From the NCBI RefSeq assembly GCF_021533195.1, contig NZ_JAJNKB010000014.1, positions 1 through 63,729 on the forward strand: 63,729 bases of DNA, in the 5' to 3' direction. This DNA comes from Portibacter marinus (GTDB lineage Bacteria; Bacteroidota; Bacteroidia; Chitinophagales; Saprospiraceae). Position 1 is the first letter of the stretch. Each line of letters starts with the position of its first letter. Below are positions 1-63,729 of the stretch, piece after piece. Position numbers and translations under genes: made by a program. Below the pieces are notes generated by a model that searched no databases, was not told the origin of the DNA, and saw nothing but the letters and a program-made list of their open reading frames with translations.

Positions 1-960
1 AATACTTCTTCAGTAAGTCAGACGATCATTGTAGAAGATAAAACAGCTCCAGTCGCACCAGCGGCTCCTGCTGATCTCACTTTGGACTGTGCTGCAGATC
101 TACCGCCGCCTGTTAATCTCACTGCAAGCGACAATTGTGATGGTGACATTACTGTGTCACCAACTGCTCAAATAATACCGGGAAGTTGCCTGAATAATTT
201 TACCATGTTTCGTACCTGGACATTTACAGACACTTGTGGCAATACTTCAGCGGTAAGTCAGACGATCATTGTAGAAGATAAAACAGCTCCAGTCGCACCA
301 GCGGCTCCTGCTGATCTCACTTTGGACTGTGCTGCAGATCTACCGCCGCCTGTTAATCTCACTGCAACCGACAATTGTGATGGTGACATTACTGTGTCAC
401 CAACTGCTCTAATATTACCGGGAAGTTGCCTGAATGATTTTACTATGTTTCGTACCTGGACATTTACGGACACTTGTGGTAATGCTTCGTCAGTGAGCCA
501 AAAAATAGTTGTACTGGATGATGCAGCTCCAGTCGCACCAGCAGCTCCTGCTGACCTCATTTTGGAATGTGGTAATGATGTGCCTCCGCCAGTGAATCTC
601 ACTGCAATCGATTATTGTGATGGTGACATTACTGTGTCACCAACTGCTCAAATAATACCGGGAAGTTGCCTGAATGATTTTACCATGGTCCGTACCTGGA
701 CATTTACAGACACCTGTGGCAATACTTCCTCAGTAAGTCAGACTATTATTGTAGAAGATAATACAGCTCCAGTCCCACCAGCGGCTCCTGCAGGCCTGAT
801 TTTGGACTGTGCTGACGAGGTCCCACCACCCATAAATCTCACTGCAATCGATTATTGTGATGGTGAAATCACTGTCTCGCCGACTGTCCAGATTACAGCA
901 GGAACAAGTCCTAATGCTTACAGTGAATTGAGAACTTGGACATTTGTTGATACGTGTGGG
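1..960 (+). repeat. Four tandem 240-bp coding repeats
   Basis: Units start at 1, 241, 481 and 721 with no length change, each encoding one 80-residue HYR-like module. Units 1 and 2 differ at about 10 of 240 positions by eye. Units 3 and 4 are progressively more diverged. The array probably continues upstream of the window. The pattern fits recent duplication or gene conversion. Confidence 0.93.
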
Positions 961-2259
961 AATGTAGCTAATGTGACACAACTTATTGACGTAGGAGATA
1001 GTTCTGCACCTAATATTCCTATTTTAGATGATATTACAGCGGAATGCGAATTATCTTCTTTAACTGCACCAGAGGCGCTGGACAATTGTGCAGGTTTAAT
1101 TACTGGAACCACCAACGTATCTCTACCGATTTCAGATCTTGGATTAACAGTGATCAACTGGGAATTTGATGATGGAAATGGAAACACATCTATTGGGACG
1201 CAGAATGTGATCGTTTACGATTTATCACCACCTGAGATGAGCGAAATTATTATACCGTTGGATCCAATCCAATTAGGAACGAGCATAAATGCCTCAAGTT
1301 CTTATACTGACAATTGTGATAAAAATGACCATAGTGGAACATGGTTTTGGGGAGATGCCTCAGGAAGCTCTTCTCCGGCCAACATAGATCAAAATTTGAA
1401 TACGATTACAGGGTCCCACACCTATTCGGAACCAGGCGTTTATATTATTTCTCTTTATCTTACAGATGCCTCTGGAAATAGCAGTGAATTAGCAGCAACC
1501 ACATATGCTGTCATTTATGATCCAAATGGAGGATTTGTAACCGGAGGAGGTTGGATTGAATCCCCTATGGGTGCTTATAGACCCGATGTCAATATTTATG
1601 GTAAGGCTAATTTTGGATTTATATCTAAATTTAAAAAAGGAGCAAATGTTCCAGATGGCAATTCTACCTTTCATTTGAATGCAGCGAATTTTAATTTTAA
1701 AAGTACGGTTTATGACTGGTTGGTGATTGCTGGTGCGAATGCTAAATTCAAAGGAGAAGGTCAAGTCAACGGTGAAGGAAATTATGGTTTCATGATTACT
1801 GGTATTGATTCTGACATAAATGAACCTAGTGAAGCGGATAAATTTAGAATTAAGATATGGGACATGGATAATGGCGATTTTGTCATATACGATAACCAGT
1901 TCGGTGAGGATGATGAATCTTACCAGACCCAGGATATAGGAGGTGGTTCGATAACGGTCCACAAGTCAGCGAAAGGAAGATCAGCTCAATTAGATGATCA
2001 TGCAGCCCGCCCAACCATGACATTATTTCCAAATCCAGCACGAGAAAGGATTACTATCAAAGTCGAAGGAGGTACTCAAAATCAAAAAGTTAAGATCTTG
2101 GATCAGCTCGGTAAAGTAGTATGGATGGGTTACGCAAAAAGCAACAATCAAGATTCAGAAATTACGATAAATACTGGAGATTTTGCAGCAGGTATATATT
2201 TTACAACCATAAATGTGGCTAATTACCAAATTGTAAATAAGTTCGTGATCATAAAGTGA
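1..2259 (+). CDS. Secreted HYR/PKD-repeat protein with T9SS sorting domain (5' end outside window)
   Basis: The reading frame is open from the first base, so this is the C-terminal 752 residues of a longer protein. It begins with four copies of an 80-residue HYR-like module (conserved pieces DNCDGDITVSPTA and RTWTFTDTCGN). A more diverged fifth module follows, then a PKD-like domain (SHTYSEPGVYIISLYLTD) around bases 1260-1515, and a region beginning GGGWIESP that often follows such modules in Bacteroidota surface proteins. The last 80 residues are a type A type IX secretion sorting domain (LFPNPARERITIKV, then GIYFTTI and a final KFVIIK). The protein should cross the outer membrane by T9SS and be released or anchored outside the cell. 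An adhesive or structural role is inferred; no catalytic domain is visible. A terminator follows at once. Confidence 0.9.
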   Translation, partial: NTSSVSQTIIVEDKTAPVAPAAPADLTLDCAADLPPPVNLTASDNCDGDITVSPTAQIIPGSCLNNFTMFRTWTFTDTCGNTSAVSQTIIVEDKTAPVAPAAPADLTLDCAADLPPPVNLTATDNCDGDITVSPTALILPGSCLNDFTMFRTWTFTDTCGNASSVSQKIVVLDDAAPVAPAAPADLILECGNDVPPPVNLTAIDYCDGDITVSPTAQIIPGSCLNDFTMVRTWTFTDTCGNTSSVSQTIIVEDNTAPVPPAAPAGLILDCADEVPPPINLTAIDYCDGEITVSPTVQITAGTSPNAYSELRTWTFVDTCGNVANVTQLIDVGDSSAPNIPILDDITAECELSSLTAPEALDNCAGLITGTTNVSLPISDLGLTVINWEFDDGNGNTSIGTQNVIVYDLSPPEMSEIIIPLDPIQLGTSINASSSYTDNCDKNDHSGTWFWGDASGSSSPANIDQNLNTITGSHTYSEPGVYIISLYLTDASGNSSELAATTYAVIYDPNGGFVTGGGWIESPMGAYRPDVNIYGKANFGFISKFKKGANVPDGNSTFHLNAANFNFKSTVYDWLVIAGANAKFKGEGQVNGEGNYGFMITGIDSDINEPSEADKFRIKIWDMDNGDFVIYDNQFGEDDESYQTQDIGGGSITVHKSAKGRSAQLDDHAARPTMTLFPNPARERITIKVEGGTQNQKVKILDQLGKVVWMGYAKSNNQDSEITINTGDFAAGIYFTTINVANYQIVNKFVIIK

Positions 2260-2283
2260 TGACGTAATTTCTTATGAAATAAT

Positions 2284-2316
2284 GGGTCGTATTTTCTCGA
2301 AATACGGCCCTTTTTT
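2284..2316 (+). terminator. Rho-independent terminator after the HYR protein
   Basis: GGGTCGTATTT and AAATACGGCCC form an 11-bp stem with one G-U pair and a short loop, followed by TTTTTT. It lies 25 bases after the stop codon at 2259. It may also stop the convergent tex transcript. Confidence 0.85.
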
Positions 2317-2396
2317 ATAGCCGAATAATTTTAAAAGTGTCAAAAAGTGAAACTTGTTTATAATCTAAATAGTTAAACTTTCACATATTCAACTGC

Positions 2397-4499
2397 TTAA
2401 TTGACATCTAGCATACTCACACTTATTCTTTTTCTCTTCAAGTCCACATCGGTCACTTTAACCTCGACACTTTGTTGAATGGATAAAACTTCTGCAGGAT
2501 CAGAAATAAACCGATCGGTGATTTGGGAAATATGCAAGAGGGCAGATTCTTTAATTCCAATGTCAATGAATGCACCAAACTTAGTCAAATTGGTAACTTG
2601 ACCTTGAAGTATCTGGCCAATTCTAAGATCAGAGATTGTTTCTAGTCCTTCTTGGAAGTCAATTTGTTTGGCTTTTGACCTTGGGTCTAATCCGGGTTTC
2701 TTCAATTCATTCACAATATCATATACTGTTGGAAGTCCTACGGCACTATTAACAAATTGGCTTAAATCTATACTTTCAATAAGTCTAACATTACCTACTA
2801 AAGCCGATAATTCAGTTCGTAAGGTTTTTATGATATTCTCTACAACTGAATAGGACTCCGGATGAACTCCTGTATTGTCCAACGGATTCACCCCATCTTT
2901 AATTCGAATAAATCCTGCACATTGTTCGAAAGCTTTTACACCAAGTCTAGGAACTTCTTTTAGCTGTTCAATATTGGTAAATTTTCCAATCTCACTGCGA
3001 TAGTCTACTATATTTTGTGCAAGTCCAGGCCCCAAACCTGAAACATAACTCAGCAAATGCTTACTGGCTGTATTCAGATTGATTCCTACTTTATTGACAC
3101 ATGCTTCCACTGTTTCAGTCAAACTTTCTTTCAATAGTTTCTGGTTAACATCATGCTGATATTGGCCAACCCCAATGGATTTAGGGTCAATTTTTACCAA
3201 TTCAGCTAATGGATCCATCAATCTCCGTCCAATACTCACTGCACCCCTGACGGTGAGGTCTTCATTCGGAAATTCCTCTCTGGCAATTTCAGAGGCAGAG
3301 TAAATGGATGCACCATCCTCATTGACCAAATAGATTTCAACCTTAGGTAGATTTAATTTTTTCAACCATAGGAAAGTCTCACGTCCAGCAGTACCATTTC
3401 CTACAGCAATGGCTTCCGTTTCAAATTTTGATATTAGTGTGTAAACTTCATCTTCTGCCTTCTGTACATGATTTTGTGGAGGATGAGGGTAAATCGTTGT
3501 GCTTTTCTGTAAATCTCCCTTTTCATCTAGACAGACCACCTTACAACCAGTTCTAAATCCCGGATCAATGCCCATTACTTTCTTGGCTCCCAAAGGTGGA
3601 CTAAGGAGCAAATCCGCAGCATTCCGCGCGAAAACCTTAATTGCTTCTTTGTCCGCTGCATCTTTGGCATCTTTCAAGGCTTCGTTTCTGATGGAAGGAA
3701 GAATGAGTCTTTTTAAGCTATCTTCAATTGCACTTATGATATAGGACTGTGCATCTGTTTGTCGTTTTATGTAGTATCGATTGAGCCTGCTTTGAGCTTC
3801 ATCAATGTCAATGTCTACCTTGGATCTTAACATTCCTTCATTCTCTCCACGCAAAATGGCAAGTAAGCGATGTGAAGGCGTTTTCTTTAACAAACCGTTA
3901 TAATCGAAGTAATCTCTATATTTTGAAGCTTCCTCTTTCTTATTTTTAATGACCTTGCTGGTAATTATCGCTTTTCTGTTGAAAATAGAACGGACGATAT
4001 CTCTGACAGCTGGATTTTCACTGATCCATTCAGAGATGATGTGCCCTGCCCCTTCCAATGCCTCATCGGGATCACCAAACCTCTTAGCCTGAGATCGAAT
4101 ATTATCTGTTCGCTGGGCCATTATGATTTTAGCAAGCCCTTCATATCCTGCCTTTCTGGCAATTGCAGCTTTGGTCTGTTGCTTTCTCTTAAAAGGAAGA
4201 TAAAGATCTTCCAATGTTTTGTCATTCCAGGTATCTTGAATGCGTTTCTTTAATTCAGCGGTGAGTTGGCCTTGTTCTTCGATAGACTTGAGGATGGCCT
4301 CTTTTCGTTTGAGGAGGTCTTGTACGTTTCTCAATTCTTGTTGAATGGTGCTGATTTGAACCTCGTCAAGGGAGCCGGTAGCTTCCTTTCTGTATCTTGC
4401 AATGAATGGTATGGTGGCTCCGTCGTCAAGAAGTTCGACCGTTTTAAAGACTTTGGATTGGGGCAGACCAGTTCGTTGAGCTACTAAGTTTTTAATCAT
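2397..4499 (-). CDS. tex: Tex-family transcription accessory / RNA-binding protein
   Basis: This is a 700-residue Tex-like protein, the normal length for the family. It has a helical Tex N-terminal region, a YqgF/RNase H-like domain (VMGIDPGFRTGCKV), helix-hairpin-helix segments (YVSGLGPGLAQNIVDYR) and a C-terminal S1 RNA-binding domain (GQVTNLTKFGAFIDIG). Tex binds RNA and is linked to transcription and stress tolerance; its exact role is not settled. The frame stays open upstream to 4631, but the ATG at 4499 gives the usual N-terminus MIKNLVAQ, and the upstream part carries an intergenic repeat, so 4499 is chosen. It stands alone and is convergent with the HYR gene. Confidence 0.93.
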   Translation of the reverse strand: MIKNLVAQRTGLPQSKVFKTVELLDDGATIPFIARYRKEATGSLDEVQISTIQQELRNVQDLLKRKEAILKSIEEQGQLTAELKKRIQDTWNDKTLEDLYLPFKRKQQTKAAIARKAGYEGLAKIIMAQRTDNIRSQAKRFGDPDEALEGAGHIISEWISENPAVRDIVRSIFNRKAIITSKVIKNKKEEASKYRDYFDYNGLLKKTPSHRLLAILRGENEGMLRSKVDIDIDEAQSRLNRYYIKRQTDAQSYIISAIEDSLKRLILPSIRNEALKDAKDAADKEAIKVFARNAADLLLSPPLGAKKVMGIDPGFRTGCKVVCLDEKGDLQKSTTIYPHPPQNHVQKAEDEVYTLISKFETEAIAVGNGTAGRETFLWLKKLNLPKVEIYLVNEDGASIYSASEIAREEFPNEDLTVRGAVSIGRRLMDPLAELVKIDPKSIGVGQYQHDVNQKLLKESLTETVEACVNKVGINLNTASKHLLSYVSGLGPGLAQNIVDYRSEIGKFTNIEQLKEVPRLGVKAFEQCAGFIRIKDGVNPLDNTGVHPESYSVVENIIKTLRTELSALVGNVRLIESIDLSQFVNSAVGLPTVYDIVNELKKPGLDPRSKAKQIDFQEGLETISDLRIGQILQGQVTNLTKFGAFIDIGIKESALLHISQITDRFISDPAEVLSIQQSVEVKVTDVDLKRKRISVSMLDVN

Positions 4500-4586
4500 A
4501 GGGTGAAGATATTTAAATAACTGGTCAAGAATTAAAAATGATAGGAGATTTGAGAATGGGATGTGTGCTGAAATTGCAGGATTGAA

Positions 4587-4629
4587 AGGCTTATATCTAA
4601 TTACCTGGCAAATGGAATTTGGCAGTCCC
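4587..4629 (+). repeat. Dispersed intergenic hairpin repeat, isolated copy
   Basis: This copy contains the imperfect palindrome CTGGCAAAT-GGA-ATTTGGCAG followed by TCCC. It shares order and spacing with the copies at 6875-7146: a TATCT-like start, then the palindrome, then GTCCC. I do not recognise the family. Confidence 0.55.
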
Positions 4630-4712
4630 AAGACAGTGTTTAAGACTCCGATAATTACAATAAAATACGATCACAGCTAGCGAACTACATCTTTCAGTCC
4701 TTGCATTCCTAT

Positions 4713-6326
4713 TTACGCTTTACCATTGGTAATTCTTAGGTCTGCATCCTGATTAGACAACCTCCAAGCCAATTGAAAAATATGTCGCGCTACCTGCGTC
4801 ATTTTATCAAAATTGATTTTCTCGACTGTATCTGTAGTCTTGTGATAGTCCTCATGCACACCATTGAAGAAAAAGATAGAAGGAATCCCATTTTTAGCAA
4901 AATTATAATGATCCGATCTGTAGTAAAATCTGTTAGGATCTTCTTCGGAATTATAGGTATAATCCAAAGTCAATTGGGTATAAAGTTGATTCACTTCCTC
5001 ATTGACATTGTGAAGATCCTGGCTGATTCTGTCTGAGCCTATCACGTAAATATAATTGGGATAGTCTTCATATTTCTCATCTACTCTTCCCACCATATCG
5101 ATATTAATATCTGCAATGGTTTTTTCGAGCGGAAAAACCGGATATTCAGTATAATATTCAGAACCTAGAAGCCCCTTTTCTTCCCCTGTTAACCATAGAA
5201 AAAGGATGCTTCTCCTAGGACCATTGCCATTTTCTTTAGCAATTTGAAAGGCCTCTGCCAACTCCAGAACTGTTGTACTTCCCGAGCCATTATCATCAGC
5301 ACCATTGAAAACATCATCGCCTCTCATTCCAACATGATCATAGTGAGCAGATACGATCAAGACTTCATCTTTTTTATCTGTTCCTTCAATGTAGGCCAAT
5401 ATATTATTACCAGCTAATTCGTAATCGCTTCGCTTTTGCACCAATTCCATATCCGTCTTAAGTTTCACACGCTTAAACTTACCTTTCGCAATCCGCTTTC
5501 TAGCTCTAAGCATTTTTTTCTCTTTATTTCCAATAATCTCCTTAGCAATATTAGAAGAGATGTAAATTGAATTAGCCTTTTTAGTCTGACTGTCTTCTTG
5601 TTGGCCAATGATTACTGTTGGGCCCAATAACTTACTCCTATTTTCTGCCAACATCTTCTGAATATCCTTGGTAATGATCAATACCACCTTCGCGCCCTTC
5701 TCATATGCCAATTCCAATTTTTTATCAGGATACTGTGACCACTCTGACTCTCCTGTATCGCCGCTGATTAAATATTTGCCGTCCTCATCCATAGGTTCAC
5801 CTTCATTAATCATGATGACTTTTCCTTCTATGTCCGCTCTTTTATAATCTGTATATTTTGGATCATCTATTCCATAACCCATGAAAATCACTTCATCAAC
5901 ATCGATTTTTCCTAAGTCCATATTTTGATCCGGAAAGGCTAAGAAATCCCATAAATGCTTAAATCTACTTTCTCCTACATGAATAGAAATCTCGTCCCAA
6001 CTGATCCATTTAAAATCAACTTTTTGGAAGTAGCTATCTCCTTGCAAAGGTTCAATTCCCATTCTTTCTAATTCACCAGCGATGTATGCAGATGCCAGAT
6101 CGTTACCTGGTGTTCCTGTTTCTCTTCCCTGAAATTCATCTGAAGCCAGAATGGTAAGATGCTTGATCAGATCTTCCTTTGTAATGGTCATACTAGTCGT
6201 ATACGCAGGATCCTTCTCATCCATTATTTTTTGGATCGAGGTATCTGGTGTTGTGACACTCTCTATAAATTGAGCTTGAACTAGGCCAAATACGAGTAGC
6301 AATATTATTGTGAGTTTCTCTTTCAT
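4713..6326 (-). CDS. M28-family zinc aminopeptidase, exported
   Basis: This 537-residue protein starts with a clear signal peptide (cleavage near VQAQF). Residues about 110-290 form the protease-associated-type insert common in this family. The M28 metal site is complete: H328 (SAHYDHVG), D344 (GADDNGSG), E382/E383 (TGEEKG), D410 (NIDMVGR) and H495 (HEDYHKTTD). It should be a periplasmic or surface di-zinc exopeptidase that removes amino acids from peptides; the preferred residue cannot be told. It lies upstream of tex and about 70 bases downstream of rpiB on the same strand, with no functional link apparent. Confidence 0.92.
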   Translation of the reverse strand: MKEKLTIILLLVFGLVQAQFIESVTTPDTSIQKIMDEKDPAYTTSMTITKEDLIKHLTILASDEFQGRETGTPGNDLASAYIAGELERMGIEPLQGDSYFQKVDFKWISWDEISIHVGESRFKHLWDFLAFPDQNMDLGKIDVDEVIFMGYGIDDPKYTDYKRADIEGKVIMINEGEPMDEDGKYLISGDTGESEWSQYPDKKLELAYEKGAKVVLIITKDIQKMLAENRSKLLGPTVIIGQQEDSQTKKANSIYISSNIAKEIIGNKEKKMLRARKRIAKGKFKRVKLKTDMELVQKRSDYELAGNNILAYIEGTDKKDEVLIVSAHYDHVGMRGDDVFNGADDNGSGSTTVLELAEAFQIAKENGNGPRRSILFLWLTGEEKGLLGSEYYTEYPVFPLEKTIADINIDMVGRVDEKYEDYPNYIYVIGSDRISQDLHNVNEEVNQLYTQLTLDYTYNSEEDPNRFYYRSDHYNFAKNGIPSIFFFNGVHEDYHKTTDTVEKINFDKMTQVARHIFQLAWRLSNQDADLRITNGKA

Positions 6327-6394
6327 TGTTATTACATTAAATTGTACTTATAGCAAAACTTCCATATTTGAGTATTTCTCTTTTATGTCAATGG

Positions 6395-6826
6395 TTAGTG
6401 AGCCGGAATTTTATTGACTCTTCTCTCGTGTCGACCACCTTCAAATTCTGAGGTTAAAAAGGCTTTAACCATGTTTTTGGCCATTTTGAAACTCACGAAT
6501 CTAACTGGAACCGCAATTGCATTGGCATTATTGTGTTGACGGGCCAACTCTGCCAGCTCTACTTTCCAACAGACCGCTGCCCTGATGTGCTGATGTTTAT
6601 TAGCGGTAATGGCGACACCATTGCCACTACCACATAAAATAACGGCCAGGTCATGTTTCTTTTGAGCCAATTCATTGGACAATGGGTGAATATAGTCCGG
6701 ATAATCAACAGATTGATCAGAGTTGGTGCCAAAGTCTTTGACTTCATGGCCCATTTTTTGAAGCATTTTAATAAGTGGTGCTTTGTAGGGAAAACCTGCA
6801 TGGTCGCCACCAATTGCTATTTTCAT
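6395..6826 (-). CDS. rpiB: Ribose-5-phosphate isomerase B
   Basis: The 143-residue length is typical of RpiB/LacAB isomerases. The N-terminus has IGGDHAGFPYK with the substrate-binding D8-H9 pair. The catalytic cysteine sits in ILCGSGNG at about residue 65, and the ARQHNNAN segment and the C-terminal GGRHERRV are family hallmarks. It interconverts ribulose-5-phosphate and ribose-5-phosphate in the cytoplasmic pentose phosphate pathway. A frame-shifted overlapping reading frame on the same strand was discarded. Confidence 0.95.
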   Translation of the reverse strand: MKIAIGGDHAGFPYKAPLIKMLQKMGHEVKDFGTNSDQSVDYPDYIHPLSNELAQKKHDLAVILCGSGNGVAITANKHQHIRAAVCWKVELAELARQHNNANAIAVPVRFVSFKMAKNMVKAFLTSEFEGGRHERRVNKIPAH

Positions 6827-6874
6827 TTTTTATATATTTTAATCTTCGAGGCCAATTGCAGATCGAAGAATTTT

Positions 6875-7146
6875 CTATCTGTAAAGCTTGCAAATGTATT
6901 TGGAAGTACGGTAATAAATGGTGATCAAAATTTAATCAAATCTTGCAAAGAGAGCCTGAAAGCCCAAAATCATTCGAAATCTGCTATCTGATAGCTTGAA
7001 AATAGAATTTAAAAGTCCCGTCGTGAATCTAATGCAAGTTTATCATCAAACTAATACTAGACTAAAACTGCTATCTGATAGCTTGCAATTTCAAAAGGCA
7101 GTTTAAAGCCTTATCTAACAGCTTGCAAATAAAATTTGCAAGTCCC
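6875..7146 (+). repeat. Cluster of four intergenic hairpin repeats
   Basis: The 373-base gap between rpiB and the DUF2723 gene holds no gene but four related units, at 6875-6909, 6984-7019, 7071-7101 and 7109-7146. They share CTATCTGATAGCTTG or a variant, then a palindrome of the form TTGCAAAT-N-ATTTGCAA, then AGTCCC. The last copy has the perfect palindrome TTGCAAATAAAATTTGCAA. All copies face the same way and match the one at 4587. No transposase lies nearby. Confidence 0.7.
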
Positions 7147-7199
7147 AAAGCAGTCCCAAAAAAAATACCAAAGCACCTTCTAGCTATAGCTTTATTCAA

Positions 7200-10100
7200 T
7201 TAATTAGCCAATCCGCTCAAATTCCAGTTGCCAACAAGGTTTCTCATCTCTGTCGCAAAGTTCGGATCTCCCAGCTTATCTACATCCTGCAAGATTTGAT
7301 TTGCAGCCTTCAGTGCCAGAACATATTCTCTCCTAAAACTACCATCTCTGGTCTCCTCATCCAAAGTGTCAAAAAATGCAAGTCGTTCAGCAGATACTTC
7401 AGCTAAAATCCTCATATGTTTCTTAGCTTTCTCCATCTCTCCAGCCCTAAAATAAATCTGGATGAAAGGATAAACATTGTCATCATAAGGAAAATTCATG
7501 TTTGGAAATCCTTCAAAATACTTATCTGCTAATGCAACGGCCTTAGATCTATCATATTTAGCCATTTCTTCAGCACCCCGTCTGATCGTCATTTGCATCG
7601 CCTGAATTTCTGCACCATAGCTATTATCAATAAACAACTTCTTATTATCAAAATTACCCCATCGCCATTTGTTCATAACATTATCATACAATGCTTCCGT
7701 ATTAACGCGACCGCTTCCGTATATGCCTATGTTCCTATCCGAAGTGGTTTTAAAAGGAACTACTCTGAAAGCAAGACCTTCCAATTGGGTATAGTCATTG
7801 ATGCCCATCAACTTCTCATTCTTACAAGTGACCGCAAAATAGATTGGTCGTTCCCAAATATTAGAAGCAATCACATCCAAAATCGCTATCTCATCCTTTC
7901 TCAGCGACTGCTTGCCATCTGCAAATACAAATGGTATAGATGGTACAATTGCCGATGAATCATTTGGCACAGTCATGCCCATCCTGGCTACTGCTTCCCT
8001 ATTGGTTGGTAAAACCAGGTGTTTGGAAGGCACATAACCTTTAATACGATCATTCACACCTTGAGGCCTGGCATCGCTACTCATCAATTTAAGTGCTGAA
8101 TATATATTAACGGGATTTTTGTTATCAGGAGGAATGAAATACAATTGGTTCCTTTGCGATCCTCGATAAGCTTCTTCTGTAATAGTTAGGTTTAAAGCAG
8201 GGGATTCATTTACTTTCGACCTGAGTTTATTGATATACCAATCTACGGCAATTAAACTTAAGTTAACCACCCGTACATCAGTTCTGATTTCCTCGACTTC
8301 CTGAGCATACCACAGGGGATAAGTATCATTATCTCCATAAGTGAAAATGATGGCATTCTCTTCTAATGAATTTAGAAAATTAGAGGCATAATCTCTGGAA
8401 GCATAATGATCTTTTCTACCTAAATCATCAAAGTTCTCTGTTACCATCAGCAATGGTGCCACAAGAACCAAAGCCCCTGCAACAGCTGCCGCTGGAATAC
8501 CCTTGAATTTATATCTTTCGAATCCAAGATAAATGGCATTGACCGCCATACCTATCCAGATACAATAACTAAATATAGATCCCGCTAAAACATAGTCTCG
8601 TTCTCTGGGCTCATTTGGAGGTTGATTCGAATAAATTACAATTCCGATACCTGTTATTAAAAATAACATAAAGAGTGCCGTAAAATCCTTCGGCCTCCTT
8701 TTGGCATGGAAAAAGAGTCCTATTAAACCAAAGAGAAAAGGCAACATGTAATAATTATTGTTGGCCAGACTTTCCATGCTCTCAGGCAAATCATCCATAT
8801 CATAATTCAACTTGGCATCATCTACAAAACCTATTCCTGATACCCAATGACCGGCACTTTTATCCCATGGAAAATATCCCTGATCTCCATTCTGTCTTCC
8901 AGCAAAGTTCCACATAAAGTATCGGCCATACATCCACCCCAATTGATATTGGAATAGAAACTTCAGATTATACGCCATACCAGGTGTCCCTGTGTCCTGT
9001 CCCCACCACATGCGATGGAGCTGAGATCTCCCTGGGTCGTTATGACCTATCCTTGGAAACAAAATCTTATCTTCTTGATTATACACATACTCATACTTCT
9101 CATCGACGTATTCGTATTTGTCTCCCACTCTTCCATATCTTTTTTCAATCTCAACGTCTTGAGGTTGAGCATCAAAATGTGGCCCGTAAAGCAAAGCTCT
9201 TTCACCATATTGCTCCCTATTAAGATAGGGGAGTAATCTTACAGCATCACTAGGAACATTCATATTGACAGGAGTATCCGCATTGGCTCTGATCACAATT
9301 ACTCCAATGGTACTAAATCCTATAGTAACTAGTGTAAGCGCTACCAAACCCATTTGAAGAAGATACTTTCCTTTAGTATGAGCATGTCTGAGCCCTATGT
9401 AAACCAAGGCACCTAATAATATTAAGGTGATGGCCAGACCTGAGTGAAATGGCAGACCCAAACCATTGACAGCAAAAATTTCAAAATTCTTCCACAGCGT
9501 AGGAATCCCTACAATGATCAATTTTTGAATAATACCCACGGCGACCATCCCAGCAGCGACGGCTAAAATTCCTCCACCGATTGAATGCTTTTTATATTTC
9601 TTGAAATAGTATAAAAGTGCAATTGCTGGAAGCGTCAGAATACTTAAAAGGTGAACTCCTGTAGATAAACCCACAGCATAAAGTGCAAATAACAACCATC
9701 TGTCTGAACGCTCGTCATCGGGAAGCGCATACCATTTAACTGCCGACCAAAAGGTCAATGCAGTAAAAAAAGTAGACATAGCATATACCTCACCTTCTAC
9801 CGCAGAAAACCAAATGGAGGTCGCAAAGGCACTTGCAAGTCCTGCAACCACTCCGGAAAGTGCATTCGCAATACTTGCACCACCAGTCAATTCTCCTTCT
9901 CTTCCTACCATCGCTAATTTTCCAAAAATCATGGTAATCCAGGCTACAAACATCGCCATAAATGCAGAGCATATACCTGACATCAAATTGACAGCGAATG
10001 CGATGTCTGAAAGTTTGGAAGAAAAAATTTCTCCAAAAAAGGCAAACACTCTTCCTACAATCATAAACAGTGGTGCTCCTGGAGGGTGCACTACCTGTAA

Positions 10101-10235
10101 TTTATAGGCGCCTAAGATAAATTCGCCGCAATCCCATAAACTACCCGTTCTCTCGGCTGAAAAAAAGTAAACTATAGCATTGATGGCAAAAACACTCCAA
10201 CCTGCGATGTTTATTAGTTTTTTATTTGATAGCAT
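7200..10235 (-). CDS. DUF2723 multi-membrane protein, GT-C glycosyltransferase-like
   Basis: This is a 1011-residue membrane protein. The N-terminal third to half has about ten or more hydrophobic segments. The first periplasmic loop carries the DUF2723 hallmark WDCGEFILGA followed by HPPGAPLF. The remaining 450 or so residues are mostly soluble and periplasmic, with a conserved segment FTYGDNDTYPLWYAQEV. DUF2723 proteins resemble protein O-mannosyltransferases (GT-C fold), and in Bacteroidota a role in protein or envelope glycosylation is suspected but unproven here. The length and the start (MLSNKKLIN) match the family. It is divergent from the gene at 10453. Confidence 0.88.
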   Translation of the reverse strand: MLSNKKLINIAGWSVFAINAIVYFFSAERTGSLWDCGEFILGAYKLQVVHPPGAPLFMIVGRVFAFFGEIFSSKLSDIAFAVNLMSGICSAFMAMFVAWITMIFGKLAMVGREGELTGGASIANALSGVVAGLASAFATSIWFSAVEGEVYAMSTFFTALTFWSAVKWYALPDDERSDRWLLFALYAVGLSTGVHLLSILTLPAIALLYYFKKYKKHSIGGGILAVAAGMVAVGIIQKLIIVGIPTLWKNFEIFAVNGLGLPFHSGLAITLILLGALVYIGLRHAHTKGKYLLQMGLVALTLVTIGFSTIGVIVIRANADTPVNMNVPSDAVRLLPYLNREQYGERALLYGPHFDAQPQDVEIEKRYGRVGDKYEYVDEKYEYVYNQEDKILFPRIGHNDPGRSQLHRMWWGQDTGTPGMAYNLKFLFQYQLGWMYGRYFMWNFAGRQNGDQGYFPWDKSAGHWVSGIGFVDDAKLNYDMDDLPESMESLANNNYYMLPFLFGLIGLFFHAKRRPKDFTALFMLFLITGIGIVIYSNQPPNEPRERDYVLAGSIFSYCIWIGMAVNAIYLGFERYKFKGIPAAAVAGALVLVAPLLMVTENFDDLGRKDHYASRDYASNFLNSLEENAIIFTYGDNDTYPLWYAQEVEEIRTDVRVVNLSLIAVDWYINKLRSKVNESPALNLTITEEAYRGSQRNQLYFIPPDNKNPVNIYSALKLMSSDARPQGVNDRIKGYVPSKHLVLPTNREAVARMGMTVPNDSSAIVPSIPFVFADGKQSLRKDEIAILDVIASNIWERPIYFAVTCKNEKLMGINDYTQLEGLAFRVVPFKTTSDRNIGIYGSGRVNTEALYDNVMNKWRWGNFDNKKLFIDNSYGAEIQAMQMTIRRGAEEMAKYDRSKAVALADKYFEGFPNMNFPYDDNVYPFIQIYFRAGEMEKAKKHMRILAEVSAERLAFFDTLDEETRDGSFRREYVLALKAANQILQDVDKLGDPNFATEMRNLVGNWNLSGLAN

Positions 10236-10255
10236 ATTAGTCTAAAATTGAACCA

Positions 10256-10263
10256 CAAAAGTA
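10256..10263 (-). promoter_or_regulatory. Candidate -7 element for the DUF2723 gene
   Basis: Read on the minus strand this is TACTTTTG, an exact match to the Bacteroidota -7 consensus TAnnTTTG, about 20 bases before the start codon. No convincing -33 TTTG partner lies at the right distance, so the call is weak. Confidence 0.28.
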
Positions 10264-10452
10264 ATAAAATTGCTAAGATTACTCTTTTTTAACATGTGTC
10301 ATAATGAGAATCACGTATTCAACGCAATAATTGTGTGTTCTTTGTATTCTTTGTCTATGAAAATCAATAAATTGTAGAATATAAGGTCCAAATCATGTAA
10401 TGGCTCAAGGAATAAGCAGCGATATGGGTTCTTAAATCATTATTAATAAACC

Positions 10453-11058
10453 ATGGTTAAATTTTTATCGACTCTTTTTTTAATTTTCCTGGGATGGAGC
10501 ACTAGTGCACAAGAGGTCATGGTATTTCCAAAGTGGAGAATTGGAGTTACACCTACTGCATTGGTCAATCTATATCCTGGCCTTCAAATGAGTATTGATA
10601 AAAGACTGAATGAGCGAATTAATTTGACTTGCGAAACAGCCTATCTTTTTACATCAATTGAAGAACAGCAAGGCATACGAATACGACCCGGCGTAGAGAT
10701 TTTCCTGGCCAGAAGTAGCTGGGTCTCTTATGTTTGCGGTGTTAATTTAACCCATCGGTTTACCAGGGGACAAGTGGTAAGACCTACCATTGCAACAAAT
10801 GGTGAGTTTAATTTTCTCAATTATAGAAAATTAGAAACGATGCTGACAGGGATGAATCTATCTAATCAGTTGCTATTTAAACTCAACTCAAGAACCTATC
10901 TGGAAGCAGGTGGTGGCATTGGTATAGGTAGATTGACCACTGAACTAAAGGGTGATGAGACAGAGTTTTTTACGGTCAATAGAATGTTGGCCCGTTCTAC
11001 CACACCTCATCCGATAGTATATGCACATTTGAACATTTCATACGCTCTGGGGAGATGA
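10453..11058 (+). CDS. Putative outer-membrane beta-barrel protein, unrecognised
   Basis: This 201-residue protein has a signal peptide (hydrophobic FLSTLFLIFLGW, cleavage near STSAQ). The rest alternates polar and apolar residues with many aromatic strand ends, and it finishes in the strand-like YAHLNISYALG. That resembles small Bacteroidota outer-membrane barrels, but I do not recognise the family. Its TGA overlaps the ATG of the next gene (ATGA at 11055), so it is translationally coupled to the lipoprotein downstream. A role in the envelope with the two lipoproteins is inferred. Confidence 0.72.
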   Translation: MVKFLSTLFLIFLGWSTSAQEVMVFPKWRIGVTPTALVNLYPGLQMSIDKRLNERINLTCETAYLFTSIEEQQGIRIRPGVEIFLARSSWVSYVCGVNLTHRFTRGQVVRPTIATNGEFNFLNYRKLETMLTGMNLSNQLLFKLNSRTYLEAGGGIGIGRLTTELKGDETEFFTVNRMLARSTTPHPIVYAHLNISYALGR

Positions 11059-11576
11059 GGCTAGCAATCATTTTCATACTAGTTTTTCTACTGGGTTGCA
11101 GAGATCAGGAATTTAAAGCACTGGCCTACGTTCCCACTTACTTTGATGCACTTGATTTTAGCTCAATAAGAACTCTGCCACCCCAACCCATCGTTCAGCA
11201 AGGAACGATTGTCCAATCCGGCAATTATTTGTTTGTTAACGATAAGAAACGAGGTATTCATGTTATTGATAATACTGTGCCCGGCAATCCTTCCTATATT
11301 TATTTCTGGAATATTCCCGGTAATCAGACATTTAATTTTAGGGACGGCTTCCTTTATGCTGATAATGGGCCTCATATGCTTGTAATTAACATCTCAGATT
11401 TTGGAAATATCAAATTTGAAATGTATATTGAAGGAGTTTTCTTTAAAAATATGAAGGAGCAGTTTCCGGAATTTGCGACATCAGGTGAATTTTTTGTGTG
11501 TCCAGACCCCGAAAAAGGCTTGGTGAAGTCGTGGAATAAGGAAATCGTAGAAAACCCAAATTGTGAAAAAATCTAA
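11055..11576 (+). CDS. Small lipoprotein, LVIVD-repeat-like
   Basis: This 173-residue protein has a lipoprotein signal with lipobox LLGC near residue 15. The body contains segments such as GNYLFVNDKKRGIHVIDN and MLVINISDFG, which resemble LVIVD-type beta-propeller blades, but there is room for only two or three blades. It overlaps the upstream barrel gene by 4 bases and ends 10 bases before the next lipoprotein, so the three form one operon. No enzymatic motif is seen. A surface or periplasmic binding role is only a guess. Confidence 0.7.
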   Translation: MRLAIIFILVFLLGCRDQEFKALAYVPTYFDALDFSSIRTLPPQPIVQQGTIVQSGNYLFVNDKKRGIHVIDNTVPGNPSYIYFWNIPGNQTFNFRDGFLYADNGPHMLVINISDFGNIKFEMYIEGVFFKNMKEQFPEFATSGEFFVCPDPEKGLVKSWNKEIVENPNCEKI

Positions 11577-11586
11577 AATAATTACT

Positions 11587-12357
11587 ATGAAATTGACACA
11601 TCTCTTATTTGCCAGCGCTCTTTTTCTGCTTATTTCTTGTGAAGTAGACCTGGGCATCTCCACTATCGCACCCTCTGATACCAATACACAGGGATCATAC
11701 GCGAATATGATTGTTCTAGACAACCTCATGTATGTCATTACAAAAGAAGATTTACAAACTTATTCATTAGAAAATCCTGAAAACCCTGAATTGATCGATG
11801 AGCAATTTCTTGGTTTTAATATAGAATCATTGCTTCATTATAAAGGAAACTTATTTGTGGGTTCACCTCAGGCCATGTATATCTATGAAATTGATACAGA
11901 AGGAATTCCGAGAAACTCCAGCATCACTGATTATACCGGTTTCGGAGCAGATTTTTGTCAGCGCGACCCGATTGCTGTAAATGACGAAACAGCATTTGCA
12001 AGTTTGTCTTCCATACAAATTGGGCAGTGCCGTGAAGTAGATCGAAATGAAATCAGAGTATTTAATATTGAGAATATCAATCATCCCAAGCACATCAATA
12101 CTGTACAGATGGAATCTCCAAGAGGAATTACTCTTGATGGTGACCTACTTTTCATTTGCGAAGCCAACAATGGTTTGAAAGTGATGGATGTCAGTGATCC
12201 TACTCATTTCATTGAACTATATCATTTTGAGGGTTTTAAAGCCTATGATGTGATTGCCAATGATGGTCTACTTGTTGTAGTGGGTCCTGAAAAGATCTAT
12301 GAGTACGATTATTCAGATATCAACGATATGAGATACTTGTCTCAGCTGGATTTTTAG
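11587..12357 (+). CDS. LVIVD-repeat lipoprotein
   Basis: The ATG at 11587 gives a 256-residue protein starting MKLTHLLFASALFLL with lipobox LISC. An earlier in-frame GTG at 11563 would overlap the previous gene and add a poor leader, so 11587 is preferred. Repeats such as LQTYSLENPENPELID, IRVFNIENINHPKHI and LKVMDVSDPTHFIEL are typical LVIVD blades. These proteins are usually cell-surface beta-propellers of unknown ligand. It is the third gene of the operon starting at 10453. Confidence 0.8.
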   Translation: MKLTHLLFASALFLLISCEVDLGISTIAPSDTNTQGSYANMIVLDNLMYVITKEDLQTYSLENPENPELIDEQFLGFNIESLLHYKGNLFVGSPQAMYIYEIDTEGIPRNSSITDYTGFGADFCQRDPIAVNDETAFASLSSIQIGQCREVDRNEIRVFNIENINHPKHINTVQMESPRGITLDGDLLFICEANNGLKVMDVSDPTHFIELYHFEGFKAYDVIANDGLLVVVGPEKIYEYDYSDINDMRYLSQLDF

Positions 12358-12737
12358 GCCAATAGTATTACTATAATTTACATGGTTTACAATAGCTTAC
12401 CGATAGACAATATGTCTTTCTCTAAATTCAATTTGTATTAAGCTAATTTTACTGGTGATATCCACATAGGCAAAACACTGCTTAAAATTAAGGTTGAACG
12501 ATTTTTTCATTTGAGCATGAAAGTTCTTACTGCATAAAGCTTTCTTTAATAAACCGTGTTACCATCATCCCTGAGCAAGAATTAATGGTATCCTCCCATA
12601 TACTCAGATCTTCAATCAGCATAAGTATTGAAACACTCGTATCATCTTATATTCGAGACGTAAAAGTATAAATGACAATTTATCAAATAAATGAGTTGGC
12701 CTCCAATGCTCATCCATGACCGATAGAGGGATATATT
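12358..12737. other. Intergenic stretch, nothing recognised
   Basis: These 380 bases lie between the convergent ends of the LVIVD lipoprotein gene and glgC. I see no open frame with a signal peptide or known motif, no strong hairpin with a T-tract, and no RNA gene. Confidence 0.5.
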
Positions 12738-14030
12738 TTAATATTGACCTTCTATAAACCCTATTTTTTTGTTGTCCGGGATATGAACACCCTTCTTGAC
12801 CACCACGATACCATCTCGAATGCAGTACAAGTCTGTTTCTGAATCTTCCAGTTGGGCGCTCCCCTTTATTTCCACATGATTTCCAATCTTAACATTTTTC
12901 TCTACAATGGCCATTTCGATTTTACAATCTTTTCCAATACCTAAAAGTTTTTGCTGAGAGGCTTCAGAAATATCTTCTAATTTCTGATAGAAATCATTAC
13001 CAAATATGACAGAATCTTTGACAAATGTACGTGGCCCAATTCGCGACCTTATTCCTATCACAGAATTTTCAATCTCCCTTGCATGTAAAATACAACCTTC
13101 AGATATTAAACTATTGTTGACTAATGTTCCAAATATTTTAGAAGGCGAAAGCATTCTCGCTCTTGAATAAAGCGGGAACGTATTGCTATACATGTCAAAT
13201 TGTGGAAGAAAATCATTCAGCATCAGATTGGCCTCATAGTATGATTTAATCGTTCCAATGTCTGACCAATAGCCACCAAAAGGATAACTGGATACCTTGT
13301 AGTCATCATTTTCCACTGCATGTGGAATGAAGTGCTTTCCAAAATCTGTTGCTTCCGGCATGTCATCAAAAAGCTTCTTCATTGCTTCTTTACGGAAAAC
13401 GTATATTCCCATAGAAGCCAGGTAGTGCTTTTCTTCCTTTGCATATTTCTCTTCGACAGGGGAAGTCCATTTATCCAATTGGTCTGTACTCGGCTTCTCG
13501 ATAAAATCATTGATATTATCATCCTCATCGACCTTCATAATGCCAAAACCTGGCGCATCACTGGCGTCCACAGGTATGGTCCCGATGGTTACATCAGCAC
13601 CTGTTTCAGTGTGATGGTTAATGATGGTTTTTAGATCCATCTGATAGAGTTGGTCTCCAGAGAGAATGATGATGTATTCATGCTCATGCATGTTGATCCT
13701 GGGCATCACTTGCTTGACTGCATCAGCGGTTCCCTGAAACCACTTTTCATTGTCCCGGGTCTGTTCTGCTGCATGGATGTCCACAAAACCTTTAGAAAAT
13801 ATGTCAAAGTGATAAGTATTGGTGACATGCTTATTCAAGGATGCTGAATTGAACTGGGTTAAAACCAAAATTCTCTTCAAACCGGAGTTTAGACAATTGC
13901 TCACAGGAATATCAATCAATCTGTATTTACCCCCTAGCGGTACAGCTGGTTTAGAACGGTCTTTCGTAAGTGGATACAATCTGGTTCCGGCTCCCCCGCC
14001 CAATATGATGGAAATTGTTTTTTCTGTCAT
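12738..14030 (-). CDS. glgC: Glucose-1-phosphate adenylyltransferase (ADP-glucose pyrophosphorylase)
   Basis: This 430-residue enzyme has the nucleotidyltransferase start ILGGGAGTRLYPLT, then SKPAVPLGGKYRLIDIPVSN and the acidic IILSGDQLYQMD. A left-handed beta-helix follows in the C-terminal third (hexapeptide-like GSAQLEDSETD). It makes ADP-glucose and pyrophosphate from ATP and glucose-1-phosphate, the committed step of glycogen synthesis. It is the last gene of glgB-glgA-glgC, and its ATG overlaps the glgA stop codon by 4 bases, which implies coupled translation. Confidence 0.96.
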   Translation of the reverse strand: MTEKTISIILGGGAGTRLYPLTKDRSKPAVPLGGKYRLIDIPVSNCLNSGLKRILVLTQFNSASLNKHVTNTYHFDIFSKGFVDIHAAEQTRDNEKWFQGTADAVKQVMPRINMHEHEYIIILSGDQLYQMDLKTIINHHTETGADVTIGTIPVDASDAPGFGIMKVDEDDNINDFIEKPSTDQLDKWTSPVEEKYAKEEKHYLASMGIYVFRKEAMKKLFDDMPEATDFGKHFIPHAVENDDYKVSSYPFGGYWSDIGTIKSYYEANLMLNDFLPQFDMYSNTFPLYSRARMLSPSKIFGTLVNNSLISEGCILHAREIENSVIGIRSRIGPRTFVKDSVIFGNDFYQKLEDISEASQQKLLGIGKDCKIEMAIVEKNVKIGNHVEIKGSAQLEDSETDLYCIRDGIVVVKKGVHIPDNKKIGFIEGQY

Positions 14031-15448
14031 TTTATTAATTTTTTATATTGATCTGCATACTCTTGAGCTGACTTCTCCCAGGAGAAATTCTTTCGCGTAC
14101 ATCTCAATCTTAATTTTTTGAATTCTTTTTTGTTCTTGTAAGTCTGAAGTGCTCTCATCATAGCTCTTGCAAAATCATACGAATTGCTTTGATCATAGGT
14201 AAATCCTGTCCCATCTTCCGGAGACTCAGTAACGGTATCTCTTAACCCACCGGTCGCCCTTACTACTGGCACTGTGCCGTATCGCATGGCAAACATCTGA
14301 TTCAAACCACAAGGTTCAAAGCGAGATGGCATAACAATAAAGTCTGAACTCGCATATATTTCATGGGCAAGCGCTTCATTGTACATGATGAAAGACTTCA
14401 CTATTCCCGGTGTTTCCAAATGTTGAATCTCAAATTCCAATCTTTTATCACCGCTACCCAGTATGATAAAACATGCATCATTGTCTTGTGTCAATAGTGC
14501 CCTAATCGCAGGAGCCAGCGTATCCACACCCTTTTGTTCTGTAAACCTTCCTATAAAGGAATACCATGCTTTATCCGGATTCAATCCATACTTTTCAGCG
14601 AAATGCTGCTTATTAGTTTGCTTAAAATTATCCCAACTCTTAGACCACTTATGAGTCAACAAATCATCAGTCTTGGGGTCCCATTCTTCGTTATCAATAC
14701 CATTTAGAATACCTATACACTTGTGCCTTGCACCACCGAATAGATAGGCGAGACTGCCAGGTTGCTGAGTGATCTCTTCCATATAACTGGGAGAAACCGT
14801 ATTGACCATAGAAGCACATCTCACCGCCGAAGCCATGGAATGAATGGTTCCATCCCAATCTAACAAGCCAGCATGTCTTCCTTCAAATGCTGGCAGTGTT
14901 TCGTAGTGATGCCAATCAAAGGCACCATAATAGGCTGCATTGTGAATGGTGTAAAAAGTTGGTACATTTTCGAGACCTCTGTACTCGTAACCATATTTCA
15001 TAAAAAATGGGATCAATCCTGTCATATGATCATGACAATGTACCAGATCAAACTTGGACTGATCAGAATGAAGCCAACTCAGAACTACTCTCTGAAACGC
15101 AACATTTCTTTCTACTTCATCTCTGAAACCATGACCATCAGGAGCAAGATAGATGGAATCTCTGTCAAATTTTCCGGGGATATCTGCACAATATAAATCA
15201 AAATCCAAACCACTCTTCCGAATTTTCTGGATAGCAAATTGTATATAATCTCCTCTTTGGTAGAAAGCTCCTGTAAAGACTGTTTCATAAGCTTTGTCAT
15301 GAAACCATATCATGTCATATTTAGGAATAATCACAGATGCTTCCACATCAAATTTCTTGAGGTACTTAGGCAATGATCCCACCACATCACCCATTCCACC
15401 AGCTTTTGCTGCCGGATAACATTCGGTACTCACTTGTAAAACTTTCAT
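14027..15448 (-). CDS. glgA: Glycogen synthase (ADP-glucose type, GT5)
   Basis: This 473-residue protein has the GT5 N-terminal motif KAGGMGDVVGSLP, which contains the ADP-glucose-binding K-x-G-G. The C-terminal half has the donor-site segment MPSRFEPCGLNQMFAMRYG and TGGLRDTV. It extends alpha-1,4-glucan chains using ADP-glucose in the cytoplasm. It overlaps glgB upstream and glgC downstream by 4 bases each, so the three genes are one operon transcribed glgB to glgC. Confidence 0.96.
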   Translation of the reverse strand: MKVLQVSTECYPAAKAGGMGDVVGSLPKYLKKFDVEASVIIPKYDMIWFHDKAYETVFTGAFYQRGDYIQFAIQKIRKSGLDFDLYCADIPGKFDRDSIYLAPDGHGFRDEVERNVAFQRVVLSWLHSDQSKFDLVHCHDHMTGLIPFFMKYGYEYRGLENVPTFYTIHNAAYYGAFDWHHYETLPAFEGRHAGLLDWDGTIHSMASAVRCASMVNTVSPSYMEEITQQPGSLAYLFGGARHKCIGILNGIDNEEWDPKTDDLLTHKWSKSWDNFKQTNKQHFAEKYGLNPDKAWYSFIGRFTEQKGVDTLAPAIRALLTQDNDACFIILGSGDKRLEFEIQHLETPGIVKSFIMYNEALAHEIYASSDFIVMPSRFEPCGLNQMFAMRYGTVPVVRATGGLRDTVTESPEDGTGFTYDQSNSYDFARAMMRALQTYKNKKEFKKLRLRCTRKNFSWEKSAQEYADQYKKLIK

Positions 15449-17352
15449 TTCTTCTCCTTTTTCAATATCACGGTTCCCAATGGCGCCAGACTCATTTCGA
15501 GACTGTATTCCCGACCATGAGATTTCTCCGCAATCGTGCTGTATACTCTTTTCTTTGAACTTCCACTTCCACCATACTTCACACTATCTGTATTTAAAAG
15601 CACTTTATACTTTCCTTTACCTGGAACTCCAATTTTATAACCATGCAGAACATTCGGTGTAAAATTACAAATGACCAAAACAGATTCATCTTCACTTTTT
15701 CGCACATAAGAAAGAACGCTGTTTTGATGATCGTCATAGGATATCCATTCGAAGCCATCAGGCGAAAAGTTCTTTTCATTCAATGCCGATTCTTCAACAT
15801 AAAGTTGATTCAGGTCTTTGACCAGCTGTTGGATCCCCTTATGTAAAGTATAATCCAGAACAAACCATTCCAAGGATTCATTAAAATTCCATTCTGATCT
15901 TTGACCTATTTCATTACCCATAAATAGAAGCTTATCTCCCGGATGAGTATACATGTAGGAATAAAGTAATCTTAGGTTTGCAAACTGTTGCCAGTCGTCA
16001 CCCGGCATACGAGAAATAATGGAACCCTTTCCATGAACAACTTCATCATGTGAAAGTGGCAACATAAAATTTTCTGTAAATGCATAAGTCATCGAGAAGC
16101 TGATCTCGTTATGATGGTATTTTCTATAAATGGGATCTCTGGAAAAGTATTCTAATGTGTCGTTCATCCAACCCATCATCCACTTCTTTCCAAATCCTAG
16201 TCCTCCTGTATGAGCGGGTTTGGTCACTCCAGGAAAAGCGGTAGATTCCTCCGCAATCATTTGCACATTGGGGAAAGTGCCATAAATGGCAATATTGAGA
16301 TCTCGCAAGAAATCCTTGGCCGCCAGATATTCATTTCCTCCGAATATGTTGGGAGACCATTGACCTTCGTCTCTGGAATAATCCAGGTAAAGCATAGACG
16401 ATACCGCATCCACTCTTAATCCATCGAAATGAAAGTGTTCAAACCAATAAAAAGCACTGGATATGAGGAAGGATCTAATTTCGTTTCGCTCGAAATTAAA
16501 AATCAAACTGTTCCAGTCAGGATGGAAACCTTTTTGCCGATCAAAATGCTCATAAACACAGGAACCGTCAAAGTCTGCAAGCGCAAATTCATCATTTGGA
16601 AAATGGGCCGGTACCCAATCCACGAGAACACCTATTCCTGCTTTGTGAAAGGAATCTACTAAAAACTTAAGTTCATCAGGATCTCCATATCTGCTGGTCG
16701 GCGCAAAATAAGAAGTAGAAAGATAACCCCAGGACGGATAGTACGGATGCTCAGTAATCGGCATCATCTCCACATGAGTAAACCCCATTTCCTTGACGTA
16801 GTCTACCAGGTCTTTTCCAAGCTCCTTATATGAAAGAGAATCTGTACCATTTTTTTTCCAACTTCCCAGATGGACCTCATATACTGCAAATGGCGACTCG
16901 TGCTGATTTTTCTCTGCTCGTCCCTTCGTCATCCATTTTTTATCTTTCCACTTATGTTTGGAAGTCCAAATAATGGACGCCGATTTCGGCATCAGTTCTG
17001 TTTTGAAAGCATAGGGGTCAGCTTTATGCCTGATTCTTCCATCTTTTGTGGAAAATATCTCGAACTTATACATTTCTCCCTCTCCCAGGCCTGGTGCAAA
17101 ACCTTCCCATATACCTGAGCTATCCCATCTAACATAAAGGTCATAACCCTCACCAATCCAGCCATTAAAACTTCCTACAACCCTCACTCTGTCGGCGGAT
17201 GGAGCATATACCGCAAAATAAACTCCTTTTTCACCATCCACTTCCATAGGATGCGCTCCGAATTTCTCATAAAGCTTGAAGTGTTTGCCAGCTCTAAAAA
17301 GATTGACATCAAAATCAGTAAAATAATTGTGAACCTTAGTTTTATTCTCCAT
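15445..17352 (-). CDS. glgB: 1,4-alpha-glucan branching enzyme (GH13)
   Basis: This 635-residue protein has an N-terminal CBM48 domain (VYAPSADRVRVVGSFNGW). The GH13 barrel carries DWVPAHFPND, the nucleophile region GLRVDAVSSMLY, the acid/base region MIAEEST and LSHDEVVHG, and a beta-sandwich closes the protein. It cuts alpha-1,4 chains and rejoins them as alpha-1,6 branches. As the first gene of the glgBAC operon it follows a 140-base divergent intergenic region. No glycogen phosphorylase or debranching gene is in view, so breakdown must be encoded elsewhere. Confidence 0.96.
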   Translation of the reverse strand: MENKTKVHNYFTDFDVNLFRAGKHFKLYEKFGAHPMEVDGEKGVYFAVYAPSADRVRVVGSFNGWIGEGYDLYVRWDSSGIWEGFAPGLGEGEMYKFEIFSTKDGRIRHKADPYAFKTELMPKSASIIWTSKHKWKDKKWMTKGRAEKNQHESPFAVYEVHLGSWKKNGTDSLSYKELGKDLVDYVKEMGFTHVEMMPITEHPYYPSWGYLSTSYFAPTSRYGDPDELKFLVDSFHKAGIGVLVDWVPAHFPNDEFALADFDGSCVYEHFDRQKGFHPDWNSLIFNFERNEIRSFLISSAFYWFEHFHFDGLRVDAVSSMLYLDYSRDEGQWSPNIFGGNEYLAAKDFLRDLNIAIYGTFPNVQMIAEESTAFPGVTKPAHTGGLGFGKKWMMGWMNDTLEYFSRDPIYRKYHHNEISFSMTYAFTENFMLPLSHDEVVHGKGSIISRMPGDDWQQFANLRLLYSYMYTHPGDKLLFMGNEIGQRSEWNFNESLEWFVLDYTLHKGIQQLVKDLNQLYVEESALNEKNFSPDGFEWISYDDHQNSVLSYVRKSEDESVLVICNFTPNVLHGYKIGVPGKGKYKVLLNTDSVKYGGSGSSKKRVYSTIAEKSHGREYSLEMSLAPLGTVILKKEKK

Positions 17353-17494
17353 TCGTTATATTTCGCGAATAATTTATTAAAATAATTCGTAAAAGCGGCT
17401 TTAATCTTTTGATAAAATCAATAAATTACTGAAATGCACGTTTTAAAGAGAAGTTGCCCTAAGTATACACCAGGATTCTGGCCAAAACAGAACT

Positions 17495-18145
17495 ATGCAT
17501 AAAACTTTTTTACTATTTCTATTCCTTCTATTTTTGATCAACTCTGTAAAATGTCAGGATGATTTCACTTTTCCCAAATCTGGTGATATAGGATTGAATA
17601 TCACCAATGTTTTAAGTTCTTTTATAGGTAATAGTAGCAATCAGGATAACATCGCTTCCTATCCATTTGTCGCTAAATTGAATTACGGCAGAAACGCGGT
17701 CAGATTTGGTGTGGGTTTTACTTTTGATAATTCGAATGAGACTTTTGTAAACATTGAACAATTCATATTCAATAATTATCAGCTTAACGCGCGAGTAGGT
17801 TGGGAACGGAAGAAATACCTGGGCAATAGATTTGGCTTTTACTACGGATTAGATTTGGTCACGATGATCAAGAATGAAGAAACGACGGTAAGTAATTCGA
17901 TAGATGTAACATCGATCAGAACCGACACTCAGGGGTTGGGAGGTGGCTTAGTTTACGGTTTTGAGTATTACATCAATAAGTTTATGTATCTCGGCACAGA
18001 AGGCAATATTTATGGACTATATAAAATCTCAAAGCGAACCGAGTCATTTCAATTCAACATGGACATCAACAGTGAACGAAAAATAATCGGATTTGAGGCG
18101 CAAATAACACCTCCTGTCAATTTATATGTGATGGTAAGATTTTAA
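17495..18145 (+). CDS. Putative outer-membrane beta-barrel protein (paralogue 1)
   Basis: This 216-residue protein starts with a strong signal peptide (LLFLFLLFLINSVKCQD). Its body reads as amphipathic strands: FPFVAKLNYGRNAVRFGVG-like strands early, YGLDLVTMIKNEE in the middle, and a last strand VNLYVMVRF with a terminal phenylalanine, as expected of a BAM-assembled barrel. The next gene starts 1 base after its stop and is similar in plan and some motifs. The ligand or function is unknown. Confidence 0.75.
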   Translation: MHKTFLLFLFLLFLINSVKCQDDFTFPKSGDIGLNITNVLSSFIGNSSNQDNIASYPFVAKLNYGRNAVRFGVGFTFDNSNETFVNIEQFIFNNYQLNARVGWERKKYLGNRFGFYYGLDLVTMIKNEETTVSNSIDVTSIRTDTQGLGGGLVYGFEYYINKFMYLGTEGNIYGLYKISKRTESFQFNMDINSERKIIGFEAQITPPVNLYVMVRF

Positions 18146-18146
18146 G

Positions 18147-18746
18147 ATGAAGCGAATACTACTTTTATTGATTATTTTTTATACCTATGGTCTTAGAGCA
18201 CAAGACACCATAGAGGTAAGAACCCAGGAAGACTTGATCACTGAATTTGGGATGAATATAACGGCTCTCGTCAATCAATTGATTCCATTCAAACAGGTTT
18301 CGAATCGAACGGGACCTTATTCTGCTACATTGAAATTCATCAGAAACCAAAATGCCTTCAGAATGGGAATCGGTATGCATCTCTTATCAAATGATTTTAA
18401 CGCTAATGTTCCTAATTTCAATGCTAAGGGTCCCGATATCTTCAATTTCAATCTCCGCCTGGGATTTGAGCGTCGACATCTGGTCAACGAGAAGTTTACC
18501 TTTTATCAAACTTTTGATCTGATGTTCATGGCGGGTAATTTTAATTCTCCGATCAACGATTTTTCTGACAATGAACATGCAGGTGCAGGGATTGGACTTG
18601 GCTTGGGAATTGAATATTTTATTTTTAAGAATTTAAGCTTAAGTACAGAAGGCATAGGGTTTTTAGGGGTGGTAGGTGGAACCTCCAGTATTTTTAATGC
18701 AACAGTAATACCACCCATATCTATATTTCTTAACTATAAATTTTAA
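18147..18746 (+). CDS. Putative outer-membrane beta-barrel protein (paralogue 2)
   Basis: This 199-residue protein has a signal peptide (ILLLLIIFYTYGLRAQD). It shares with its upstream neighbour a signature of N-A-x-R-x-G-x-G and the segment LRLGFERRHLVNEKFTFYQ, compare ARVGWERKKYLGNRFGFYY upstream, so the pair is a tandem duplication that has diverged. It ends in a strand ISIFLNYKF with a terminal phenylalanine. Only 1 base separates the two genes. Confidence 0.76.
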   Translation: MKRILLLLIIFYTYGLRAQDTIEVRTQEDLITEFGMNITALVNQLIPFKQVSNRTGPYSATLKFIRNQNAFRMGIGMHLLSNDFNANVPNFNAKGPDIFNFNLRLGFERRHLVNEKFTFYQTFDLMFMAGNFNSPINDFSDNEHAGAGIGLGLGIEYFIFKNLSLSTEGIGFLGVVGGTSSIFNATVIPPISIFLNYKF

Positions 18747-18795
18747 GCCCATCATACAGAAATTGGAAAAAAATCGTTATAATAACAATCCACTT

Positions 18796-19983
18796 ATGAA
18801 AATCATGAAGAAAACAATCTACACCACCTGTCTCCTGTCTTTGATATTCCTTCTCACCCTTAGTTGCGAGAAAAACATAGAAATTTATAAGAAAGACATT
18901 GTTCTGGAGCTGCCTGATGAAAACTTTGACTATATCAATGGAAGTTATAAAACCGCAATCAGTGAGGCAACAAGACAGGTTCCTCAACTCCTAAAAAATA
19001 CCGGTGTAACCAATGAAGGGGCAAAATTAGGAAGAGTATTGTTTTATGATACCCAATTATCGCTAAATAACAGAGTTTCCTGTGCCTCTTGCCATGAACA
19101 GTCATTGGCATTTTCAGATTCTAAAGCTTTTAGTGTGGGGTTCGAAACCAAGGTCACGCCTAGAAATAGTATGGCCATTGTTAATCCAATCGTAAACAAT
19201 AGTCTTTTCTGGGATTCAAGAGCCAGTTCGATTGAAGATTTGATTAGTGAGCCCATCAAAAACCACATCGAAATGGGTATGGAATCCATGGAGTCTTTGG
19301 TAAGAAAACTTAAAACTATTGAATATTATGATCCGTTATTTGAGGAAGCTTACGGAGATCGAGTGATTACAGAAAAAAAAGTGGTAGATGCCATGTCTCA
19401 GTTTTTGAGATCAATGGTTTCCATGGAATCCAAGTTTGATACTGGCGCAGCTAAGGGCTTTACCAATTATTCAGAACTTGAATTGAAAGGCAAAGAAATC
19501 TTCTTTAGTAAAGATGCACAGTGCTCTTCGTGCCACAAAGGCATAAATTTCAGTGCTCCGGACGGCGGAGGAGCAGGTGCGCGAATCTCTAACGATTTTA
19601 TTGATCAATCGGACAACGGTTTTGGTGATAGCGAATATGCAGGTCCTGAAATCATGGGAACTGCAAATATTGGTTTGGATGTCGTTTATTCCGATAATGG
19701 ATTCGGCCAGGGCCAATTTAAGATTCCAACTTTAAGAAACATTGAATTGACCGCTCCATACATGCATGATGGTCGATATGCTACTTTAGAAGAAGTGGTT
19801 GATCATTACAGTTCAAATATTCAATTGCACAATAATTTGGATGATAAATTTCTGGAAGCGGGGCAAGTCAAACACCTAAATTTCAATGACAGAGAAAAAT
19901 CGGCTTTGGTTGCTTTCTTAAAAACACTGACAGACCAGGAATTTGTCACTGCAGAAAGATTTTCAGATCCTTTTATTAGGTAA
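18796..19983 (+). CDS. Di-haem cytochrome c peroxidase / MauG family lipoprotein
   Basis: The frame is open from a TTG at 18763, but the ATG at 18796 (or 18805) gives a proper lipoprotein leader with lipobox LTLSC, so 18796 is used (395 residues). Two haem c sites are present: CASCH at about residues 96-100 and CSSCH at about 243-247. The family segments MAIVNPIVNNSLFWDSRA and IPTLRNIELTAPYMHDGRY are intact. Such enzymes reduce hydrogen peroxide in the periplasm or, in MauG relatives, oxidise protein side chains; context does not decide between them. It is 49 bases downstream of the barrel pair and may share their transcript. Confidence 0.92.
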   Translation: MKIMKKTIYTTCLLSLIFLLTLSCEKNIEIYKKDIVLELPDENFDYINGSYKTAISEATRQVPQLLKNTGVTNEGAKLGRVLFYDTQLSLNNRVSCASCHEQSLAFSDSKAFSVGFETKVTPRNSMAIVNPIVNNSLFWDSRASSIEDLISEPIKNHIEMGMESMESLVRKLKTIEYYDPLFEEAYGDRVITEKKVVDAMSQFLRSMVSMESKFDTGAAKGFTNYSELELKGKEIFFSKDAQCSSCHKGINFSAPDGGGAGARISNDFIDQSDNGFGDSEYAGPEIMGTANIGLDVVYSDNGFGQGQFKIPTLRNIELTAPYMHDGRYATLEEVVDHYSSNIQLHNNLDDKFLEAGQVKHLNFNDREKSALVAFLKTLTDQEFVTAERFSDPFIR

Positions 19984-20031
19984 TTTCAGTCGATTGGGAA
20001 CCGATTAAAAATTGAAAACATTGATGATCTT

Positions 20032-20544
20032 ATGAAGACCAATCAAGTATATTCTAATTTTGAAAAAACCCAATATTTAAAAAATAAGATTTTTGATGCT
20101 TTTTTAGATGGGGATTATCCAATGGCTAGGGCATTTGTATCTGTCATGCTTAATTTGGCTGAAGTAGAGAAAGGAGAATGGAATTATTCTAATCTAATTC
20201 ACATCAGTCATACCTATCTCGGTTTAATTCATCTTGCTGAGGAGAATATCGAAGAGGCAAAAAAGAACCTTTTAAAATCAATTAATTTTAAAATTGGCTC
20301 ACCTCAACTCAAGTCTTTTGGACCCAATATGATGTTAGCAGAACAGCTATTGAAAGTTGGGGAAAAAGAAGTGGTTTTAGAATATTTGAAGAAGTCTGGT
20401 AAGATTTGGTATTTCATCTTTAGCTTTTACAGGCTTAATAAGTGGCGAAATCAAATTAGAAATAATGAGATTCCAGATTTCGGAGTAAATCAGAATTTAC
20501 ATCTCATGAAGCAAGAAAATTTAAATTTAGAAAGACGTCATTGA
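20032..20544 (+). CDS. Small helical protein, TPR-like, unknown
   Basis: This 170-residue cytoplasmic-looking protein has no signal peptide or membrane segment. It is rich in helices, with a TPR-like stretch around ISHTYLGLIHLAEENIEEAK (residues about 63-82) and LLKVGEKEVVLEYLKKSGK. I do not recognise a family. It lies 48 bases after the peroxidase gene on the same strand and could be the last gene of that transcript. Confidence 0.68.
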   Translation: MKTNQVYSNFEKTQYLKNKIFDAFLDGDYPMARAFVSVMLNLAEVEKGEWNYSNLIHISHTYLGLIHLAEENIEEAKKNLLKSINFKIGSPQLKSFGPNMMLAEQLLKVGEKEVVLEYLKKSGKIWYFIFSFYRLNKWRNQIRNNEIPDFGVNQNLHLMKQENLNLERRH

Positions 20545-20546
20545 TC

Positions 20547-20580
20547 AAAAAAAACAGTCTTCTGCAAGCAGAAGACTGTC
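20547..20580 (-). terminator. Terminator for the TPR gene (possibly two-way)
   Basis: ACAGTCTTCTGC and GCAGAAGACTGT form a perfect 12-bp stem with an AA loop. On the minus strand the stem is followed by seven or eight T residues, so it fits the end of the gene at 20631. The plus-strand side has only a weak T-tract (GAATTTTGG). Confidence 0.85.
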
Positions 20581-20630
20581 GAATTTTGGTAATAAAGATT
20601 GAGTTTCACCCCTGAATAAAGAGGATTCTC

Positions 20631-22031
20631 TTACATCTTTGATTCTCCCTCATAGTAGTGTATGATAGAGAGTATGTCTTTGTCGAATTTCAGTGATGGA
20701 TCCAGATCAAACAGTTTTCCGTGCATTGAAAAATCATCGATTAAGGCCTCATCCAATATCGCTAAAGCCTCTTTTTTTCTGCCGATCAGACTAAGGCAAA
20801 CAGCACGACAGTAAAGCAATTCCGGACCCCAGGATTCTTCTTCAGCTTCATCCAGAGCTTCGAGGGCATCTTCTACACGCCCAAGTTTAATCAGCAAACT
20901 GGCATATTGGTACCATAGGTGTTCTTTGTAAGGGGCTAATTCTGTAGCTGTTTCGTAATACTTAACAGCATTCGTATTGTCTCCTAATTGAACATAGGCA
21001 GTAGCTATTCCTTCAAAGTACTCCTCCCTCTCTTCATCTATATTTGCTGCTTTCTTAAATGCACTTATGGCTGAATGCAAGGATTTCTCTTTCAAATAAC
21101 ATTGGCCTAAATAGAAATAAATTTCATCATTATAGGAGTCTAATCGAAGCGCACTAAATAAATTGGCTTTTGCAGATAACAAATTGTCCAGATTCAAATT
21201 GCATATTGCCATTTGAAGTAGTATTTCGCTATCTGGTCCGAAATATTGATTGGCCTCTTCGAAAATCGTGAGCGCCTTTTGATAATTATTGAGATAGATA
21301 CAAGTCTCAGCACATTCAAGATAGGCCAGTTCAAAATCTTTATTTACTATAAAGCTATACTCCATGGCTGTTATGGCTTTGTCATATTCGCCTAAACTGG
21401 AGTAAGCATGTCCCAGATTATACCATGCCAAAAAGTTGTAAGGATTTATTTCAAGCAGCTCATTGTGAAATTCAATGCTTTTCTCATAACATTTCGAAAT
21501 GTCTACGCTGATATATACTTTCTCCAGGGCCTCGGTGTATAAAGGATTGATCAAGAGCAGTTCTCTGAGCGTAGAAAACATCCGCTTATAACGTTTTCCA
21601 CTCTCGTAAATCAGTGCTTCAGAGAAATAGATCTCACAAAGTTCATCTTTACCCGCATATTGCTTGATGGGCTCTAGCATTTTAAGTCCAACATTGCCAC
21701 CGAAACACCTGGCTTTCAATATGGTGATTTCGTTCTCAAATGGTGATATGATTTCAGCCTCTTCAAGTACTTCAAGGGCTTCCTCTATTCTTTTACCTCT
21801 GATGAGCAATCTTGCTTTCGTGATAAAAAATTCAACTCTATATTGATATTGTTCGATGGCCATTTGGACCACAGCCAGCGCTTTGTCTATCAGAAATTCC
21901 CCCTGATAGTAATTGATCAACTGATAGTAAGTTTTTTCGTCGAGGTAAGACAGATTCCCAGTTTCTGACATAGCCTCGAACTCACTCACCAGATGTTTTA
22001 GTTTGTGGTCTCGTCTCGTTCTGTTTTCCAT
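20631..22031 (-). CDS. Tetratricopeptide-repeat protein
   Basis: This 466-residue protein has no signal peptide and is made almost entirely of TPR units. Clear examples are YNFLAWYNLGHAYSSLGEYD and EIYFYLGQCYLKEKSLHSAI, with the typical W-x-x-L-G-x-x-Y and A pattern about every 34 residues. It probably works as a cytoplasmic scaffold for protein contacts; the partner is unknown. It has its own strong terminator and stands apart from the gene upstream. Confidence 0.88.
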   Translation of the reverse strand: MENRTRRDHKLKHLVSEFEAMSETGNLSYLDEKTYYQLINYYQGEFLIDKALAVVQMAIEQYQYRVEFFITKARLLIRGKRIEEALEVLEEAEIISPFENEITILKARCFGGNVGLKMLEPIKQYAGKDELCEIYFSEALIYESGKRYKRMFSTLRELLLINPLYTEALEKVYISVDISKCYEKSIEFHNELLEINPYNFLAWYNLGHAYSSLGEYDKAITAMEYSFIVNKDFELAYLECAETCIYLNNYQKALTIFEEANQYFGPDSEILLQMAICNLNLDNLLSAKANLFSALRLDSYNDEIYFYLGQCYLKEKSLHSAISAFKKAANIDEEREEYFEGIATAYVQLGDNTNAVKYYETATELAPYKEHLWYQYASLLIKLGRVEDALEALDEAEEESWGPELLYCRAVCLSLIGRKKEALAILDEALIDDFSMHGKLFDLDPSLKFDKDILSIIHYYEGESKM

Positions 22032-22141
22032 ATTTCTCTTAAGCCGGATTATAATTAACAGGTGGTAAATATAAATAAAAAAGAAGCTGGCGGAATTGAT
22101 TGCACCATTTATTTATCAACATATCCTTGACGAACTTCAAA

Positions 22142-22173
22142 TTGGATAACAATTGCTAATTGTTGTTATTCAA
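22142..22173. other. Imperfect palindrome in the TPR/EamA gap
   Basis: The sequence has a core AACAATT-GCT-AATTGTT extended by TTGGATA on the left and TTATTCAA on the right. It could be a weak hairpin at the end of the EamA gene or a protein-binding site. There is no long T-tract, so it is not called a terminator. Confidence 0.3.
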
Positions 22174-22259
22174 GCTCATATATATATTTTTTATATTTAT
22201 TTGTTTTGGATTATCAGCTAAATGTTTATAAAGCACTTCACTACACATTAGAATATAAT

Positions 22260-23075
22260 CTACGTGTTCCGTGGAAAACTTTTTTTAATGACGAAATATA
22301 AACCAGTGAGAATTAAAATACCTGCAATGATCTTATGAAGGGTTAATTCATCTTTACCAAATCCAATGGACAGTACGGTGGTTATAAAGGGCTGGAGGTA
22401 GAGATATAAACCAGCGACTACAGGGCTTAAAATTTTAATGGCATATGCATTAAACAGATAAGTAAAGAAAGTGGCAAAAATGATGACGTAGATAAGTCCA
22501 ATCCAGGCATAGGTTGTAAAGGCACTCCAGTCTATCTGAATAAAATCGCGATAGGAAATAATAATAATCATAGGTGCGGAGAAGGTGAATACCCATTTGA
22601 TTACAGTCAAAGGATGATAAGTTCTAAGCAATGGTTTGATGAGCACCAGATAAAGTCCATAAGCGGTTGCGTTTAAAATAATGAGTGAATTCCCCAGTAA
22701 ATAATCATTGCTAAAATCTATTTTTCCTCTGGCACTTAAAAGCACTGCTGTTCCGATTCCAGCGAGAACGATGCCTGCTATTCTATTTAGCGTCAATCGC
22801 TCTTTGAGTATAACTACGCTGAAGCCTGCTACAATAATGGGAGTGGTACTTACAAGCAGAGAAGCATTAATAGTCGGCGTTTTTTCCAGACCCATTAGAA
22901 ATGAATTTTGAGCGATTACAATTCCGATAATAGAACAGAGAATAAAATATGGAACATCTTTCTTTTTTATTCGTTCTCTTATGAATGAGACATGTATGAT
23001 CCAAAACATAGTTCCGGCCCCTATTACTCTGAAAAGTACAAGGGCTATAGGAGGAATAAAATCTCCTTGCATCAC
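22260..23075 (-). CDS. EamA/DMT-family transporter (start region abnormal)
   Basis: The part shown (271 residues from a GTG at 23075) contains nine membrane segments of a ten-segment EamA permease. Typical motifs are ALVLFRVIGAG, TPTINASLLVSTTPII, ILKERLTLNRIAGIVLAGIG and, in the second repeat, ILSPVVAGLYLYLQPFIT. The same frame continues upstream to 23165 and encodes the missing first segment (HLALFAVSIFYSCNYIIAQ). That extension has no ATG, GTG or TTG. The only suitable ATG (23169-23171) is followed at once by TAA (23166-23168). The gene may start at an ATT (23153) or may be disabled at codon 2. Substrate is unknown; drug or metabolite export is usual. Confidence 0.85.
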   Translation of the reverse strand: MMQGDFIPPIALVLFRVIGAGTMFWIIHVSFIRERIKKKDVPYFILCSIIGIVIAQNSFLMGLEKTPTINASLLVSTTPIIVAGFSVVILKERLTLNRIAGIVLAGIGTAVLLSARGKIDFSNDYLLGNSLIILNATAYGLYLVLIKPLLRTYHPLTVIKWVFTFSAPMIIIISYRDFIQIDWSAFTTYAWIGLIYVIIFATFFTYLFNAYAIKILSPVVAGLYLYLQPFITTVLSIGFGKDELTLHKIIAGILILTGLYFVIKKSFPRNT

Positions 23076-23216
23076 ATCTTGGGCAATGATGTAGTTGCAG
23101 CTATAGAAAATACTGACAGCGAAGAGGGCTAAATGCGCTTTGACCTTATTAATATACTTGGATTTTTACATTGAGCTGAATAACTTACTTGAATTTACTG
23201 ACCACAAGATTTAGAT

Positions 23217-24881
23217 ATGCATGATATTCCATTTTCTGGATTGAGAAGACAAGATATAGTAGAAACCTTGAATAAAGAACCGTTCGATCTACTAATTATC
23301 GGCGGAGGTGTAACAGGATGCGGAATTGCTCTTGATGCTGCCAGCAGAGGCCTTAAGGTAGCGCTTGTCGAGAAAAATGACTTTGCCTCAGGAACGAGTT
23401 CTAAATCTACCAAACTGATTCATGGCGGGTTAAGATATCTAAAGCAGTTTGATGTTGCGCTTGTACGTGAAACGGGTAAAGAAAGAGCTGTTTTAAATCA
23501 ATTGGCTCCTCATCTTGCGCTTCCGGAAAAAATGCTTCTCCCCATTGTTGAAGATGGAACCTTCGGAAAGTATTCAGCTTCAGTCGGACTGTGGGTTTAT
23601 GATTGGCTCGCCGGAGTTTCAGGTGATGATAAAAGAAGAATGCTAACCAAGGAGGAGGCACTAAAAAAAGAACCTTTACTGGATGAATCGATATTGAAAT
23701 CAGCTGGTTATTACGCTGAATATCGGACTGACGATGCCAGACTGACCATAGAATTGATCAAAAAAGCAGTGAGTCTTGGAGCGGTAGCTTTAAACTACTG
23801 TGAGGTGGTTGACTTTTTAGAAGACGAAAAGATCAAAGGAGTGGAAGTAGTAGATCGACTGAAGAATCAGCACTACTATATCAAAGCCAAGAAGGTCGTT
23901 TCTGCAGCAGGTCCCTGGGTGGATACCCTTAGAAAAATGAACGATTCCTTTGAGGGCAAACGATTACATCTGACAAAGGGCGTACATTTGGTGTTTCCAC
24001 ATGTCAAGCTACCTTTAAAGCATTCCGTATATTTTGATGTTCCAGATGGAAGAATGATTTTTGCCATTCCCAGAGGAAGAGCTACATATGTCGGAACCAC
24101 TGACACAGAATACCATGGCGATCTCAATAGAATTGTTGCAACCAAGGATGACCTGGCGTACCTTCTAGACGCTGTGAATAGTGCTTTTCCAGATATTGGC
24201 CTAAGTGCAGAAGATGTAGAATCAAATTGGTCAGGATTACGGCCGCTGATTCATGAAGATGGGAAGTCAGCTTCAGAAATTTCCAGAAAAGATGAAATTT
24301 TTCATGCGGATAATGGGTTGATATCAATTGCTGGAGGTAAATTAACGGGATATCGAAAGATGTCTGAAAAAATAGTCGATCTGGTATGTGATCTACTGAA
24401 AAAAGAGGAAAGCAAGCTATTTCCACCTTCAAAAACTGAATCCATACCACTTACTACGCAGCCATTTAAATCGAATAAGGAAGTAAAAAAATACATTGAC
24501 ACCTTAGCAGCAGCATTCGAAATAGAAAATATTAATCCGTACTATGCCTGGTACATCGTTACGAATTATGGACAGGATTGCAAAGAAATCATAGATGAAG
24601 CCAAGGGAGAGAATAAGACTATTTCTGAACAAGAACTAATTGCTGCTGAAGTAAATCACTGCGTAAAAAAAGAACTTACGGTGACTGTCGCAGACTTTTT
24701 TGTTCGAAGAACCGGACGTCTATACTTTAATATACAAAGTACCATCGATTATAAAGATTTCGTTATAGATAAAATGGCCAAATATTTTGATTGGTCACCA
24801 GAGCGTATAGAGAAAGAGTCAGAGGAAATGAACCAACTGATTCAAGACGCAACAACTTATTATGACCAGGAATTCGAATAA
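23217..24881 (+). CDS. glpD: FAD-dependent glycerol-3-phosphate dehydrogenase
   Basis: This 554-residue protein has the FAD-binding IIGGGVTGCGIALDAASRG near residue 25. It also has the GlpD signatures SGTSSKSTKLIHGGLRYLK and GTTDTEYHG, and a C-terminal DAO_C domain with TVADFFVRRTGRLYF. It oxidises glycerol-3-phosphate to dihydroxyacetone phosphate and passes electrons to the quinone pool at the inner membrane. It is divergent from the EamA gene (about 45 bases from the latter's possible start), and its last 20 bases overlap the next small gene. Confidence 0.95.
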   Translation: MHDIPFSGLRRQDIVETLNKEPFDLLIIGGGVTGCGIALDAASRGLKVALVEKNDFASGTSSKSTKLIHGGLRYLKQFDVALVRETGKERAVLNQLAPHLALPEKMLLPIVEDGTFGKYSASVGLWVYDWLAGVSGDDKRRMLTKEEALKKEPLLDESILKSAGYYAEYRTDDARLTIELIKKAVSLGAVALNYCEVVDFLEDEKIKGVEVVDRLKNQHYYIKAKKVVSAAGPWVDTLRKMNDSFEGKRLHLTKGVHLVFPHVKLPLKHSVYFDVPDGRMIFAIPRGRATYVGTTDTEYHGDLNRIVATKDDLAYLLDAVNSAFPDIGLSAEDVESNWSGLRPLIHEDGKSASEISRKDEIFHADNGLISIAGGKLTGYRKMSEKIVDLVCDLLKKEESKLFPPSKTESIPLTTQPFKSNKEVKKYIDTLAAAFEIENINPYYAWYIVTNYGQDCKEIIDEAKGENKTISEQELIAAEVNHCVKKELTVTVADFFVRRTGRLYFNIQSTIDYKDFVIDKMAKYFDWSPERIEKESEEMNQLIQDATTYYDQEFE

Positions 24882-25182
24882 GCTTATTTTAACTTTATAT
24901 GTGATCTACGCGCTACTTTATTTCGTGATCACAGCTATCATTTATCAACCCAGTTCGACTCAGAGTAAGAATATATTGATTGCTATTCTCCATTCGTTGA
25001 GTAATATGCTTTTCTGGATCAATGCGATAGGAATCTTTCTCTTGAGCATTTTACTCAGTTCAATAATAGGCATGATTGTAATGCACTGTCAAAACAAGCC
25101 CAAAGCCTTTGGAATCTTCAAATGGATATCAATCACAACCCTTCTGATATTTATGATCAGTTATATCATATCTCTATTTTAA
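24862..25182 (+). CDS. Small integral membrane protein, unknown
   Basis: This 106-residue protein has three hydrophobic helices: LILTLYVIYALLYFVITAII, then LFWINAIGIFLLSILLSSII, then a last one near the C-terminus ending ISYIISLF. Its ATG lies inside glpD in another frame, so translation is probably coupled to GlpD. No family is recognised. The position suggests a role near the membrane with GlpD, but that is only inferred. Its stop region overlaps that of the convergent reductase gene by 4 bases. Confidence 0.72.
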   Translation: MTRNSNKLILTLYVIYALLYFVITAIIYQPSSTQSKNILIAILHSLSNMLFWINAIGIFLLSILLSSIIGMIVMHCQNKPKAFGIFKWISITTLLIFMISYIISLF

Positions 25183-26171
25183 ACTTTTAGCACTAATTTT
25201 CCTCGCTTATCGCCACTAAACAATTTGAGAAAAGTGTCTCTAAAGTTTTCAATACCTTCTATGACCGTCTCTTCAGTTTTAATTTTACCCTCAGCTACCC
25301 ATCGACCCAATGCTTGTAACGCTTCACTATACCTATCTGCAAAATGAAAGATGACAAAACCTTCCATTTTGGCACCATTGACCAATAATGACATATAATT
25401 AGAAGGTCCTTTCATTCCATCTGTACTGTTATACTGACTAATGGCACCACATATTACCACTCTTGCCTTCTTTTTTAAGGCTGTAAGTGCATGATCCAGA
25501 ATGTCTCCACCTACATTGTCAAAATAAACATCTATACCGTCCGGACAATACTCATGAATTTTTCGTCTGACATTTTCATTTTTATAGTCAATGGCATGGT
25601 CAAAACCCAGTTCTTTTTTAATGTAATTGCACTTTTGTGGTCCTCCGGCAATACCGATTACCGTACAATTCTTGATCTTGGCGATCTGGCCCACCACACT
25701 TCCAACGGCTCCAGCTGCTCCAGAAACTAAAACGACATCACCTTCTTTTAATTCACCCACATCTAACAAGCCAAAATAGGCGGTCATTCCCGGCATCCCT
25801 ATAGTTCCAGTGTAGGTTTCAAGTGGTGCCATCGATGGATCGACCTTATAGAAGCCTTTACCATCCGTCAACTTATATTGCTGCACACCACCCATTCCAA
25901 ATACGAAATCTCCCTTTTTAAACTTATCATTTTTCGACTCCATAACCTCACCCACGGCACCAGCTCTCATCACATCATCCAATTTCACTGGGGGTATATA
26001 AGATCTGGCATCATTGATCCAGCCTCTCATCGCAGGATCCATAGATATAAACTTATTCCTTATGAGCATCTCACCATCTCCAACTTCTGGAATTTCAGTT
26101 TCTATAAGTTCCCATGTTTTTTCATCGGGAACGCCCACAGGACGATTTCGTAAAATTTGTTGCTTATTCAT
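25179..26171 (-). CDS. NADP-dependent MDR-family oxidoreductase (2-alkenal / prostaglandin reductase type)
   Basis: This 330-residue zinc-free medium-chain dehydrogenase/reductase has the family N-terminus (NRPVGVPDEKTWELIE), the MDPAMRGWI segment and a nucleotide-binding loop VSGAAGAVGSVVGQIAK. It also has VYFDNVGGDILDHAL and CGAISQYN, which are typical of the leukotriene B4 dehydrogenase / YncB-CurA group. It should reduce the double bond of reactive enals or enones with NADPH. It is a single gene, convergent with the small membrane protein gene. Confidence 0.92.
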   Translation of the reverse strand: MNKQQILRNRPVGVPDEKTWELIETEIPEVGDGEMLIRNKFISMDPAMRGWINDARSYIPPVKLDDVMRAGAVGEVMESKNDKFKKGDFVFGMGGVQQYKLTDGKGFYKVDPSMAPLETYTGTIGMPGMTAYFGLLDVGELKEGDVVLVSGAAGAVGSVVGQIAKIKNCTVIGIAGGPQKCNYIKKELGFDHAIDYKNENVRRKIHEYCPDGIDVYFDNVGGDILDHALTALKKKARVVICGAISQYNSTDGMKGPSNYMSLLVNGAKMEGFVIFHFADRYSEALQALGRWVAEGKIKTEETVIEGIENFRDTFLKLFSGDKRGKLVLKV

Positions 26172-26328
26172 ACTTTATATCATTTGCTGACCACTTGGCG
26201 TTGTCTGTTGAAATTGAAATTGTTCTTATCTCTTGACCTATATCACTAAGTTAAAAAGATACTGAATGTTCTATACTTAATCCCATTTAAAGGCAGTATG
26301 TTTGCACACTTTTTCTAAATTTCAACAT

Positions 26329-26952
26329 ATGGAACCTACATTTTCTATTATTAGTACTGCATTGGTCCTCACATTTATTTTAGACCCCTTTGGGAATGTG
26401 CCATTGTTGTTGACCATTTTGAAGGATATAGATCGCAAGCATCATCGCAGGATCATTATCAGGGAGATGATCATTGGTTTGATCATCCTGGTGCTTTTTC
26501 TATTTGCTGGTAGAAGCTTTCTGAATATATTTCATTTAGAAACCAGTTCGGTTTCCATAGCCGGAGGGCTTATTTTTTTAATCATTGCCTTAAGATTGAT
26601 TTTTCCTGCGCCTGATGGCAGCTCCATTTTTTCTTCTACCGGAGGAGAACCATTCATCGTTCCTATTGCCATGCCGATGGTTGCCGGGCCATCTGCACTT
26701 GCAACGCTTATGGTCATGGCGAATAATCACGAAGGTCATCTTTCAGGCCTTTTTTTCGCAGTATTGATTGCTTGGGGCGCTACTGCTATCATTTTACTGC
26801 TCTCTCCACTGTTTTTTAGGTTACTTAGAAAAAAGGGATTGGTAGCATTAGAAAAATTAATGGGTATGTTGCTTTTAATTATGGCTGTTCAAATGCTATT
26901 GAATGGTATCAGCGAATATGCTCACACCTTGATGGCTACTTTCGAAAATTAA
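26329..26952 (+). CDS. MarC-family inner-membrane protein
   Basis: The ATG at 26329 gives 207 residues beginning MEPTFSIISTALVLTF; a TTG at 26302 in the same frame is less likely. The family motif FILDPFGNVPLLL is in the first helix. SIAGGLIFLIIALRLIFP and PIAMPMVAGPSALATLM follow, and six membrane helices can be placed. MarC proteins were once linked to multiple antibiotic resistance, but that role was later disputed and the true function is unknown. It stands alone. Confidence 0.9.
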   Translation: MEPTFSIISTALVLTFILDPFGNVPLLLTILKDIDRKHHRRIIIREMIIGLIILVLFLFAGRSFLNIFHLETSSVSIAGGLIFLIIALRLIFPAPDGSSIFSSTGGEPFIVPIAMPMVAGPSALATLMVMANNHEGHLSGLFFAVLIAWGATAIILLLSPLFFRLLRKKGLVALEKLMGMLLLIMAVQMLLNGISEYAHTLMATFEN

Positions 26953-27099
26953 ACCAGACTTAGCTTATCTAACCATGTCCTTATGTACAGCCGCTTGATT
27001 TCTGATTATCATTGTCATCTCTGACTAATTTTCTTCTGCGGAATTGTATATGTGTCTCACTGGGCCTTTTCGCACACAAGCTACTTTAAAGATTGTCAT

Positions 27100-28419
27100 T
27101 TAATTTAATGAAGAATTCAGATCTTCCAGATTGCGACCTTTAGTTTCAGGCATCATTTTCCACACAAATAACAACTGTAGTAACATCATAAAAGCGAAAA
27201 ATAAAAATACGGGTGCTGCTCCAATATTGGTAAAAAGAACCGGGACGAATGAAGGTATAATCGCTGCTAAAACCCAATGAGTACTACTTCCGAATGCCTG
27301 ACCACTTGCCCGAAGATGGTTGGGAAAAATTTCTGAAATAAATACCCAGATCACAGCACCCTGTCCTATGGCGTGTGATGCAATAAACATGAAAAGAAAC
27401 AGTGGCACAGCAAATCCCTGCCATTGATTTATAAAAGAAAGGGCCACCATAGTTAATGAGAAAATATAGCCTATGGAACCGATATACATCAATTGTTTTC
27501 TGCCTCGACGATCGATCAGGGCTATTCCAATCAGTGTAAATATCAGATTGGTTATTCCAATTCCCACACTGCTTAATAGTGCTGATTTTTCTCCAAGACC
27601 GGCAATTTCAAAAATTCTAGGTGCGTAGTACAGAAATGCATTGATACCGGAAAATTGATTAAAAAAAGCAATTAAAAAAGCCAGAATCAATGGAAAACGG
27701 TATTTCTTCATGAAAACATGTTCAGATTTAGGTTGATTTCCAAAGCTGTTTTCGATCTTATTAGCCAGTTCCTCTGGGTCTTCATTGGGATTGATTATAG
27801 CCAACGTTTTCATGGCTTCAGCTCTCTTAGATTTCGAAAGAAGCCATCTTGGACTTTGAGGCACACCCAAAACCATTAAGGTGTAAATCAGCGCAGGTAA
27901 AGCTTCTACGCCAATCATCCATCTCCATGCATTCTCAGGTATGCCACTTAGAAGGAAGTTGGAAATAAAGGCCACTAAAATGCCAAAAACAATGTTGAAT
28001 TGATATAAGGCCACTAATTTACCTCGATCCTGGGCTGGCGAGATTTCTGAAACATAAGCTGGAGCGGCTATGGTGGATGCTCCGACGCCCAGGCCACCGA
28101 TAAACCTAAAAATGGCAAACATATAAGGATCTGTAGCCAAGGCTGATCCAAGAGCTGATACCAGGTAAAGTATTCCGATGATAATTAGTGTTTTTTTACG
28201 TCCAAATACATCAGTAGGAATTCCTCCGAAAATAGCACCAATGACCGTACCCCATAGTGCTGATGAAATGATCACAAATCCATGAAACAAATCTCCCTTA
28301 TCCCATAGTTCTTGCAAAGAAAGGTCCGCTCCTGAAATTACAATGGTGTCAAAGCCAAAAAGAAAACCAGCCAGTGCAACAGTTAATGACCAATACCAAA
28401 TTTTTCTACTTGTCATCAT
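27100..28419 (-). CDS. Sugar porter of the major facilitator superfamily
   Basis: This 439-residue permease has twelve membrane segments. The sugar-porter signatures are present: GFLFGFDT in TM1, FGRKKTLII in loop 2-3, RFIGGLGVGAST in TM4, PQSPRWLLSK after TM6, QFSGINAFLYYAP in TM7, RRGRKQLM in loop 8-9 and PETKGRNLEDL at the end. It imports a sugar or polyol by proton symport or facilitated transport; the substrate is not readable. It follows the SDR gene by 8 bases, so the pair probably handles one compound. Confidence 0.93.
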   Translation of the reverse strand: MMTSRKIWYWSLTVALAGFLFGFDTIVISGADLSLQELWDKGDLFHGFVIISSALWGTVIGAIFGGIPTDVFGRKKTLIIIGILYLVSALGSALATDPYMFAIFRFIGGLGVGASTIAAPAYVSEISPAQDRGKLVALYQFNIVFGILVAFISNFLLSGIPENAWRWMIGVEALPALIYTLMVLGVPQSPRWLLSKSKRAEAMKTLAIINPNEDPEELANKIENSFGNQPKSEHVFMKKYRFPLILAFLIAFFNQFSGINAFLYYAPRIFEIAGLGEKSALLSSVGIGITNLIFTLIGIALIDRRGRKQLMYIGSIGYIFSLTMVALSFINQWQGFAVPLFLFMFIASHAIGQGAVIWVFISEIFPNHLRASGQAFGSSTHWVLAAIIPSFVPVLFTNIGAAPVFLFFAFMMLLQLLFVWKMMPETKGRNLEDLNSSLN

Positions 28420-28427
28420 TCAATGTG

Positions 28428-29153
28428 TTAAAGTGATAATCCTCCGTCTAATGTTATACATTGCCCCATCATGTAGGACGATTGGTCAGAAGCCAACCAA
28501 ATGGCTGCGTCCGCAATTTCGTTTGCTTCTCCATATCTTCGCAAAGGAATGGATTTTTTTAAAGCCTCCTCTAACTCGGGTTTATATTGAAACATTTTAT
28601 CCAACAATGGAGATATGGTATATCCGGGACAAATGGCGTTGATGCGAATATTCTTACTTGCATATTCCATAGCAGCCGATTTGGTCATCCCAACAACTGC
28701 AAATTTAGAAGCTGAGTAACTAATGTTATTGGGAGATGCTTTTAATCCTGCTAAGGATGCAATATTGATAATATTGCCATGCCCCTGATTGAGCATTTGC
28801 TTTAAGGCTGCTTTCATTCCATAAAAAACACCGGTCTGGTTCACAGCTATGACATTTTCCCAGTCTTCAAAGCTAAAGTCAGCGGTCTTTACCAGTTTTT
28901 TAGGTCCGATTCCGGCATTATTAATCATTACATCAACTTTTCCCCATTGATTTACACAAGTATTGATCAAATTCTCTACCTCATTGTACTGGGTTACATC
29001 CACCTTTTTGTGGATTATATTTTCATCCTGTGATTCATTAGCAATGTTGATATCTCCCAATAAGCAACGATAGCCCGCTCGCAGAAAAGTTTCGGCCATG
29101 GCTTTTCCCAATCCGGATGCTGCACCCGTTATGACGGCAGTTTTGTTTTGCAT
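28428..29153 (-). CDS. Short-chain dehydrogenase/reductase, next to the sugar porter
   Basis: This 241-residue classical SDR has the cofactor motif TGAASGLGKA, NNAG near residue 90, a catalytic serine in NIASLAG, the YSASK pair (tyrosine and lysine) and the C-terminal QCITLDGGLSL. An aspartate in LLGDINIA after the second strand suggests NAD preference. Its substrate may be the sugar or polyol carried by the porter encoded 8 bases downstream (inference). Confidence 0.92.
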   Translation of the reverse strand: MQNKTAVITGAASGLGKAMAETFLRAGYRCLLGDINIANESQDENIIHKKVDVTQYNEVENLINTCVNQWGKVDVMINNAGIGPKKLVKTADFSFEDWENVIAVNQTGVFYGMKAALKQMLNQGHGNIINIASLAGLKASPNNISYSASKFAVVGMTKSAAMEYASKNIRINAICPGYTISPLLDKMFQYKPELEEALKKSIPLRRYGEANEIADAAIWLASDQSSYMMGQCITLDGGLSL

Positions 29154-29211
29154 AAAAAGTCTGTGAATATAAGCTTGTCACTAAAGTTAAGATTATTCTA
29201 AAAATGACAGT

Positions 29212-30204
29212 CTAAATCTCAATATTTAGTTGATTCCGAAGAAAAGAAATAATTACTTCCACAGTAAGAGGATACTGAGAAGTCTTTATCTCACTTCCCA
29301 TGAAATGGGTTTCAGGTTGATCCATGGGCTTCAGTACTTTCAAAGAATCAGGGGTCGAAAATTGCTTGAAAATTTTTGGGAAAATATCAACCTCGACATG
29401 ACTGTCTTCTTGTATGATGTTTTTCTTATAATAAACCAACAACAAGGGTACAGTCACCTCACTAAAGGTCTCAGGCTTCATGGTTGTCTGCACTAAATTT
29501 TGCAAATGACTAAGAGCTTCAGCTGGATAAAGAGTGTCCCAATACAGATCAGCTTTTGGCTCTTTAAATTCTAATTTTCGATTTTCACCACCAGCTACTA
29601 TATGCGCGACTTCCTCACCAATCAATGTATTCAAGATACCAGCACCAGTTTGATCATCTTTATAATTAGGAGAAATATTGATGATCGCGTGTACTTTTTC
29701 AGGATATTTTGCGGCCAACAAGGTGGCTAATGTGCCTCCGGTCGAAGTACTCATAATGATGGTTTTTTTTCCAATAGCATTGCCGATTGCAAGTGCTTCC
29801 TTAGCATCTTCCCATGAATTTTCAGGTGTGAAATCCTCCATTGAATGGGGTGGAAATTGCCCATGATCCCCCCACCGGGCATGGTAAACATTAGCCTTCA
29901 AGGTATCCGCTATGATTTGATTTGCAGGGAAGCCATCCATGTAAGATCCGGCAAAACCATGGAGATATACCACAGAATAATCAGTTTTTATGGGCTGATT
30001 ATTATAAAAGTCGATTCTGGCTTGGTTGTCCTCTCTTATAGGAAAATTAGACTCCGCCATGGCTATGGAATCTTGCAATGACTTCAGAGGCTTTTCAATC
30101 TCCCGAAAATCAAAATCATAATTTGGTTTGACCTCAGAGCTATCTTTGCACTGCTGAATACCAATAAGAAACATGAAGAGGACGGCTACATTTTTCATAT
30201 CCAT
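29212..30204 (-). CDS. Alpha/beta-hydrolase lipoprotein
   Basis: This 330-residue protein (start 30204, or 30198 at the second Met) has a short lipoprotein leader with a cysteine after GIQQ. The hydrolase fold is shown by VVYLHGFAGS (oxyanion region), the nucleophile elbow MSTSTGGTLA (Ser in S-x-S-x-G, not the standard G-x-S-x-G) and ETHFMGSE with a likely catalytic histidine. It is probably a surface-exposed esterase or lipase. It lies 58 bases upstream of the SDR gene on the same strand. Confidence 0.85.
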   Translation of the reverse strand: MDMKNVAVLFMFLIGIQQCKDSSEVKPNYDFDFREIEKPLKSLQDSIAMAESNFPIREDNQARIDFYNNQPIKTDYSVVYLHGFAGSYMDGFPANQIIADTLKANVYHARWGDHGQFPPHSMEDFTPENSWEDAKEALAIGNAIGKKTIIMSTSTGGTLATLLAAKYPEKVHAIINISPNYKDDQTGAGILNTLIGEEVAHIVAGGENRKLEFKEPKADLYWDTLYPAEALSHLQNLVQTTMKPETFSEVTVPLLLVYYKKNIIQEDSHVEVDIFPKIFKQFSTPDSLKVLKPMDQPETHFMGSEIKTSQYPLTVEVIISFLRNQLNIEI

Positions 30205-30411
30205 TAGTATTATTCCTACGTACAGTCAAAGGTTCGATCAGTACATCATTTAAATCATAAAGCACTGATCCATTTATCTTAGCGATGATAGTCGTAACTT
30301 AACCATCATTTGAAATCTTAAAAACCAAACTTATCACTTGAATTAAGACTAAAAGTGTTTAAAGGAAATACTCACGCAAGTCCCACTTCTCTTTTAATTA
30401 GGAAATACTGT

Positions 30412-31455
30412 TCAATCTATCCTCTTTTTTTGAATAGCATATTTAGCCATCTTGCAAAGTCCTTCACTAGCAGACTCCAAATTCTTAAATTTGGGATCTT
30501 TGGTTAATCCTTTTTGATACCGATAGAAGATTTGCTGCGCGATCACTGCTATTTTGAAAAGTCCATATATATAGTAGAAAAGTATGTGATCAACACTCCG
30601 GCGAGTAAGTAGAGCATATCTTTCGACCAATTCTGATCTTCCCGGATTCCCCGGAAAAATAGTAGACGACGGCAAACCTTTCTGTAAAAATCCAGGATCG
30701 CTTTTCACTGTCCAATATCCCAATGTTGTTCCTAAGTCCATTAATGGATCTCCTATGGTCGCCATTTCCCAATCTAAAACGGCATTAATTTGCTCAAATG
30801 ATTGGTCTTTAAAAACTACATTGTCATAGCGAAAATCGTTGTGAATCAAAGAGTAGTCTTCGGATTCCACCTGATGCTCAGCAAGCCAATTCATGACAAA
30901 CCCAGCCTCATCGACCTCCTTTGTTTTTGCTGCAATATATTGTTTCGACCAGTTGGAGACCTGTCTCTTTACATAACCTTGAGGTCTGCCAAAATCTGAT
31001 AGTCCTAAAATTTCAGTGTCCAGATTATGTAACTCGACGAATGTCTTGAGCCAGGTTTCAGCTATTTGTTGAAATTCAGACTCCGATCTCTTTTCATTTC
31101 TAATGATGATTCCCTTAACCCTTTCCATGATGTAGAAAGGAACACCGAGCAACTGTGTATCATCAAAGAAATAAACTTCAGGGACTTTATTCCAGTGACC
31201 ATTTAAAGCGCTTAAAATCTTGTATTCCCGTGCCATGTCATGGCCTCGCTTAATGGCACCCAGAGGAGGTCTGCGTAAGACAAATTCCTTATTTTCAGTA
31301 CTGATGAGATAGGTCAGATTCGAATATCCCTTTGAGAATTGTTTGAGGTCAATGGAAGACTTATCATCCTCAATGAGTGAAGCTTCATTTAGTATTTCTC
31401 TAATTTTGACTTCAGCAATTTCTTCGCCTGAAAGAACTTCTCTTATATCACTCAT
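30412..31455 (-). CDS. Phosphotransferase-family kinase, ACAD10/11 N-terminal-like (LvaA-like)
   Basis: This 347-residue protein has an aminoglycoside-phosphotransferase-like kinase fold. It shows FVLRRPPLGAIKRGHDMARE (nucleotide and phosphate contacts), the catalytic loop LIHNDFRYDNVVF and the metal-binding AVLDWEMATIGDPLMDLG. This pattern matches the kinase half of animal ACAD10/ACAD11 and the bacterial LvaA, which phosphorylate 4-hydroxyacyl-CoA. It is not an antibiotic-resistance enzyme. The gene ends a minus-strand run with an ACAD11-like dehydrogenase, a DHRS4-like SDR and a long acyl-CoA dehydrogenase, which supports the role in hydroxy-acid breakdown. Confidence 0.88.
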   Translation of the reverse strand: MSDIREVLSGEEIAEVKIREILNEASLIEDDKSSIDLKQFSKGYSNLTYLISTENKEFVLRRPPLGAIKRGHDMAREYKILSALNGHWNKVPEVYFFDDTQLLGVPFYIMERVKGIIIRNEKRSESEFQQIAETWLKTFVELHNLDTEILGLSDFGRPQGYVKRQVSNWSKQYIAAKTKEVDEAGFVMNWLAEHQVESEDYSLIHNDFRYDNVVFKDQSFEQINAVLDWEMATIGDPLMDLGTTLGYWTVKSDPGFLQKGLPSSTIFPGNPGRSELVERYALLTRRSVDHILFYYIYGLFKIAVIAQQIFYRYQKGLTKDPKFKNLESASEGLCKMAKYAIQKKRID

Positions 31456-31485
31456 ATTCCAAATTACTAAAATCTCATCAATGTG

Positions 31486-31517
31486 AAAAGACCCCTCAAG
31501 TGGGCGGCCTTTTTTTA
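31486..31517. terminator. Possible terminator between the dehydrogenase and kinase genes
   Basis: A GC-rich imperfect hairpin (GACCCCTC with GGGCGGCC) is flanked by AAAA on the left and TTTTTTT on the right. Such symmetrical elements can work both ways. Pairing has mismatches, so the call is weak; it could lower expression of the kinase relative to the dehydrogenase. Confidence 0.4.
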
Positions 31518-31543
31518 TTTATACGGAGTCATCAATTTACTAG

Positions 31544-32758
31544 TCAATAATCAGCTTCTCTTGCAATTTGCTTTCCCAACTGATACATGTGCACTTCATC
31601 GGGACCATCTGCGAGTCGTAATATACGGGCAGCTGCATAGAAATGAGCCAGTGGTAAATCCTGGCTGAGGCCCAAACCTCCATATATCTGGATGGCGCGA
31701 TCTATAACTTTACAGGCCATTCGGGGTGCGACAATTTTAATCATGGCAATCAAATCTTTTGCCGCCTTATTACCTTCTTTGTCCATTTTATCTGCAGCTG
31801 CGAGGCAAAGTAGTCTTGCTTGATCAATTTCACATTTACTCAAAGCCAATTCCTGTCTTATACTACTATAGTCTTTGAATGTTTTTCCAAAAGTCTGCCT
31901 TTCGTTCACCCTACGTGCCATTAATTCAAGAGATCTTTGAGCCATCCCGATCAATCTCATACAATGATGTATTCTGCCTGGTCCCAAGCGACCTTGTGCA
32001 ATTTCAAAACCTCTTCCTTCACCCAAAAGCATATTCTCCTTAGGAACACGGACATTATTCAACTTAATTTCACCATGTCCCTCTGGAGAATCATTGTAAC
32101 CAAACACTGTCATAGGTCTGATGATGTGTACACCTTCCGTACTTACCGGTACTAAGATCATGGATTGTTGCAAATGTCTGTCTGCATTGGGATCAGTTTT
32201 ACCCATAACAATCAGAATCTTGCAATTGGGATGTAGCGCACCTGAAGACCAAACTTTATGACCATTAATAACGTAGTCCTCTCCATCTGATTTGATAGTA
32301 GTTTCGATATTGGTTGCATCCGAAGAAGCCACCTGGGGTTCAGTCATCAGAAAAGCAGATCGGATTTCACCCTTTAATAATGGATTCAACCATTGATTTC
32401 TTTGATTTTCATTTCCATACCGGGCTAAGACTTCCATGTTTCCTGTGTCCGGGGCAGAGCAATTAAATATTTCTGATGACCAAAGGACTCTACCCATGAT
32501 CTCCGCTAATGGAGCATATTCTAAGTTGGTTAATCCCGGACTATATGCTCCGTAAGCTTTAGGAAGGAACAGATTCCACAAGCCGGCTTCCTTTGCCTTT
32601 GCTTTTAGGTCATTGAATCCGGGCCAAATCTGCCAGTCAGATTTAGGATCATGATGGAATGCTGAAACTTGTTTTTCCAGCGGATAAATGTGCTCGTCCA
32701 TGAAGGCCTGTAAACGATTTTGATAATCTCTGACGCTGTCTGTGTGTTCAAAATTCAT
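31544..32758 (-). CDS. Acyl-CoA dehydrogenase, ACAD10/11-like (LvaC-like)
   Basis: This 404-residue flavoprotein has the full acyl-CoA dehydrogenase fold: [31 protein letters not shown], the arginine segment [10 protein letters not shown] and [15 protein letters not shown]. At the place of the common catalytic YEGT motif it has ADGPDEVH, the form found in ACAD10/ACAD11, so the usual glutamate is replaced by aspartate. These relatives process 4-phosphoacyl-CoA by removing the phosphate. The kinase gene next downstream makes this pairing likely here. Confidence 0.92.
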
Positions 32759-32860
32759 TTCTGCATATAGTTATGTTTTCGTAAAAAACACGGAATAGCC
32801 ATTGTTTCATTGACAAATGATCTTGCTCATTCCAACACTTCGTAAGTTGTGAAACATTCG

Positions 32861-33613
32861 TCATTTGACCAGGTAACCTCCATCCGCTGTATAGACACCC
32901 CCAGTCATGTATGACCCATCATCCGAAGCCAGCAACAAAGCCAGACCTGTCATCTCTTCAGGCATGGCCATTCTCCCACTTGGAATAGATTCTTCCAGAT
33001 GGTCCAGAATTTTTTCATTCGACCATAAGGCCTGGCTAAACTTAGTTTTTACCAGTCCCGGACAAATGACATTGCACCTTACCTGATGCTTCCCCCATTC
33101 CTTAGCCTGATTTTTAGTCAACATAATAACAGCAGCTTTACTCATAGAATACAGTCCTAATCCAAATCCAGGATGTAGACCCTCCACAGAACTCACATTG
33201 ATGATCGAACCTCCATTATTCTCGATCATGTGAGGCAGTACTAAATTAGATAAAGACCAAACGGATTTGACATTGACATTGATGATCTTATCAAAAGCCA
33301 CGTCCTCCACATCCTCTATTGGTCCAAAAACAGGATTGATAGCCGCATTATTGACTAAAACATCAATTTTCCCATAAGCCTGAATCGTTTTTTCCACCAG
33401 GGATTGTCGTTGTAAATCATCCCCAACATGACATTCAATTCCAGTGGCTTCATATCCTTTGCCCTTCAGGTCAAATGCAACCTCCTCACATGCTTCCTGC
33501 TTTCTGCTGCTGATCACAACCTTAGCTCCTTGCTTGCAAAAGCGTTCAGCGATTGCCTTTCCAATACCTTTGCTAGAGCCCGTTATAATGGCCACTTTAT
33601 CGTCTAAATTCAT
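32861..33613 (-). CDS. Short-chain dehydrogenase/reductase, DHRS4-like
   Basis: This 250-residue SDR has the cofactor site TGSSKGIGKA, then VVISSRKQEACEEVA (arginine after the second strand, suggesting NADPH). NNAAINPVFGP, YSMSKAA and a C-terminal GGVYTADGGYLVK follow. The SSRKQ, CHVG and NAAINP-FG segments are typical of the DHRS4 carbonyl/retinal reductase group. In this cluster it may interconvert keto and hydroxy acyl groups, as LvaD does in levulinate breakdown (inference). It is 19 bases downstream of the long acyl-CoA dehydrogenase gene. Confidence 0.92.
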   Translation of the reverse strand: MNLDDKVAIITGSSKGIGKAIAERFCKQGAKVVISSRKQEACEEVAFDLKGKGYEATGIECHVGDDLQRQSLVEKTIQAYGKIDVLVNNAAINPVFGPIEDVEDVAFDKIINVNVKSVWSLSNLVLPHMIENNGGSIINVSSVEGLHPGFGLGLYSMSKAAVIMLTKNQAKEWGKHQVRCNVICPGLVKTKFSQALWSNEKILDHLEESIPSGRMAMPEEMTGLALLLASDDGSYMTGGVYTADGGYLVK

Positions 33614-33632
33614 TTTGTTAATGGTTGTGAAA

Positions 33633-35426
33633 TTAAATCAGTACTTCTTGCTGCGTCTTTAATGTCAATGTGGCTTCGTCCATAATAATATCCTTTAAGC
33701 CTGATATGGCTTTAAGTTCATAATGAAAAAAATACCTCATCGTGTGAATCTTACTATCTAAAAATTGATCATCATAGGTGCTAGAACCTTTCATTTCGTG
33801 TGCTTTAACCGCCATTTTGAGCCATTGCCAAGCCACGCAAACCGTTGAAAAATAGTTCATGAACAAGGTGGCATCTGCTAAATAGGTATTAAATTGACCC
33901 CTTTGAGCAAACTGACCCAGATATTGCATAATATCTACAATGTCTTTCAACCTTCTGCCCAATTGATCTGCATACTTTGAAAATCCTTCAATTTTTTGTG
34001 CTTTCTGCATGGTTTGGCTTATCTCCTGAGCCAACAATTGAGGTGCTAAACCATCTTTCATGGTCATTTTACGGCCTAATAAATCAATCGACTGAATGCC
34101 TGTAGTTCCCTCATACAAACTAAATATTCTTATGTCTCTAAAATACTGTTGCAAGATGTACTCTGAGCAAAAGCCATAGCCTCCCAGTACTTGTAGCCCA
34201 TCGGAAACCGAGGAAATGCCCTGCTCTGAGGGATAGGTTTTGGCCATGGGGGTAAGCAATTCGAGCAACAAATGCCATTTTTGCCTTTCTTCATCATCCG
34301 AAGCAATGGTCATCGCATCGTGGTAAAATGCTGCCTGTAAAACCAAACTCATTGCGCCTTCACTTATGGCTTTTTGACGCAGCAACATCCGCCTTACATC
34401 TGGGTGATTTATAATCAATGTTTGGTCCTGTGACAGATCTTTTTTCCCGCTATCCGAAATCTTTCTACCTTGACTTCTTTCATTGGCATATTTTAAGGAG
34501 GCCTCATAAGCCGCCATGGCAATAGCAGCAGCACCTCTTCCTACCGCGATCCGTGCTCCATTCATCATTTTAAACATGTGCGCCAATCCTCGATTCTTTT
34601 CACCCACTAATTCACCAATACACGAATCCTTTTCTCCAAAGATTAAATGTGTTGTACAATAGCCTTTCTGCCCCATTTTCAAGAACTCTCCTGCCGTTGT
34701 CACATCATTGGAACGACCATCCGGTTTGTATTTTGGTACTGTGAATAATGAAATTCCTTTTGTGCCTGCAGGGGCACCTTCTATTCTGGCCAATAATAAA
34801 TGTATGACATTATCTACGTGCTCATGATCGCCACCAGAAATGAAAATCTTTTGACCTTTGATCTTGTATGTTCCATCTTCTTGAGGATATGCTGTGGTCG
34901 TAATATCAGATAAGGACGACCCAGCCTGAGGTTCTGTCAGGCACATGGTACCCGCAAATACTCCTGTAATCATTTGCTCACTGTATTTAGCAATCAAATC
35001 CTCTGACCCAAATTCCAGTATCAACTCTAATGCACCAAAGGTCAAACCCGTATATCCCGGCATGGAATTGTTAGCCGCGTCCATAATGGCAAGTGCAACG
35101 GTATGGACTGACAAAGGAATTTGCAACCCACCGTGCTCTGCCGGCAATGGTCCAGCTATAATACCCAAATCTGCTCCTTCTTTGAACATCTTACCAACTT
35201 GCTCATGAGTGACAATTTTGCCATCTTGAAAGTGTGCGGGATGCTCATCCATTTCCTGGAAATAAGGAAAAAGCTCTTTCTCAGAAAAGTCAGTGATTGC
35301 ATCGAGAAACATACTCAGTCCTTCTCTGTCATGATCACTGAAATAACCTTCTTTTAAATGTGTGTCCGCTTCGAGTACATCGAAAAGTTGGAATTTTAAA
35401 GTATCTGTATTTATAAATGTAGCCAT
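33633..35426 (-). CDS. Long acyl-CoA dehydrogenase with C-terminal domain (DmdC/AcdB-type length)
   Basis: This 597-residue acyl-CoA dehydrogenase is longer than the classical 380 residues. It has the extra N-terminal strand-rich segment and a C-terminal helical domain of about 130 residues (acyl-CoA dehydrogenase C-terminal domain). Core motifs are MCLTEPQAGSSLSDI, YKIKGQKIFISGGDH, VLGGYGFCSEYILQQ and the catalytic glutamate in SLYEGTTGIQSIDLLG. It puts a double bond into acyl-CoA with FAD and electron-transfer flavoprotein. It is the first gene of the minus-strand cluster down to 30412. The chain-length preference cannot be read. Confidence 0.93.
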   Translation of the reverse strand: MATFINTDTLKFQLFDVLEADTHLKEGYFSDHDREGLSMFLDAITDFSEKELFPYFQEMDEHPAHFQDGKIVTHEQVGKMFKEGADLGIIAGPLPAEHGGLQIPLSVHTVALAIMDAANNSMPGYTGLTFGALELILEFGSEDLIAKYSEQMITGVFAGTMCLTEPQAGSSLSDITTTAYPQEDGTYKIKGQKIFISGGDHEHVDNVIHLLLARIEGAPAGTKGISLFTVPKYKPDGRSNDVTTAGEFLKMGQKGYCTTHLIFGEKDSCIGELVGEKNRGLAHMFKMMNGARIAVGRGAAAIAMAAYEASLKYANERSQGRKISDSGKKDLSQDQTLIINHPDVRRMLLRQKAISEGAMSLVLQAAFYHDAMTIASDDEERQKWHLLLELLTPMAKTYPSEQGISSVSDGLQVLGGYGFCSEYILQQYFRDIRIFSLYEGTTGIQSIDLLGRKMTMKDGLAPQLLAQEISQTMQKAQKIEGFSKYADQLGRRLKDIVDIMQYLGQFAQRGQFNTYLADATLFMNYFSTVCVAWQWLKMAVKAHEMKGSSTYDDQFLDSKIHTMRYFFHYELKAISGLKDIIMDEATLTLKTQQEVLI

Positions 35427-35606
35427 GTATTTTGCTTTTGCGCTTTTAAGTTACAAATTCTGCTGTGTTTTTTGACTTTATGTCAATTTTTCAAAGTACA
35501 ACAATCTCCCTTTGTCTACAGAAATGTTTATACGGAAGCCATACAAAGCAAAATACCTCCTATAAAAATCATGGTCCACCCATGAAGATTTATATATTTT
35601 TGTTAG

Positions 35607-36803
35607 ATGAAAACCATCGTGATTCAAATTAATAATCACAACATTCGTTTGGGTGTACATACAAATATTCCCATAGAAAAGTCAAATTTACCTGCACAGG
35701 CTATGACCTTCAAAAGCTCAGCTTTAATTTTCTGGGAGGCTGAAATGATTTCATATTCCAAATCGACCAAGAGATTAAGATTGCGAGTAGTGAAGTATGA
35801 TCTTTGTGATGGTATTGCTTTAGAATTGCAGCAATCAAAATATGAAATTCAAAGTGTCCATTTCGAGCCACTTCATTGGAAAAGCCTGGAACCTCTTCTT
35901 ACTACCTATCAAAAGAGTCAATTGTCCCAGATACTTGCTGGCCCTACTGAGATTAATTCACAGCCTCATCTGAGCAAAATTTATTTAAAAGTGCCCCTCT
36001 CCAAGTTAAGTTTTGGCATGGGGCAGGTCAGGTTCCATAGGGCTTTTCACTGGAGAAGACCGGAAACTGAAATTGCTGTATCTCATCCAGATAGCATACC
36101 GGAATTTGAGCATATCAAATTCTACTTTACAAAAATTTTGGGAAAGGGAACCTTGGAATTTACAATCACTGTAGAAAGTACTAAGAGCTCTTCAAAAATT
36201 AAATATGTCACTTCTAAGGACTTACAAAAAATCAATACAGAAGCTGTTCGTGTGCTTAAAATTTCAAAAATGAACGAGTGGGCTACTAAAAAACCCAAGT
36301 TAGAACAACCGGATAAAGCTCTATTTACATTTGATGATGCCATGAAAAGTTATGGGGATGAGGCTCTTGGCAATATAGATTCATTAGAAAAAGATCTGCT
36401 ATTTCACTTGCTTGAGAAAAAAAGTGTTCGAAATAAAATGCAATTGCGTTACTTGAGTGAACAGATACATGATGTAGAACAAAAACTTTTGATGACGCTT
36501 GTACCACAATTCGGCTTCATGATAGTGCACAAGGGACAAGAAATGCTTCATTATGTATGGGAATTACTAAATAGTCATGCCACCTATATTTGGTCAATTC
36601 CGCGATATGTGGAGTTTGATCCAATCAAAGTCATTGAGAATGAAATACAGACCATCACTGTTCACGGAAGACAATTTTACCGAGATCATTTTGAACCAAG
36701 TGAAACCTTATATTTTAATACCATTCGACACAAGGCAAGTCATTACAGTTACGAGCAGTATTTTGCAAGATGGAAGAAAGAACTAGATGCCCTGCTTATA
36801 TGA
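35607..36803 (+). CDS. Hypothetical protein, no family recognised
   Basis: This 398-residue protein has no signal peptide and no membrane segment. The N-terminal half is strand-rich and includes FGMGQVRFHRAFHWRRPETE. The C-terminal half is helical, with charged stretches (LLFHLLEKKSVRNKMQLRYL) and ends in YSYEQYFARWKKELDALLI. I see no catalytic motif I can name. A TATTTTTG box (35595-35602) lies only a few bases before the ATG, so the message might be leaderless. The LytTR regulator gene follows 33 bases later, so the two are likely co-transcribed. Confidence 0.7.
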   Translation: MKTIVIQINNHNIRLGVHTNIPIEKSNLPAQAMTFKSSALIFWEAEMISYSKSTKRLRLRVVKYDLCDGIALELQQSKYEIQSVHFEPLHWKSLEPLLTTYQKSQLSQILAGPTEINSQPHLSKIYLKVPLSKLSFGMGQVRFHRAFHWRRPETEIAVSHPDSIPEFEHIKFYFTKILGKGTLEFTITVESTKSSSKIKYVTSKDLQKINTEAVRVLKISKMNEWATKKPKLEQPDKALFTFDDAMKSYGDEALGNIDSLEKDLLFHLLEKKSVRNKMQLRYLSEQIHDVEQKLLMTLVPQFGFMIVHKGQEMLHYVWELLNSHATYIWSIPRYVEFDPIKVIENEIQTITVHGRQFYRDHFEPSETLYFNTIRHKASHYSYEQYFARWKKELDALLI

Positions 36804-36836
36804 AAAAGTGCTTTAAAAAGTAGATAATTTAAAGTC

Positions 36837-37526
36837 ATGAAAATACTCATCATAGAAGACGAAAGAAGCATAGCCAGCCGCCTGGAAAGATTGTTAAGAT
36901 CTATACTGCAGTCGAAAATAGAAAAACTTGAAATAAGAGCATACATAGAAGGAGGACTCGACTATATTCAACAGCATGAAATAGATCTGCTGTTTCTTGA
37001 TCTCAATCTGAATGGACAAGACGGCTTTGAAATTTTGAAAACCCTATTAGCAGAATCATTTCAAACCATTATCGTATCGGCTTATAAAGAAAAGGCAATC
37101 GAGGCATTTGAATATGGTGTGGTCGATTTCGTTCCAAAACCATTTGACAAAGATCGCCTAGAAAAAGCACTGTCACGCATTCATCAAAAACCAGATCGTT
37201 TACATTCATTGATTATCAAAAAACAAGGCCAATTAAAAATCATCCCATTGCATGAAATCATCTACATTAAAGGCGCAAATATTTACTCAGAAATTTACAC
37301 TGATAGTAACCCAAAAGAACTGTCAAATAAAACACTAGATCAACTTTCTAAAATGCTTCCTCGACAATTCGTTCGTATACATAAATCCTACATTGCTGAC
37401 TTGAATAGAGCTACTAAAATCCGGATTCAACCCGGAAGTAAGTATGAACTGATTCTTGAAAATAATCTTATTCTGCCGATCGGTAGAACAAAATACAAGT
37501 CCGTAAAAAAGCAAATGGTTAGTTAG
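36837..37526 (+). CDS. LytTR-family response regulator
   Basis: This 229-residue regulator has a receiver domain (ILIIEDER start, phospho-acceptor D55 in LLFLDLNLNGQDG, threonine/serine position IIVSAYK, lysine in VPKPFDK). A C-terminal LytTR DNA-binding domain follows (PLHEIIYIKGANIYSEIY, then FVRIHKSYIADLNRA and a final LPIGRTKYKSVKK). It should act with a LytS-type kinase, and the only one nearby is at 39088. It overlaps the end of the convergent S33 hydrolase gene by 8 bases. Confidence 0.93.
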   Translation: MKILIIEDERSIASRLERLLRSILQSKIEKLEIRAYIEGGLDYIQQHEIDLLFLDLNLNGQDGFEILKTLLAESFQTIIVSAYKEKAIEAFEYGVVDFVPKPFDKDRLEKALSRIHQKPDRLHSLIIKKQGQLKIIPLHEIIYIKGANIYSEIYTDSNPKELSNKTLDQLSKMLPRQFVRIHKSYIADLNRATKIRIQPGSKYELILENNLILPIGRTKYKSVKKQMVS

Positions 37527-38973
37527 CAGGTAAATCAAACTCCATTAAGGGCAAGCTAATTCGAGGGTTTCCAATATCTTCCCCTTTCATAAAATCAATC
37601 ATATATTCGGTAATTTTGGGAGAGGAAAGGAACAGTGGATCACTATGACCTGCGCCATCTATAATAAGATGGTGACCATTCGCTAATGATTTTAGCGTAA
37701 TTTTTGCGTTTCTTACAGAAGTTCTTCCATCCAAGGTGCCACTAATACACATCACTGGAACTTCAGATTCAAATGGTGTTCTAAATTCTGCACCCAAGTC
37801 GAAGTGTTTTAATGCATTGTATTCAATTAAATATGGAAAATTAATAGCGTCTCCCAAGAGCGTTTGCCTGGATTCCGTTGTAATTCTTTCAAGCCTTTCG
37901 TCGCTAATACCTGAAGCTATATCCATTGCTGTACTCATGCCATTGAATTGTCCTGCTCTGGTATAGATGGCATATTCAGTAATTCCTGAGAAATCACCTT
38001 TTAACATCTTTTTGACAAGCAATGGCAGGTCTTTAAAGTTTTCTGGCGCACCTAACGACCATGAAAATAAAATTTGTAAATCAAATTTGCCCAAAACCAT
38101 AAGCACCTCTTCATGATTGAGTGGATTTCTCACGTTAATGGTCACCGGAGCGCGTCCTACTTTAGAAAGCAGATTTTCAAGATCTCCAAGAAAGTCAGGA
38201 TAAATTTCTTGAGTTTCCGGTCGAATTTTCAAAAGACTGTCTATTCGTTCTAACAAATCCTGTTGGTCAGATGGTAACTTGACCGTGTGATCGTACCCTT
38301 CCACACCGGCAAGAATGCACCTGTTGATATGTTGCTCATGACGCTTCAAAGTCGTCAAGGCCAGATGAGTACCATAACTAATTCCCCAAAGGCTTACTTT
38401 GTCTTCACCAAGCACTTTTCTCAAATCATTAATATCATCTGCACTTTCGTTGGTATTATAAGCTGAAAGGTCATGCCCAAGCTCTTGATAAAAGTCTTCC
38501 ATTTTAATCACTTCGGAAGCAATGGCCTCGCTGGCATTTTCTGGAGTCATCGGCTTACTCAGATCGACAAGGTAGTAACCCGGGTAATCAGGTAGTCCAT
38601 CTGACATACCGGTCCCTCTTTGGTCAAAAGCAATGACATCTCCGATTTCGCGCATGCGCATAAACAAATCAAATCTAGGCCCACGTGCAGTATTGATTCC
38701 TGAACCCCCAGGACCGCCTGCAAGATAAATGATCGGTGAACCAGGATTGGGAGAAGTGCTTTTAAATCTGACAAACTTAAGTGTTAACTGCTTACCTTCT
38801 GGGGAGCTTCTGTTTTCCGGAACCTTAAAGTTACCCAGCTCCGCATCTATCTGCTCTCCTTTGCTGTTTTCGAAAATATAAGGTTCAATTTTTAAAGTCG
38901 ATTCTTGAGAAACACCTGCATTTGAAATGATGATCACCAAAAAATAGGATATGACATATTTCTTCATTTTCAT
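37519..38973 (-). CDS. S33-family alpha/beta hydrolase, exported
   Basis: This 484-residue protein has a signal peptide (ISYFLVIIISNAGVSQ). The oxyanion-hole motif is YLAGGPGGSGIN and the nucleophile elbow is LWGISYGTHLAL with serine in G-x-S-x-G. The acid and base follow in SGTLDGRTSVRN and IDGAGHSDPL. This layout matches proline iminopeptidase-type and TAP-like hydrolases that cut short peptides in the periplasm. It sits on the opposite strand between the LytTR regulator gene and the LytS-like kinase gene. Confidence 0.9.
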   Translation of the reverse strand: MKMKKYVISYFLVIIISNAGVSQESTLKIEPYIFENSKGEQIDAELGNFKVPENRSSPEGKQLTLKFVRFKSTSPNPGSPIIYLAGGPGGSGINTARGPRFDLFMRMREIGDVIAFDQRGTGMSDGLPDYPGYYLVDLSKPMTPENASEAIASEVIKMEDFYQELGHDLSAYNTNESADDINDLRKVLGEDKVSLWGISYGTHLALTTLKRHEQHINRCILAGVEGYDHTVKLPSDQQDLLERIDSLLKIRPETQEIYPDFLGDLENLLSKVGRAPVTINVRNPLNHEEVLMVLGKFDLQILFSWSLGAPENFKDLPLLVKKMLKGDFSGITEYAIYTRAGQFNGMSTAMDIASGISDERLERITTESRQTLLGDAINFPYLIEYNALKHFDLGAEFRTPFESEVPVMCISGTLDGRTSVRNAKITLKSLANGHHLIIDGAGHSDPLFLSSPKITEYMIDFMKGEDIGNPRISLPLMEFDLPAN

Positions 38974-39087
38974 TTTTAAAATAAATATGAATGTATTTCG
39001 TACACCTTACAAAGTATTTTTTGTGTACTGCTCATAGGATGTGGTCAACAACTTTTGACACTAGACAAGTAGACCTATATTTACCAT

Positions 39088-40737
39088 ATGAAATGGCTGT
39101 TGTTTCTTTCATTGTTGATCTATTCTTTAAGCCTGGTTGCTCAGAAAGGCTATATCTCTTATGAAAACTGGCAATTTAGTTTCGATGATCAAAAAACATG
39201 GACGGACAGCTTTCCCGAACAATCCGGGCAGTATTGGCTTAGAGCTGAAATAGATATTAAAGATGAACCTGACACTAATAAAATCGCCGGGCTTTATCTC
39301 TCAATGCTCGCCTCCACAGAGGCATTTTGGGATGGCCAATATATAGGAAGTAATGGCAAGATTGGAAATTCCATTGCGGATGAGATTCCCGGAAAAATTG
39401 AGAAAATATTCCTTCTACCACAGGATAAATTAAAGAAAGGAACCCATGAAATCTTACTTCGTTTTTCTAATCATCATGCAAAAGATAGAATGAGGTATTA
39501 TGGAATGGCAATTGTTGACATGGTATCCGCGATAGAAAAGCCTCTCAGAAACACCGCATTCATTCATATTTATGCCGGATTATTTTTGATTACTGGCTTG
39601 TTTTATTTATTTAGATTTTTCAATTTTCAAAGCGATTTGACCCGCTTATTTTTTTCCATCTTATGCCTACTTTTTTTTGGATTAATCATCGTTGAATATA
39701 TTCGCAATTATTTCCACTATCCTTATCCGTGGCATTTCACCAGACTGAATATAATACTTGCCATAACTGTACTGATATCTCTTTCACTCTCCATGTTTTT
39801 TATATTCAGATTTACTTTATTCAGACTGTGGCCACTCATCGCTATACAACTATTGATGATCTTCTACTTCGTGTATCTCCGGGTTTACGGTTATGACTAT
39901 AGCACCTTCTTAACCATGGTCATTGGATTTTTTATCTCATCACTCATCATCATATTCGCCATTATAAAAAAACGAAAAGATGCTAAATTGCTGCTTATCA
40001 GTGTGCTTCCATTGGTAATCGCACTTGCGCTAGGCTTTAAATATTACGACGTAATATTGTACATTGGCTTTGGAAATCTGGTCTTAGTTAATTTAATCTC
40101 TCTTGCCAAAAAGGAACGCCGAGATCTCGATGAAAGAAGGCAGGTAGAACGTCTGTCGGAAAGGCTAAAGGTCGATTTACTTAAAAAGAATATACAACCC
40201 CATTTTATAAATAATTCCTTAACTGCTGCAATAGACTGGATAGAGCGCAGCCCTGAAAAAGGAGTTGATTTCCTATTCGCACTGAGCAGGGAATTTGACA
40301 TACTTTTGGAAATTTCCGAAAAGAAGCTCATTCCTATCAATAAAGAAATCGAATTATGTCGAACGCATCTCGAAGTCATGACATTTCGCAAAGAGGAGCC
40401 TTATATTTTGAATGCGCAAGATATTGACGAATTCAATGTTATTCCTCCTGCTATCTTCTTAACTGTGATTGAGAATGGCATCAGTCATCAAAAGTCGGAG
40501 GGTAGTGGCTTAATATTCAAAATTACTTCCGTTAAATTAAAAGGAGAAATAACCTATAAAATCCATGTAAATGGTATAAGCAGGACTGAACAAATTTTGC
40601 AAGAGGGAACCGGAACTAAGTACATCAAAGCACGACTAGCTGAAAGTTATGCTCAAAATTGGTCCTATAAGAGCTATAGCACCTTCGATGGGTGGATTAC
40701 AGAAATAATGATAAAAGAAAAGGAGACTTACTTTTAA
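39088..40737 (+). CDS. LytS-like sensor histidine kinase with 7TM-type sensor
   Basis: This 549-residue protein has a signal peptide (LLFLSLLIYSLSLVAQ) and a beta-sandwich-like extracytoplasmic domain up to about residue 145. Seven membrane helices follow at about 155-340, and then a LytS-type kinase core. The phospho-acceptor histidine is H372 in IQPHFINNSL. The ATP-binding part is weakly conserved: the N-box reads VIENGISHQ instead of ENAIKHG, and glycine-rich boxes are hard to place, so activity may be low. It probably pairs with the LytTR regulator at 36837, but the hydrolase gene lies between them on the other strand. Confidence 0.87.
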   Translation: MKWLLFLSLLIYSLSLVAQKGYISYENWQFSFDDQKTWTDSFPEQSGQYWLRAEIDIKDEPDTNKIAGLYLSMLASTEAFWDGQYIGSNGKIGNSIADEIPGKIEKIFLLPQDKLKKGTHEILLRFSNHHAKDRMRYYGMAIVDMVSAIEKPLRNTAFIHIYAGLFLITGLFYLFRFFNFQSDLTRLFFSILCLLFFGLIIVEYIRNYFHYPYPWHFTRLNIILAITVLISLSLSMFFIFRFTLFRLWPLIAIQLLMIFYFVYLRVYGYDYSTFLTMVIGFFISSLIIIFAIIKKRKDAKLLLISVLPLVIALALGFKYYDVILYIGFGNLVLVNLISLAKKERRDLDERRQVERLSERLKVDLLKKNIQPHFINNSLTAAIDWIERSPEKGVDFLFALSREFDILLEISEKKLIPINKEIELCRTHLEVMTFRKEEPYILNAQDIDEFNVIPPAIFLTVIENGISHQKSEGSGLIFKITSVKLKGEITYKIHVNGISRTEQILQEGTGTKYIKARLAESYAQNWSYKSYSTFDGWITEIMIKEKETYF

Positions 40738-40745
40738 GTCTCCTT
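40716..40745. terminator. Hairpin overlapping the kinase stop codon
   Basis: AAGGAGACTTA (40720-40730) and TAAGTCTCCTT (40735-40745) form a perfect 11-bp stem with a CTTT loop, and the kinase TAA stop is inside the right arm. On the minus strand the stem is followed by a T-rich TTTTCTTTTAT, so it best serves the lipoprotein gene at 40775 and perhaps both. Confidence 0.75.
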
Positions 40746-40774
40746 CCTACTATACCGATGTGAAATTGTATTTC

Positions 40775-41950
40775 TTAAATACTGAACCTGCGCATCTCGT
40801 TCTTCATCACTTCCTTCAGTTCATGTGCGACGTCCATGCTCATGGCCAGGTCTGAAGGAAACGCAAGTGGTCTTGTTCTTAATCTGCTTCTCGTGCGCTC
40901 ACACAATGCTCTTCTATCTCCATTAAATGTACTGGCGTATTCACTGAAGTGCGCTTCTACATTAAATGGCCTGGTTTCTATCAACTCTTTTGTCTCAGCA
41001 TGAAACAATCCAAATCTTCCGGAAGCGACTGCAGACTTGGTCCTGTGGATCTCTACTACCTCTGCAACTACAGTCACGAACTTATCTACTTTCAAATCAT
41101 TTCCCAATGAATCTTTCTTCACGTTTCCTTTTTCGTCTAACACATATTGCCATCCATCCTTAATCTCTTCCTTATCCACATATCTATTGATGACTTCTCT
41201 TTCCGGGCTCACTGCTATTTCATCCAGATCTAATCTGGCCACATAATCGAAATCATATCCGATATCCTCTCTGGTGTAATATTTGGTCCAGAATGTATTC
41301 ATTTCCTTAATATTTACACTCATGATTTCCCTTTCAACCTCCCTTGGCATAAACCCAAAAGTATTGTTGTGCAACTTAACCAATACACGGTTGGTACCTA
41401 GAAATTGTGCTTCTTCTAGCAACGTGCGGCTGTCTTTATAACTATCCGTATATTTTTCTAAGGCCACTAGTTTATCATAAGCTCTGCGCGCTGCACGCTT
41501 ATCCCCATTTTCAGCCAAAGAAAGTAAGCGTTCTGCCTCGTTGTAATTATAAACCGTTGCATGATCTGCCGCTTCATCCTTTAATGCTGCTACATTGGCA
41601 AACCTAAACTTAGCGCGATATCCATCCTTACTTACCAATGGTAGAAATGGTGCAATCAAATCCTGTCTTTCTTCTATTTTATGATACGTATTAAATACTT
41701 CATCCCAGGCACTTGGTCTTTGAGATTCCTTTAATCTCTGAGCATAAGCAAGATCATCAGCAGTTACTTTAGCAAATGCCTGCTCAAGGATCTTAACATC
41801 TTTTGTTTTCTTATTTTTACCACTCATTTTCCTGGCGACTTTTACGATGGCTTCATCGTAATTTCCTCGTTCAACCATTTTCTCTAATGAAGTACATGCA
41901 CTAAAGAAAACCATGGTTATCATACCGGTTAAAATTGTTAGATTTTTCAT
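40775..41950 (-). CDS. Lipoprotein of unknown function, helical repeat N-terminus
   Basis: This 391-residue protein has a lipoprotein signal with lipobox FFSAC near residue 19. The N-terminal half looks like TPR/Sel1-type helices (MVERGNYDEAIVKVARKM, YNYNEAERLLSLAENGDK). The C-terminal half is strand-rich (TVVAEVVEIHRTKSAV, GRFGLFHAETKELIETRPF). Homologues seem restricted to Bacteroidota, but I cannot name a function. It is a single gene ending at a strong hairpin. Confidence 0.78.
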   Translation of the reverse strand: MKNLTILTGMITMVFFSACTSLEKMVERGNYDEAIVKVARKMSGKNKKTKDVKILEQAFAKVTADDLAYAQRLKESQRPSAWDEVFNTYHKIEERQDLIAPFLPLVSKDGYRAKFRFANVAALKDEAADHATVYNYNEAERLLSLAENGDKRAARRAYDKLVALEKYTDSYKDSRTLLEEAQFLGTNRVLVKLHNNTFGFMPREVEREIMSVNIKEMNTFWTKYYTREDIGYDFDYVARLDLDEIAVSPEREVINRYVDKEEIKDGWQYVLDEKGNVKKDSLGNDLKVDKFVTVVAEVVEIHRTKSAVASGRFGLFHAETKELIETRPFNVEAHFSEYASTFNGDRRALCERTRSRLRTRPLAFPSDLAMSMDVAHELKEVMKNEMRRFSI

Positions 41951-42130
41951 AAGGCTTTCTTTTGATTGTTTTGAAATACTGTCTATGACATTAATTAGTT
42001 ATTTATAGAGAAGACGGAAGATTTCACCCCTTGTTGCAGTTGTTAACTTTGTTTAACTAAAGGGTTGCGAAAGTGTTAAGAGTACGTCATAGGGGTACAA
42101 TGCATAATGATGAAAGGGAGAAATAAGTAA

Positions 42131-42138
42131 TATTTTTG
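42131..42138 (+). promoter_or_regulatory. Candidate -7 element for the 42161 gene
   Basis: TATTTTTG matches the Bacteroidota -7 consensus TAnnTTTG and lies 22 bases before the ATG. No clear -33 element is visible upstream. Confidence 0.3.
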
Positions 42139-42160
42139 TCCATTTCGTTGTTAATATGCT

Positions 42161-42616
42161 ATGGTTAGAATTTGTGTTTTATTGCTTTTTATGTCAATGT
42201 TGGCTTCCTGCGCTTCGACGAAAATGTTGAACAGGCAAGCTGAGTACGAACGCGAACTAAATCGGCTGGTAAAGGCACCTTTAAATTTAGAGGAAAAGAT
42301 GGATGGTGTCGCAGCAGTTCTTAATGAAGTTCTACAGGAATCACTGGATTACAATCGTGCTAAGCACACCCTTAGACATATCACTCAGTTTCAAAAAAGA
42401 AATAAAGCAACTATGAATGTCTTACTCCAACAAATGGAAGCGGAAAGGAGGAAGATGAACCCGGGACAACAGATTGCATTTTCTGTTTCCATTCTGCGCA
42501 AGCCATATATTAAATCCTTCCTGACCATCGTACCTAAGGTGGAAAAGAAAATCAATCGCAAGCTGAAACAAGTCGCCATGTTCGGCAGGTTTTTAAAGAT
42601 TTTAAATCCATTCTGA
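42161..42616 (+). CDS. Small lipoprotein, unknown
   Basis: This 151-residue protein has a lipoprotein signal (ICVLLLFMSMLASC, cysteine near residue 17). The mature part is helical and strongly basic (LNRQAEYERELNRLVKAP, MEAERRKMNPGQQ, KKINRKLKQV). No family is recognised. It is divergent from the lipoprotein gene at 41950 and ends 145 bases before the TonB receptor gene. Confidence 0.72.
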   Translation: MVRICVLLLFMSMLASCASTKMLNRQAEYERELNRLVKAPLNLEEKMDGVAAVLNEVLQESLDYNRAKHTLRHITQFQKRNKATMNVLLQQMEAERRKMNPGQQIAFSVSILRKPYIKSFLTIVPKVEKKINRKLKQVAMFGRFLKILNPF

Positions 42617-42760
42617 TCTTTTCGCTTTCGCTATGCACTGACTTAAACTGACTGCCTCTTGCCACAGCTAGCAAATAGCTAAAATATCTTTCATATAAAT
42701 AAAATATATTCTGATTTTACTTTAGCTTTCAGAATATTTACTAACCAATTTTATATCTAT

Positions 42761-45415
42761 ATGAATTTATCTATTAGTAATCGCAAGTTTTTCAGCATAT
42801 GCGTTGCAACGCTGATTTTTTGCCTGGGAGCTCATGCACAAAGTGGCACAACCATCACTGGGAGCATAGTAGATCAGGAAACAGGTGTACCTTTAATCGG
42901 AGCGACCATCATCGAACCATCCTCTGGAAGGGGAACAGTAACCGATTTGAATGGTGAATTTGCACTCAATGTTTCTTCACTGCCTACCAGATTAGAAATT
43001 TCCTATACAGGCTTTGTTTTGCAAAATCTCGATGTCACTTCAGCTGACAATCTGGAGGTGTCACTTGCACAAAGTTTCAGCAGGCTGGATGAAGTAGTAG
43101 TCGTGGGCACAAGAGGGAAACCCAGAACCATATTGGACTCAGCAGTACCCATCGATAATATCAATTCAGCAGATCTCCAACTCAGTGGCCAGGCTTCCGT
43201 TGATCAGATGATTAATTACAGAGTGCCTTCTTATAATTCAACCAATCAGACCATCTCAGATGCTACAGCCCATTTCGACCCCTCTGAATTAAGAAATTTA
43301 GGTCCTTCCAGAACCTTGGTTCTGGTCAATGGCAAAAGAAAAAATCAATCTGCTCTGGTATATGTGAATGATACACCGGGAAAAGGTGAAGTCGGAACAG
43401 ACATGAAAAGCATACCTGTCGAAGCCATCGAAAGAGTAGAGGTACTAAGAGATGGAGCAGCAGCTCAATACGGGTCTGACGCCATCGCAGGTGTAATCAA
43501 TATTGTCCTTAAAGAAAGATTGATTGGAGAAATCACAGCCGGTGCCGGAATAACCACTGCTGGTGATGGCCTGACTTATGAGGCGGGAATTAATAAGGGC
43601 TTTTCAGTGGGTAAAGGTATTCTAAATCTTACTGCAAGCTACTATCATCAGGATTTGACAAATAGAGCTGGTGAACCAGGTGGCGATGGGCTGTTTGGTG
43701 TGATTTTCGGAGATGAAGCTATTCTCAATGGTACACATCCATGGATTCAGGAAAATCCGGATCTGGGAATGACTATCGGCCAGCCAGAATACGATAAGAT
43801 TTCCGGTTTTGCAAATTTTGAGAATCCATATGCCAATGGCGCAGGAGAATTTTATGCGTTTGGTGGATATACTTATCGGGATGGAAAATCCTTCGCATTG
43901 TATAGAGCACCGTACTGGATTACCGATGATGCAGGTCTTTTGACTCCTGATGGTGAAACCTACCAAGGGTTTCAGCCCACCTTCGAAACCACCATTGGTG
44001 ACCTCTCCTTTACGGTAGGTAATCGTTATAATGTCAATGGATGGAATACCGATCTGAGTCTTTCCACTGGTTCAAATTCTGTCAGTTATATCATCGGAAA
44101 TACAATCAATCCTGCTTTACTACCCAATAGTCCTACAGAATTCGATGCTGGGGCTTATTCATTTGGAAACATACTCGGTAATCTTGATTTTTCCAAGGCA
44201 TTTGGAAGTGCTGTTCTGAGCTTTGGCTCTGAAATTAGAAGAGAAAGATTCGTTGTCGAAGCAGGACAAGAAGAATCATATGTCGATGGCGGTGCCCAAT
44301 CATTCCCTGGGCTTCAGCCTGGAAATGCATTAGATGAAACCAGGAGTAATGTAGGTGTCTACGCTGGATTAGATTATGATATCACAGAAGACTTTCTATT
44401 GGGTGGAGCTTTCCGCTATGAAAATTACTCAGATTTTGGTGGCAATTTTTCATGGAAGGTAAATGGAAGATACAAGTTGAGCGAAAATGGCGCCATTCGT
44501 GCTTCAGCATCGACCGGATTTCGAGCTCCTTCCCTACATCAAATTTATCTATCCAATGTACAGACTTTGGTTTCGGGAGGAACAGTATCCAACCAAGGAA
44601 CCTTTAATAATGTAGATCCTGTGATCAAAGCACTTGGAGTACCTTCCCTGGATGCTGAAACATCGTTGAATTTTACGGCTGGATTGACTTATAAACTATT
44701 GAATAACTTATCTTTTACCGCCGATTACTATAATATAGCAGTAGATAATAGGGTGTTATTTACAGGTGAAATTGGATTTGATGGAGATGACACTTCAGTC
44801 AATCCAGTTGAGCAAATTCTAATTGATAACAGTGTGACCAGCATCAAATTTTTTGTCAATGCTTTGGATACTCGGACCTCTGGGGTGGACCTGGTCTTGG
44901 ATTACAGAGATGTTGCATTGGGATCCAGCGCATCTTTAGACTTGATATTATCTGCTAATTTTAATCAGACCAATATAGATGGAACCATTGAAGCACCAGG
45001 CGTAATCGGTGCTGAGGGCTACAATATTTTCAATAGAAAAGAACAATCCAGGATAACCAGTGCGCGCCCTAATCAAAAGGTTTTAGTGGGTGCCAATGTT
45101 AAATTTGGAAAGTTCAGAATAGCATTAAACAATACCTACTTTGGCTCTGTAACATGGCAACATGCTACTGATCCTGATAAAGATCAAACGTTTACGCCGA
45201 GAGTTCTTACAGATGTGATCGCTGGCTACGCATTAAGTTCTAATGCGGATGTAAATCTCGTCATTAACAATATTTTCAATGTTTATCCTGATGAGATAGA
45301 TACTGGTGGAGACTTCGTTACGGATCTGGGTGGAAGGTTCCGCTATCCTTGGGAAGTGAATCAATTTGGCTTTATGGGTACCATCGTTAAGGTAAGAGGC
45401 AGTTACAAGTTTTAA
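42761..45415 (+). CDS. TonB-dependent outer-membrane receptor with carboxypeptidase-like N-terminal domain
   Basis: This 884-residue protein has a signal peptide to about residue 27 (LIFCLGAHAQ), then a CarboxypepD_reg-like domain at about 30-105 (ITGSIVDQETGVPLIGATI). A plug domain follows (VEVLRDGAAAQYGSDAIAGV), then a large beta-barrel that ends in VKVRGSYKF. It imports a bulky or scarce nutrient across the outer membrane using TonB. No SusD partner follows, so it is not a standard SusCD glycan pair. A metal complex or cofactor is possible, since a ferredoxin-like protein and an Nramp relative are encoded next (inference). A terminator ends the transcript. Confidence 0.94.
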   Translation: MNLSISNRKFFSICVATLIFCLGAHAQSGTTITGSIVDQETGVPLIGATIIEPSSGRGTVTDLNGEFALNVSSLPTRLEISYTGFVLQNLDVTSADNLEVSLAQSFSRLDEVVVVGTRGKPRTILDSAVPIDNINSADLQLSGQASVDQMINYRVPSYNSTNQTISDATAHFDPSELRNLGPSRTLVLVNGKRKNQSALVYVNDTPGKGEVGTDMKSIPVEAIERVEVLRDGAAAQYGSDAIAGVINIVLKERLIGEITAGAGITTAGDGLTYEAGINKGFSVGKGILNLTASYYHQDLTNRAGEPGGDGLFGVIFGDEAILNGTHPWIQENPDLGMTIGQPEYDKISGFANFENPYANGAGEFYAFGGYTYRDGKSFALYRAPYWITDDAGLLTPDGETYQGFQPTFETTIGDLSFTVGNRYNVNGWNTDLSLSTGSNSVSYIIGNTINPALLPNSPTEFDAGAYSFGNILGNLDFSKAFGSAVLSFGSEIRRERFVVEAGQEESYVDGGAQSFPGLQPGNALDETRSNVGVYAGLDYDITEDFLLGGAFRYENYSDFGGNFSWKVNGRYKLSENGAIRASASTGFRAPSLHQIYLSNVQTLVSGGTVSNQGTFNNVDPVIKALGVPSLDAETSLNFTAGLTYKLLNNLSFTADYYNIAVDNRVLFTGEIGFDGDDTSVNPVEQILIDNSVTSIKFFVNALDTRTSGVDLVLDYRDVALGSSASLDLILSANFNQTNIDGTIEAPGVIGAEGYNIFNRKEQSRITSARPNQKVLVGANVKFGKFRIALNNTYFGSVTWQHATDPDKDQTFTPRVLTDVIAGYALSSNADVNLVINNIFNVYPDEIDTGGDFVTDLGGRFRYPWEVNQFGFMGTIVKVRGSYKF

Positions 45416-45428
45416 AATCCAAAAATAG

Positions 45429-45474
45429 AAAAGTTGCAGCCGTTGATATACTCAATGACTGCAACTTTTTTTAT
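45429..45474 (+). terminator. Terminator of the TonB receptor gene
   Basis: AAAAGTTGCAG and CTGCAACTTTT form an 11-bp perfect stem with a 19-base loop, followed by more T residues (TTTTTTTA overall). It starts 14 bases after the stop codon. The mirrored A-tract lets it also serve the convergent gene at 45506. Confidence 0.85.
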
Positions 45475-45505
45475 TTGATGACAGATTGCAAAAAAAGTGA
45501 TTTGT

Positions 45506-45931
45506 CTATCCCTGAAAATCTATCTTCATATGTGAACCATCACAATAGGGCTTCTTTGATGAAGCACCACACCTGCAAAAGGCTGTTTTGGTATTCCTGG
45601 TAGTAACGTCTCCATCCTTATCTTTCACAGAAATACTACCGTAAACCAGGAGTGGTCCATTCTCTAAAACTTCTATATCATGCTTGTCTTTGCCTGAAAC
45701 GTCTGAAGGATTATCATTCATAAAATAGGTCAATGCTCCTGATGGACATTTCTGCACTTGTGATTTCAATTGTTCAGTGGTGGCATTTTCAGGTTGAACC
45801 CAAGGTTTTTCATTGGGCTTGTAAACTTGCGGAAGGGTCTGGACACAAATTCCTGAATGATAACATTTTTTTGGTTTCCAGACTATAGTGATTTCTCCGT
45901 TGGTATATTCTTTAATTTTATCGACTGACAT
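45506..45931 (-). CDS. Iron-sulfur protein with divergent 4Fe-4S domain and CDGSH domain
   Basis: This 141-residue cytoplasmic protein has two parts. The first (residues 1-70) is a Fer4_19-type divergent ferredoxin with cysteines in KKCYHSGICVQTLP and QKCPSGALTYF. The second (about 90-141) is a CDGSH 2Fe-2S domain with CRCGASSKKPYCDGSH, whose three cysteines and one histidine are all present. It probably carries electrons or acts as a redox sensor; the partner is unknown. Confidence 0.92.
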   Translation of the reverse strand: MSVDKIKEYTNGEITIVWKPKKCYHSGICVQTLPQVYKPNEKPWVQPENATTEQLKSQVQKCPSGALTYFMNDNPSDVSGKDKHDIEVLENGPLLVYGSISVKDKDGDVTTRNTKTAFCRCGASSKKPYCDGSHMKIDFQG

Positions 45932-46028
45932 ACGCTACTTTTATTTACAAAGTGAATAGGAACCAAAAATGATCGATCTAAATATAACGATCTCACTCCT
46001 AACTCGCACGTTTTGCTATATTTAATGA

Positions 46029-47306
46029 ATGAAAAATCTGCGAGCCATTCTTTTCTGGTCCATTATATCTGCTGCATTTATAGGGCCCGGAACAGTGACG
46101 ACTGCAGCAAAGGCTGGCGCATCTTTTGACCTCCGACTTTTGTGGGCATTGACTTTTTCTATCATCGGTACGGTCGTTTTACAAGAAGCTGCAGCGAGAC
46201 TCAGTATTGTTTCAGGTAAAAATATTGGCCAAATAATAAGTACAGGAGATCACCGCAAGTGGGGACAGCTCATTCTTGTATTTCTAACGGTGGCTTTCGG
46301 ATGTGCGGCGTACCAAGCGGGAAACATGCTTGGCGCAGTGGCAGGATTAAATCTTTTTTCTGACTGGAATCATTTTCTCACTACCTTCCTGGTTTTTATC
46401 ATAGGTTTCGCACTTTTATGGACCTCTAATTTCAAATTGATTGCTACTGTGCTGGGTTTCGTAGTGGCCATCATGGGATTCGCTTTTGTGTATGTGGCTT
46501 TTAAGACGGATACATCGGCTTCCGCTTTTTTATTCAGTGCTGTAAGACCTTCACTTCCCGATGGAGGAAATCTGCTACTTATTGGTCTGATCGGCACCAC
46601 CATCGTACCCTATAACTTGTTTCTTGGCAATGGAATTAAGCATGGTCAAGAAATGAAACAAATGCGCTTTGGTTTGATCATCGCCATCATACTGGGTGGT
46701 ATTATTTCCATGTCCATCATGGTGGTTGGTACTGAAGTAACGGGAGAATTTAGTTTCCAAAGCTTGTCTGACGCCATATCCAATCGAGGTGGTCACTTTT
46801 TAGGCTTGCTATTTGGAATAGGACTCGCAGCGGCTGGATTAAGTTCTTCCATCACATCACCTTTAGCAGCTGCGATTACCGCACAGAGTACTTTTAATGA
46901 TGAAAAAGATCTATGGAATGAAAAAGGATATCGATTTAAATCGGTTTGGATGATCATCATGGCTATTGGACTGGTCATCGGTCTTTCAGGAGTTAAAGTC
47001 ATACCCGTTATTATTGCAGCTCAAGCCCTCAATGGTTTATTACTTCCGGTGGTTGCTTGCTATTTGATTCTGATCGTAAATCGAGCAGATCTAATGGGCC
47101 GGTTCAAGAATGGTTTGCTATTAAATATTTTGAGCCTTATGATCATTGGGGTTTGCATATTCCTTGGACTTAACAACATATTCAATGCATTGAGCAAGAT
47201 TTTTAGTGCACCTGAATGGAATAACTACATCGGGTTAAAAATGACATTATCCATTGTCGGGATAGTTTTTATGGGGTGGAAAATTTTTATCAAAAGAAAA
47301 GAGTAA
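46029..47306 (+). CDS. Nramp-related transporter lacking the canonical metal ligands
   Basis: This 425-residue membrane protein has about eleven helices and clear Nramp homology. At TM1, where Nramp has DPGN, it reads FIGPGTVTTAAKAGAS, so the aspartate is glycine and the asparagine threonine. At TM6, where Nramp has MPH, it reads TTIVPYNLFLGNG, so methionine is valine and histidine tyrosine. The rest of the fold looks intact, so it is likely a working transporter for something other than Mn/Fe by the usual mechanism. It is a single gene with its own hairpin. Confidence 0.88.
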   Translation: MKNLRAILFWSIISAAFIGPGTVTTAAKAGASFDLRLLWALTFSIIGTVVLQEAAARLSIVSGKNIGQIISTGDHRKWGQLILVFLTVAFGCAAYQAGNMLGAVAGLNLFSDWNHFLTTFLVFIIGFALLWTSNFKLIATVLGFVVAIMGFAFVYVAFKTDTSASAFLFSAVRPSLPDGGNLLLIGLIGTTIVPYNLFLGNGIKHGQEMKQMRFGLIIAIILGGIISMSIMVVGTEVTGEFSFQSLSDAISNRGGHFLGLLFGIGLAAAGLSSSITSPLAAAITAQSTFNDEKDLWNEKGYRFKSVWMIIMAIGLVIGLSGVKVIPVIIAAQALNGLLLPVVACYLILIVNRADLMGRFKNGLLLNILSLMIIGVCIFLGLNNIFNALSKIFSAPEWNNYIGLKMTLSIVGIVFMGWKIFIKRKE

Positions 47307-47326
47307 GCAAAATGAAATGCTTACTC
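47301..47326 (+). terminator. Hairpin at the end of the Nramp-related gene
   Basis: GAGTAAGC and GCTTACTC form a perfect 8-bp stem with a 10-base loop, and the stop codon TAA lies in the left arm. The T-tract after it is weak (TCATTGGTTTGTTT). Confidence 0.6.
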
Positions 47327-47428
47327 TCATTGGTTTGTTTGAATAAAACCTACTTCAATCTTTCGTTTTTTGATTGAAATTGACAACTTATATTAATCAG
47401 CTGTCATGATTAATGGGGTTATGCAAAG

Positions 47429-48772
47429 TCATTTTAGTTTATATATTTTTTCATTATTGATCCCGCTGGCAAAAAGTTGGCCTTGTAAACTTGTCAGTGA
47501 CCAGATTTGATAGGTTCCTAATGCTGTTCCTACGCTACGCCAGTTTTGATCCTCCGTTAATTTGAAAACGCCGTAATTACCAGGTGTGGCATAAATTTCT
47601 CCACTTTCCATCACGGTCAAATTCTTTAAAAATTCACTTTGGGGTAAACCATCGTTAAATACTTCCCAGCTTGATCCTTCATCTTTAGATATGTAAACAT
47701 TTTGATCTGTAGTAATAAGAATACCATCACTTATTCTAGCGGCATCCACAACGAATTCGGCAGAGGGTATTGTTAGTTTGTTCCAACTTTCTCCACCTAG
47801 CGAATGATGTAAACTTGCCGGGTATGCGGTGTGAACAAAAACTTCAGAGCTTGACCCCAGACTTATTCCTTCAATACCACCTACATTTAACACCTTTTGC
47901 CATTTTAATCCGTTCGCACTTTTATAAACACCATCTACAGTCGAATTTTGAGCATTCAACCATCCAGCGATGTAGAATTCATTTTCTGATGATATCACCA
48001 TTTGAGAGATACCAGAAAACACAGGTAAGTCAGTCTGAACCTTGGTCCAGCTTACCCCATCATCATTTGATGTATAGAGGTTTCCAGGTTCATATGCACC
48101 CACGTAAAGTTTACCGTCCGGATGCTGAGTAAATTTAGAGAACCAGCCGTTAAATGAGGGTACTGATATAGGTTCCCAAGATTCTCCCTGATCCGTACTT
48201 CGATAAATAACATTATCAAAATGGGTAAGAAGACTTCCATCTAAGGTGGCAAATAATTGTTGTCCAAACTGGTTTTCACTGAAAGGGTCAAAAGTCACTT
48301 CCTCCCATTCTGCCTGCAATACTGAAGAAGCATCAAAACCCAAAGGAAGTGTTATTAAAACTTTGGCTTCCACCTTGTTCCCTTTCATATCCTCCACTTC
48401 TAAACGAAATGGTGGAAGACCTCCGGATAAATAGATCAATGTCACATCGAATGTACCTCCTGTCTTAGAGCTGTTGAGACTAAACTGTCCTACATCTGAA
48501 AGAGGATCTCCCCCGAAAGTGGCCGTTTTGTACCCAGCGGGGGTCTTAATTTTATATTGAATACTCAAGTCCGCTTCTCTTGGAACTTCGACGGTATATT
48601 CGTCTCCGTTTTGTTGTTTTAAAGTTGAATTGGCATTAAAGCTCACTTCTATAGATGGTAGTTCATTTACTACTTCATCCATAGGTTCATCCTCATTGTC
48701 AATGGGTTCTTTTTCGCAGGAAAAAACAAATAATGACAGTAACATCAGACCATAAATTGATAAATTTTTCAT
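47429..48772 (-). CDS. Lipoprotein with BNR/Asp-box beta-propeller repeats
   Basis: This 447-residue protein has a lipoprotein signal (LLSLFVFSC) followed by an acidic linker (DNEDEPMDEVVNE). A beta-sandwich-like region follows (about 40-145), then a propeller with Asp-box repeats STDQGESWEPI, SNDDGVSWTKV and SKDEGSSWEVF. Such propellers occur in sialidase-like and photosystem-assembly-like proteins. Here no sialidase catalytic arginines are apparent, so binding is the safer guess. It lies 108 bases downstream of the HTCS regulator gene on the same strand. Confidence 0.85.
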   Translation of the reverse strand: MKNLSIYGLMLLSLFVFSCEKEPIDNEDEPMDEVVNELPSIEVSFNANSTLKQQNGDEYTVEVPREADLSIQYKIKTPAGYKTATFGGDPLSDVGQFSLNSSKTGGTFDVTLIYLSGGLPPFRLEVEDMKGNKVEAKVLITLPLGFDASSVLQAEWEEVTFDPFSENQFGQQLFATLDGSLLTHFDNVIYRSTDQGESWEPISVPSFNGWFSKFTQHPDGKLYVGAYEPGNLYTSNDDGVSWTKVQTDLPVFSGISQMVISSENEFYIAGWLNAQNSTVDGVYKSANGLKWQKVLNVGGIEGISLGSSSEVFVHTAYPASLHHSLGGESWNKLTIPSAEFVVDAARISDGILITTDQNVYISKDEGSSWEVFNDGLPQSEFLKNLTVMESGEIYATPGNYGVFKLTEDQNWRSVGTALGTYQIWSLTSLQGQLFASGINNEKIYKLK

Positions 48773-48880
48773 TTTTTGAAGTATTTGGTTTTACAATACT
48801 CCAAAGTAAGTGTAGACTTATACTTAGTCGTTTGACAATTTCTCGCAATACATATACATTTTCTTGTAAATGCTTCAATA

Positions 48881-51800
48881 TTAAGCTTTAGATGATACCG
48901 AGGATGGTGTATATCCAAACTCTCTTTTGAAACTTCTTGTAAAACTTGAAACTTCAGAAAAGCCACATTGAAAAGCAACTTCACTTACATTTGCACTCCT
49001 GGCTGTCAATAAATCATTGGCTCTGTGCAATCTCATTTTCCTTATCAATGCCCCTGGCGACTTTCCAGTTATGGCCTTCAGTTTTCTATGTAGCTGTGAC
49101 TCACTTAGATTTGAAAATTCTGCCAATTGGATGACCCCAAAATCAACATCTTCCATTTTCTCTTCAATATGATTTAGAATTTTGAGCATGAAAGCATCGT
49201 CTAAAGATTTTACATCAATCTGATTAGGACGAATTACCTTAGATCCACTAAATTTATCCCTTAAACCACTCCGGATCTTCAACAAATTTCGAATCCGCAA
49301 TAGCAACTCTTTCTTATGAAATGGTTTTAATACATAGTCATCAATTCCCGTTTCGAGACCTTCTAATCGATCTCGTTCAGAGGCCTTAGCTGTAAGCATA
49401 ATTACAGGAATATGGGATGTAGCTTCATTTTTCTTGATCAACTTGCTAAATGTGATTCCATCCATTACAGGCATCATCACATCGGTAATAATCAAGTCAG
49501 GAATAGTTGTTATTGCTAGTTCATAAGCTTCTTTACCATTGATAGAATCCAAAACGTTGTATATGGGTGACAAACAAGATTTTAAATATGACCTGACATC
49601 TTCATTGTCCTCAACGACCAGAACGATAGGGGCGTCTTTCTGCAAGGATGTAGTAGGCTGAATATCTTTGCTTATTACATTGTGATTTTTCAAGCTATCC
49701 AAAGTTAAGGAATGCTCTTGTGACTGAAAGCTGAGCAGTGGCAGCCTTAGAATAAAGGTCATGCCTTTTGCTTCATTGTTTTGAGCTTGCAGGGTTCCTT
49801 TGTGCATCTTAGTCAATTCTTTCGCAAGCGCCAAGCCTATTCCTGTACCTTCAGCAGCATGATATTTCGCACTCTTGGCTTGTCTGAATCTTTCAAAAAT
49901 AATTTCTAACTCTTCGGTCCCTACTCCTGGTCCTTCATCTGATATTGCGATCTGTATTTCATCATGATCGACTGCGTCCACTTTTAGCACTATCTGGCTT
50001 TGTGGAGGAGAAAATTTAATGGCGTTGCTTACTAAATTAGTGATAACCGTCTCCAGCTTTTCAGCTTCAAATAAAGCTTTGCAGTGCTTTAAAGTACTAA
50101 TGTACTTTAATTGGACCTCCTTACTGGTGGCCAGTGATTCGAATGAATAAAGACTGTTTTTGATCAGAGGTAGAAGGTCTCCTTCTTTGAGATTGAGTTC
50201 TTCTTTTCCTGCATTAATTTTAGATAAGCTTAAAAGTTGATTGATGTAAACCAACAATTTCCTCGCATTTTTAATACTTGCTTCTAACTCTTCCTTGAAC
50301 ATTAGATTGCTTTTTTCCAAAACAGTGTTCAATTGACCTAAAATTACTGTAAGTGGGGTTCTGAATTCATGCGAGATATTAGCAAAGAAATTGCTTTTCA
50401 TTTCATCAAGTTCCTTCAGTCTAAGGGCTTCTTTTTTCTCAAACTCCAAAGCCTTTGTCATGGTAATCCTTCTTTTCTCATACTGATAAAGAAAATATAG
50501 AAGAGCCATTGACAAAAAAACATACGCAGCGATTGCCCAACCGGATTGCCACCACGGCGGCATGATGATAAAACTAAATAATTTTTGGGCTTCATCTTTG
50601 GCATCGCTGTACGCATTGGTTTTCACATGAAATTCATAGTTACCAGGCGGAAGGTTTGAATATGAGACAGTTCTCTGCTTGCCTGTCTCTTGAAATCCAA
50701 CCTCATGATTAAGCAGTCTGTGTAAGTATTTTACCTGATCAGGAAATCTAGAATTAATACCTGCAAATGTGAATCTGAAGTTATTTTGGTTGTGATTGAA
50801 CTTAATTCTAGACGTTCGATCCAGGTTTAAATAGACTTGTTCATCATTGACTAAAGTCTCTTCTAAAACGACTTTGATGGCATTCTCTCCTTCAAATTTA
50901 GAAGCAGGGTCAAAAATATGAAATCCACCAACTCCCCCCAAAAAGCATTCACCTGTAGAAATTTGTTTTATAATATTTGCACCGTAATACACCGGTAGCA
51001 GACCGCTAGCATTATCAAAGATCCTAAAATCCCTTGAGTCAGGTTGATAAGCGACCAATTGTTGATTAGACAAAACCCATAAGTCCTTTTCTGGAGTAGC
51101 AACAAAATCATATGCAGTCGATATAGGCAATCCTTCCCGAAAAGAGAAGTTTTGAATCTCTCTGGTGTCAGCATTGATTTTGACCATTCCTTTTGAGTCG
51201 GTCGACGCCCAAATATTTCCCTCTTCGTCAACTTTCATAAAACTGATCGACACAGATTGATTTTCAGAATAGAAGAGACTATCTAAATGGTCATCATGTT
51301 GTGACCAAATATTTATGCCATTATTAGTACCAATCCAAAGATTTCCGACTCGATCTTTGCATAAACTTTGAACACCCGGATGGTTTAAAATAGTTTGACC
51401 ATGCTCATCAACTAATCTTGAATAATTACCTTGCTTATCAACTTTGATAGGTGAATAGTGAGCATTGAACCAGAAAGAGCCATCTTTTTCAAAAGCAAAA
51501 TCGATGTGATGATCCATATAAACGGAAAGCTCATTAAATTTTCCTTCTAATTTTTCAATTTGGCTTGTGTTAATATCATATTCATATATACCACAGTCAT
51601 TGATTAATAGCAATGCATTATTATACAGAGCAAGACTGGTCCCTAATAAGTCCCATTGATTACAAGATCCCTCCGGCAGCACTATTTCTTGATACTCATC
51701 TGAATTTCTATTCCACCTGATCAAGCGATTCTTGTCGGTCCCCATGAAGAAAGTACCAGGAGATATTTCTTCGACATCAGTTATCCTTTCCTGATCACCA

Positions 51801-52921
51801 ATAATAGAAGGAGTAACAATTTCGAAAGTCTCATCTGGATGGAAAGAAATTAATCCACTCGCACTTCCTATCCAATAACGGTCATTGTGATCTCTTATCA
51901 TCGAAAATAAACGATCGTCACCAATGCTATAAGGATCGTCACTATTGTATGCATACTGTGAGACTTTCTTAGAATTTTTATCTACATAAAGTAATCCCGC
52001 CCTGTAAGTAGCGATGAAAAATCCAACATCATCGACTGGTATGATGGCTGTTGCTCCTAAAAAATCAGGTCTGATCGGTGAAGTGGCATAGGGTGTGATA
52101 TCGATAAAAAGTTGGATGTTTCCACTTTGGATATTGATGGTATAAAGTCCTCCTTGCCAGGTTGAAAATAGAAGATGTTGGTCATCAAAAGGTGCGATGG
52201 CTTGAACAAAATTCCTATCGTTTTGAGAAGAATCTTGGGTCACCAGAAAATTTTCAAATGTTTTTTGTTCTGGATCATACCTGGTCAATCCTCCCGGAAG
52301 TCCTTTTCCCCTTTCACTTTCCCATGGGTTTCCAGATCCAAACCATAAGTTTCCATCCGGATCAAGGTGGACAGCTCTTAAAAAAGGTCCTTTTACACCT
52401 GCTTTTTCCTGAACGTTGTAGGGTAAGTAAAGGCACGAATCTGTTTCAGGCGAATACACTATAATTTTTTCGGTTGATTCAAGGCATAGTACTCTGTTTG
52501 AAAATTGATGAATGGAATGAATTTCATTATCGAAATCACAGAGGATTCCATCGATTTCACTTTCAAAGTTTTGATTCAGGCGATTAAAGAGCTGCAATCT
52601 GCGTCCGGAGTTGACCCATAGCCTTCCTTCATTGTCTTCGTGTACAAACTTCGCATAAGTATCATTTAATGAAAATGAGTTCTCCTCATCACTCCAAAAA
52701 CTTTTGAATTCATAACCATTATATCGATGAAGGCCGTTCCAGGTGGAAATCCAGATATATCCATCACTGTCTTCGGTCAACGAATTGACTGGGCTTGAGG
52801 GAATACCATTGGAATAGTCGTACTTTTGAAAAGTATACGGTGTAAATTGGCCAAACATTACCGAAAAATTAATGCTGATCCATAAAACAAAAGTGCATAC
52901 TATGGTTTTATCTTGAGGCAA
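48881..52921 (-). CDS. Hybrid two-component system protein (HTCS): sensor, kinase, receiver and AraC-type regulator
   Basis: This 1346-residue protein has a signal anchor and Reg_prop-type beta-propeller repeats to about residue 690 (DSDGYIWISTWNGLHRY pattern). A Y_Y_Y domain spans about 715-790, and one membrane helix lies at about 794-814. HisKA has H851 (NISHEFRTPLT), HATPase has NLVSNAIKFSP, DEGPGVG and GTGIGLALAKEL, the receiver has D1147 (IITDVMMPVMDG) and K1199, and an AraC-type HTH fills about 1250-1340. Such proteins sense a periplasmic glycan or similar ligand and switch nearby genes. The first codon is TTG (52921); no ATG before the signal sequence is available, so this start is likely real. 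No SusCD genes are nearby. Confidence 0.93.
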   Translation of the reverse strand: MPQDKTIVCTFVLWISINFSVMFGQFTPYTFQKYDYSNGIPSSPVNSLTEDSDGYIWISTWNGLHRYNGYEFKSFWSDEENSFSLNDTYAKFVHEDNEGRLWVNSGRRLQLFNRLNQNFESEIDGILCDFDNEIHSIHQFSNRVLCLESTEKIIVYSPETDSCLYLPYNVQEKAGVKGPFLRAVHLDPDGNLWFGSGNPWESERGKGLPGGLTRYDPEQKTFENFLVTQDSSQNDRNFVQAIAPFDDQHLLFSTWQGGLYTINIQSGNIQLFIDITPYATSPIRPDFLGATAIIPVDDVGFFIATYRAGLLYVDKNSKKVSQYAYNSDDPYSIGDDRLFSMIRDHNDRYWIGSASGLISFHPDETFEIVTPSIIGDQERITDVEEISPGTFFMGTDKNRLIRWNRNSDEYQEIVLPEGSCNQWDLLGTSLALYNNALLLINDCGIYEYDINTSQIEKLEGKFNELSVYMDHHIDFAFEKDGSFWFNAHYSPIKVDKQGNYSRLVDEHGQTILNHPGVQSLCKDRVGNLWIGTNNGINIWSQHDDHLDSLFYSENQSVSISFMKVDEEGNIWASTDSKGMVKINADTREIQNFSFREGLPISTAYDFVATPEKDLWVLSNQQLVAYQPDSRDFRIFDNASGLLPVYYGANIIKQISTGECFLGGVGGFHIFDPASKFEGENAIKVVLEETLVNDEQVYLNLDRTSRIKFNHNQNNFRFTFAGINSRFPDQVKYLHRLLNHEVGFQETGKQRTVSYSNLPPGNYEFHVKTNAYSDAKDEAQKLFSFIIMPPWWQSGWAIAAYVFLSMALLYFLYQYEKRRITMTKALEFEKKEALRLKELDEMKSNFFANISHEFRTPLTVILGQLNTVLEKSNLMFKEELEASIKNARKLLVYINQLLSLSKINAGKEELNLKEGDLLPLIKNSLYSFESLATSKEVQLKYISTLKHCKALFEAEKLETVITNLVSNAIKFSPPQSQIVLKVDAVDHDEIQIAISDEGPGVGTEELEIIFERFRQAKSAKYHAAEGTGIGLALAKELTKMHKGTLQAQNNEAKGMTFILRLPLLSFQSQEHSLTLDSLKNHNVISKDIQPTTSLQKDAPIVLVVEDNEDVRSYLKSCLSPIYNVLDSINGKEAYELAITTIPDLIITDVMMPVMDGITFSKLIKKNEATSHIPVIMLTAKASERDRLEGLETGIDDYVLKPFHKKELLLRIRNLLKIRSGLRDKFSGSKVIRPNQIDVKSLDDAFMLKILNHIEEKMEDVDFGVIQLAEFSNLSESQLHRKLKAITGKSPGALIRKMRLHRANDLLTARSANVSEVAFQCGFSEVSSFTRSFKREFGYTPSSVSSKA

Positions 52922-53018
52922 CTGGGCTAAAAGGTTTTTATGAATTTATGAAAAATCAATTGAAACGACACTTTCATCTTATGAAAAGGGCTACAATTAA
53001 TCAAAAAGTATTAAAAAG

Positions 53019-53894
53019 TTGAGGGCAATTACCATAGAAAACCTTACCAAATATTACGGTAAGAATATAGGGATCGAAAAGGTGAGTTTACAAGTGGAAC
53101 AGGGTGAGGTCTACGGATTTATAGGTCCCAATGGTGCCGGTAAGTCTACCACAATCAGAGCTTTAATGGGATTGCTCATTCCAACTTCCGGAAAAGCAAA
53201 GATTTTAGGGGTCGATGTTTTCAAGGATGGTGCAAAAATTCGACAGCGAGTAGGTTATTTGCCCTCTGAGATAGATTATTATGACAAGATGACCTCTCTC
53301 GAACTTTTGGAATATCATTGCAGATTTTACGGCATCACAGACTATTCGAAAATACATGAATTGGCCTCTATTTTTGAACTTGACCTCGAAAAAGAAATCG
53401 AAGATTTGTCTTTTGGCAACAAAAAGAAATGTGGCATAATACAAGCCTTGGTCCATGAACCCGAAGTCCTCATTCTGGACGAACCTACGTCTGGTTTAGA
53501 TCCACTGATGCAAAATGTTTTCTTCGATTATCTTAAAAAGCTGAATAAAGAAGGAATCACCATTTTCTTTAGTTCACATGTCCTTTCTGAGATTCAGCGA
53601 ATCTGCCAAAGAGCTGCTATTATTCGAAATGGCAAAATTGTGGAAATTGAAAACATAGATACGCTGCTAAAAAAGCAAATGAAGTTGGTGAAAGTAATCT
53701 TTAGAGTTGTTCCCGATCATTTTGAACTGCCTGAAGGTGCTCAGAAACAATCCATTGTCAACAATAAACTTTCTTTTGAATATTTAGGATCCATGAATGA
53801 GTTGGTGCAGTGGTTGTCTCAGTACAATATATACGATGTAACGATGACTGAACCAGATTTGGAATCTCTTTTCATGAATTACTACGAACGATAA
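53019..53894 (+). CDS. ABC transporter ATP-binding protein
   Basis: This 291-residue ATPase has Walker A GPNGAGKST (about 36-44), Q-loop YLPSEIDYYD, signature DLSFGNKKK (about 129-137), Walker B VLILDEPTSGLDP and switch histidine in FFSSHVLSE. The frame has no ATG: the TTG at 53019 gives the usual N-terminus MRAITIENLTKYYGK, with a stop upstream at 52998. It works with the permease encoded 1 base downstream. The transported substrate is not known; ABC-2 exporters of this type move drugs, lipids or peptides. Confidence 0.93.
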   Translation: MRAITIENLTKYYGKNIGIEKVSLQVEQGEVYGFIGPNGAGKSTTIRALMGLLIPTSGKAKILGVDVFKDGAKIRQRVGYLPSEIDYYDKMTSLELLEYHCRFYGITDYSKIHELASIFELDLEKEIEDLSFGNKKKCGIIQALVHEPEVLILDEPTSGLDPLMQNVFFDYLKKLNKEGITIFFSSHVLSEIQRICQRAAIIRNGKIVEIENIDTLLKKQMKLVKVIFRVVPDHFELPEGAQKQSIVNNKLSFEYLGSMNELVQWLSQYNIYDVTMTEPDLESLFMNYYER

Positions 53895-53895
53895 T

Positions 53896-54696
53896 ATGAT
53901 CTGGAATTTATACCGTAAGGAACTTCAAAGGAATATCAAATATTTACTGATTTGGGCTTCAGTTTTGATTATTCTGACTTTTACGACAATGGCCATGTAC
54001 CCTTACATGTCTGATGCAGGTGATTCTATTGCCTCCGTTATGAAAATGCTCCCACCTGCAATGATGAAAGCATTCGGAATAGATCCCGATATGTTTACGA
54101 GCATTGTTGGTTTGTACAATACCTATTATGGTTTCTATTTGGTATTACTGATGGGCATTTATTCGGGTACCAACGGAGCCACTATCATTTCTAAAGAAAA
54201 AAGAGACAAGACTTCCGAATTTTTAATGACCAAACCATTGACGCGGAAGCAGATTTTTCAAACCAAGATGGTAACACTATTCACTTTACTTATTTTAATT
54301 TTCAGTATTCAGGTTTTATTTGCATATGTAGGCGTCAAAATTTTTGGCGAGGCCAATGTGAATTGGGAAATATTTAGAACGATGCATACCCATGGTTTAG
54401 GTTTATTGATTTTCTTCACCAGTCTGGGTGTATTTCTGTCTATGATCATTAATGGCAGGGTAAATTTTATGGGTATTATAGTGGGAATTGTTTTTGGGTC
54501 TTATTTTCTGGATGCCATTTCCAAGGCTGTTGAACAGGTCAATTGGTTAGGTTATATCTCACCCAATTACTATTTGGATTTCAATATTTTCGCACCGGGA
54601 TTCGGCTTTAGGGTATTCAATTTTGTCTTTTTTATGGTTTTATCATTGGCATTGATATTTTCAAGTTACCTGATTTTCAGAAAAAAAGATTTATAG
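53896..54696 (+). CDS. ABC-2 type permease
   Basis: This 266-residue protein has six membrane helices, starting with YLLIWASVLIILTFTTMAMY. The conserved cytoplasmic motif ISKEKRDKTSEFLMTKPLTR is between helices 2 and 3, as in the ABC-2 exporters with membrane-bound energy coupling. It starts 1 base after the ATPase gene, so the two form one transporter. Its TAG stop codon overlaps the first REP unit of the array that follows, so that array is effectively its 3' end. Confidence 0.92.
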   Translation: MIWNLYRKELQRNIKYLLIWASVLIILTFTTMAMYPYMSDAGDSIASVMKMLPPAMMKAFGIDPDMFTSIVGLYNTYYGFYLVLLMGIYSGTNGATIISKEKRDKTSEFLMTKPLTRKQIFQTKMVTLFTLLILIFSIQVLFAYVGVKIFGEANVNWEIFRTMHTHGLGLLIFFTSLGVFLSMIINGRVNFMGIIVGIVFGSYFLDAISKAVEQVNWLGYISPNYYLDFNIFAPGFGFRVFNFVFFMVLSLALIFSSYLIFRKKDL

Positions 54697-54868
54697 GACC
54701 TCGGACTTCAGTCCGAGCACAGGACCTCGGGCTTTAGCCCGATTTAGGACCTCGCGGCTTCAGTCCGAGCACAGGACCTCGGGCTTCAGTCCGAGCACAG
54801 GACCTCCGGTTTTAACCCGAGAAGCTGGGATTGAAATCCGAGGTCCTATCCATGGTCCTAACCAAAGT
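54695..54868. repeat. REP palindrome array, left of the transposase gene
   Basis: Five units begin with AGGACCT at 54695, 54721, 54746, 54773 and 54799, a spacing of 25-27 bases. Each has a short hairpin such as CTCGGACTTCAGTCCGAG. The array closes with an inverted unit that ends in AATCCGAGGTCCT (to 54847), and degenerate copies (GGTCCTA, AGTCCTATA) lead up to the transposase stop. Units differ at a few stem positions, some of them paired changes (GGAC/GTCC against GGGC/GCCC), which suggests the hairpin itself is kept. Confidence 0.93.
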
Positions 54869-54869
54869 C

Positions 54870-55535
54870 CTATACCTCTAAATTCACAAAGGTAAAGGGA
54901 TGTTCTTCATAGTGATTTACAAGTCTCGCTTTCACAGGATTATCAAGAATATATGATATCACATTTTGAACCATTTTCTCATTTCTCATATAAATATCAA
55001 AGCTTTCTTCTTCCCATACTTTTTCACCAATTATGCCTCTTTTTTGGTTGATGTACCTGGCAGATCCTCCCTTAATTAATTTCATTATTTGATCTAACTG
55101 CACATAATTTACTGGAGTAGTATTTGGTTCAAGAAGACTTTTTATTTGAATGCTGGTGTCAATAAGCATATGAAAATGATTAGGCATGATGGACAATGCC
55201 AGAAGCTTATAGTATTGCATGTGATAGGACTCTATCCTTGCCAAGAGGATTCGAGCGATATCCGGATTTCCCAGAAAATTTGGTCCCGACGAACCATGTA
55301 AATTCTCCTCTAAATCGGTAACATACTTTCTTCTAGTTTCATATTTCATAAAGTTTGAAGTTTGCCGATCAGTATTTCGTGGGAAACTCCTAATATTTGA
55401 ATGATAATTATTTCGTAACTCCAATAGTTTTTCCTTTGGAATCGCACCTTTTAAGGAACAGGTGATAAAAAAAGTTGCGCCAATGGGTTGAATGTGTGGC
55501 AGGTTTCTTCGATAGAAAATTTTATCTTTCTTCAT
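54870..55535 (-). CDS. REP-associated tyrosine transposase (RAYT, Y1/HUH family)
   Basis: The ATG at 55535 gives 221 residues; the frame also has a TTG at 55571. The HUH motif is MPNHFHMLI with H120 and H122. The likely catalytic tyrosine is Y195 in ISYILDNPVKARLV, which matches Tyr115 of E. coli TnpA-REP (YIYINPVK). The segment ARYINQKRGIIGEKVWEEE is also family-typical. The enzyme should nick and join single-stranded REP DNA. All three catalytic residues are present, so it may be active. The right array lies upstream and would contain its promoter. Confidence 0.92.
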   Translation of the reverse strand: MKKDKIFYRRNLPHIQPIGATFFITCSLKGAIPKEKLLELRNNYHSNIRSFPRNTDRQTSNFMKYETRRKYVTDLEENLHGSSGPNFLGNPDIARILLARIESYHMQYYKLLALSIMPNHFHMLIDTSIQIKSLLEPNTTPVNYVQLDQIMKLIKGGSARYINQKRGIIGEKVWEEESFDIYMRNEKMVQNVISYILDNPVKARLVNHYEEHPFTFVNLEV

Positions 55536-55601
55536 ATAGATTAATAAATCCGCGAGATAAGTTGTTAACAATCGGACCTTAGATTTTTGAGAAAGTAGGT
55601 T

Positions 55602-55784
55602 AGGACCTCTGGGTTTTTACCCGATACAGGACCTCGGACTTCAGTCCGAGCACAGGTCCCCGGGTTTTAACCCGACTTAGGACCTCGGACTTCAGTCCGA
55701 GCACAGGTCCCCGGGTTTTTACCCGACTTAGGACCTCTTGGCTTTAGCCCGAGAAGCTCGGATTGAAATCCGAGGTCCTATCCG
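55602..55784. repeat. REP palindrome array, right of the transposase gene
   Basis: Six units begin with AGGACCT or AGGTCCC at 55602, 55628, 55654, 55679, 55705 and 55730, a spacing of 25-26 bases. The hairpins are CTCGGACTTCAGTCCGAG or CCGGGTTTTAACCCG variants. The array ends with an inverted unit having the perfect palindrome CTCGGATTGAAATCCGAG (55757-55774) and then GTCCTATCC. The same closing block ends the left array. The rest of the gap to clpB (55785-55963) holds no further repeat that I can see. Confidence 0.93.
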
Positions 55785-55963
55785 AATCCTAAACGCAGAA
55801 ATTTTGTCAGTTAAATCAGCCCACTTCATGACAATTTTTCCGAATAAAGAACATAGAACACGATGGCTAAATATTTGTTTCCTAAATAAATGAAAGTAAT
55901 TTTAAGCACCGACCGATACTTAATGGGTGCAACATTGACATAAATAAGAAAGAATACAATACA

Positions 55964-58756
55964 ATGACATACGATAATTTCACTATAAAAGCTCAAGAGA
56001 GCATCCTTCGCGGACAGCAAATCGCTGGAGGCAAGGACCAACAAGTGGTAGACACCAGCCACTTAATCATGGGAATTATGGAAATCGATGATAAAATTCC
56101 AGAGTTCCTCTTCAATAAAATGGGTGTCAATGTAGGCCAGTTAAAGGCTGAACTCAATGACGAAATCGCGTCACTACCGAAAGTGGAAGGTGGTGGAAAA
56201 CAGTATTTATCGAATGACTCCAATAAAGCATTGGCAAAAGCCAAAAAATTAATGAAAGAATACGGAGACGAATTTATCTCCGTAGAATTAATACTGCTCG
56301 GAATTATAGATGGTACGGATAAAACTGCTAAAATCATAAAAGGCTTAGGTGGCAGTTTGAAAGGCATGAAAGATGCTATTACAGAGCTGCGTAAAGGCCG
56401 AAAAGTCACTGATCAAAGTGGCGACGGCAATTACAATGCACTTAAAAAGTTTGCGATCAATCTGAATGAAAGAGCTGAATCCGGGGAATTAGATCCTATA
56501 GTGGGAAGGGATGAGGAGATCAGAAGGATTCTTCACATTCTATCCAGAAGAAAGAAAAACAATCCCATTCTTATCGGTGAAGCGGGCGTAGGTAAAACAG
56601 CCATTGTTGAAGGAATTGCCTGGAGAATTGTCAAGGGTGATGTCCCTGAGAACTTACTCAGCAAACAAATTTTTGTACTTGATATTTCTACCTTGGTGGC
56701 TGGTGCAAAATATAAAGGAGAGTTTGAAGAACGTCTAAAATCTGTCATCAAAGAGGTCAAGGAATCTGCAGGGGAATTTATCTTATTCATAGATGAAATC
56801 CACACTTTAATTGGTGCCGGTGGCGGCAATGGAGCTATGGATGCTGCTAATATTCTGAAACCCGCACTGGCTCGTGGAGAAATCAGGACCATAGGAGCCA
56901 CCACACTGGATGAATATCAGAAATACTTTGAAAAGGATAAGGCTTTGGTCAGAAGGTTTTTGACTGTGTTTATTGACGAGCCATCTGTGGCCGATACGAT
57001 TTCTATACTTAGGGGAATCCAGGACCGCTATGAGGTGTATCATAAAATGGATATTTTGGATGAAGCATTGGTGGCTGCCGCCGAATTATCACATCGCTAC
57101 ATTACGGAAAGACAATTACCGGATAAAGCGATTGATATTATTGACGAAGCGGCTGCAAAACTCAGACTTGAATTGGATTCAGTACCGGAAGAAGTAGATG
57201 AGTGGGATCGCAAAGTGCGCCAACTGGAGATCGAGAAAGAGGCCATTAAGAGAGAAGGAGATAAGCGTAAACTCAAGGTCATCAGCGAAGAAATTGCGAA
57301 CGCAAAAGAAAAACTGGACTCCATAACAGCAGCCTGGAAATCTGAAAAAGAGATTGTTGATGAAATCCAGGAGATCAAGAAGGAAATTGAAGAATTGGAA
57401 CACAAGGCAGAAGTTGCAGAGAGAGAAAGTGATTTTGAAAAAGTTGCGAGAATTCGGTACGGTGATCTGAAGGAGAAGCAGTCTCAATTGCAAGAAGTAG
57501 AAAAAAAGCTTGATGAGTTGCCTGAGGGTTCAAGATTCACAAACGAAGAAGTCACAGCTAACGATATTGCAGAAGTGGTTTCCAGATGGACAGGTATACC
57601 GCTTCAAAAAATGATGAAGACCGAAAGAGAACGTCTTCTTAGAATGGAACAAGAAATAGGTAAGCGACTCATCGGTCAAAAAGAAGCTGTAATTGCCGTT
57701 TCAGATGCCATAAGGAGGTCAAGGGCCGGTTTGCAAGACCCAAATAAACCTATAGGTTCATTCATATTCCTGGGTCCAACGGGTGTAGGTAAAACTGAGC
57801 TCGCTAAAACATTAGCCGATGTTCTTTTTGATGATGAGAAGGCTATCGTCAGAATAGATATGAGTGAGTACCAGGAGAAACATTCCGTTTCACGATTGGT
57901 TGGAGCGCCTCCGGGATATGTAGGGTATGATGAAGGAGGTCAATTGACGGAAGCAGTACGCCGAAGACCATACAGTATCGTATTACTGGATGAGATCGAG
58001 AAAGCGCACCCGGACACTTTCAACATCTTACTGCAGGTTCTTGATGATGGTCGACTAACTGATAATAAAGGCCGTGAAGCTAATTTTAAAAATACGATCA
58101 TTATTATGACCTCCAATATGGGTTCTGATGTGATTTTGGAAAATTTCGAAGACCTTGCAGCAGTAGGTGAAGAGCACCGTCAGGATATTATTGAAACCAC
58201 AAAACTGGAAGTTTTTGAGGCCTTAAAGGACAATCTTCGACCAGAGTTTCTAAATAGGATCGATGAAAAGATCATGTTTCTACCGTTGACCAAGGAGGAG
58301 ATCAAGGAGATCGCACATTTATTACTGGGTAGACTCAGGAAAAATTTGGCGCGTCAAGGGTTGAAAATTGTTATGACTGACTCTGCAATGGATCTACTGG
58401 CGGATTTAGGATATGACCCGCAGTTTGGTGCAAGACCGCTTAAGCGAGTCATTCAAAATGAAATCATTAATGAGCTCTCTAAGTTTGTACTCGGTGGATC
58501 GTTGGTAGATGGAGATACCATTTATGTAACTACAGATAATAAAGGTTTTGTGTTCTCTGAAGAAATTAAGGAGGACAGTGGTTCGCCCAAATCTTCTTCG
58601 AATGGTACTCCGCAAAAAACGAAGCGTGAGCGGGATTTAGAGGAGTTGGAAAGGGCCACAAAGAAAGTCCAGGATGCGGTTAAGGATATTGAGAACGAAG
58701 ACGGAGAATCAGATCATGAGGGTCCGAAGCCTGAGCTGGATCCCGGAGAGAATTAG
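55964..58756 (+). CDS. clpB: ClpB protein disaggregase (Hsp100)
   Basis: This 930-residue AAA+ protein has a double Clp_N domain (about 1-145) and AAA1 with Walker A GEAGVGKT (about 205-212) and IDEIHTLIGAGGG. A coiled-coil M domain (about 410-525, WDRKVRQLEIEKEAIKRE onward) marks ClpB rather than ClpC or ClpA. AAA2 has Walker A GPTGVGKT (about 604) and GAPPGYVGYDEGGQLTEAVR. It rescues aggregated proteins with DnaK and does not bind ClpP. After the normal end near residue 865 there is an unusual charged tail of about 65 residues rich in Glu, Asp, Lys and Ser. No CIRCE operator is seen upstream. Confidence 0.95.
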   Translation: MTYDNFTIKAQESILRGQQIAGGKDQQVVDTSHLIMGIMEIDDKIPEFLFNKMGVNVGQLKAELNDEIASLPKVEGGGKQYLSNDSNKALAKAKKLMKEYGDEFISVELILLGIIDGTDKTAKIIKGLGGSLKGMKDAITELRKGRKVTDQSGDGNYNALKKFAINLNERAESGELDPIVGRDEEIRRILHILSRRKKNNPILIGEAGVGKTAIVEGIAWRIVKGDVPENLLSKQIFVLDISTLVAGAKYKGEFEERLKSVIKEVKESAGEFILFIDEIHTLIGAGGGNGAMDAANILKPALARGEIRTIGATTLDEYQKYFEKDKALVRRFLTVFIDEPSVADTISILRGIQDRYEVYHKMDILDEALVAAAELSHRYITERQLPDKAIDIIDEAAAKLRLELDSVPEEVDEWDRKVRQLEIEKEAIKREGDKRKLKVISEEIANAKEKLDSITAAWKSEKEIVDEIQEIKKEIEELEHKAEVAERESDFEKVARIRYGDLKEKQSQLQEVEKKLDELPEGSRFTNEEVTANDIAEVVSRWTGIPLQKMMKTERERLLRMEQEIGKRLIGQKEAVIAVSDAIRRSRAGLQDPNKPIGSFIFLGPTGVGKTELAKTLADVLFDDEKAIVRIDMSEYQEKHSVSRLVGAPPGYVGYDEGGQLTEAVRRRPYSIVLLDEIEKAHPDTFNILLQVLDDGRLTDNKGREANFKNTIIIMTSNMGSDVILENFEDLAAVGEEHRQDIIETTKLEVFEALKDNLRPEFLNRIDEKIMFLPLTKEEIKEIAHLLLGRLRKNLARQGLKIVMTDSAMDLLADLGYDPQFGARPLKRVIQNEIINELSKFVLGGSLVDGDTIYVTTDNKGFVFSEEIKEDSGSPKSSSNGTPQKTKRERDLEELERATKKVQDAVKDIENEDGESDHEGPKPELDPGEN

Positions 58757-58782
58757 GAATTAAATTATTTTGTTTACATTAT

Positions 58783-58814
58783 AATCCTGAAGCCTTTCAG
58801 GTTTCAGGATTTTC
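58783..58814 (+). terminator. Terminator of clpB
   Basis: AATCCTGAAGCCT and AGGTTTCAGGATT form a 13-bp stem with one G-U pair and a TTC loop, followed by TTTT. It starts 27 bases after the clpB stop codon. Confidence 0.83.
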
Positions 58815-58857
58815 AACACTAATATGAGTGTTAATTACATACTTAGGTCATTTAATT

Positions 58858-59610
58858 ATGAAATATATAATTGCAGCATTTTTTGTTTTTACTATAAGTT
58901 ATACCTACGCTTGTGATTGTGTATATCATACTTTTTGTGAAGGCACTGATTCTAATGTTGAACAGAGTGTGCTAATCATAGAACGACCTGACGCTTTTTA
59001 TATCCCGGATACAAGTATTGGCATCAAATATTACGATGTTAAAGTTATAGATCAACTATTCGGTTTTCCATTAAATTTGGATTCATTGACCGTCATTGAT
59101 GCAGCTGACGATTGTGATCGTGCTATTACGACTTATTCAGATACCATCATTGTTAAGTTCCCAGAATTACATCAAATAGATATTGCCAACTATCCAGTCT
59201 TTGTCACTCAATCATGCTTAAATAAAATATTAAGTGTTCAAAATGATACCGTCAGCGGAATGATTTCTGAAGTGGATTATTCCCTTAATCCAGAGAAGAT
59301 GAGTTTTGTTGACTTTTTGCAGTTTTACGAATTTGAATGCTCCTTTTTTGCTCAATATCCGGATTTGAAAGAATTGCAAGGTGTGGCAGTGATTCAGAAT
59401 CCAATCGAGACTACACTTAGACTTAAAAATAATCTAGATACTGATGTAGATTTCTCAGTGTTTAACAATTATGGTCAGTTGATTATTGAAGATACTATTT
59501 ATCCAAATACTATATTTGAACAAGAATTCTCCAATCTCCCTAAAGGCGTATATTTCGTGAGAATCGACGATGGAATAGGTCCAAAATTTCATAAAATATT
59601 GAGACTGTAG
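58858..59610 (+). CDS. Secreted protein with T9SS sorting domain, unknown
   Basis: The ATG at 58858 gives 250 residues with a proper signal peptide (YIIAAFFVFTISYTYAC); an in-frame start at 58828 would add a poor leader inside the terminator region. The mature part is cysteine-rich at the N-terminus (CDCVYHTFCEG) and otherwise not recognised. The last 70 residues form a type IX sorting domain (FSVFNNYGQLIIEDTI, LPKGVYFVRIDDG). It should be exported to the cell surface or medium. It stands alone between the clpB terminator and the convergent DUF1501 gene. Confidence 0.82.
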   Translation: MKYIIAAFFVFTISYTYACDCVYHTFCEGTDSNVEQSVLIIERPDAFYIPDTSIGIKYYDVKVIDQLFGFPLNLDSLTVIDAADDCDRAITTYSDTIIVKFPELHQIDIANYPVFVTQSCLNKILSVQNDTVSGMISEVDYSLNPEKMSFVDFLQFYEFECSFFAQYPDLKELQGVAVIQNPIETTLRLKNNLDTDVDFSVFNNYGQLIIEDTIYPNTIFEQEFSNLPKGVYFVRIDDGIGPKFHKILRL

Positions 59611-59690
59611 ATGAACATTTTTACAGCTCAATATCTATTTGGAAGATCAATAAGTTGAATTTACTATAAAAATAAACCGACGCTATTTTT

Positions 59691-61124
59691 CTAGGAGAAT
59701 AACTCCATGATCGCCTCCCCATGCCCATCCGGGGTGGTATAAAATGGCCTGCCTTCTATCTCATAGTGCGTTTCTGGATCTATCCCTAATGCATGATAGA
59801 TGGTCTGATGAACCTCATCGATGACTACTGTGTTTTCAATAGAGGCACATGGTCGCTCATCAGCAGTTTTCCCAAAAATATTGCCCCCTTTTATGCCTCC
59901 GCCCCACATCAGGATTGAGCTTCCATCCGTGAAATGACGATGCATGCCATAAAACTTTTCATCTTCGATGACGTCGGGCTGATCTACCTGATCCTGAACC
60001 TTTTCACCAGGCCTACCCTCAATGATAGCATCGCGACTAAATTCACTAGCCAGAACGATCAGGGTGCGATCCAGATGACCGGACTCATCCAGGTCTTTGA
60101 TCAATTGAGCGATCGGTCTATCAATCAATTCCTTCATGGTTCTCGCCCTCAGATGTCCATTTTCGTGTGTGTCCCAGCCCAAAAATGGTTCATATTCAGT
60201 AGAGACACTGATAAATCTTCCACCACTTTGAGCCAGTCTTCGGGCAAGTAAACACCCCAATCCAAATCTTCCTGTATCGTATTTTTCAATGACATCTTTA
60301 GACTCCTGTGATAAATCAAAAACCTTGGACTCCGGTGAGTTCAGTAACTTATAAGCTTGCTCCATTGACCTGGACAAGGACTCTTTTTGATAATCACTTC
60401 CTTTTCCCAACACCCTGCTTTGATTTGCTAAATCCTTATACAATTTATACCGTGCTTCAAACCGCTCTAAAGACATTCCCGTAGGCGGTCTGACACTGTC
60501 CAATCCGGTTCTGGGATCAGGAATTAGAAAAGGTCCGTATTCCGATCCTAGAAAGCCAGCAGTATGAAACGCCTTCAATTCCTCGCCTTCCCCGACAGTA
60601 AATCGTTGGCCAATGGAAATAAAGGGCGGAATGACTGGATTTACAGGCCCCAGTTCTTTTGCAATCCAGGCACCAATATGTGGTGCTTGCACCGTTTGCG
60701 GTGGTTCATAACAGGTATGCCAATGATATTGATGCCGGGTGTGAAGGATATGACCTAAGTCTCCGGATTTGTAAGAACGTATAATGGCGCCTTTGTCCAT
60801 CACTCCTGCGATGTTCTCCAACCCTTCAGAAAAGAACAAGTCATCTACTACTGTAGGAATCTTTGGAAAAGTACTCAACACTTTTTTACTCTCGATGCCT
60901 TTAGAATAAGGGACATATGACTTTGGGTCAAATGTTTCAGTGTGGGCCATCCCTCCTGCCATCCATAGTAAAATAACCCTATCGGCAGATGAATTTACCG
61001 ATGCGACTTTATTGCAGGCACTTAAAAAACTTAAGGTCGGTATAGATATCGAAGCAGCAGCAACGCTTGCCGTAGTCATTTTTTTGATAAATTCTCTTCT
61101 GGTCGAGTTGTAAGATTCTTGCAT
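59691..61124 (-). CDS. DUF1501 protein, twin-arginine exported
   Basis: This 477-residue protein starts with a Tat signal (STRREFIKKMTTASVAAAS followed by FLSAC, possibly a lipobox). DUF1501 motifs are ILLWMAGGMAHTETFDPK, GDLGHILHTRHQYHWHT and GWDTHENGHLRARTMKELID, with LIVLASEFSRDA later. The fold is related to alkaline phosphatase and sulfatase enzymes, but the activity is not established. Such genes nearly always sit next to a DUF1549/DUF1553 gene, as here (9 bases upstream on the same strand), so the two products likely work together in the periplasm. Confidence 0.9.
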   Translation of the reverse strand: MQESYNSTRREFIKKMTTASVAAASISIPTLSFLSACNKVASVNSSADRVILLWMAGGMAHTETFDPKSYVPYSKGIESKKVLSTFPKIPTVVDDLFFSEGLENIAGVMDKGAIIRSYKSGDLGHILHTRHQYHWHTCYEPPQTVQAPHIGAWIAKELGPVNPVIPPFISIGQRFTVGEGEELKAFHTAGFLGSEYGPFLIPDPRTGLDSVRPPTGMSLERFEARYKLYKDLANQSRVLGKGSDYQKESLSRSMEQAYKLLNSPESKVFDLSQESKDVIEKYDTGRFGLGCLLARRLAQSGGRFISVSTEYEPFLGWDTHENGHLRARTMKELIDRPIAQLIKDLDESGHLDRTLIVLASEFSRDAIIEGRPGEKVQDQVDQPDVIEDEKFYGMHRHFTDGSSILMWGGGIKGGNIFGKTADERPCASIENTVVIDEVHQTIYHALGIDPETHYEIEGRPFYTTPDGHGEAIMELFS

Positions 61125-61133
61125 AGAATTTGA

Positions 61134-63602
61134 TTAACTGATAAACTGAAATTCCGGGAGGAGTATCAAAGCCCAAAAAAGATCTTGAACCGAAGTATTA
61201 TTGGGAAATGGTCCAAGCATTCTACTGACAATTCGTTTTTCTTTGACAGTAGGCTTTCTGGATAACAATTCCTGATATAGCTGCTCCACCATCAGTTCTG
61301 GATGTTCCTCATAGCGCACAAGCCATTCTTTGGCACCTTCTTCCAGAACCTGACTTAAAAATGCTCCATTGGTCAGTTCCAACGCTTGGAGCAGAGTGGC
61401 TTGCTGATCTCTACTTGTGGTCACGTTTTCTCTGGTAGGGCGCCCAAGTGCTTTGAGGAAAGGGTGTTGTTTGACCAAACTCGCTCTTGCAAAAGTTTGA
61501 TCATTCTCATTAGATGTAAAATCAAGCAATTTATCCCAATGCATTGATCTGTAATTCTCCAGATTGACCCACTGTCTATCGTCATATTCAATATCTTTCC
61601 AGGATGGATTTGGTAAACTATCAAAACTCTTCCACCCTTCACCACCCTGTATGATCTCTTCATTTCCGTCTTCATCCATCATTTTCAAAGCGTACAAAAT
61701 GCCCGCTGGATTGGCCAGTTTACCTTCATTACTGGCTTTGATGGCTATCAAATTTTGGCCTTGTTTTAAAAAGTCTTTTAAATCTAGCTTCTTCACTTCT
61801 CTCCAGTCTTCACCTTCTGCAAGTTTTTGACCATTGACAAAAAACTCAAAGGAATGATCTACTGAAAGCATTAATTCGGCTTTTTGCAAGTCATCTTTAA
61901 TATTCAATTTCCATCTAAAATATCGTTCCCCAGGTTCAGGCAATACCACACGATCAAATTTGAGCTCTTTATGCCAGTATCTATCATTGGATAGCATTTC
62001 TTCACATGGATGATAACCTACGGAGTGAAACATGGGCGCTATCACCTTGCTAATGGCATCTGAAAACTGCTCGGCAGTCAGTCTGCGCATTATAGGACCA
62101 GAAAAAACAAATTGATCGTCGTTTAAATCCGATATATTATCTACTGAAACAGCCTTGGATTGATAGATCCTAGAAGTCATAATGGTTTTAAGTAAATGCT
62201 TAATATCTGTTCCTGACTCGATGAAATCCGAAGCCAACCAGTCTAACAACTCATGATTCCATGGCGTATTGTCCATTTCGTCAACGGGTTCGACCAAGCC
62301 CCTTCCCATTAAATTCTTCCATATTCTATTGACTAAAGTTCGGTAAAGTCGGCCATTATCCGGTTGGACCATTACGTCTTCCAGCAATTCAAGTCGCTCA
62401 TCTATAGTCTCTGCTTGCACAGATCCCAGTTCATTATAAAGAAAACTGACCTTTGACATGACACCAGTTGGTTTATCACACCGATTCAGTTCAAGAGGAG
62501 ACTCTGCAAAAATAGAAGCAAATTCGTATGCTTGTTTCAATGTAATGTTGCTGACAAAGCTGTTATGACAGGAAGCACATTTTACATTCACACCCATCAA
62601 AGATTGTCCAATATTCTGAGCAGCTTGCATCTCAGTTCTTTGGCTTGCATTCACCACTCCTCGCCATTGAATCCCTTTGATAAAACCCTCCGAGGCTTTG
62701 TTAGGATTTACCAACTCCTTTGTCATTTCATTGTAAGACTTATTCGACAATAAAGAAGCGTAAAGCCAATCTGTAATTTGTTTTCTTCCACCCGTAATAA
62801 AACCTGGTCCGCTATAGTCGTTTCGGAGTAAATCATTCCAGAAAGTGAGCCAATGTTCTGTATAATTTGTCACATCCGTTAGGAGATAGTTGATCAGCTC
62901 TTCTCTTTTATCGGGATCCTCATTTTTAATAAACCAGTTGACCAGTTCAGTGTCCGGAAGCAATCCGGTGATGTCCAGGTGTGCCCTTCGTACAAAGTCC
63001 TTGTCCTCTAATTTAACAGGCCATTCGATACGGTTTTCTAAGAAATATTCATTGACGATGATGTCTACTGGATGGAGGTATATGCTTGTTTGATCGATTA
63101 TAGGTTTGGAGAGTGCCAATGGTGCCTCCTTGAAACTCCCCGTTGTTTTATCTGACCAATAAGCTCCTTGATTGATCCATAAATCTATCAAGTCAATTTC
63201 AGACTTTTGTAAAGTCTTGCCTTTTTTGGGCATGACTTCATCATGATTAGAAGGTAGATTAATCCTTCTCGACATTTCACTTTCTTCGGCTGATCCTGGT
63301 ACGATGACCACCCCATTCTCACCTCCTTGAAATAATCCTCTTTTACTGTCTAAAGCAAGTCCTCCCTTCTTTTTGAATTCGCTATGACATTGATAACAAT
63401 TGTGTGCTATGATGGCTCTCACCTCAAGATTCAAATCTTCTTTTTGACTTGTAGATAAGGTATCTACATCAGACAAGGCTGAAACCATATCCTTTACCGC
63501 TCCTAAATCATAGTCTTGTTCTTTGTTATTCAATCCTCCAAAAAGATATCCTTCACCATGAGTCAAGCTACCGCCATAATGACCTGTTAGAAAAACTAAA
63601 AT
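61134..63602 (-). CDS. DUF1549/DUF1553 protein with cytochrome-like domain: exon 2 of an intron-split gene
   Basis: This is the 3' part of the gene, 822 codons long. It starts with the end of a membrane segment (ILVFLTGHYGGSLTHGEGY, coding from 63602) that belongs to the usual DUF2231-like N-terminal membrane domain. A PSCyt1 domain with haem site CYQCH follows, then DUF1549 with a second CASCH, and DUF1553 in the last 250 residues. A TTG at 63566 would give a shorter protein but cuts the family's conserved GHYGGSLTHG, so it is not taken as the start. The upstream exon lies beyond the window on the far side of a group II intron. A redox or sulfatase-linked role with the DUF1501 partner is inferred. 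Confidence 0.88.
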   Translation of the reverse strand: MLVFLTGHYGGSLTHGEGYLFGGLNNKEQDYDLGAVKDMVSALSDVDTLSTSQKEDLNLEVRAIIAHNCYQCHSEFKKKGGLALDSKRGLFQGGENGVVIVPGSAEESEMSRRINLPSNHDEVMPKKGKTLQKSEIDLIDLWINQGAYWSDKTTGSFKEAPLALSKPIIDQTSIYLHPVDIIVNEYFLENRIEWPVKLEDKDFVRRAHLDITGLLPDTELVNWFIKNEDPDKREELINYLLTDVTNYTEHWLTFWNDLLRNDYSGPGFITGGRKQITDWLYASLLSNKSYNEMTKELVNPNKASEGFIKGIQWRGVVNASQRTEMQAAQNIGQSLMGVNVKCASCHNSFVSNITLKQAYEFASIFAESPLELNRCDKPTGVMSKVSFLYNELGSVQAETIDERLELLEDVMVQPDNGRLYRTLVNRIWKNLMGRGLVEPVDEMDNTPWNHELLDWLASDFIESGTDIKHLLKTIMTSRIYQSKAVSVDNISDLNDDQFVFSGPIMRRLTAEQFSDAISKVIAPMFHSVGYHPCEEMLSNDRYWHKELKFDRVVLPEPGERYFRWKLNIKDDLQKAELMLSVDHSFEFFVNGQKLAEGEDWREVKKLDLKDFLKQGQNLIAIKASNEGKLANPAGILYALKMMDEDGNEEIIQGGEGWKSFDSLPNPSWKDIEYDDRQWVNLENYRSMHWDKLLDFTSNENDQTFARASLVKQHPFLKALGRPTRENVTTSRDQQATLLQALELTNGAFLSQVLEEGAKEWLVRYEEHPELMVEQLYQELLSRKPTVKEKRIVSRMLGPFPNNTSVQDLFWALILLPEFQFIS

Positions 63603-63729
63603 ATCGAGTAGGTAAAGGGGACTCTCACCCCTAAACCTCTCACAGAACCGTACGTGAACCTCTCAGCTCATACGGCTCTTCATGCTCATTCTTTCGAATC
63701 GAATACGCCACTAAACTCATTCCTTCCAA
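63603..63729 (-). mobile_element. 3' end of a group II intron inserted in the DUF1553 gene
   Basis: Read on the minus strand, the sequence contains a 34-nt domain V (63645-63678) beginning GAGCCGTATGAGC and ending CGTACGGTTC. A domain VI hairpin follows (GGGGTGAGAGTCCCC), and the intron ends in CCTACTCGAT at 63603. Domain V is the most conserved part of group II ribozymes. The coding frame of the DUF1553 gene resumes at the next base. The intron-encoded protein and domains I-IV lie outside the window. Confidence 0.9.
63645..63678 (-). ncRNA. Group II intron domain V
   Basis: This 34-nt hairpin has GAGCCGTA pairing with TACGGTTC, the AGC catalytic triad at its 5' side, a two-base bulge on the 3' side and a GAGA-type tetraloop region. 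It is the catalytic core of the intron RNA. Confidence 0.9.

Follow-up and report, generated by a model that had tools for sequence, protein, structure and literature searches.

A group II intron that appears to split a DUF1549/DUF1553 gene in Portibacter marinus and whose sister copies lie beside attC-like sites

The window analysed here, 63,729 nucleotides of Portibacter marinus, is the whole of one contig (C5) of a 65-contig, 5.19-Mb genome. It breaks off inside a group II intron, of which it holds the 3' part, since this intron is repeated in the genome, and on the minus strand the intron is followed by a long open frame and a DUF1501 gene. The features of the locus are:

63603..63729, minus strand: 127 nt from the 3' side of an ORF-less-type group II intron, with the contig ending inside it; the last 121 nt are identical to the complete 815-nt copy on contig C4
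63645..63678, minus strand: domain V, 34 nt, with the catalytic triad AGC (from sequence, Rfam and fold; triad read by eye)
63605..63642, minus strand: domain VI, a hairpin in which the A at 63609 is unpaired and is the presumed branch point (from the fold; the 3' end fits A-XXX-RAY)
61134..63602, minus strand: exon 2, the C-terminal 822 aa (PSCyt1 cytochrome, DUF1549, DUF1553), read in phase 0 from ATT
59691..61124, minus strand: DUF1501 gene, 477 aa (Pfam), directly downstream of the split gene, with a counterpart in a genome of the same genus (G002)

Both domain V and domain VI are present in the window copy. An Rfam search matches RF00029 at 63603-63680 on the minus strand (65.3 bits, gathering threshold 40, E 1.4e-10), and the domain V-VI region folds at -37.5 kcal/mol, against an average of -20.3 over 200 shuffled sequences (z -5.6). 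The unpaired A at 63609 is the seventh base counted from the intron 3' end, and the terminus ACTCGAT (63609-63603) ends in RAY, in keeping with the A-XXX-RAY motif as given in an excerpt of PMC7923331. The final intron base is 63603; the codon ATT starts at 63602 on the minus strand, and from there the frame is open to 61134 and matches the Pfam domains PSCyt1, PSCyt2 (DUF1549) and PSD1 (DUF1553) above cut-off. These results bear out an earlier note made from the sequence alone, which had described a 34-nt domain V, a domain VI hairpin and an intron 3' end on the minus strand, and a frame that begins with ATT at 63602 and runs into a DUF1553 protein.

The same note had proposed that the intron splits the gene in phase 0, with an N-terminal membrane exon and a GUGYG intron start further upstream, and both of these were found at the end of another contig. 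Contig C1 carries an intact open frame of 120 codons that encodes a DUF2231 membrane domain; the 127 nt of intron after it, which start GTGTGCCC (5' end GTGTG), reach to the contig end, so that C1 and C5 each hold 127 nt of the intron of the split gene. Both termini are of the group II type, GTGTG on C1 and the RAY end on C5, and are linked to each other through the homology of the exons. The codon before the intron is GTC and the codon after it is ATT, which places the intron in phase 0. The joined exons code for 942 aa with a DUF2231 membrane domain, PSCyt1, DUF1549 and DUF1553, and at the predicted spliced junction ...GCAACAGTC is continued by ATTTTAGTT... In an unspliced message, the frame of exon 1 would stop after 15 intron codons.

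Comparison with intron-free homologues, which the note had also suggested, supports the split. In G002 the gene is uninterrupted (941 aa), and the DUF1501-like ORF after it equals the 477-aa gene of the window in length and is of like sequence; the identities of the two exons to G002 are 55.8% and 65.1%. Alignment with the orthologues of G002 and G037 shows no gap at the junction or within 20 columns of it. In G057, G025 and G016 the orthologous frame likewise continues across the junction, and indels lie a few columns upstream of it, giving five aligned orthologues in all; a sixth, in G047 (984-aa open frame), was left out of the alignment. The other genome of the same genus, G001, has distant matches only (37% at best). 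The ORFs upstream of the gene differ between the source genome and G002, and gene order therefore supports the downstream side only. The order C1-intron-C5 is probably continuous in the genome, a link drawn from homology, since the contigs break off within the repeat; we take both contigs (166 kb and 64 kb) to be chromosomal.

Whole-genome searches identified nine 3' ends of the intron family, one more distant copy on contig C7, and nine 5' ends starting GTGTGCCC. Two copies are complete: one on C4 (815 nt, no ORF), which matches both RF01999 and RF00029, and one on C23 (about 2.05 kb) with a 420-aa RT/maturase. The remaining ends, seven 5' and seven 3', are cut off by contig ends after 121 to 154 nt; only C17 shows more, with 427 nt of the 3' side of its copy. 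The first 122 nt of the C1 copy are identical to those of the copies on C28, C17 and C26 and of the copy C23b. Eight of the nine 3' ends have the ORF-less type of tail, with no more than 2 differences, and C23 differs upstream of domain V. Domain IV is visible enough to prove the absence of an ORF in C4 and C17 only; judging from their tails, the other copies of this type, including that of the window, are likely to have an ORF-less interior as well.

The genome has a single RVT_1 match, on C23. The protein is a group II RT/maturase (TIGR04416, 403 bits; PF00078 and PF08388 above cut-off), for which profile searches reported no endonuclease domain; its best PDB match by phmmer is the GsI-IIC RT (170.8 bits), a match that is not diagnostic of class. 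The expectation of the earlier note that the intron in the gene would contain an RT is probably not borne out: this copy has an ORF-less tail, and the C23 copy carries the only RT gene found. That copy (L026, about 1190-1200, minus strand) ends in CTCGTCT instead of CTCGAT and so lacks the canonical 3' AY, with the RT intact; because of this end, we infer that it may serve chiefly to supply protein and less as a mobile element. The distant copy at C7:10175-10763 (L028 7176-7764) is a divergent group II intron with a 3' end that is 88% alike and a 5' end that was not placed; the distance between its domain I and domain V matches is too small for an RT ORF, and the opposite strand has a weak attC match (31.5 bits) at L028 7032-7101.

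Eight of the nine intron 5' ends are preceded by an attC-like site, the window copy being the exception. A GTT box (GTC in C23a) starts 13 nt before the intron in seven of these sites and 14 nt before it in C17. Six of the sites, when aligned, show the marks of integron attC sites: R and L boxes, a spacer of four bases on one side only, and bulges of a single base on the 3' arm. The attC model R1 was built from these six sites, with 14 of 24 pairs changed on both sides in at least one sequence, and 150 of 269 genome candidates were scored. It has 60 matches in the genome, 56 of them at E<=0.001, on 23 of 65 contigs, six being the training sites. The array is thus large, integron-like and broken over mostly small contigs. 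An R1 match abuts seven of the eight attC-side introns; six of these trained the model and the one on C53 is independent, and C23b has a longer attC-like repeat that R1 misses.

The surroundings of the gene insertion are of another kind. No R1 match at E<=1 was found in the window or in 12 kb of C1, and a search of 700 bases at the intron end of C1 with filters off gave nothing above 5.8 bits. For the 100 bases that precede the insertion the folding energy is -3.5 kcal/mol, compared with -5.5 to -19.2 at the eight other sites. In all eight cassette copies the first ORF after the intron, counting ORFs that run into it, is a cassette ORF of at least 101 aa and antisense to the intron; in C21 and C23 a shorter sense ORF (63 and 85 aa) overlaps the antisense one. 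A long sense ORF after the intron is present in the window copy only.

Two further observations concern the array itself. A gene for a 586-aa tyrosine recombinase with a long N-terminal extension (C4:80575-82335; L027 5576-7336) lies about 2.3 kb away from the attC and intron with which contig C4 ends. No IntI-type integrase above cut-off was found, this protein scoring 119.5 and 110.6 bits against TIGR02249 (cut-off 265) in two pieces that leave model positions 184-237 unmatched; it may be an unusual integron integrase. The first 127 bases of L027 (minus strand), just before the attC, are repeated at several points of the array, with similar stretches on C4, C8, C10, C28, C19 and C20; contigs C19, C20 and C28 start with this stretch.

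Like most attC flanks, the site in the gene carries a GTT at -13, a G at -3 and a T at -2. Across the nine 5' flanks, G stands at -3 in all nine, T at -2 in eight, and GTT or GTC at -13/-14. With a weight matrix derived from all 8 attC flanks, the gene site is among the best 1.3% of window positions on both strands, and among the best 0.6% when C17 is omitted (7 sites); 49 or 23 sense positions of the gene, respectively, score as high as the insertion site or higher. When each attC flank was left out in turn, it ranked in the top 0 to 0.13%, except for C17 (14%), in which the spacing is one base longer than in the others. The gene site is therefore a weak match, far weaker than the attC flanks are to each other, and is suggestive without being proof. 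The intron contains GACTG, which is complementary to CAGTC, the five exon bases that precede it at the gene site, and an AAC, present in 10 of 11 aligned introns, could pair with the GTT box. An assignment of EBS1/EBS2 was considered and dropped: there is no clean covariation with the flanks among the 11 aligned introns, and by our own estimate a 5-mer match in 815 nt is near chance, so neither element is claimed.

The association with attC extends to relatives of the C23 RT in other genomes. Among 100 genomes searched, source included, the closest outside matches are in G054 (68%), G096 (56%) and G002 (51%). A scan of named genomes retained the best 80 of 544 RT loci, and 88 loci were compared, namely 78 of the best 80 and ten others, our own C23 included. 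A motif rule placed the intron start in 67 of the 88 loci and left 21 without one; its consensus was derived from the close group, so that the starts in the other 57 placed loci are less sure. Outside the source genome, R1 searched in 92 loci matched three G002 sites, one of which (48.1 bits) directly precedes the RT-bearing intron of that genome, and gave one weak Flavivirga match (E 0.3). Since the other attC-like repeats are longer than R1, an ad hoc repeat test was used, which was positive in six of ten members of the close group, in two of the 57 others, and at 154 of 8800 random places. The six are our own C23, G002, G096, Flavivirga L140, Saprospiraceae L141 and Desulfobulbaceae L144; by eye, G054 (L124) and Flavivirga L139 also have attC-like repeats, which the test missed. 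Attributed to the nine close relatives of C23, this amounts to attC-like repeats before five by test and two more by eye. At L142 the attC is doubtful by eye, and L143 is cut off with 45 nt upstream only.

In the RT tree, nine of the ten close-group members form one clade (98/74, below the starred limit), and G002 stands further out, with three Bacteroidota introns (L145, L159 and L164) branching between. L145 has only a loose candidate for the intron start, without attC, and L159 and L164 have no placed start. The tree does not show the attC-associated loci to be a single clade. The tree was built without L192, L196 and L208 (frame <330 aa) and without L176 and L201 (start too near the contig end). 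As a separate observation, in Neobacillus L150 and L152 the RT-bearing intron starts directly after an apparent domain V, which we take from its appearance to be of class C, in a twintron-like arrangement.

We consider it probable that an ORF-less intron of ~815 nt (length from C4) interrupts a single gene in phase 0, and that it belongs to a family targeting attC sites, escaped into the gene and is spliced with the help of a maturase acting in trans. By analogy with known ORF-less introns, the single RT/maturase from the C23 copy would bind the ORF-less intron RNA and splice it, and the resulting RNP would reverse-splice the intron into folded attC strands. In a one-off event, the RNP would have reverse-spliced into the sense strand of the gene, with GTT at the same spacing and no attC hairpin. 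The pre-mRNA would then be spliced with the maturase in trans and the protein restored. The gene probably works only if the intron is spliced out of its message. The wider proposition is one on which we are evenly divided: that a non-class-C lineage, found in several Bacteroidota and a Desulfobulbaceae MAG, evolved homing to attC with a GTT box at fixed spacing, and that its maturase-driven ORF-less form multiplied in the array and escaped into a gene, the expression of which became dependent on the maturase encoded in the array.

There are three rival readings of the locus. That exon 2 is a complete gene with its own start, the intron merely lying upstream, is scarcely credible: a TTG at 63566 does open an 810-aa ORF, but the orthologues extend upstream through the junction into DUF2231, this domain is present and in phase at the other end of the intron, and without it the cytochrome domain would have no membrane segment. 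The two halves could also have ceased to be adjacent. With nine near-identical copies and contigs that end in the repeat, seven loose 5' and seven loose 3' ends mean that recombination between copies could have parted exon 1 (C1) from exon 2 (C5); a split intron could in principle still splice in trans. However, no other loose end carries either half of the gene among the matches listed, and the other 3' flanks carry antisense cassette ORFs, which makes a separation very unlikely.

A more serious alternative, in our view unlikely all the same, is that the gene was disrupted by a recent insertion, is spliced insufficiently and is a pseudogene in the making. The near-identical ends of the copies suggest recent spread, so that the intact exons prove little, and a recent insertion alone may explain them; the early stop in the unspliced message would fit as well. 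According to passages of PMC6003770, housekeeping genes are seldom interrupted by group II introns in bacteria, and the expression of a gene can be lowered by an intron within it, as Ll.LtrB lowers the mRNA of its host gene. Against a loss of function, both exons are fully open with an exact junction, domains V and VI and both intron termini are intact, and a complete RT/maturase is encoded elsewhere in the genome.

The split gene offers a natural test of the passage from a mobile intron to an obligatory gene intron dependent on a maturase in trans. Such a passage has been proposed as a step on the road to spliceosomal introns. Expression of the split gene may also be tied to the integron-like array, which lies in another part of the genome. 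The family, which lacks the class C triad, stands at attC eight times, mostly in ORF-less form, with one copy splitting an otherwise ordinary gene. Our best reading is that this setting, an AGC-type family at attC with a single escape into a gene, is of more interest than the split as such.

The nearest known systems are the group IIC-attC introns (S.ma.I2 and its kin), which resemble the present family in that all eight sister copies lie beside an attC stem on the strand opposite to the cassette ORFs and no endonuclease domain is reported. They differ in domain V, which has AGC (GAGCCG, by eye) here and CGC in IIC, so that the family probably does not belong to the known group IIC-attC lineage, and in the target, with insertion 13-14 nt past the start of a GTT/GTC box here and at TTGT/T (IBS1/IBS3) there (the IIC features according to excerpts of PMC7923331); none of the nine 5' flanks ends in TTGT. 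The window copy departs further, being in sense orientation and away from any attC. Non-class-C group II introns adjoining attC or attC-like sites are described in the same excerpts for halophiles, namely class E and CL1 (IIB) introns (H.ha.F1, H.ha.F2 and UHB.I2), of which two are 5'-truncated copies and one is in cassette orientation, in contrast to eight insertions antisense to cassettes, an intact RT and ORF-less copies here. In the part of a 2015 review that we consulted (PMC4424553), three kinds of target are given for bacterial introns, attC is mentioned for class C only, and ORF-less introns are called rare in bacteria; class E and other varieties are treated in passages of PMC3552965. 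Among the matches listed in the open literature, there was no other report of non-class-C introns targeting attC.

Two further systems bear on the ORF-less copies and on the gene insertion. In Thermosynechococcus elongatus, ORF-less introns are spliced and mobilised in trans by a driver IEP (PMC2882425, in part). There, as here, ORF-less copies outnumber RT-bearing ones, and the trans splicing and mobility demonstrated in that organism would have their counterpart in the present family; the insertions there are at homing-type sites, in other introns or in insertion elements, compared with attC sites, one RT copy and nine copies in total here. The insertion of Ll.LtrB in a relaxase gene is alike in that a group II intron lies within a protein-coding gene, but its host gene is carried by a conjugative plasmid (PMC6003770, in part), whereas the gene described here stands beside a DUF1501 gene in a presumably chromosomal location.
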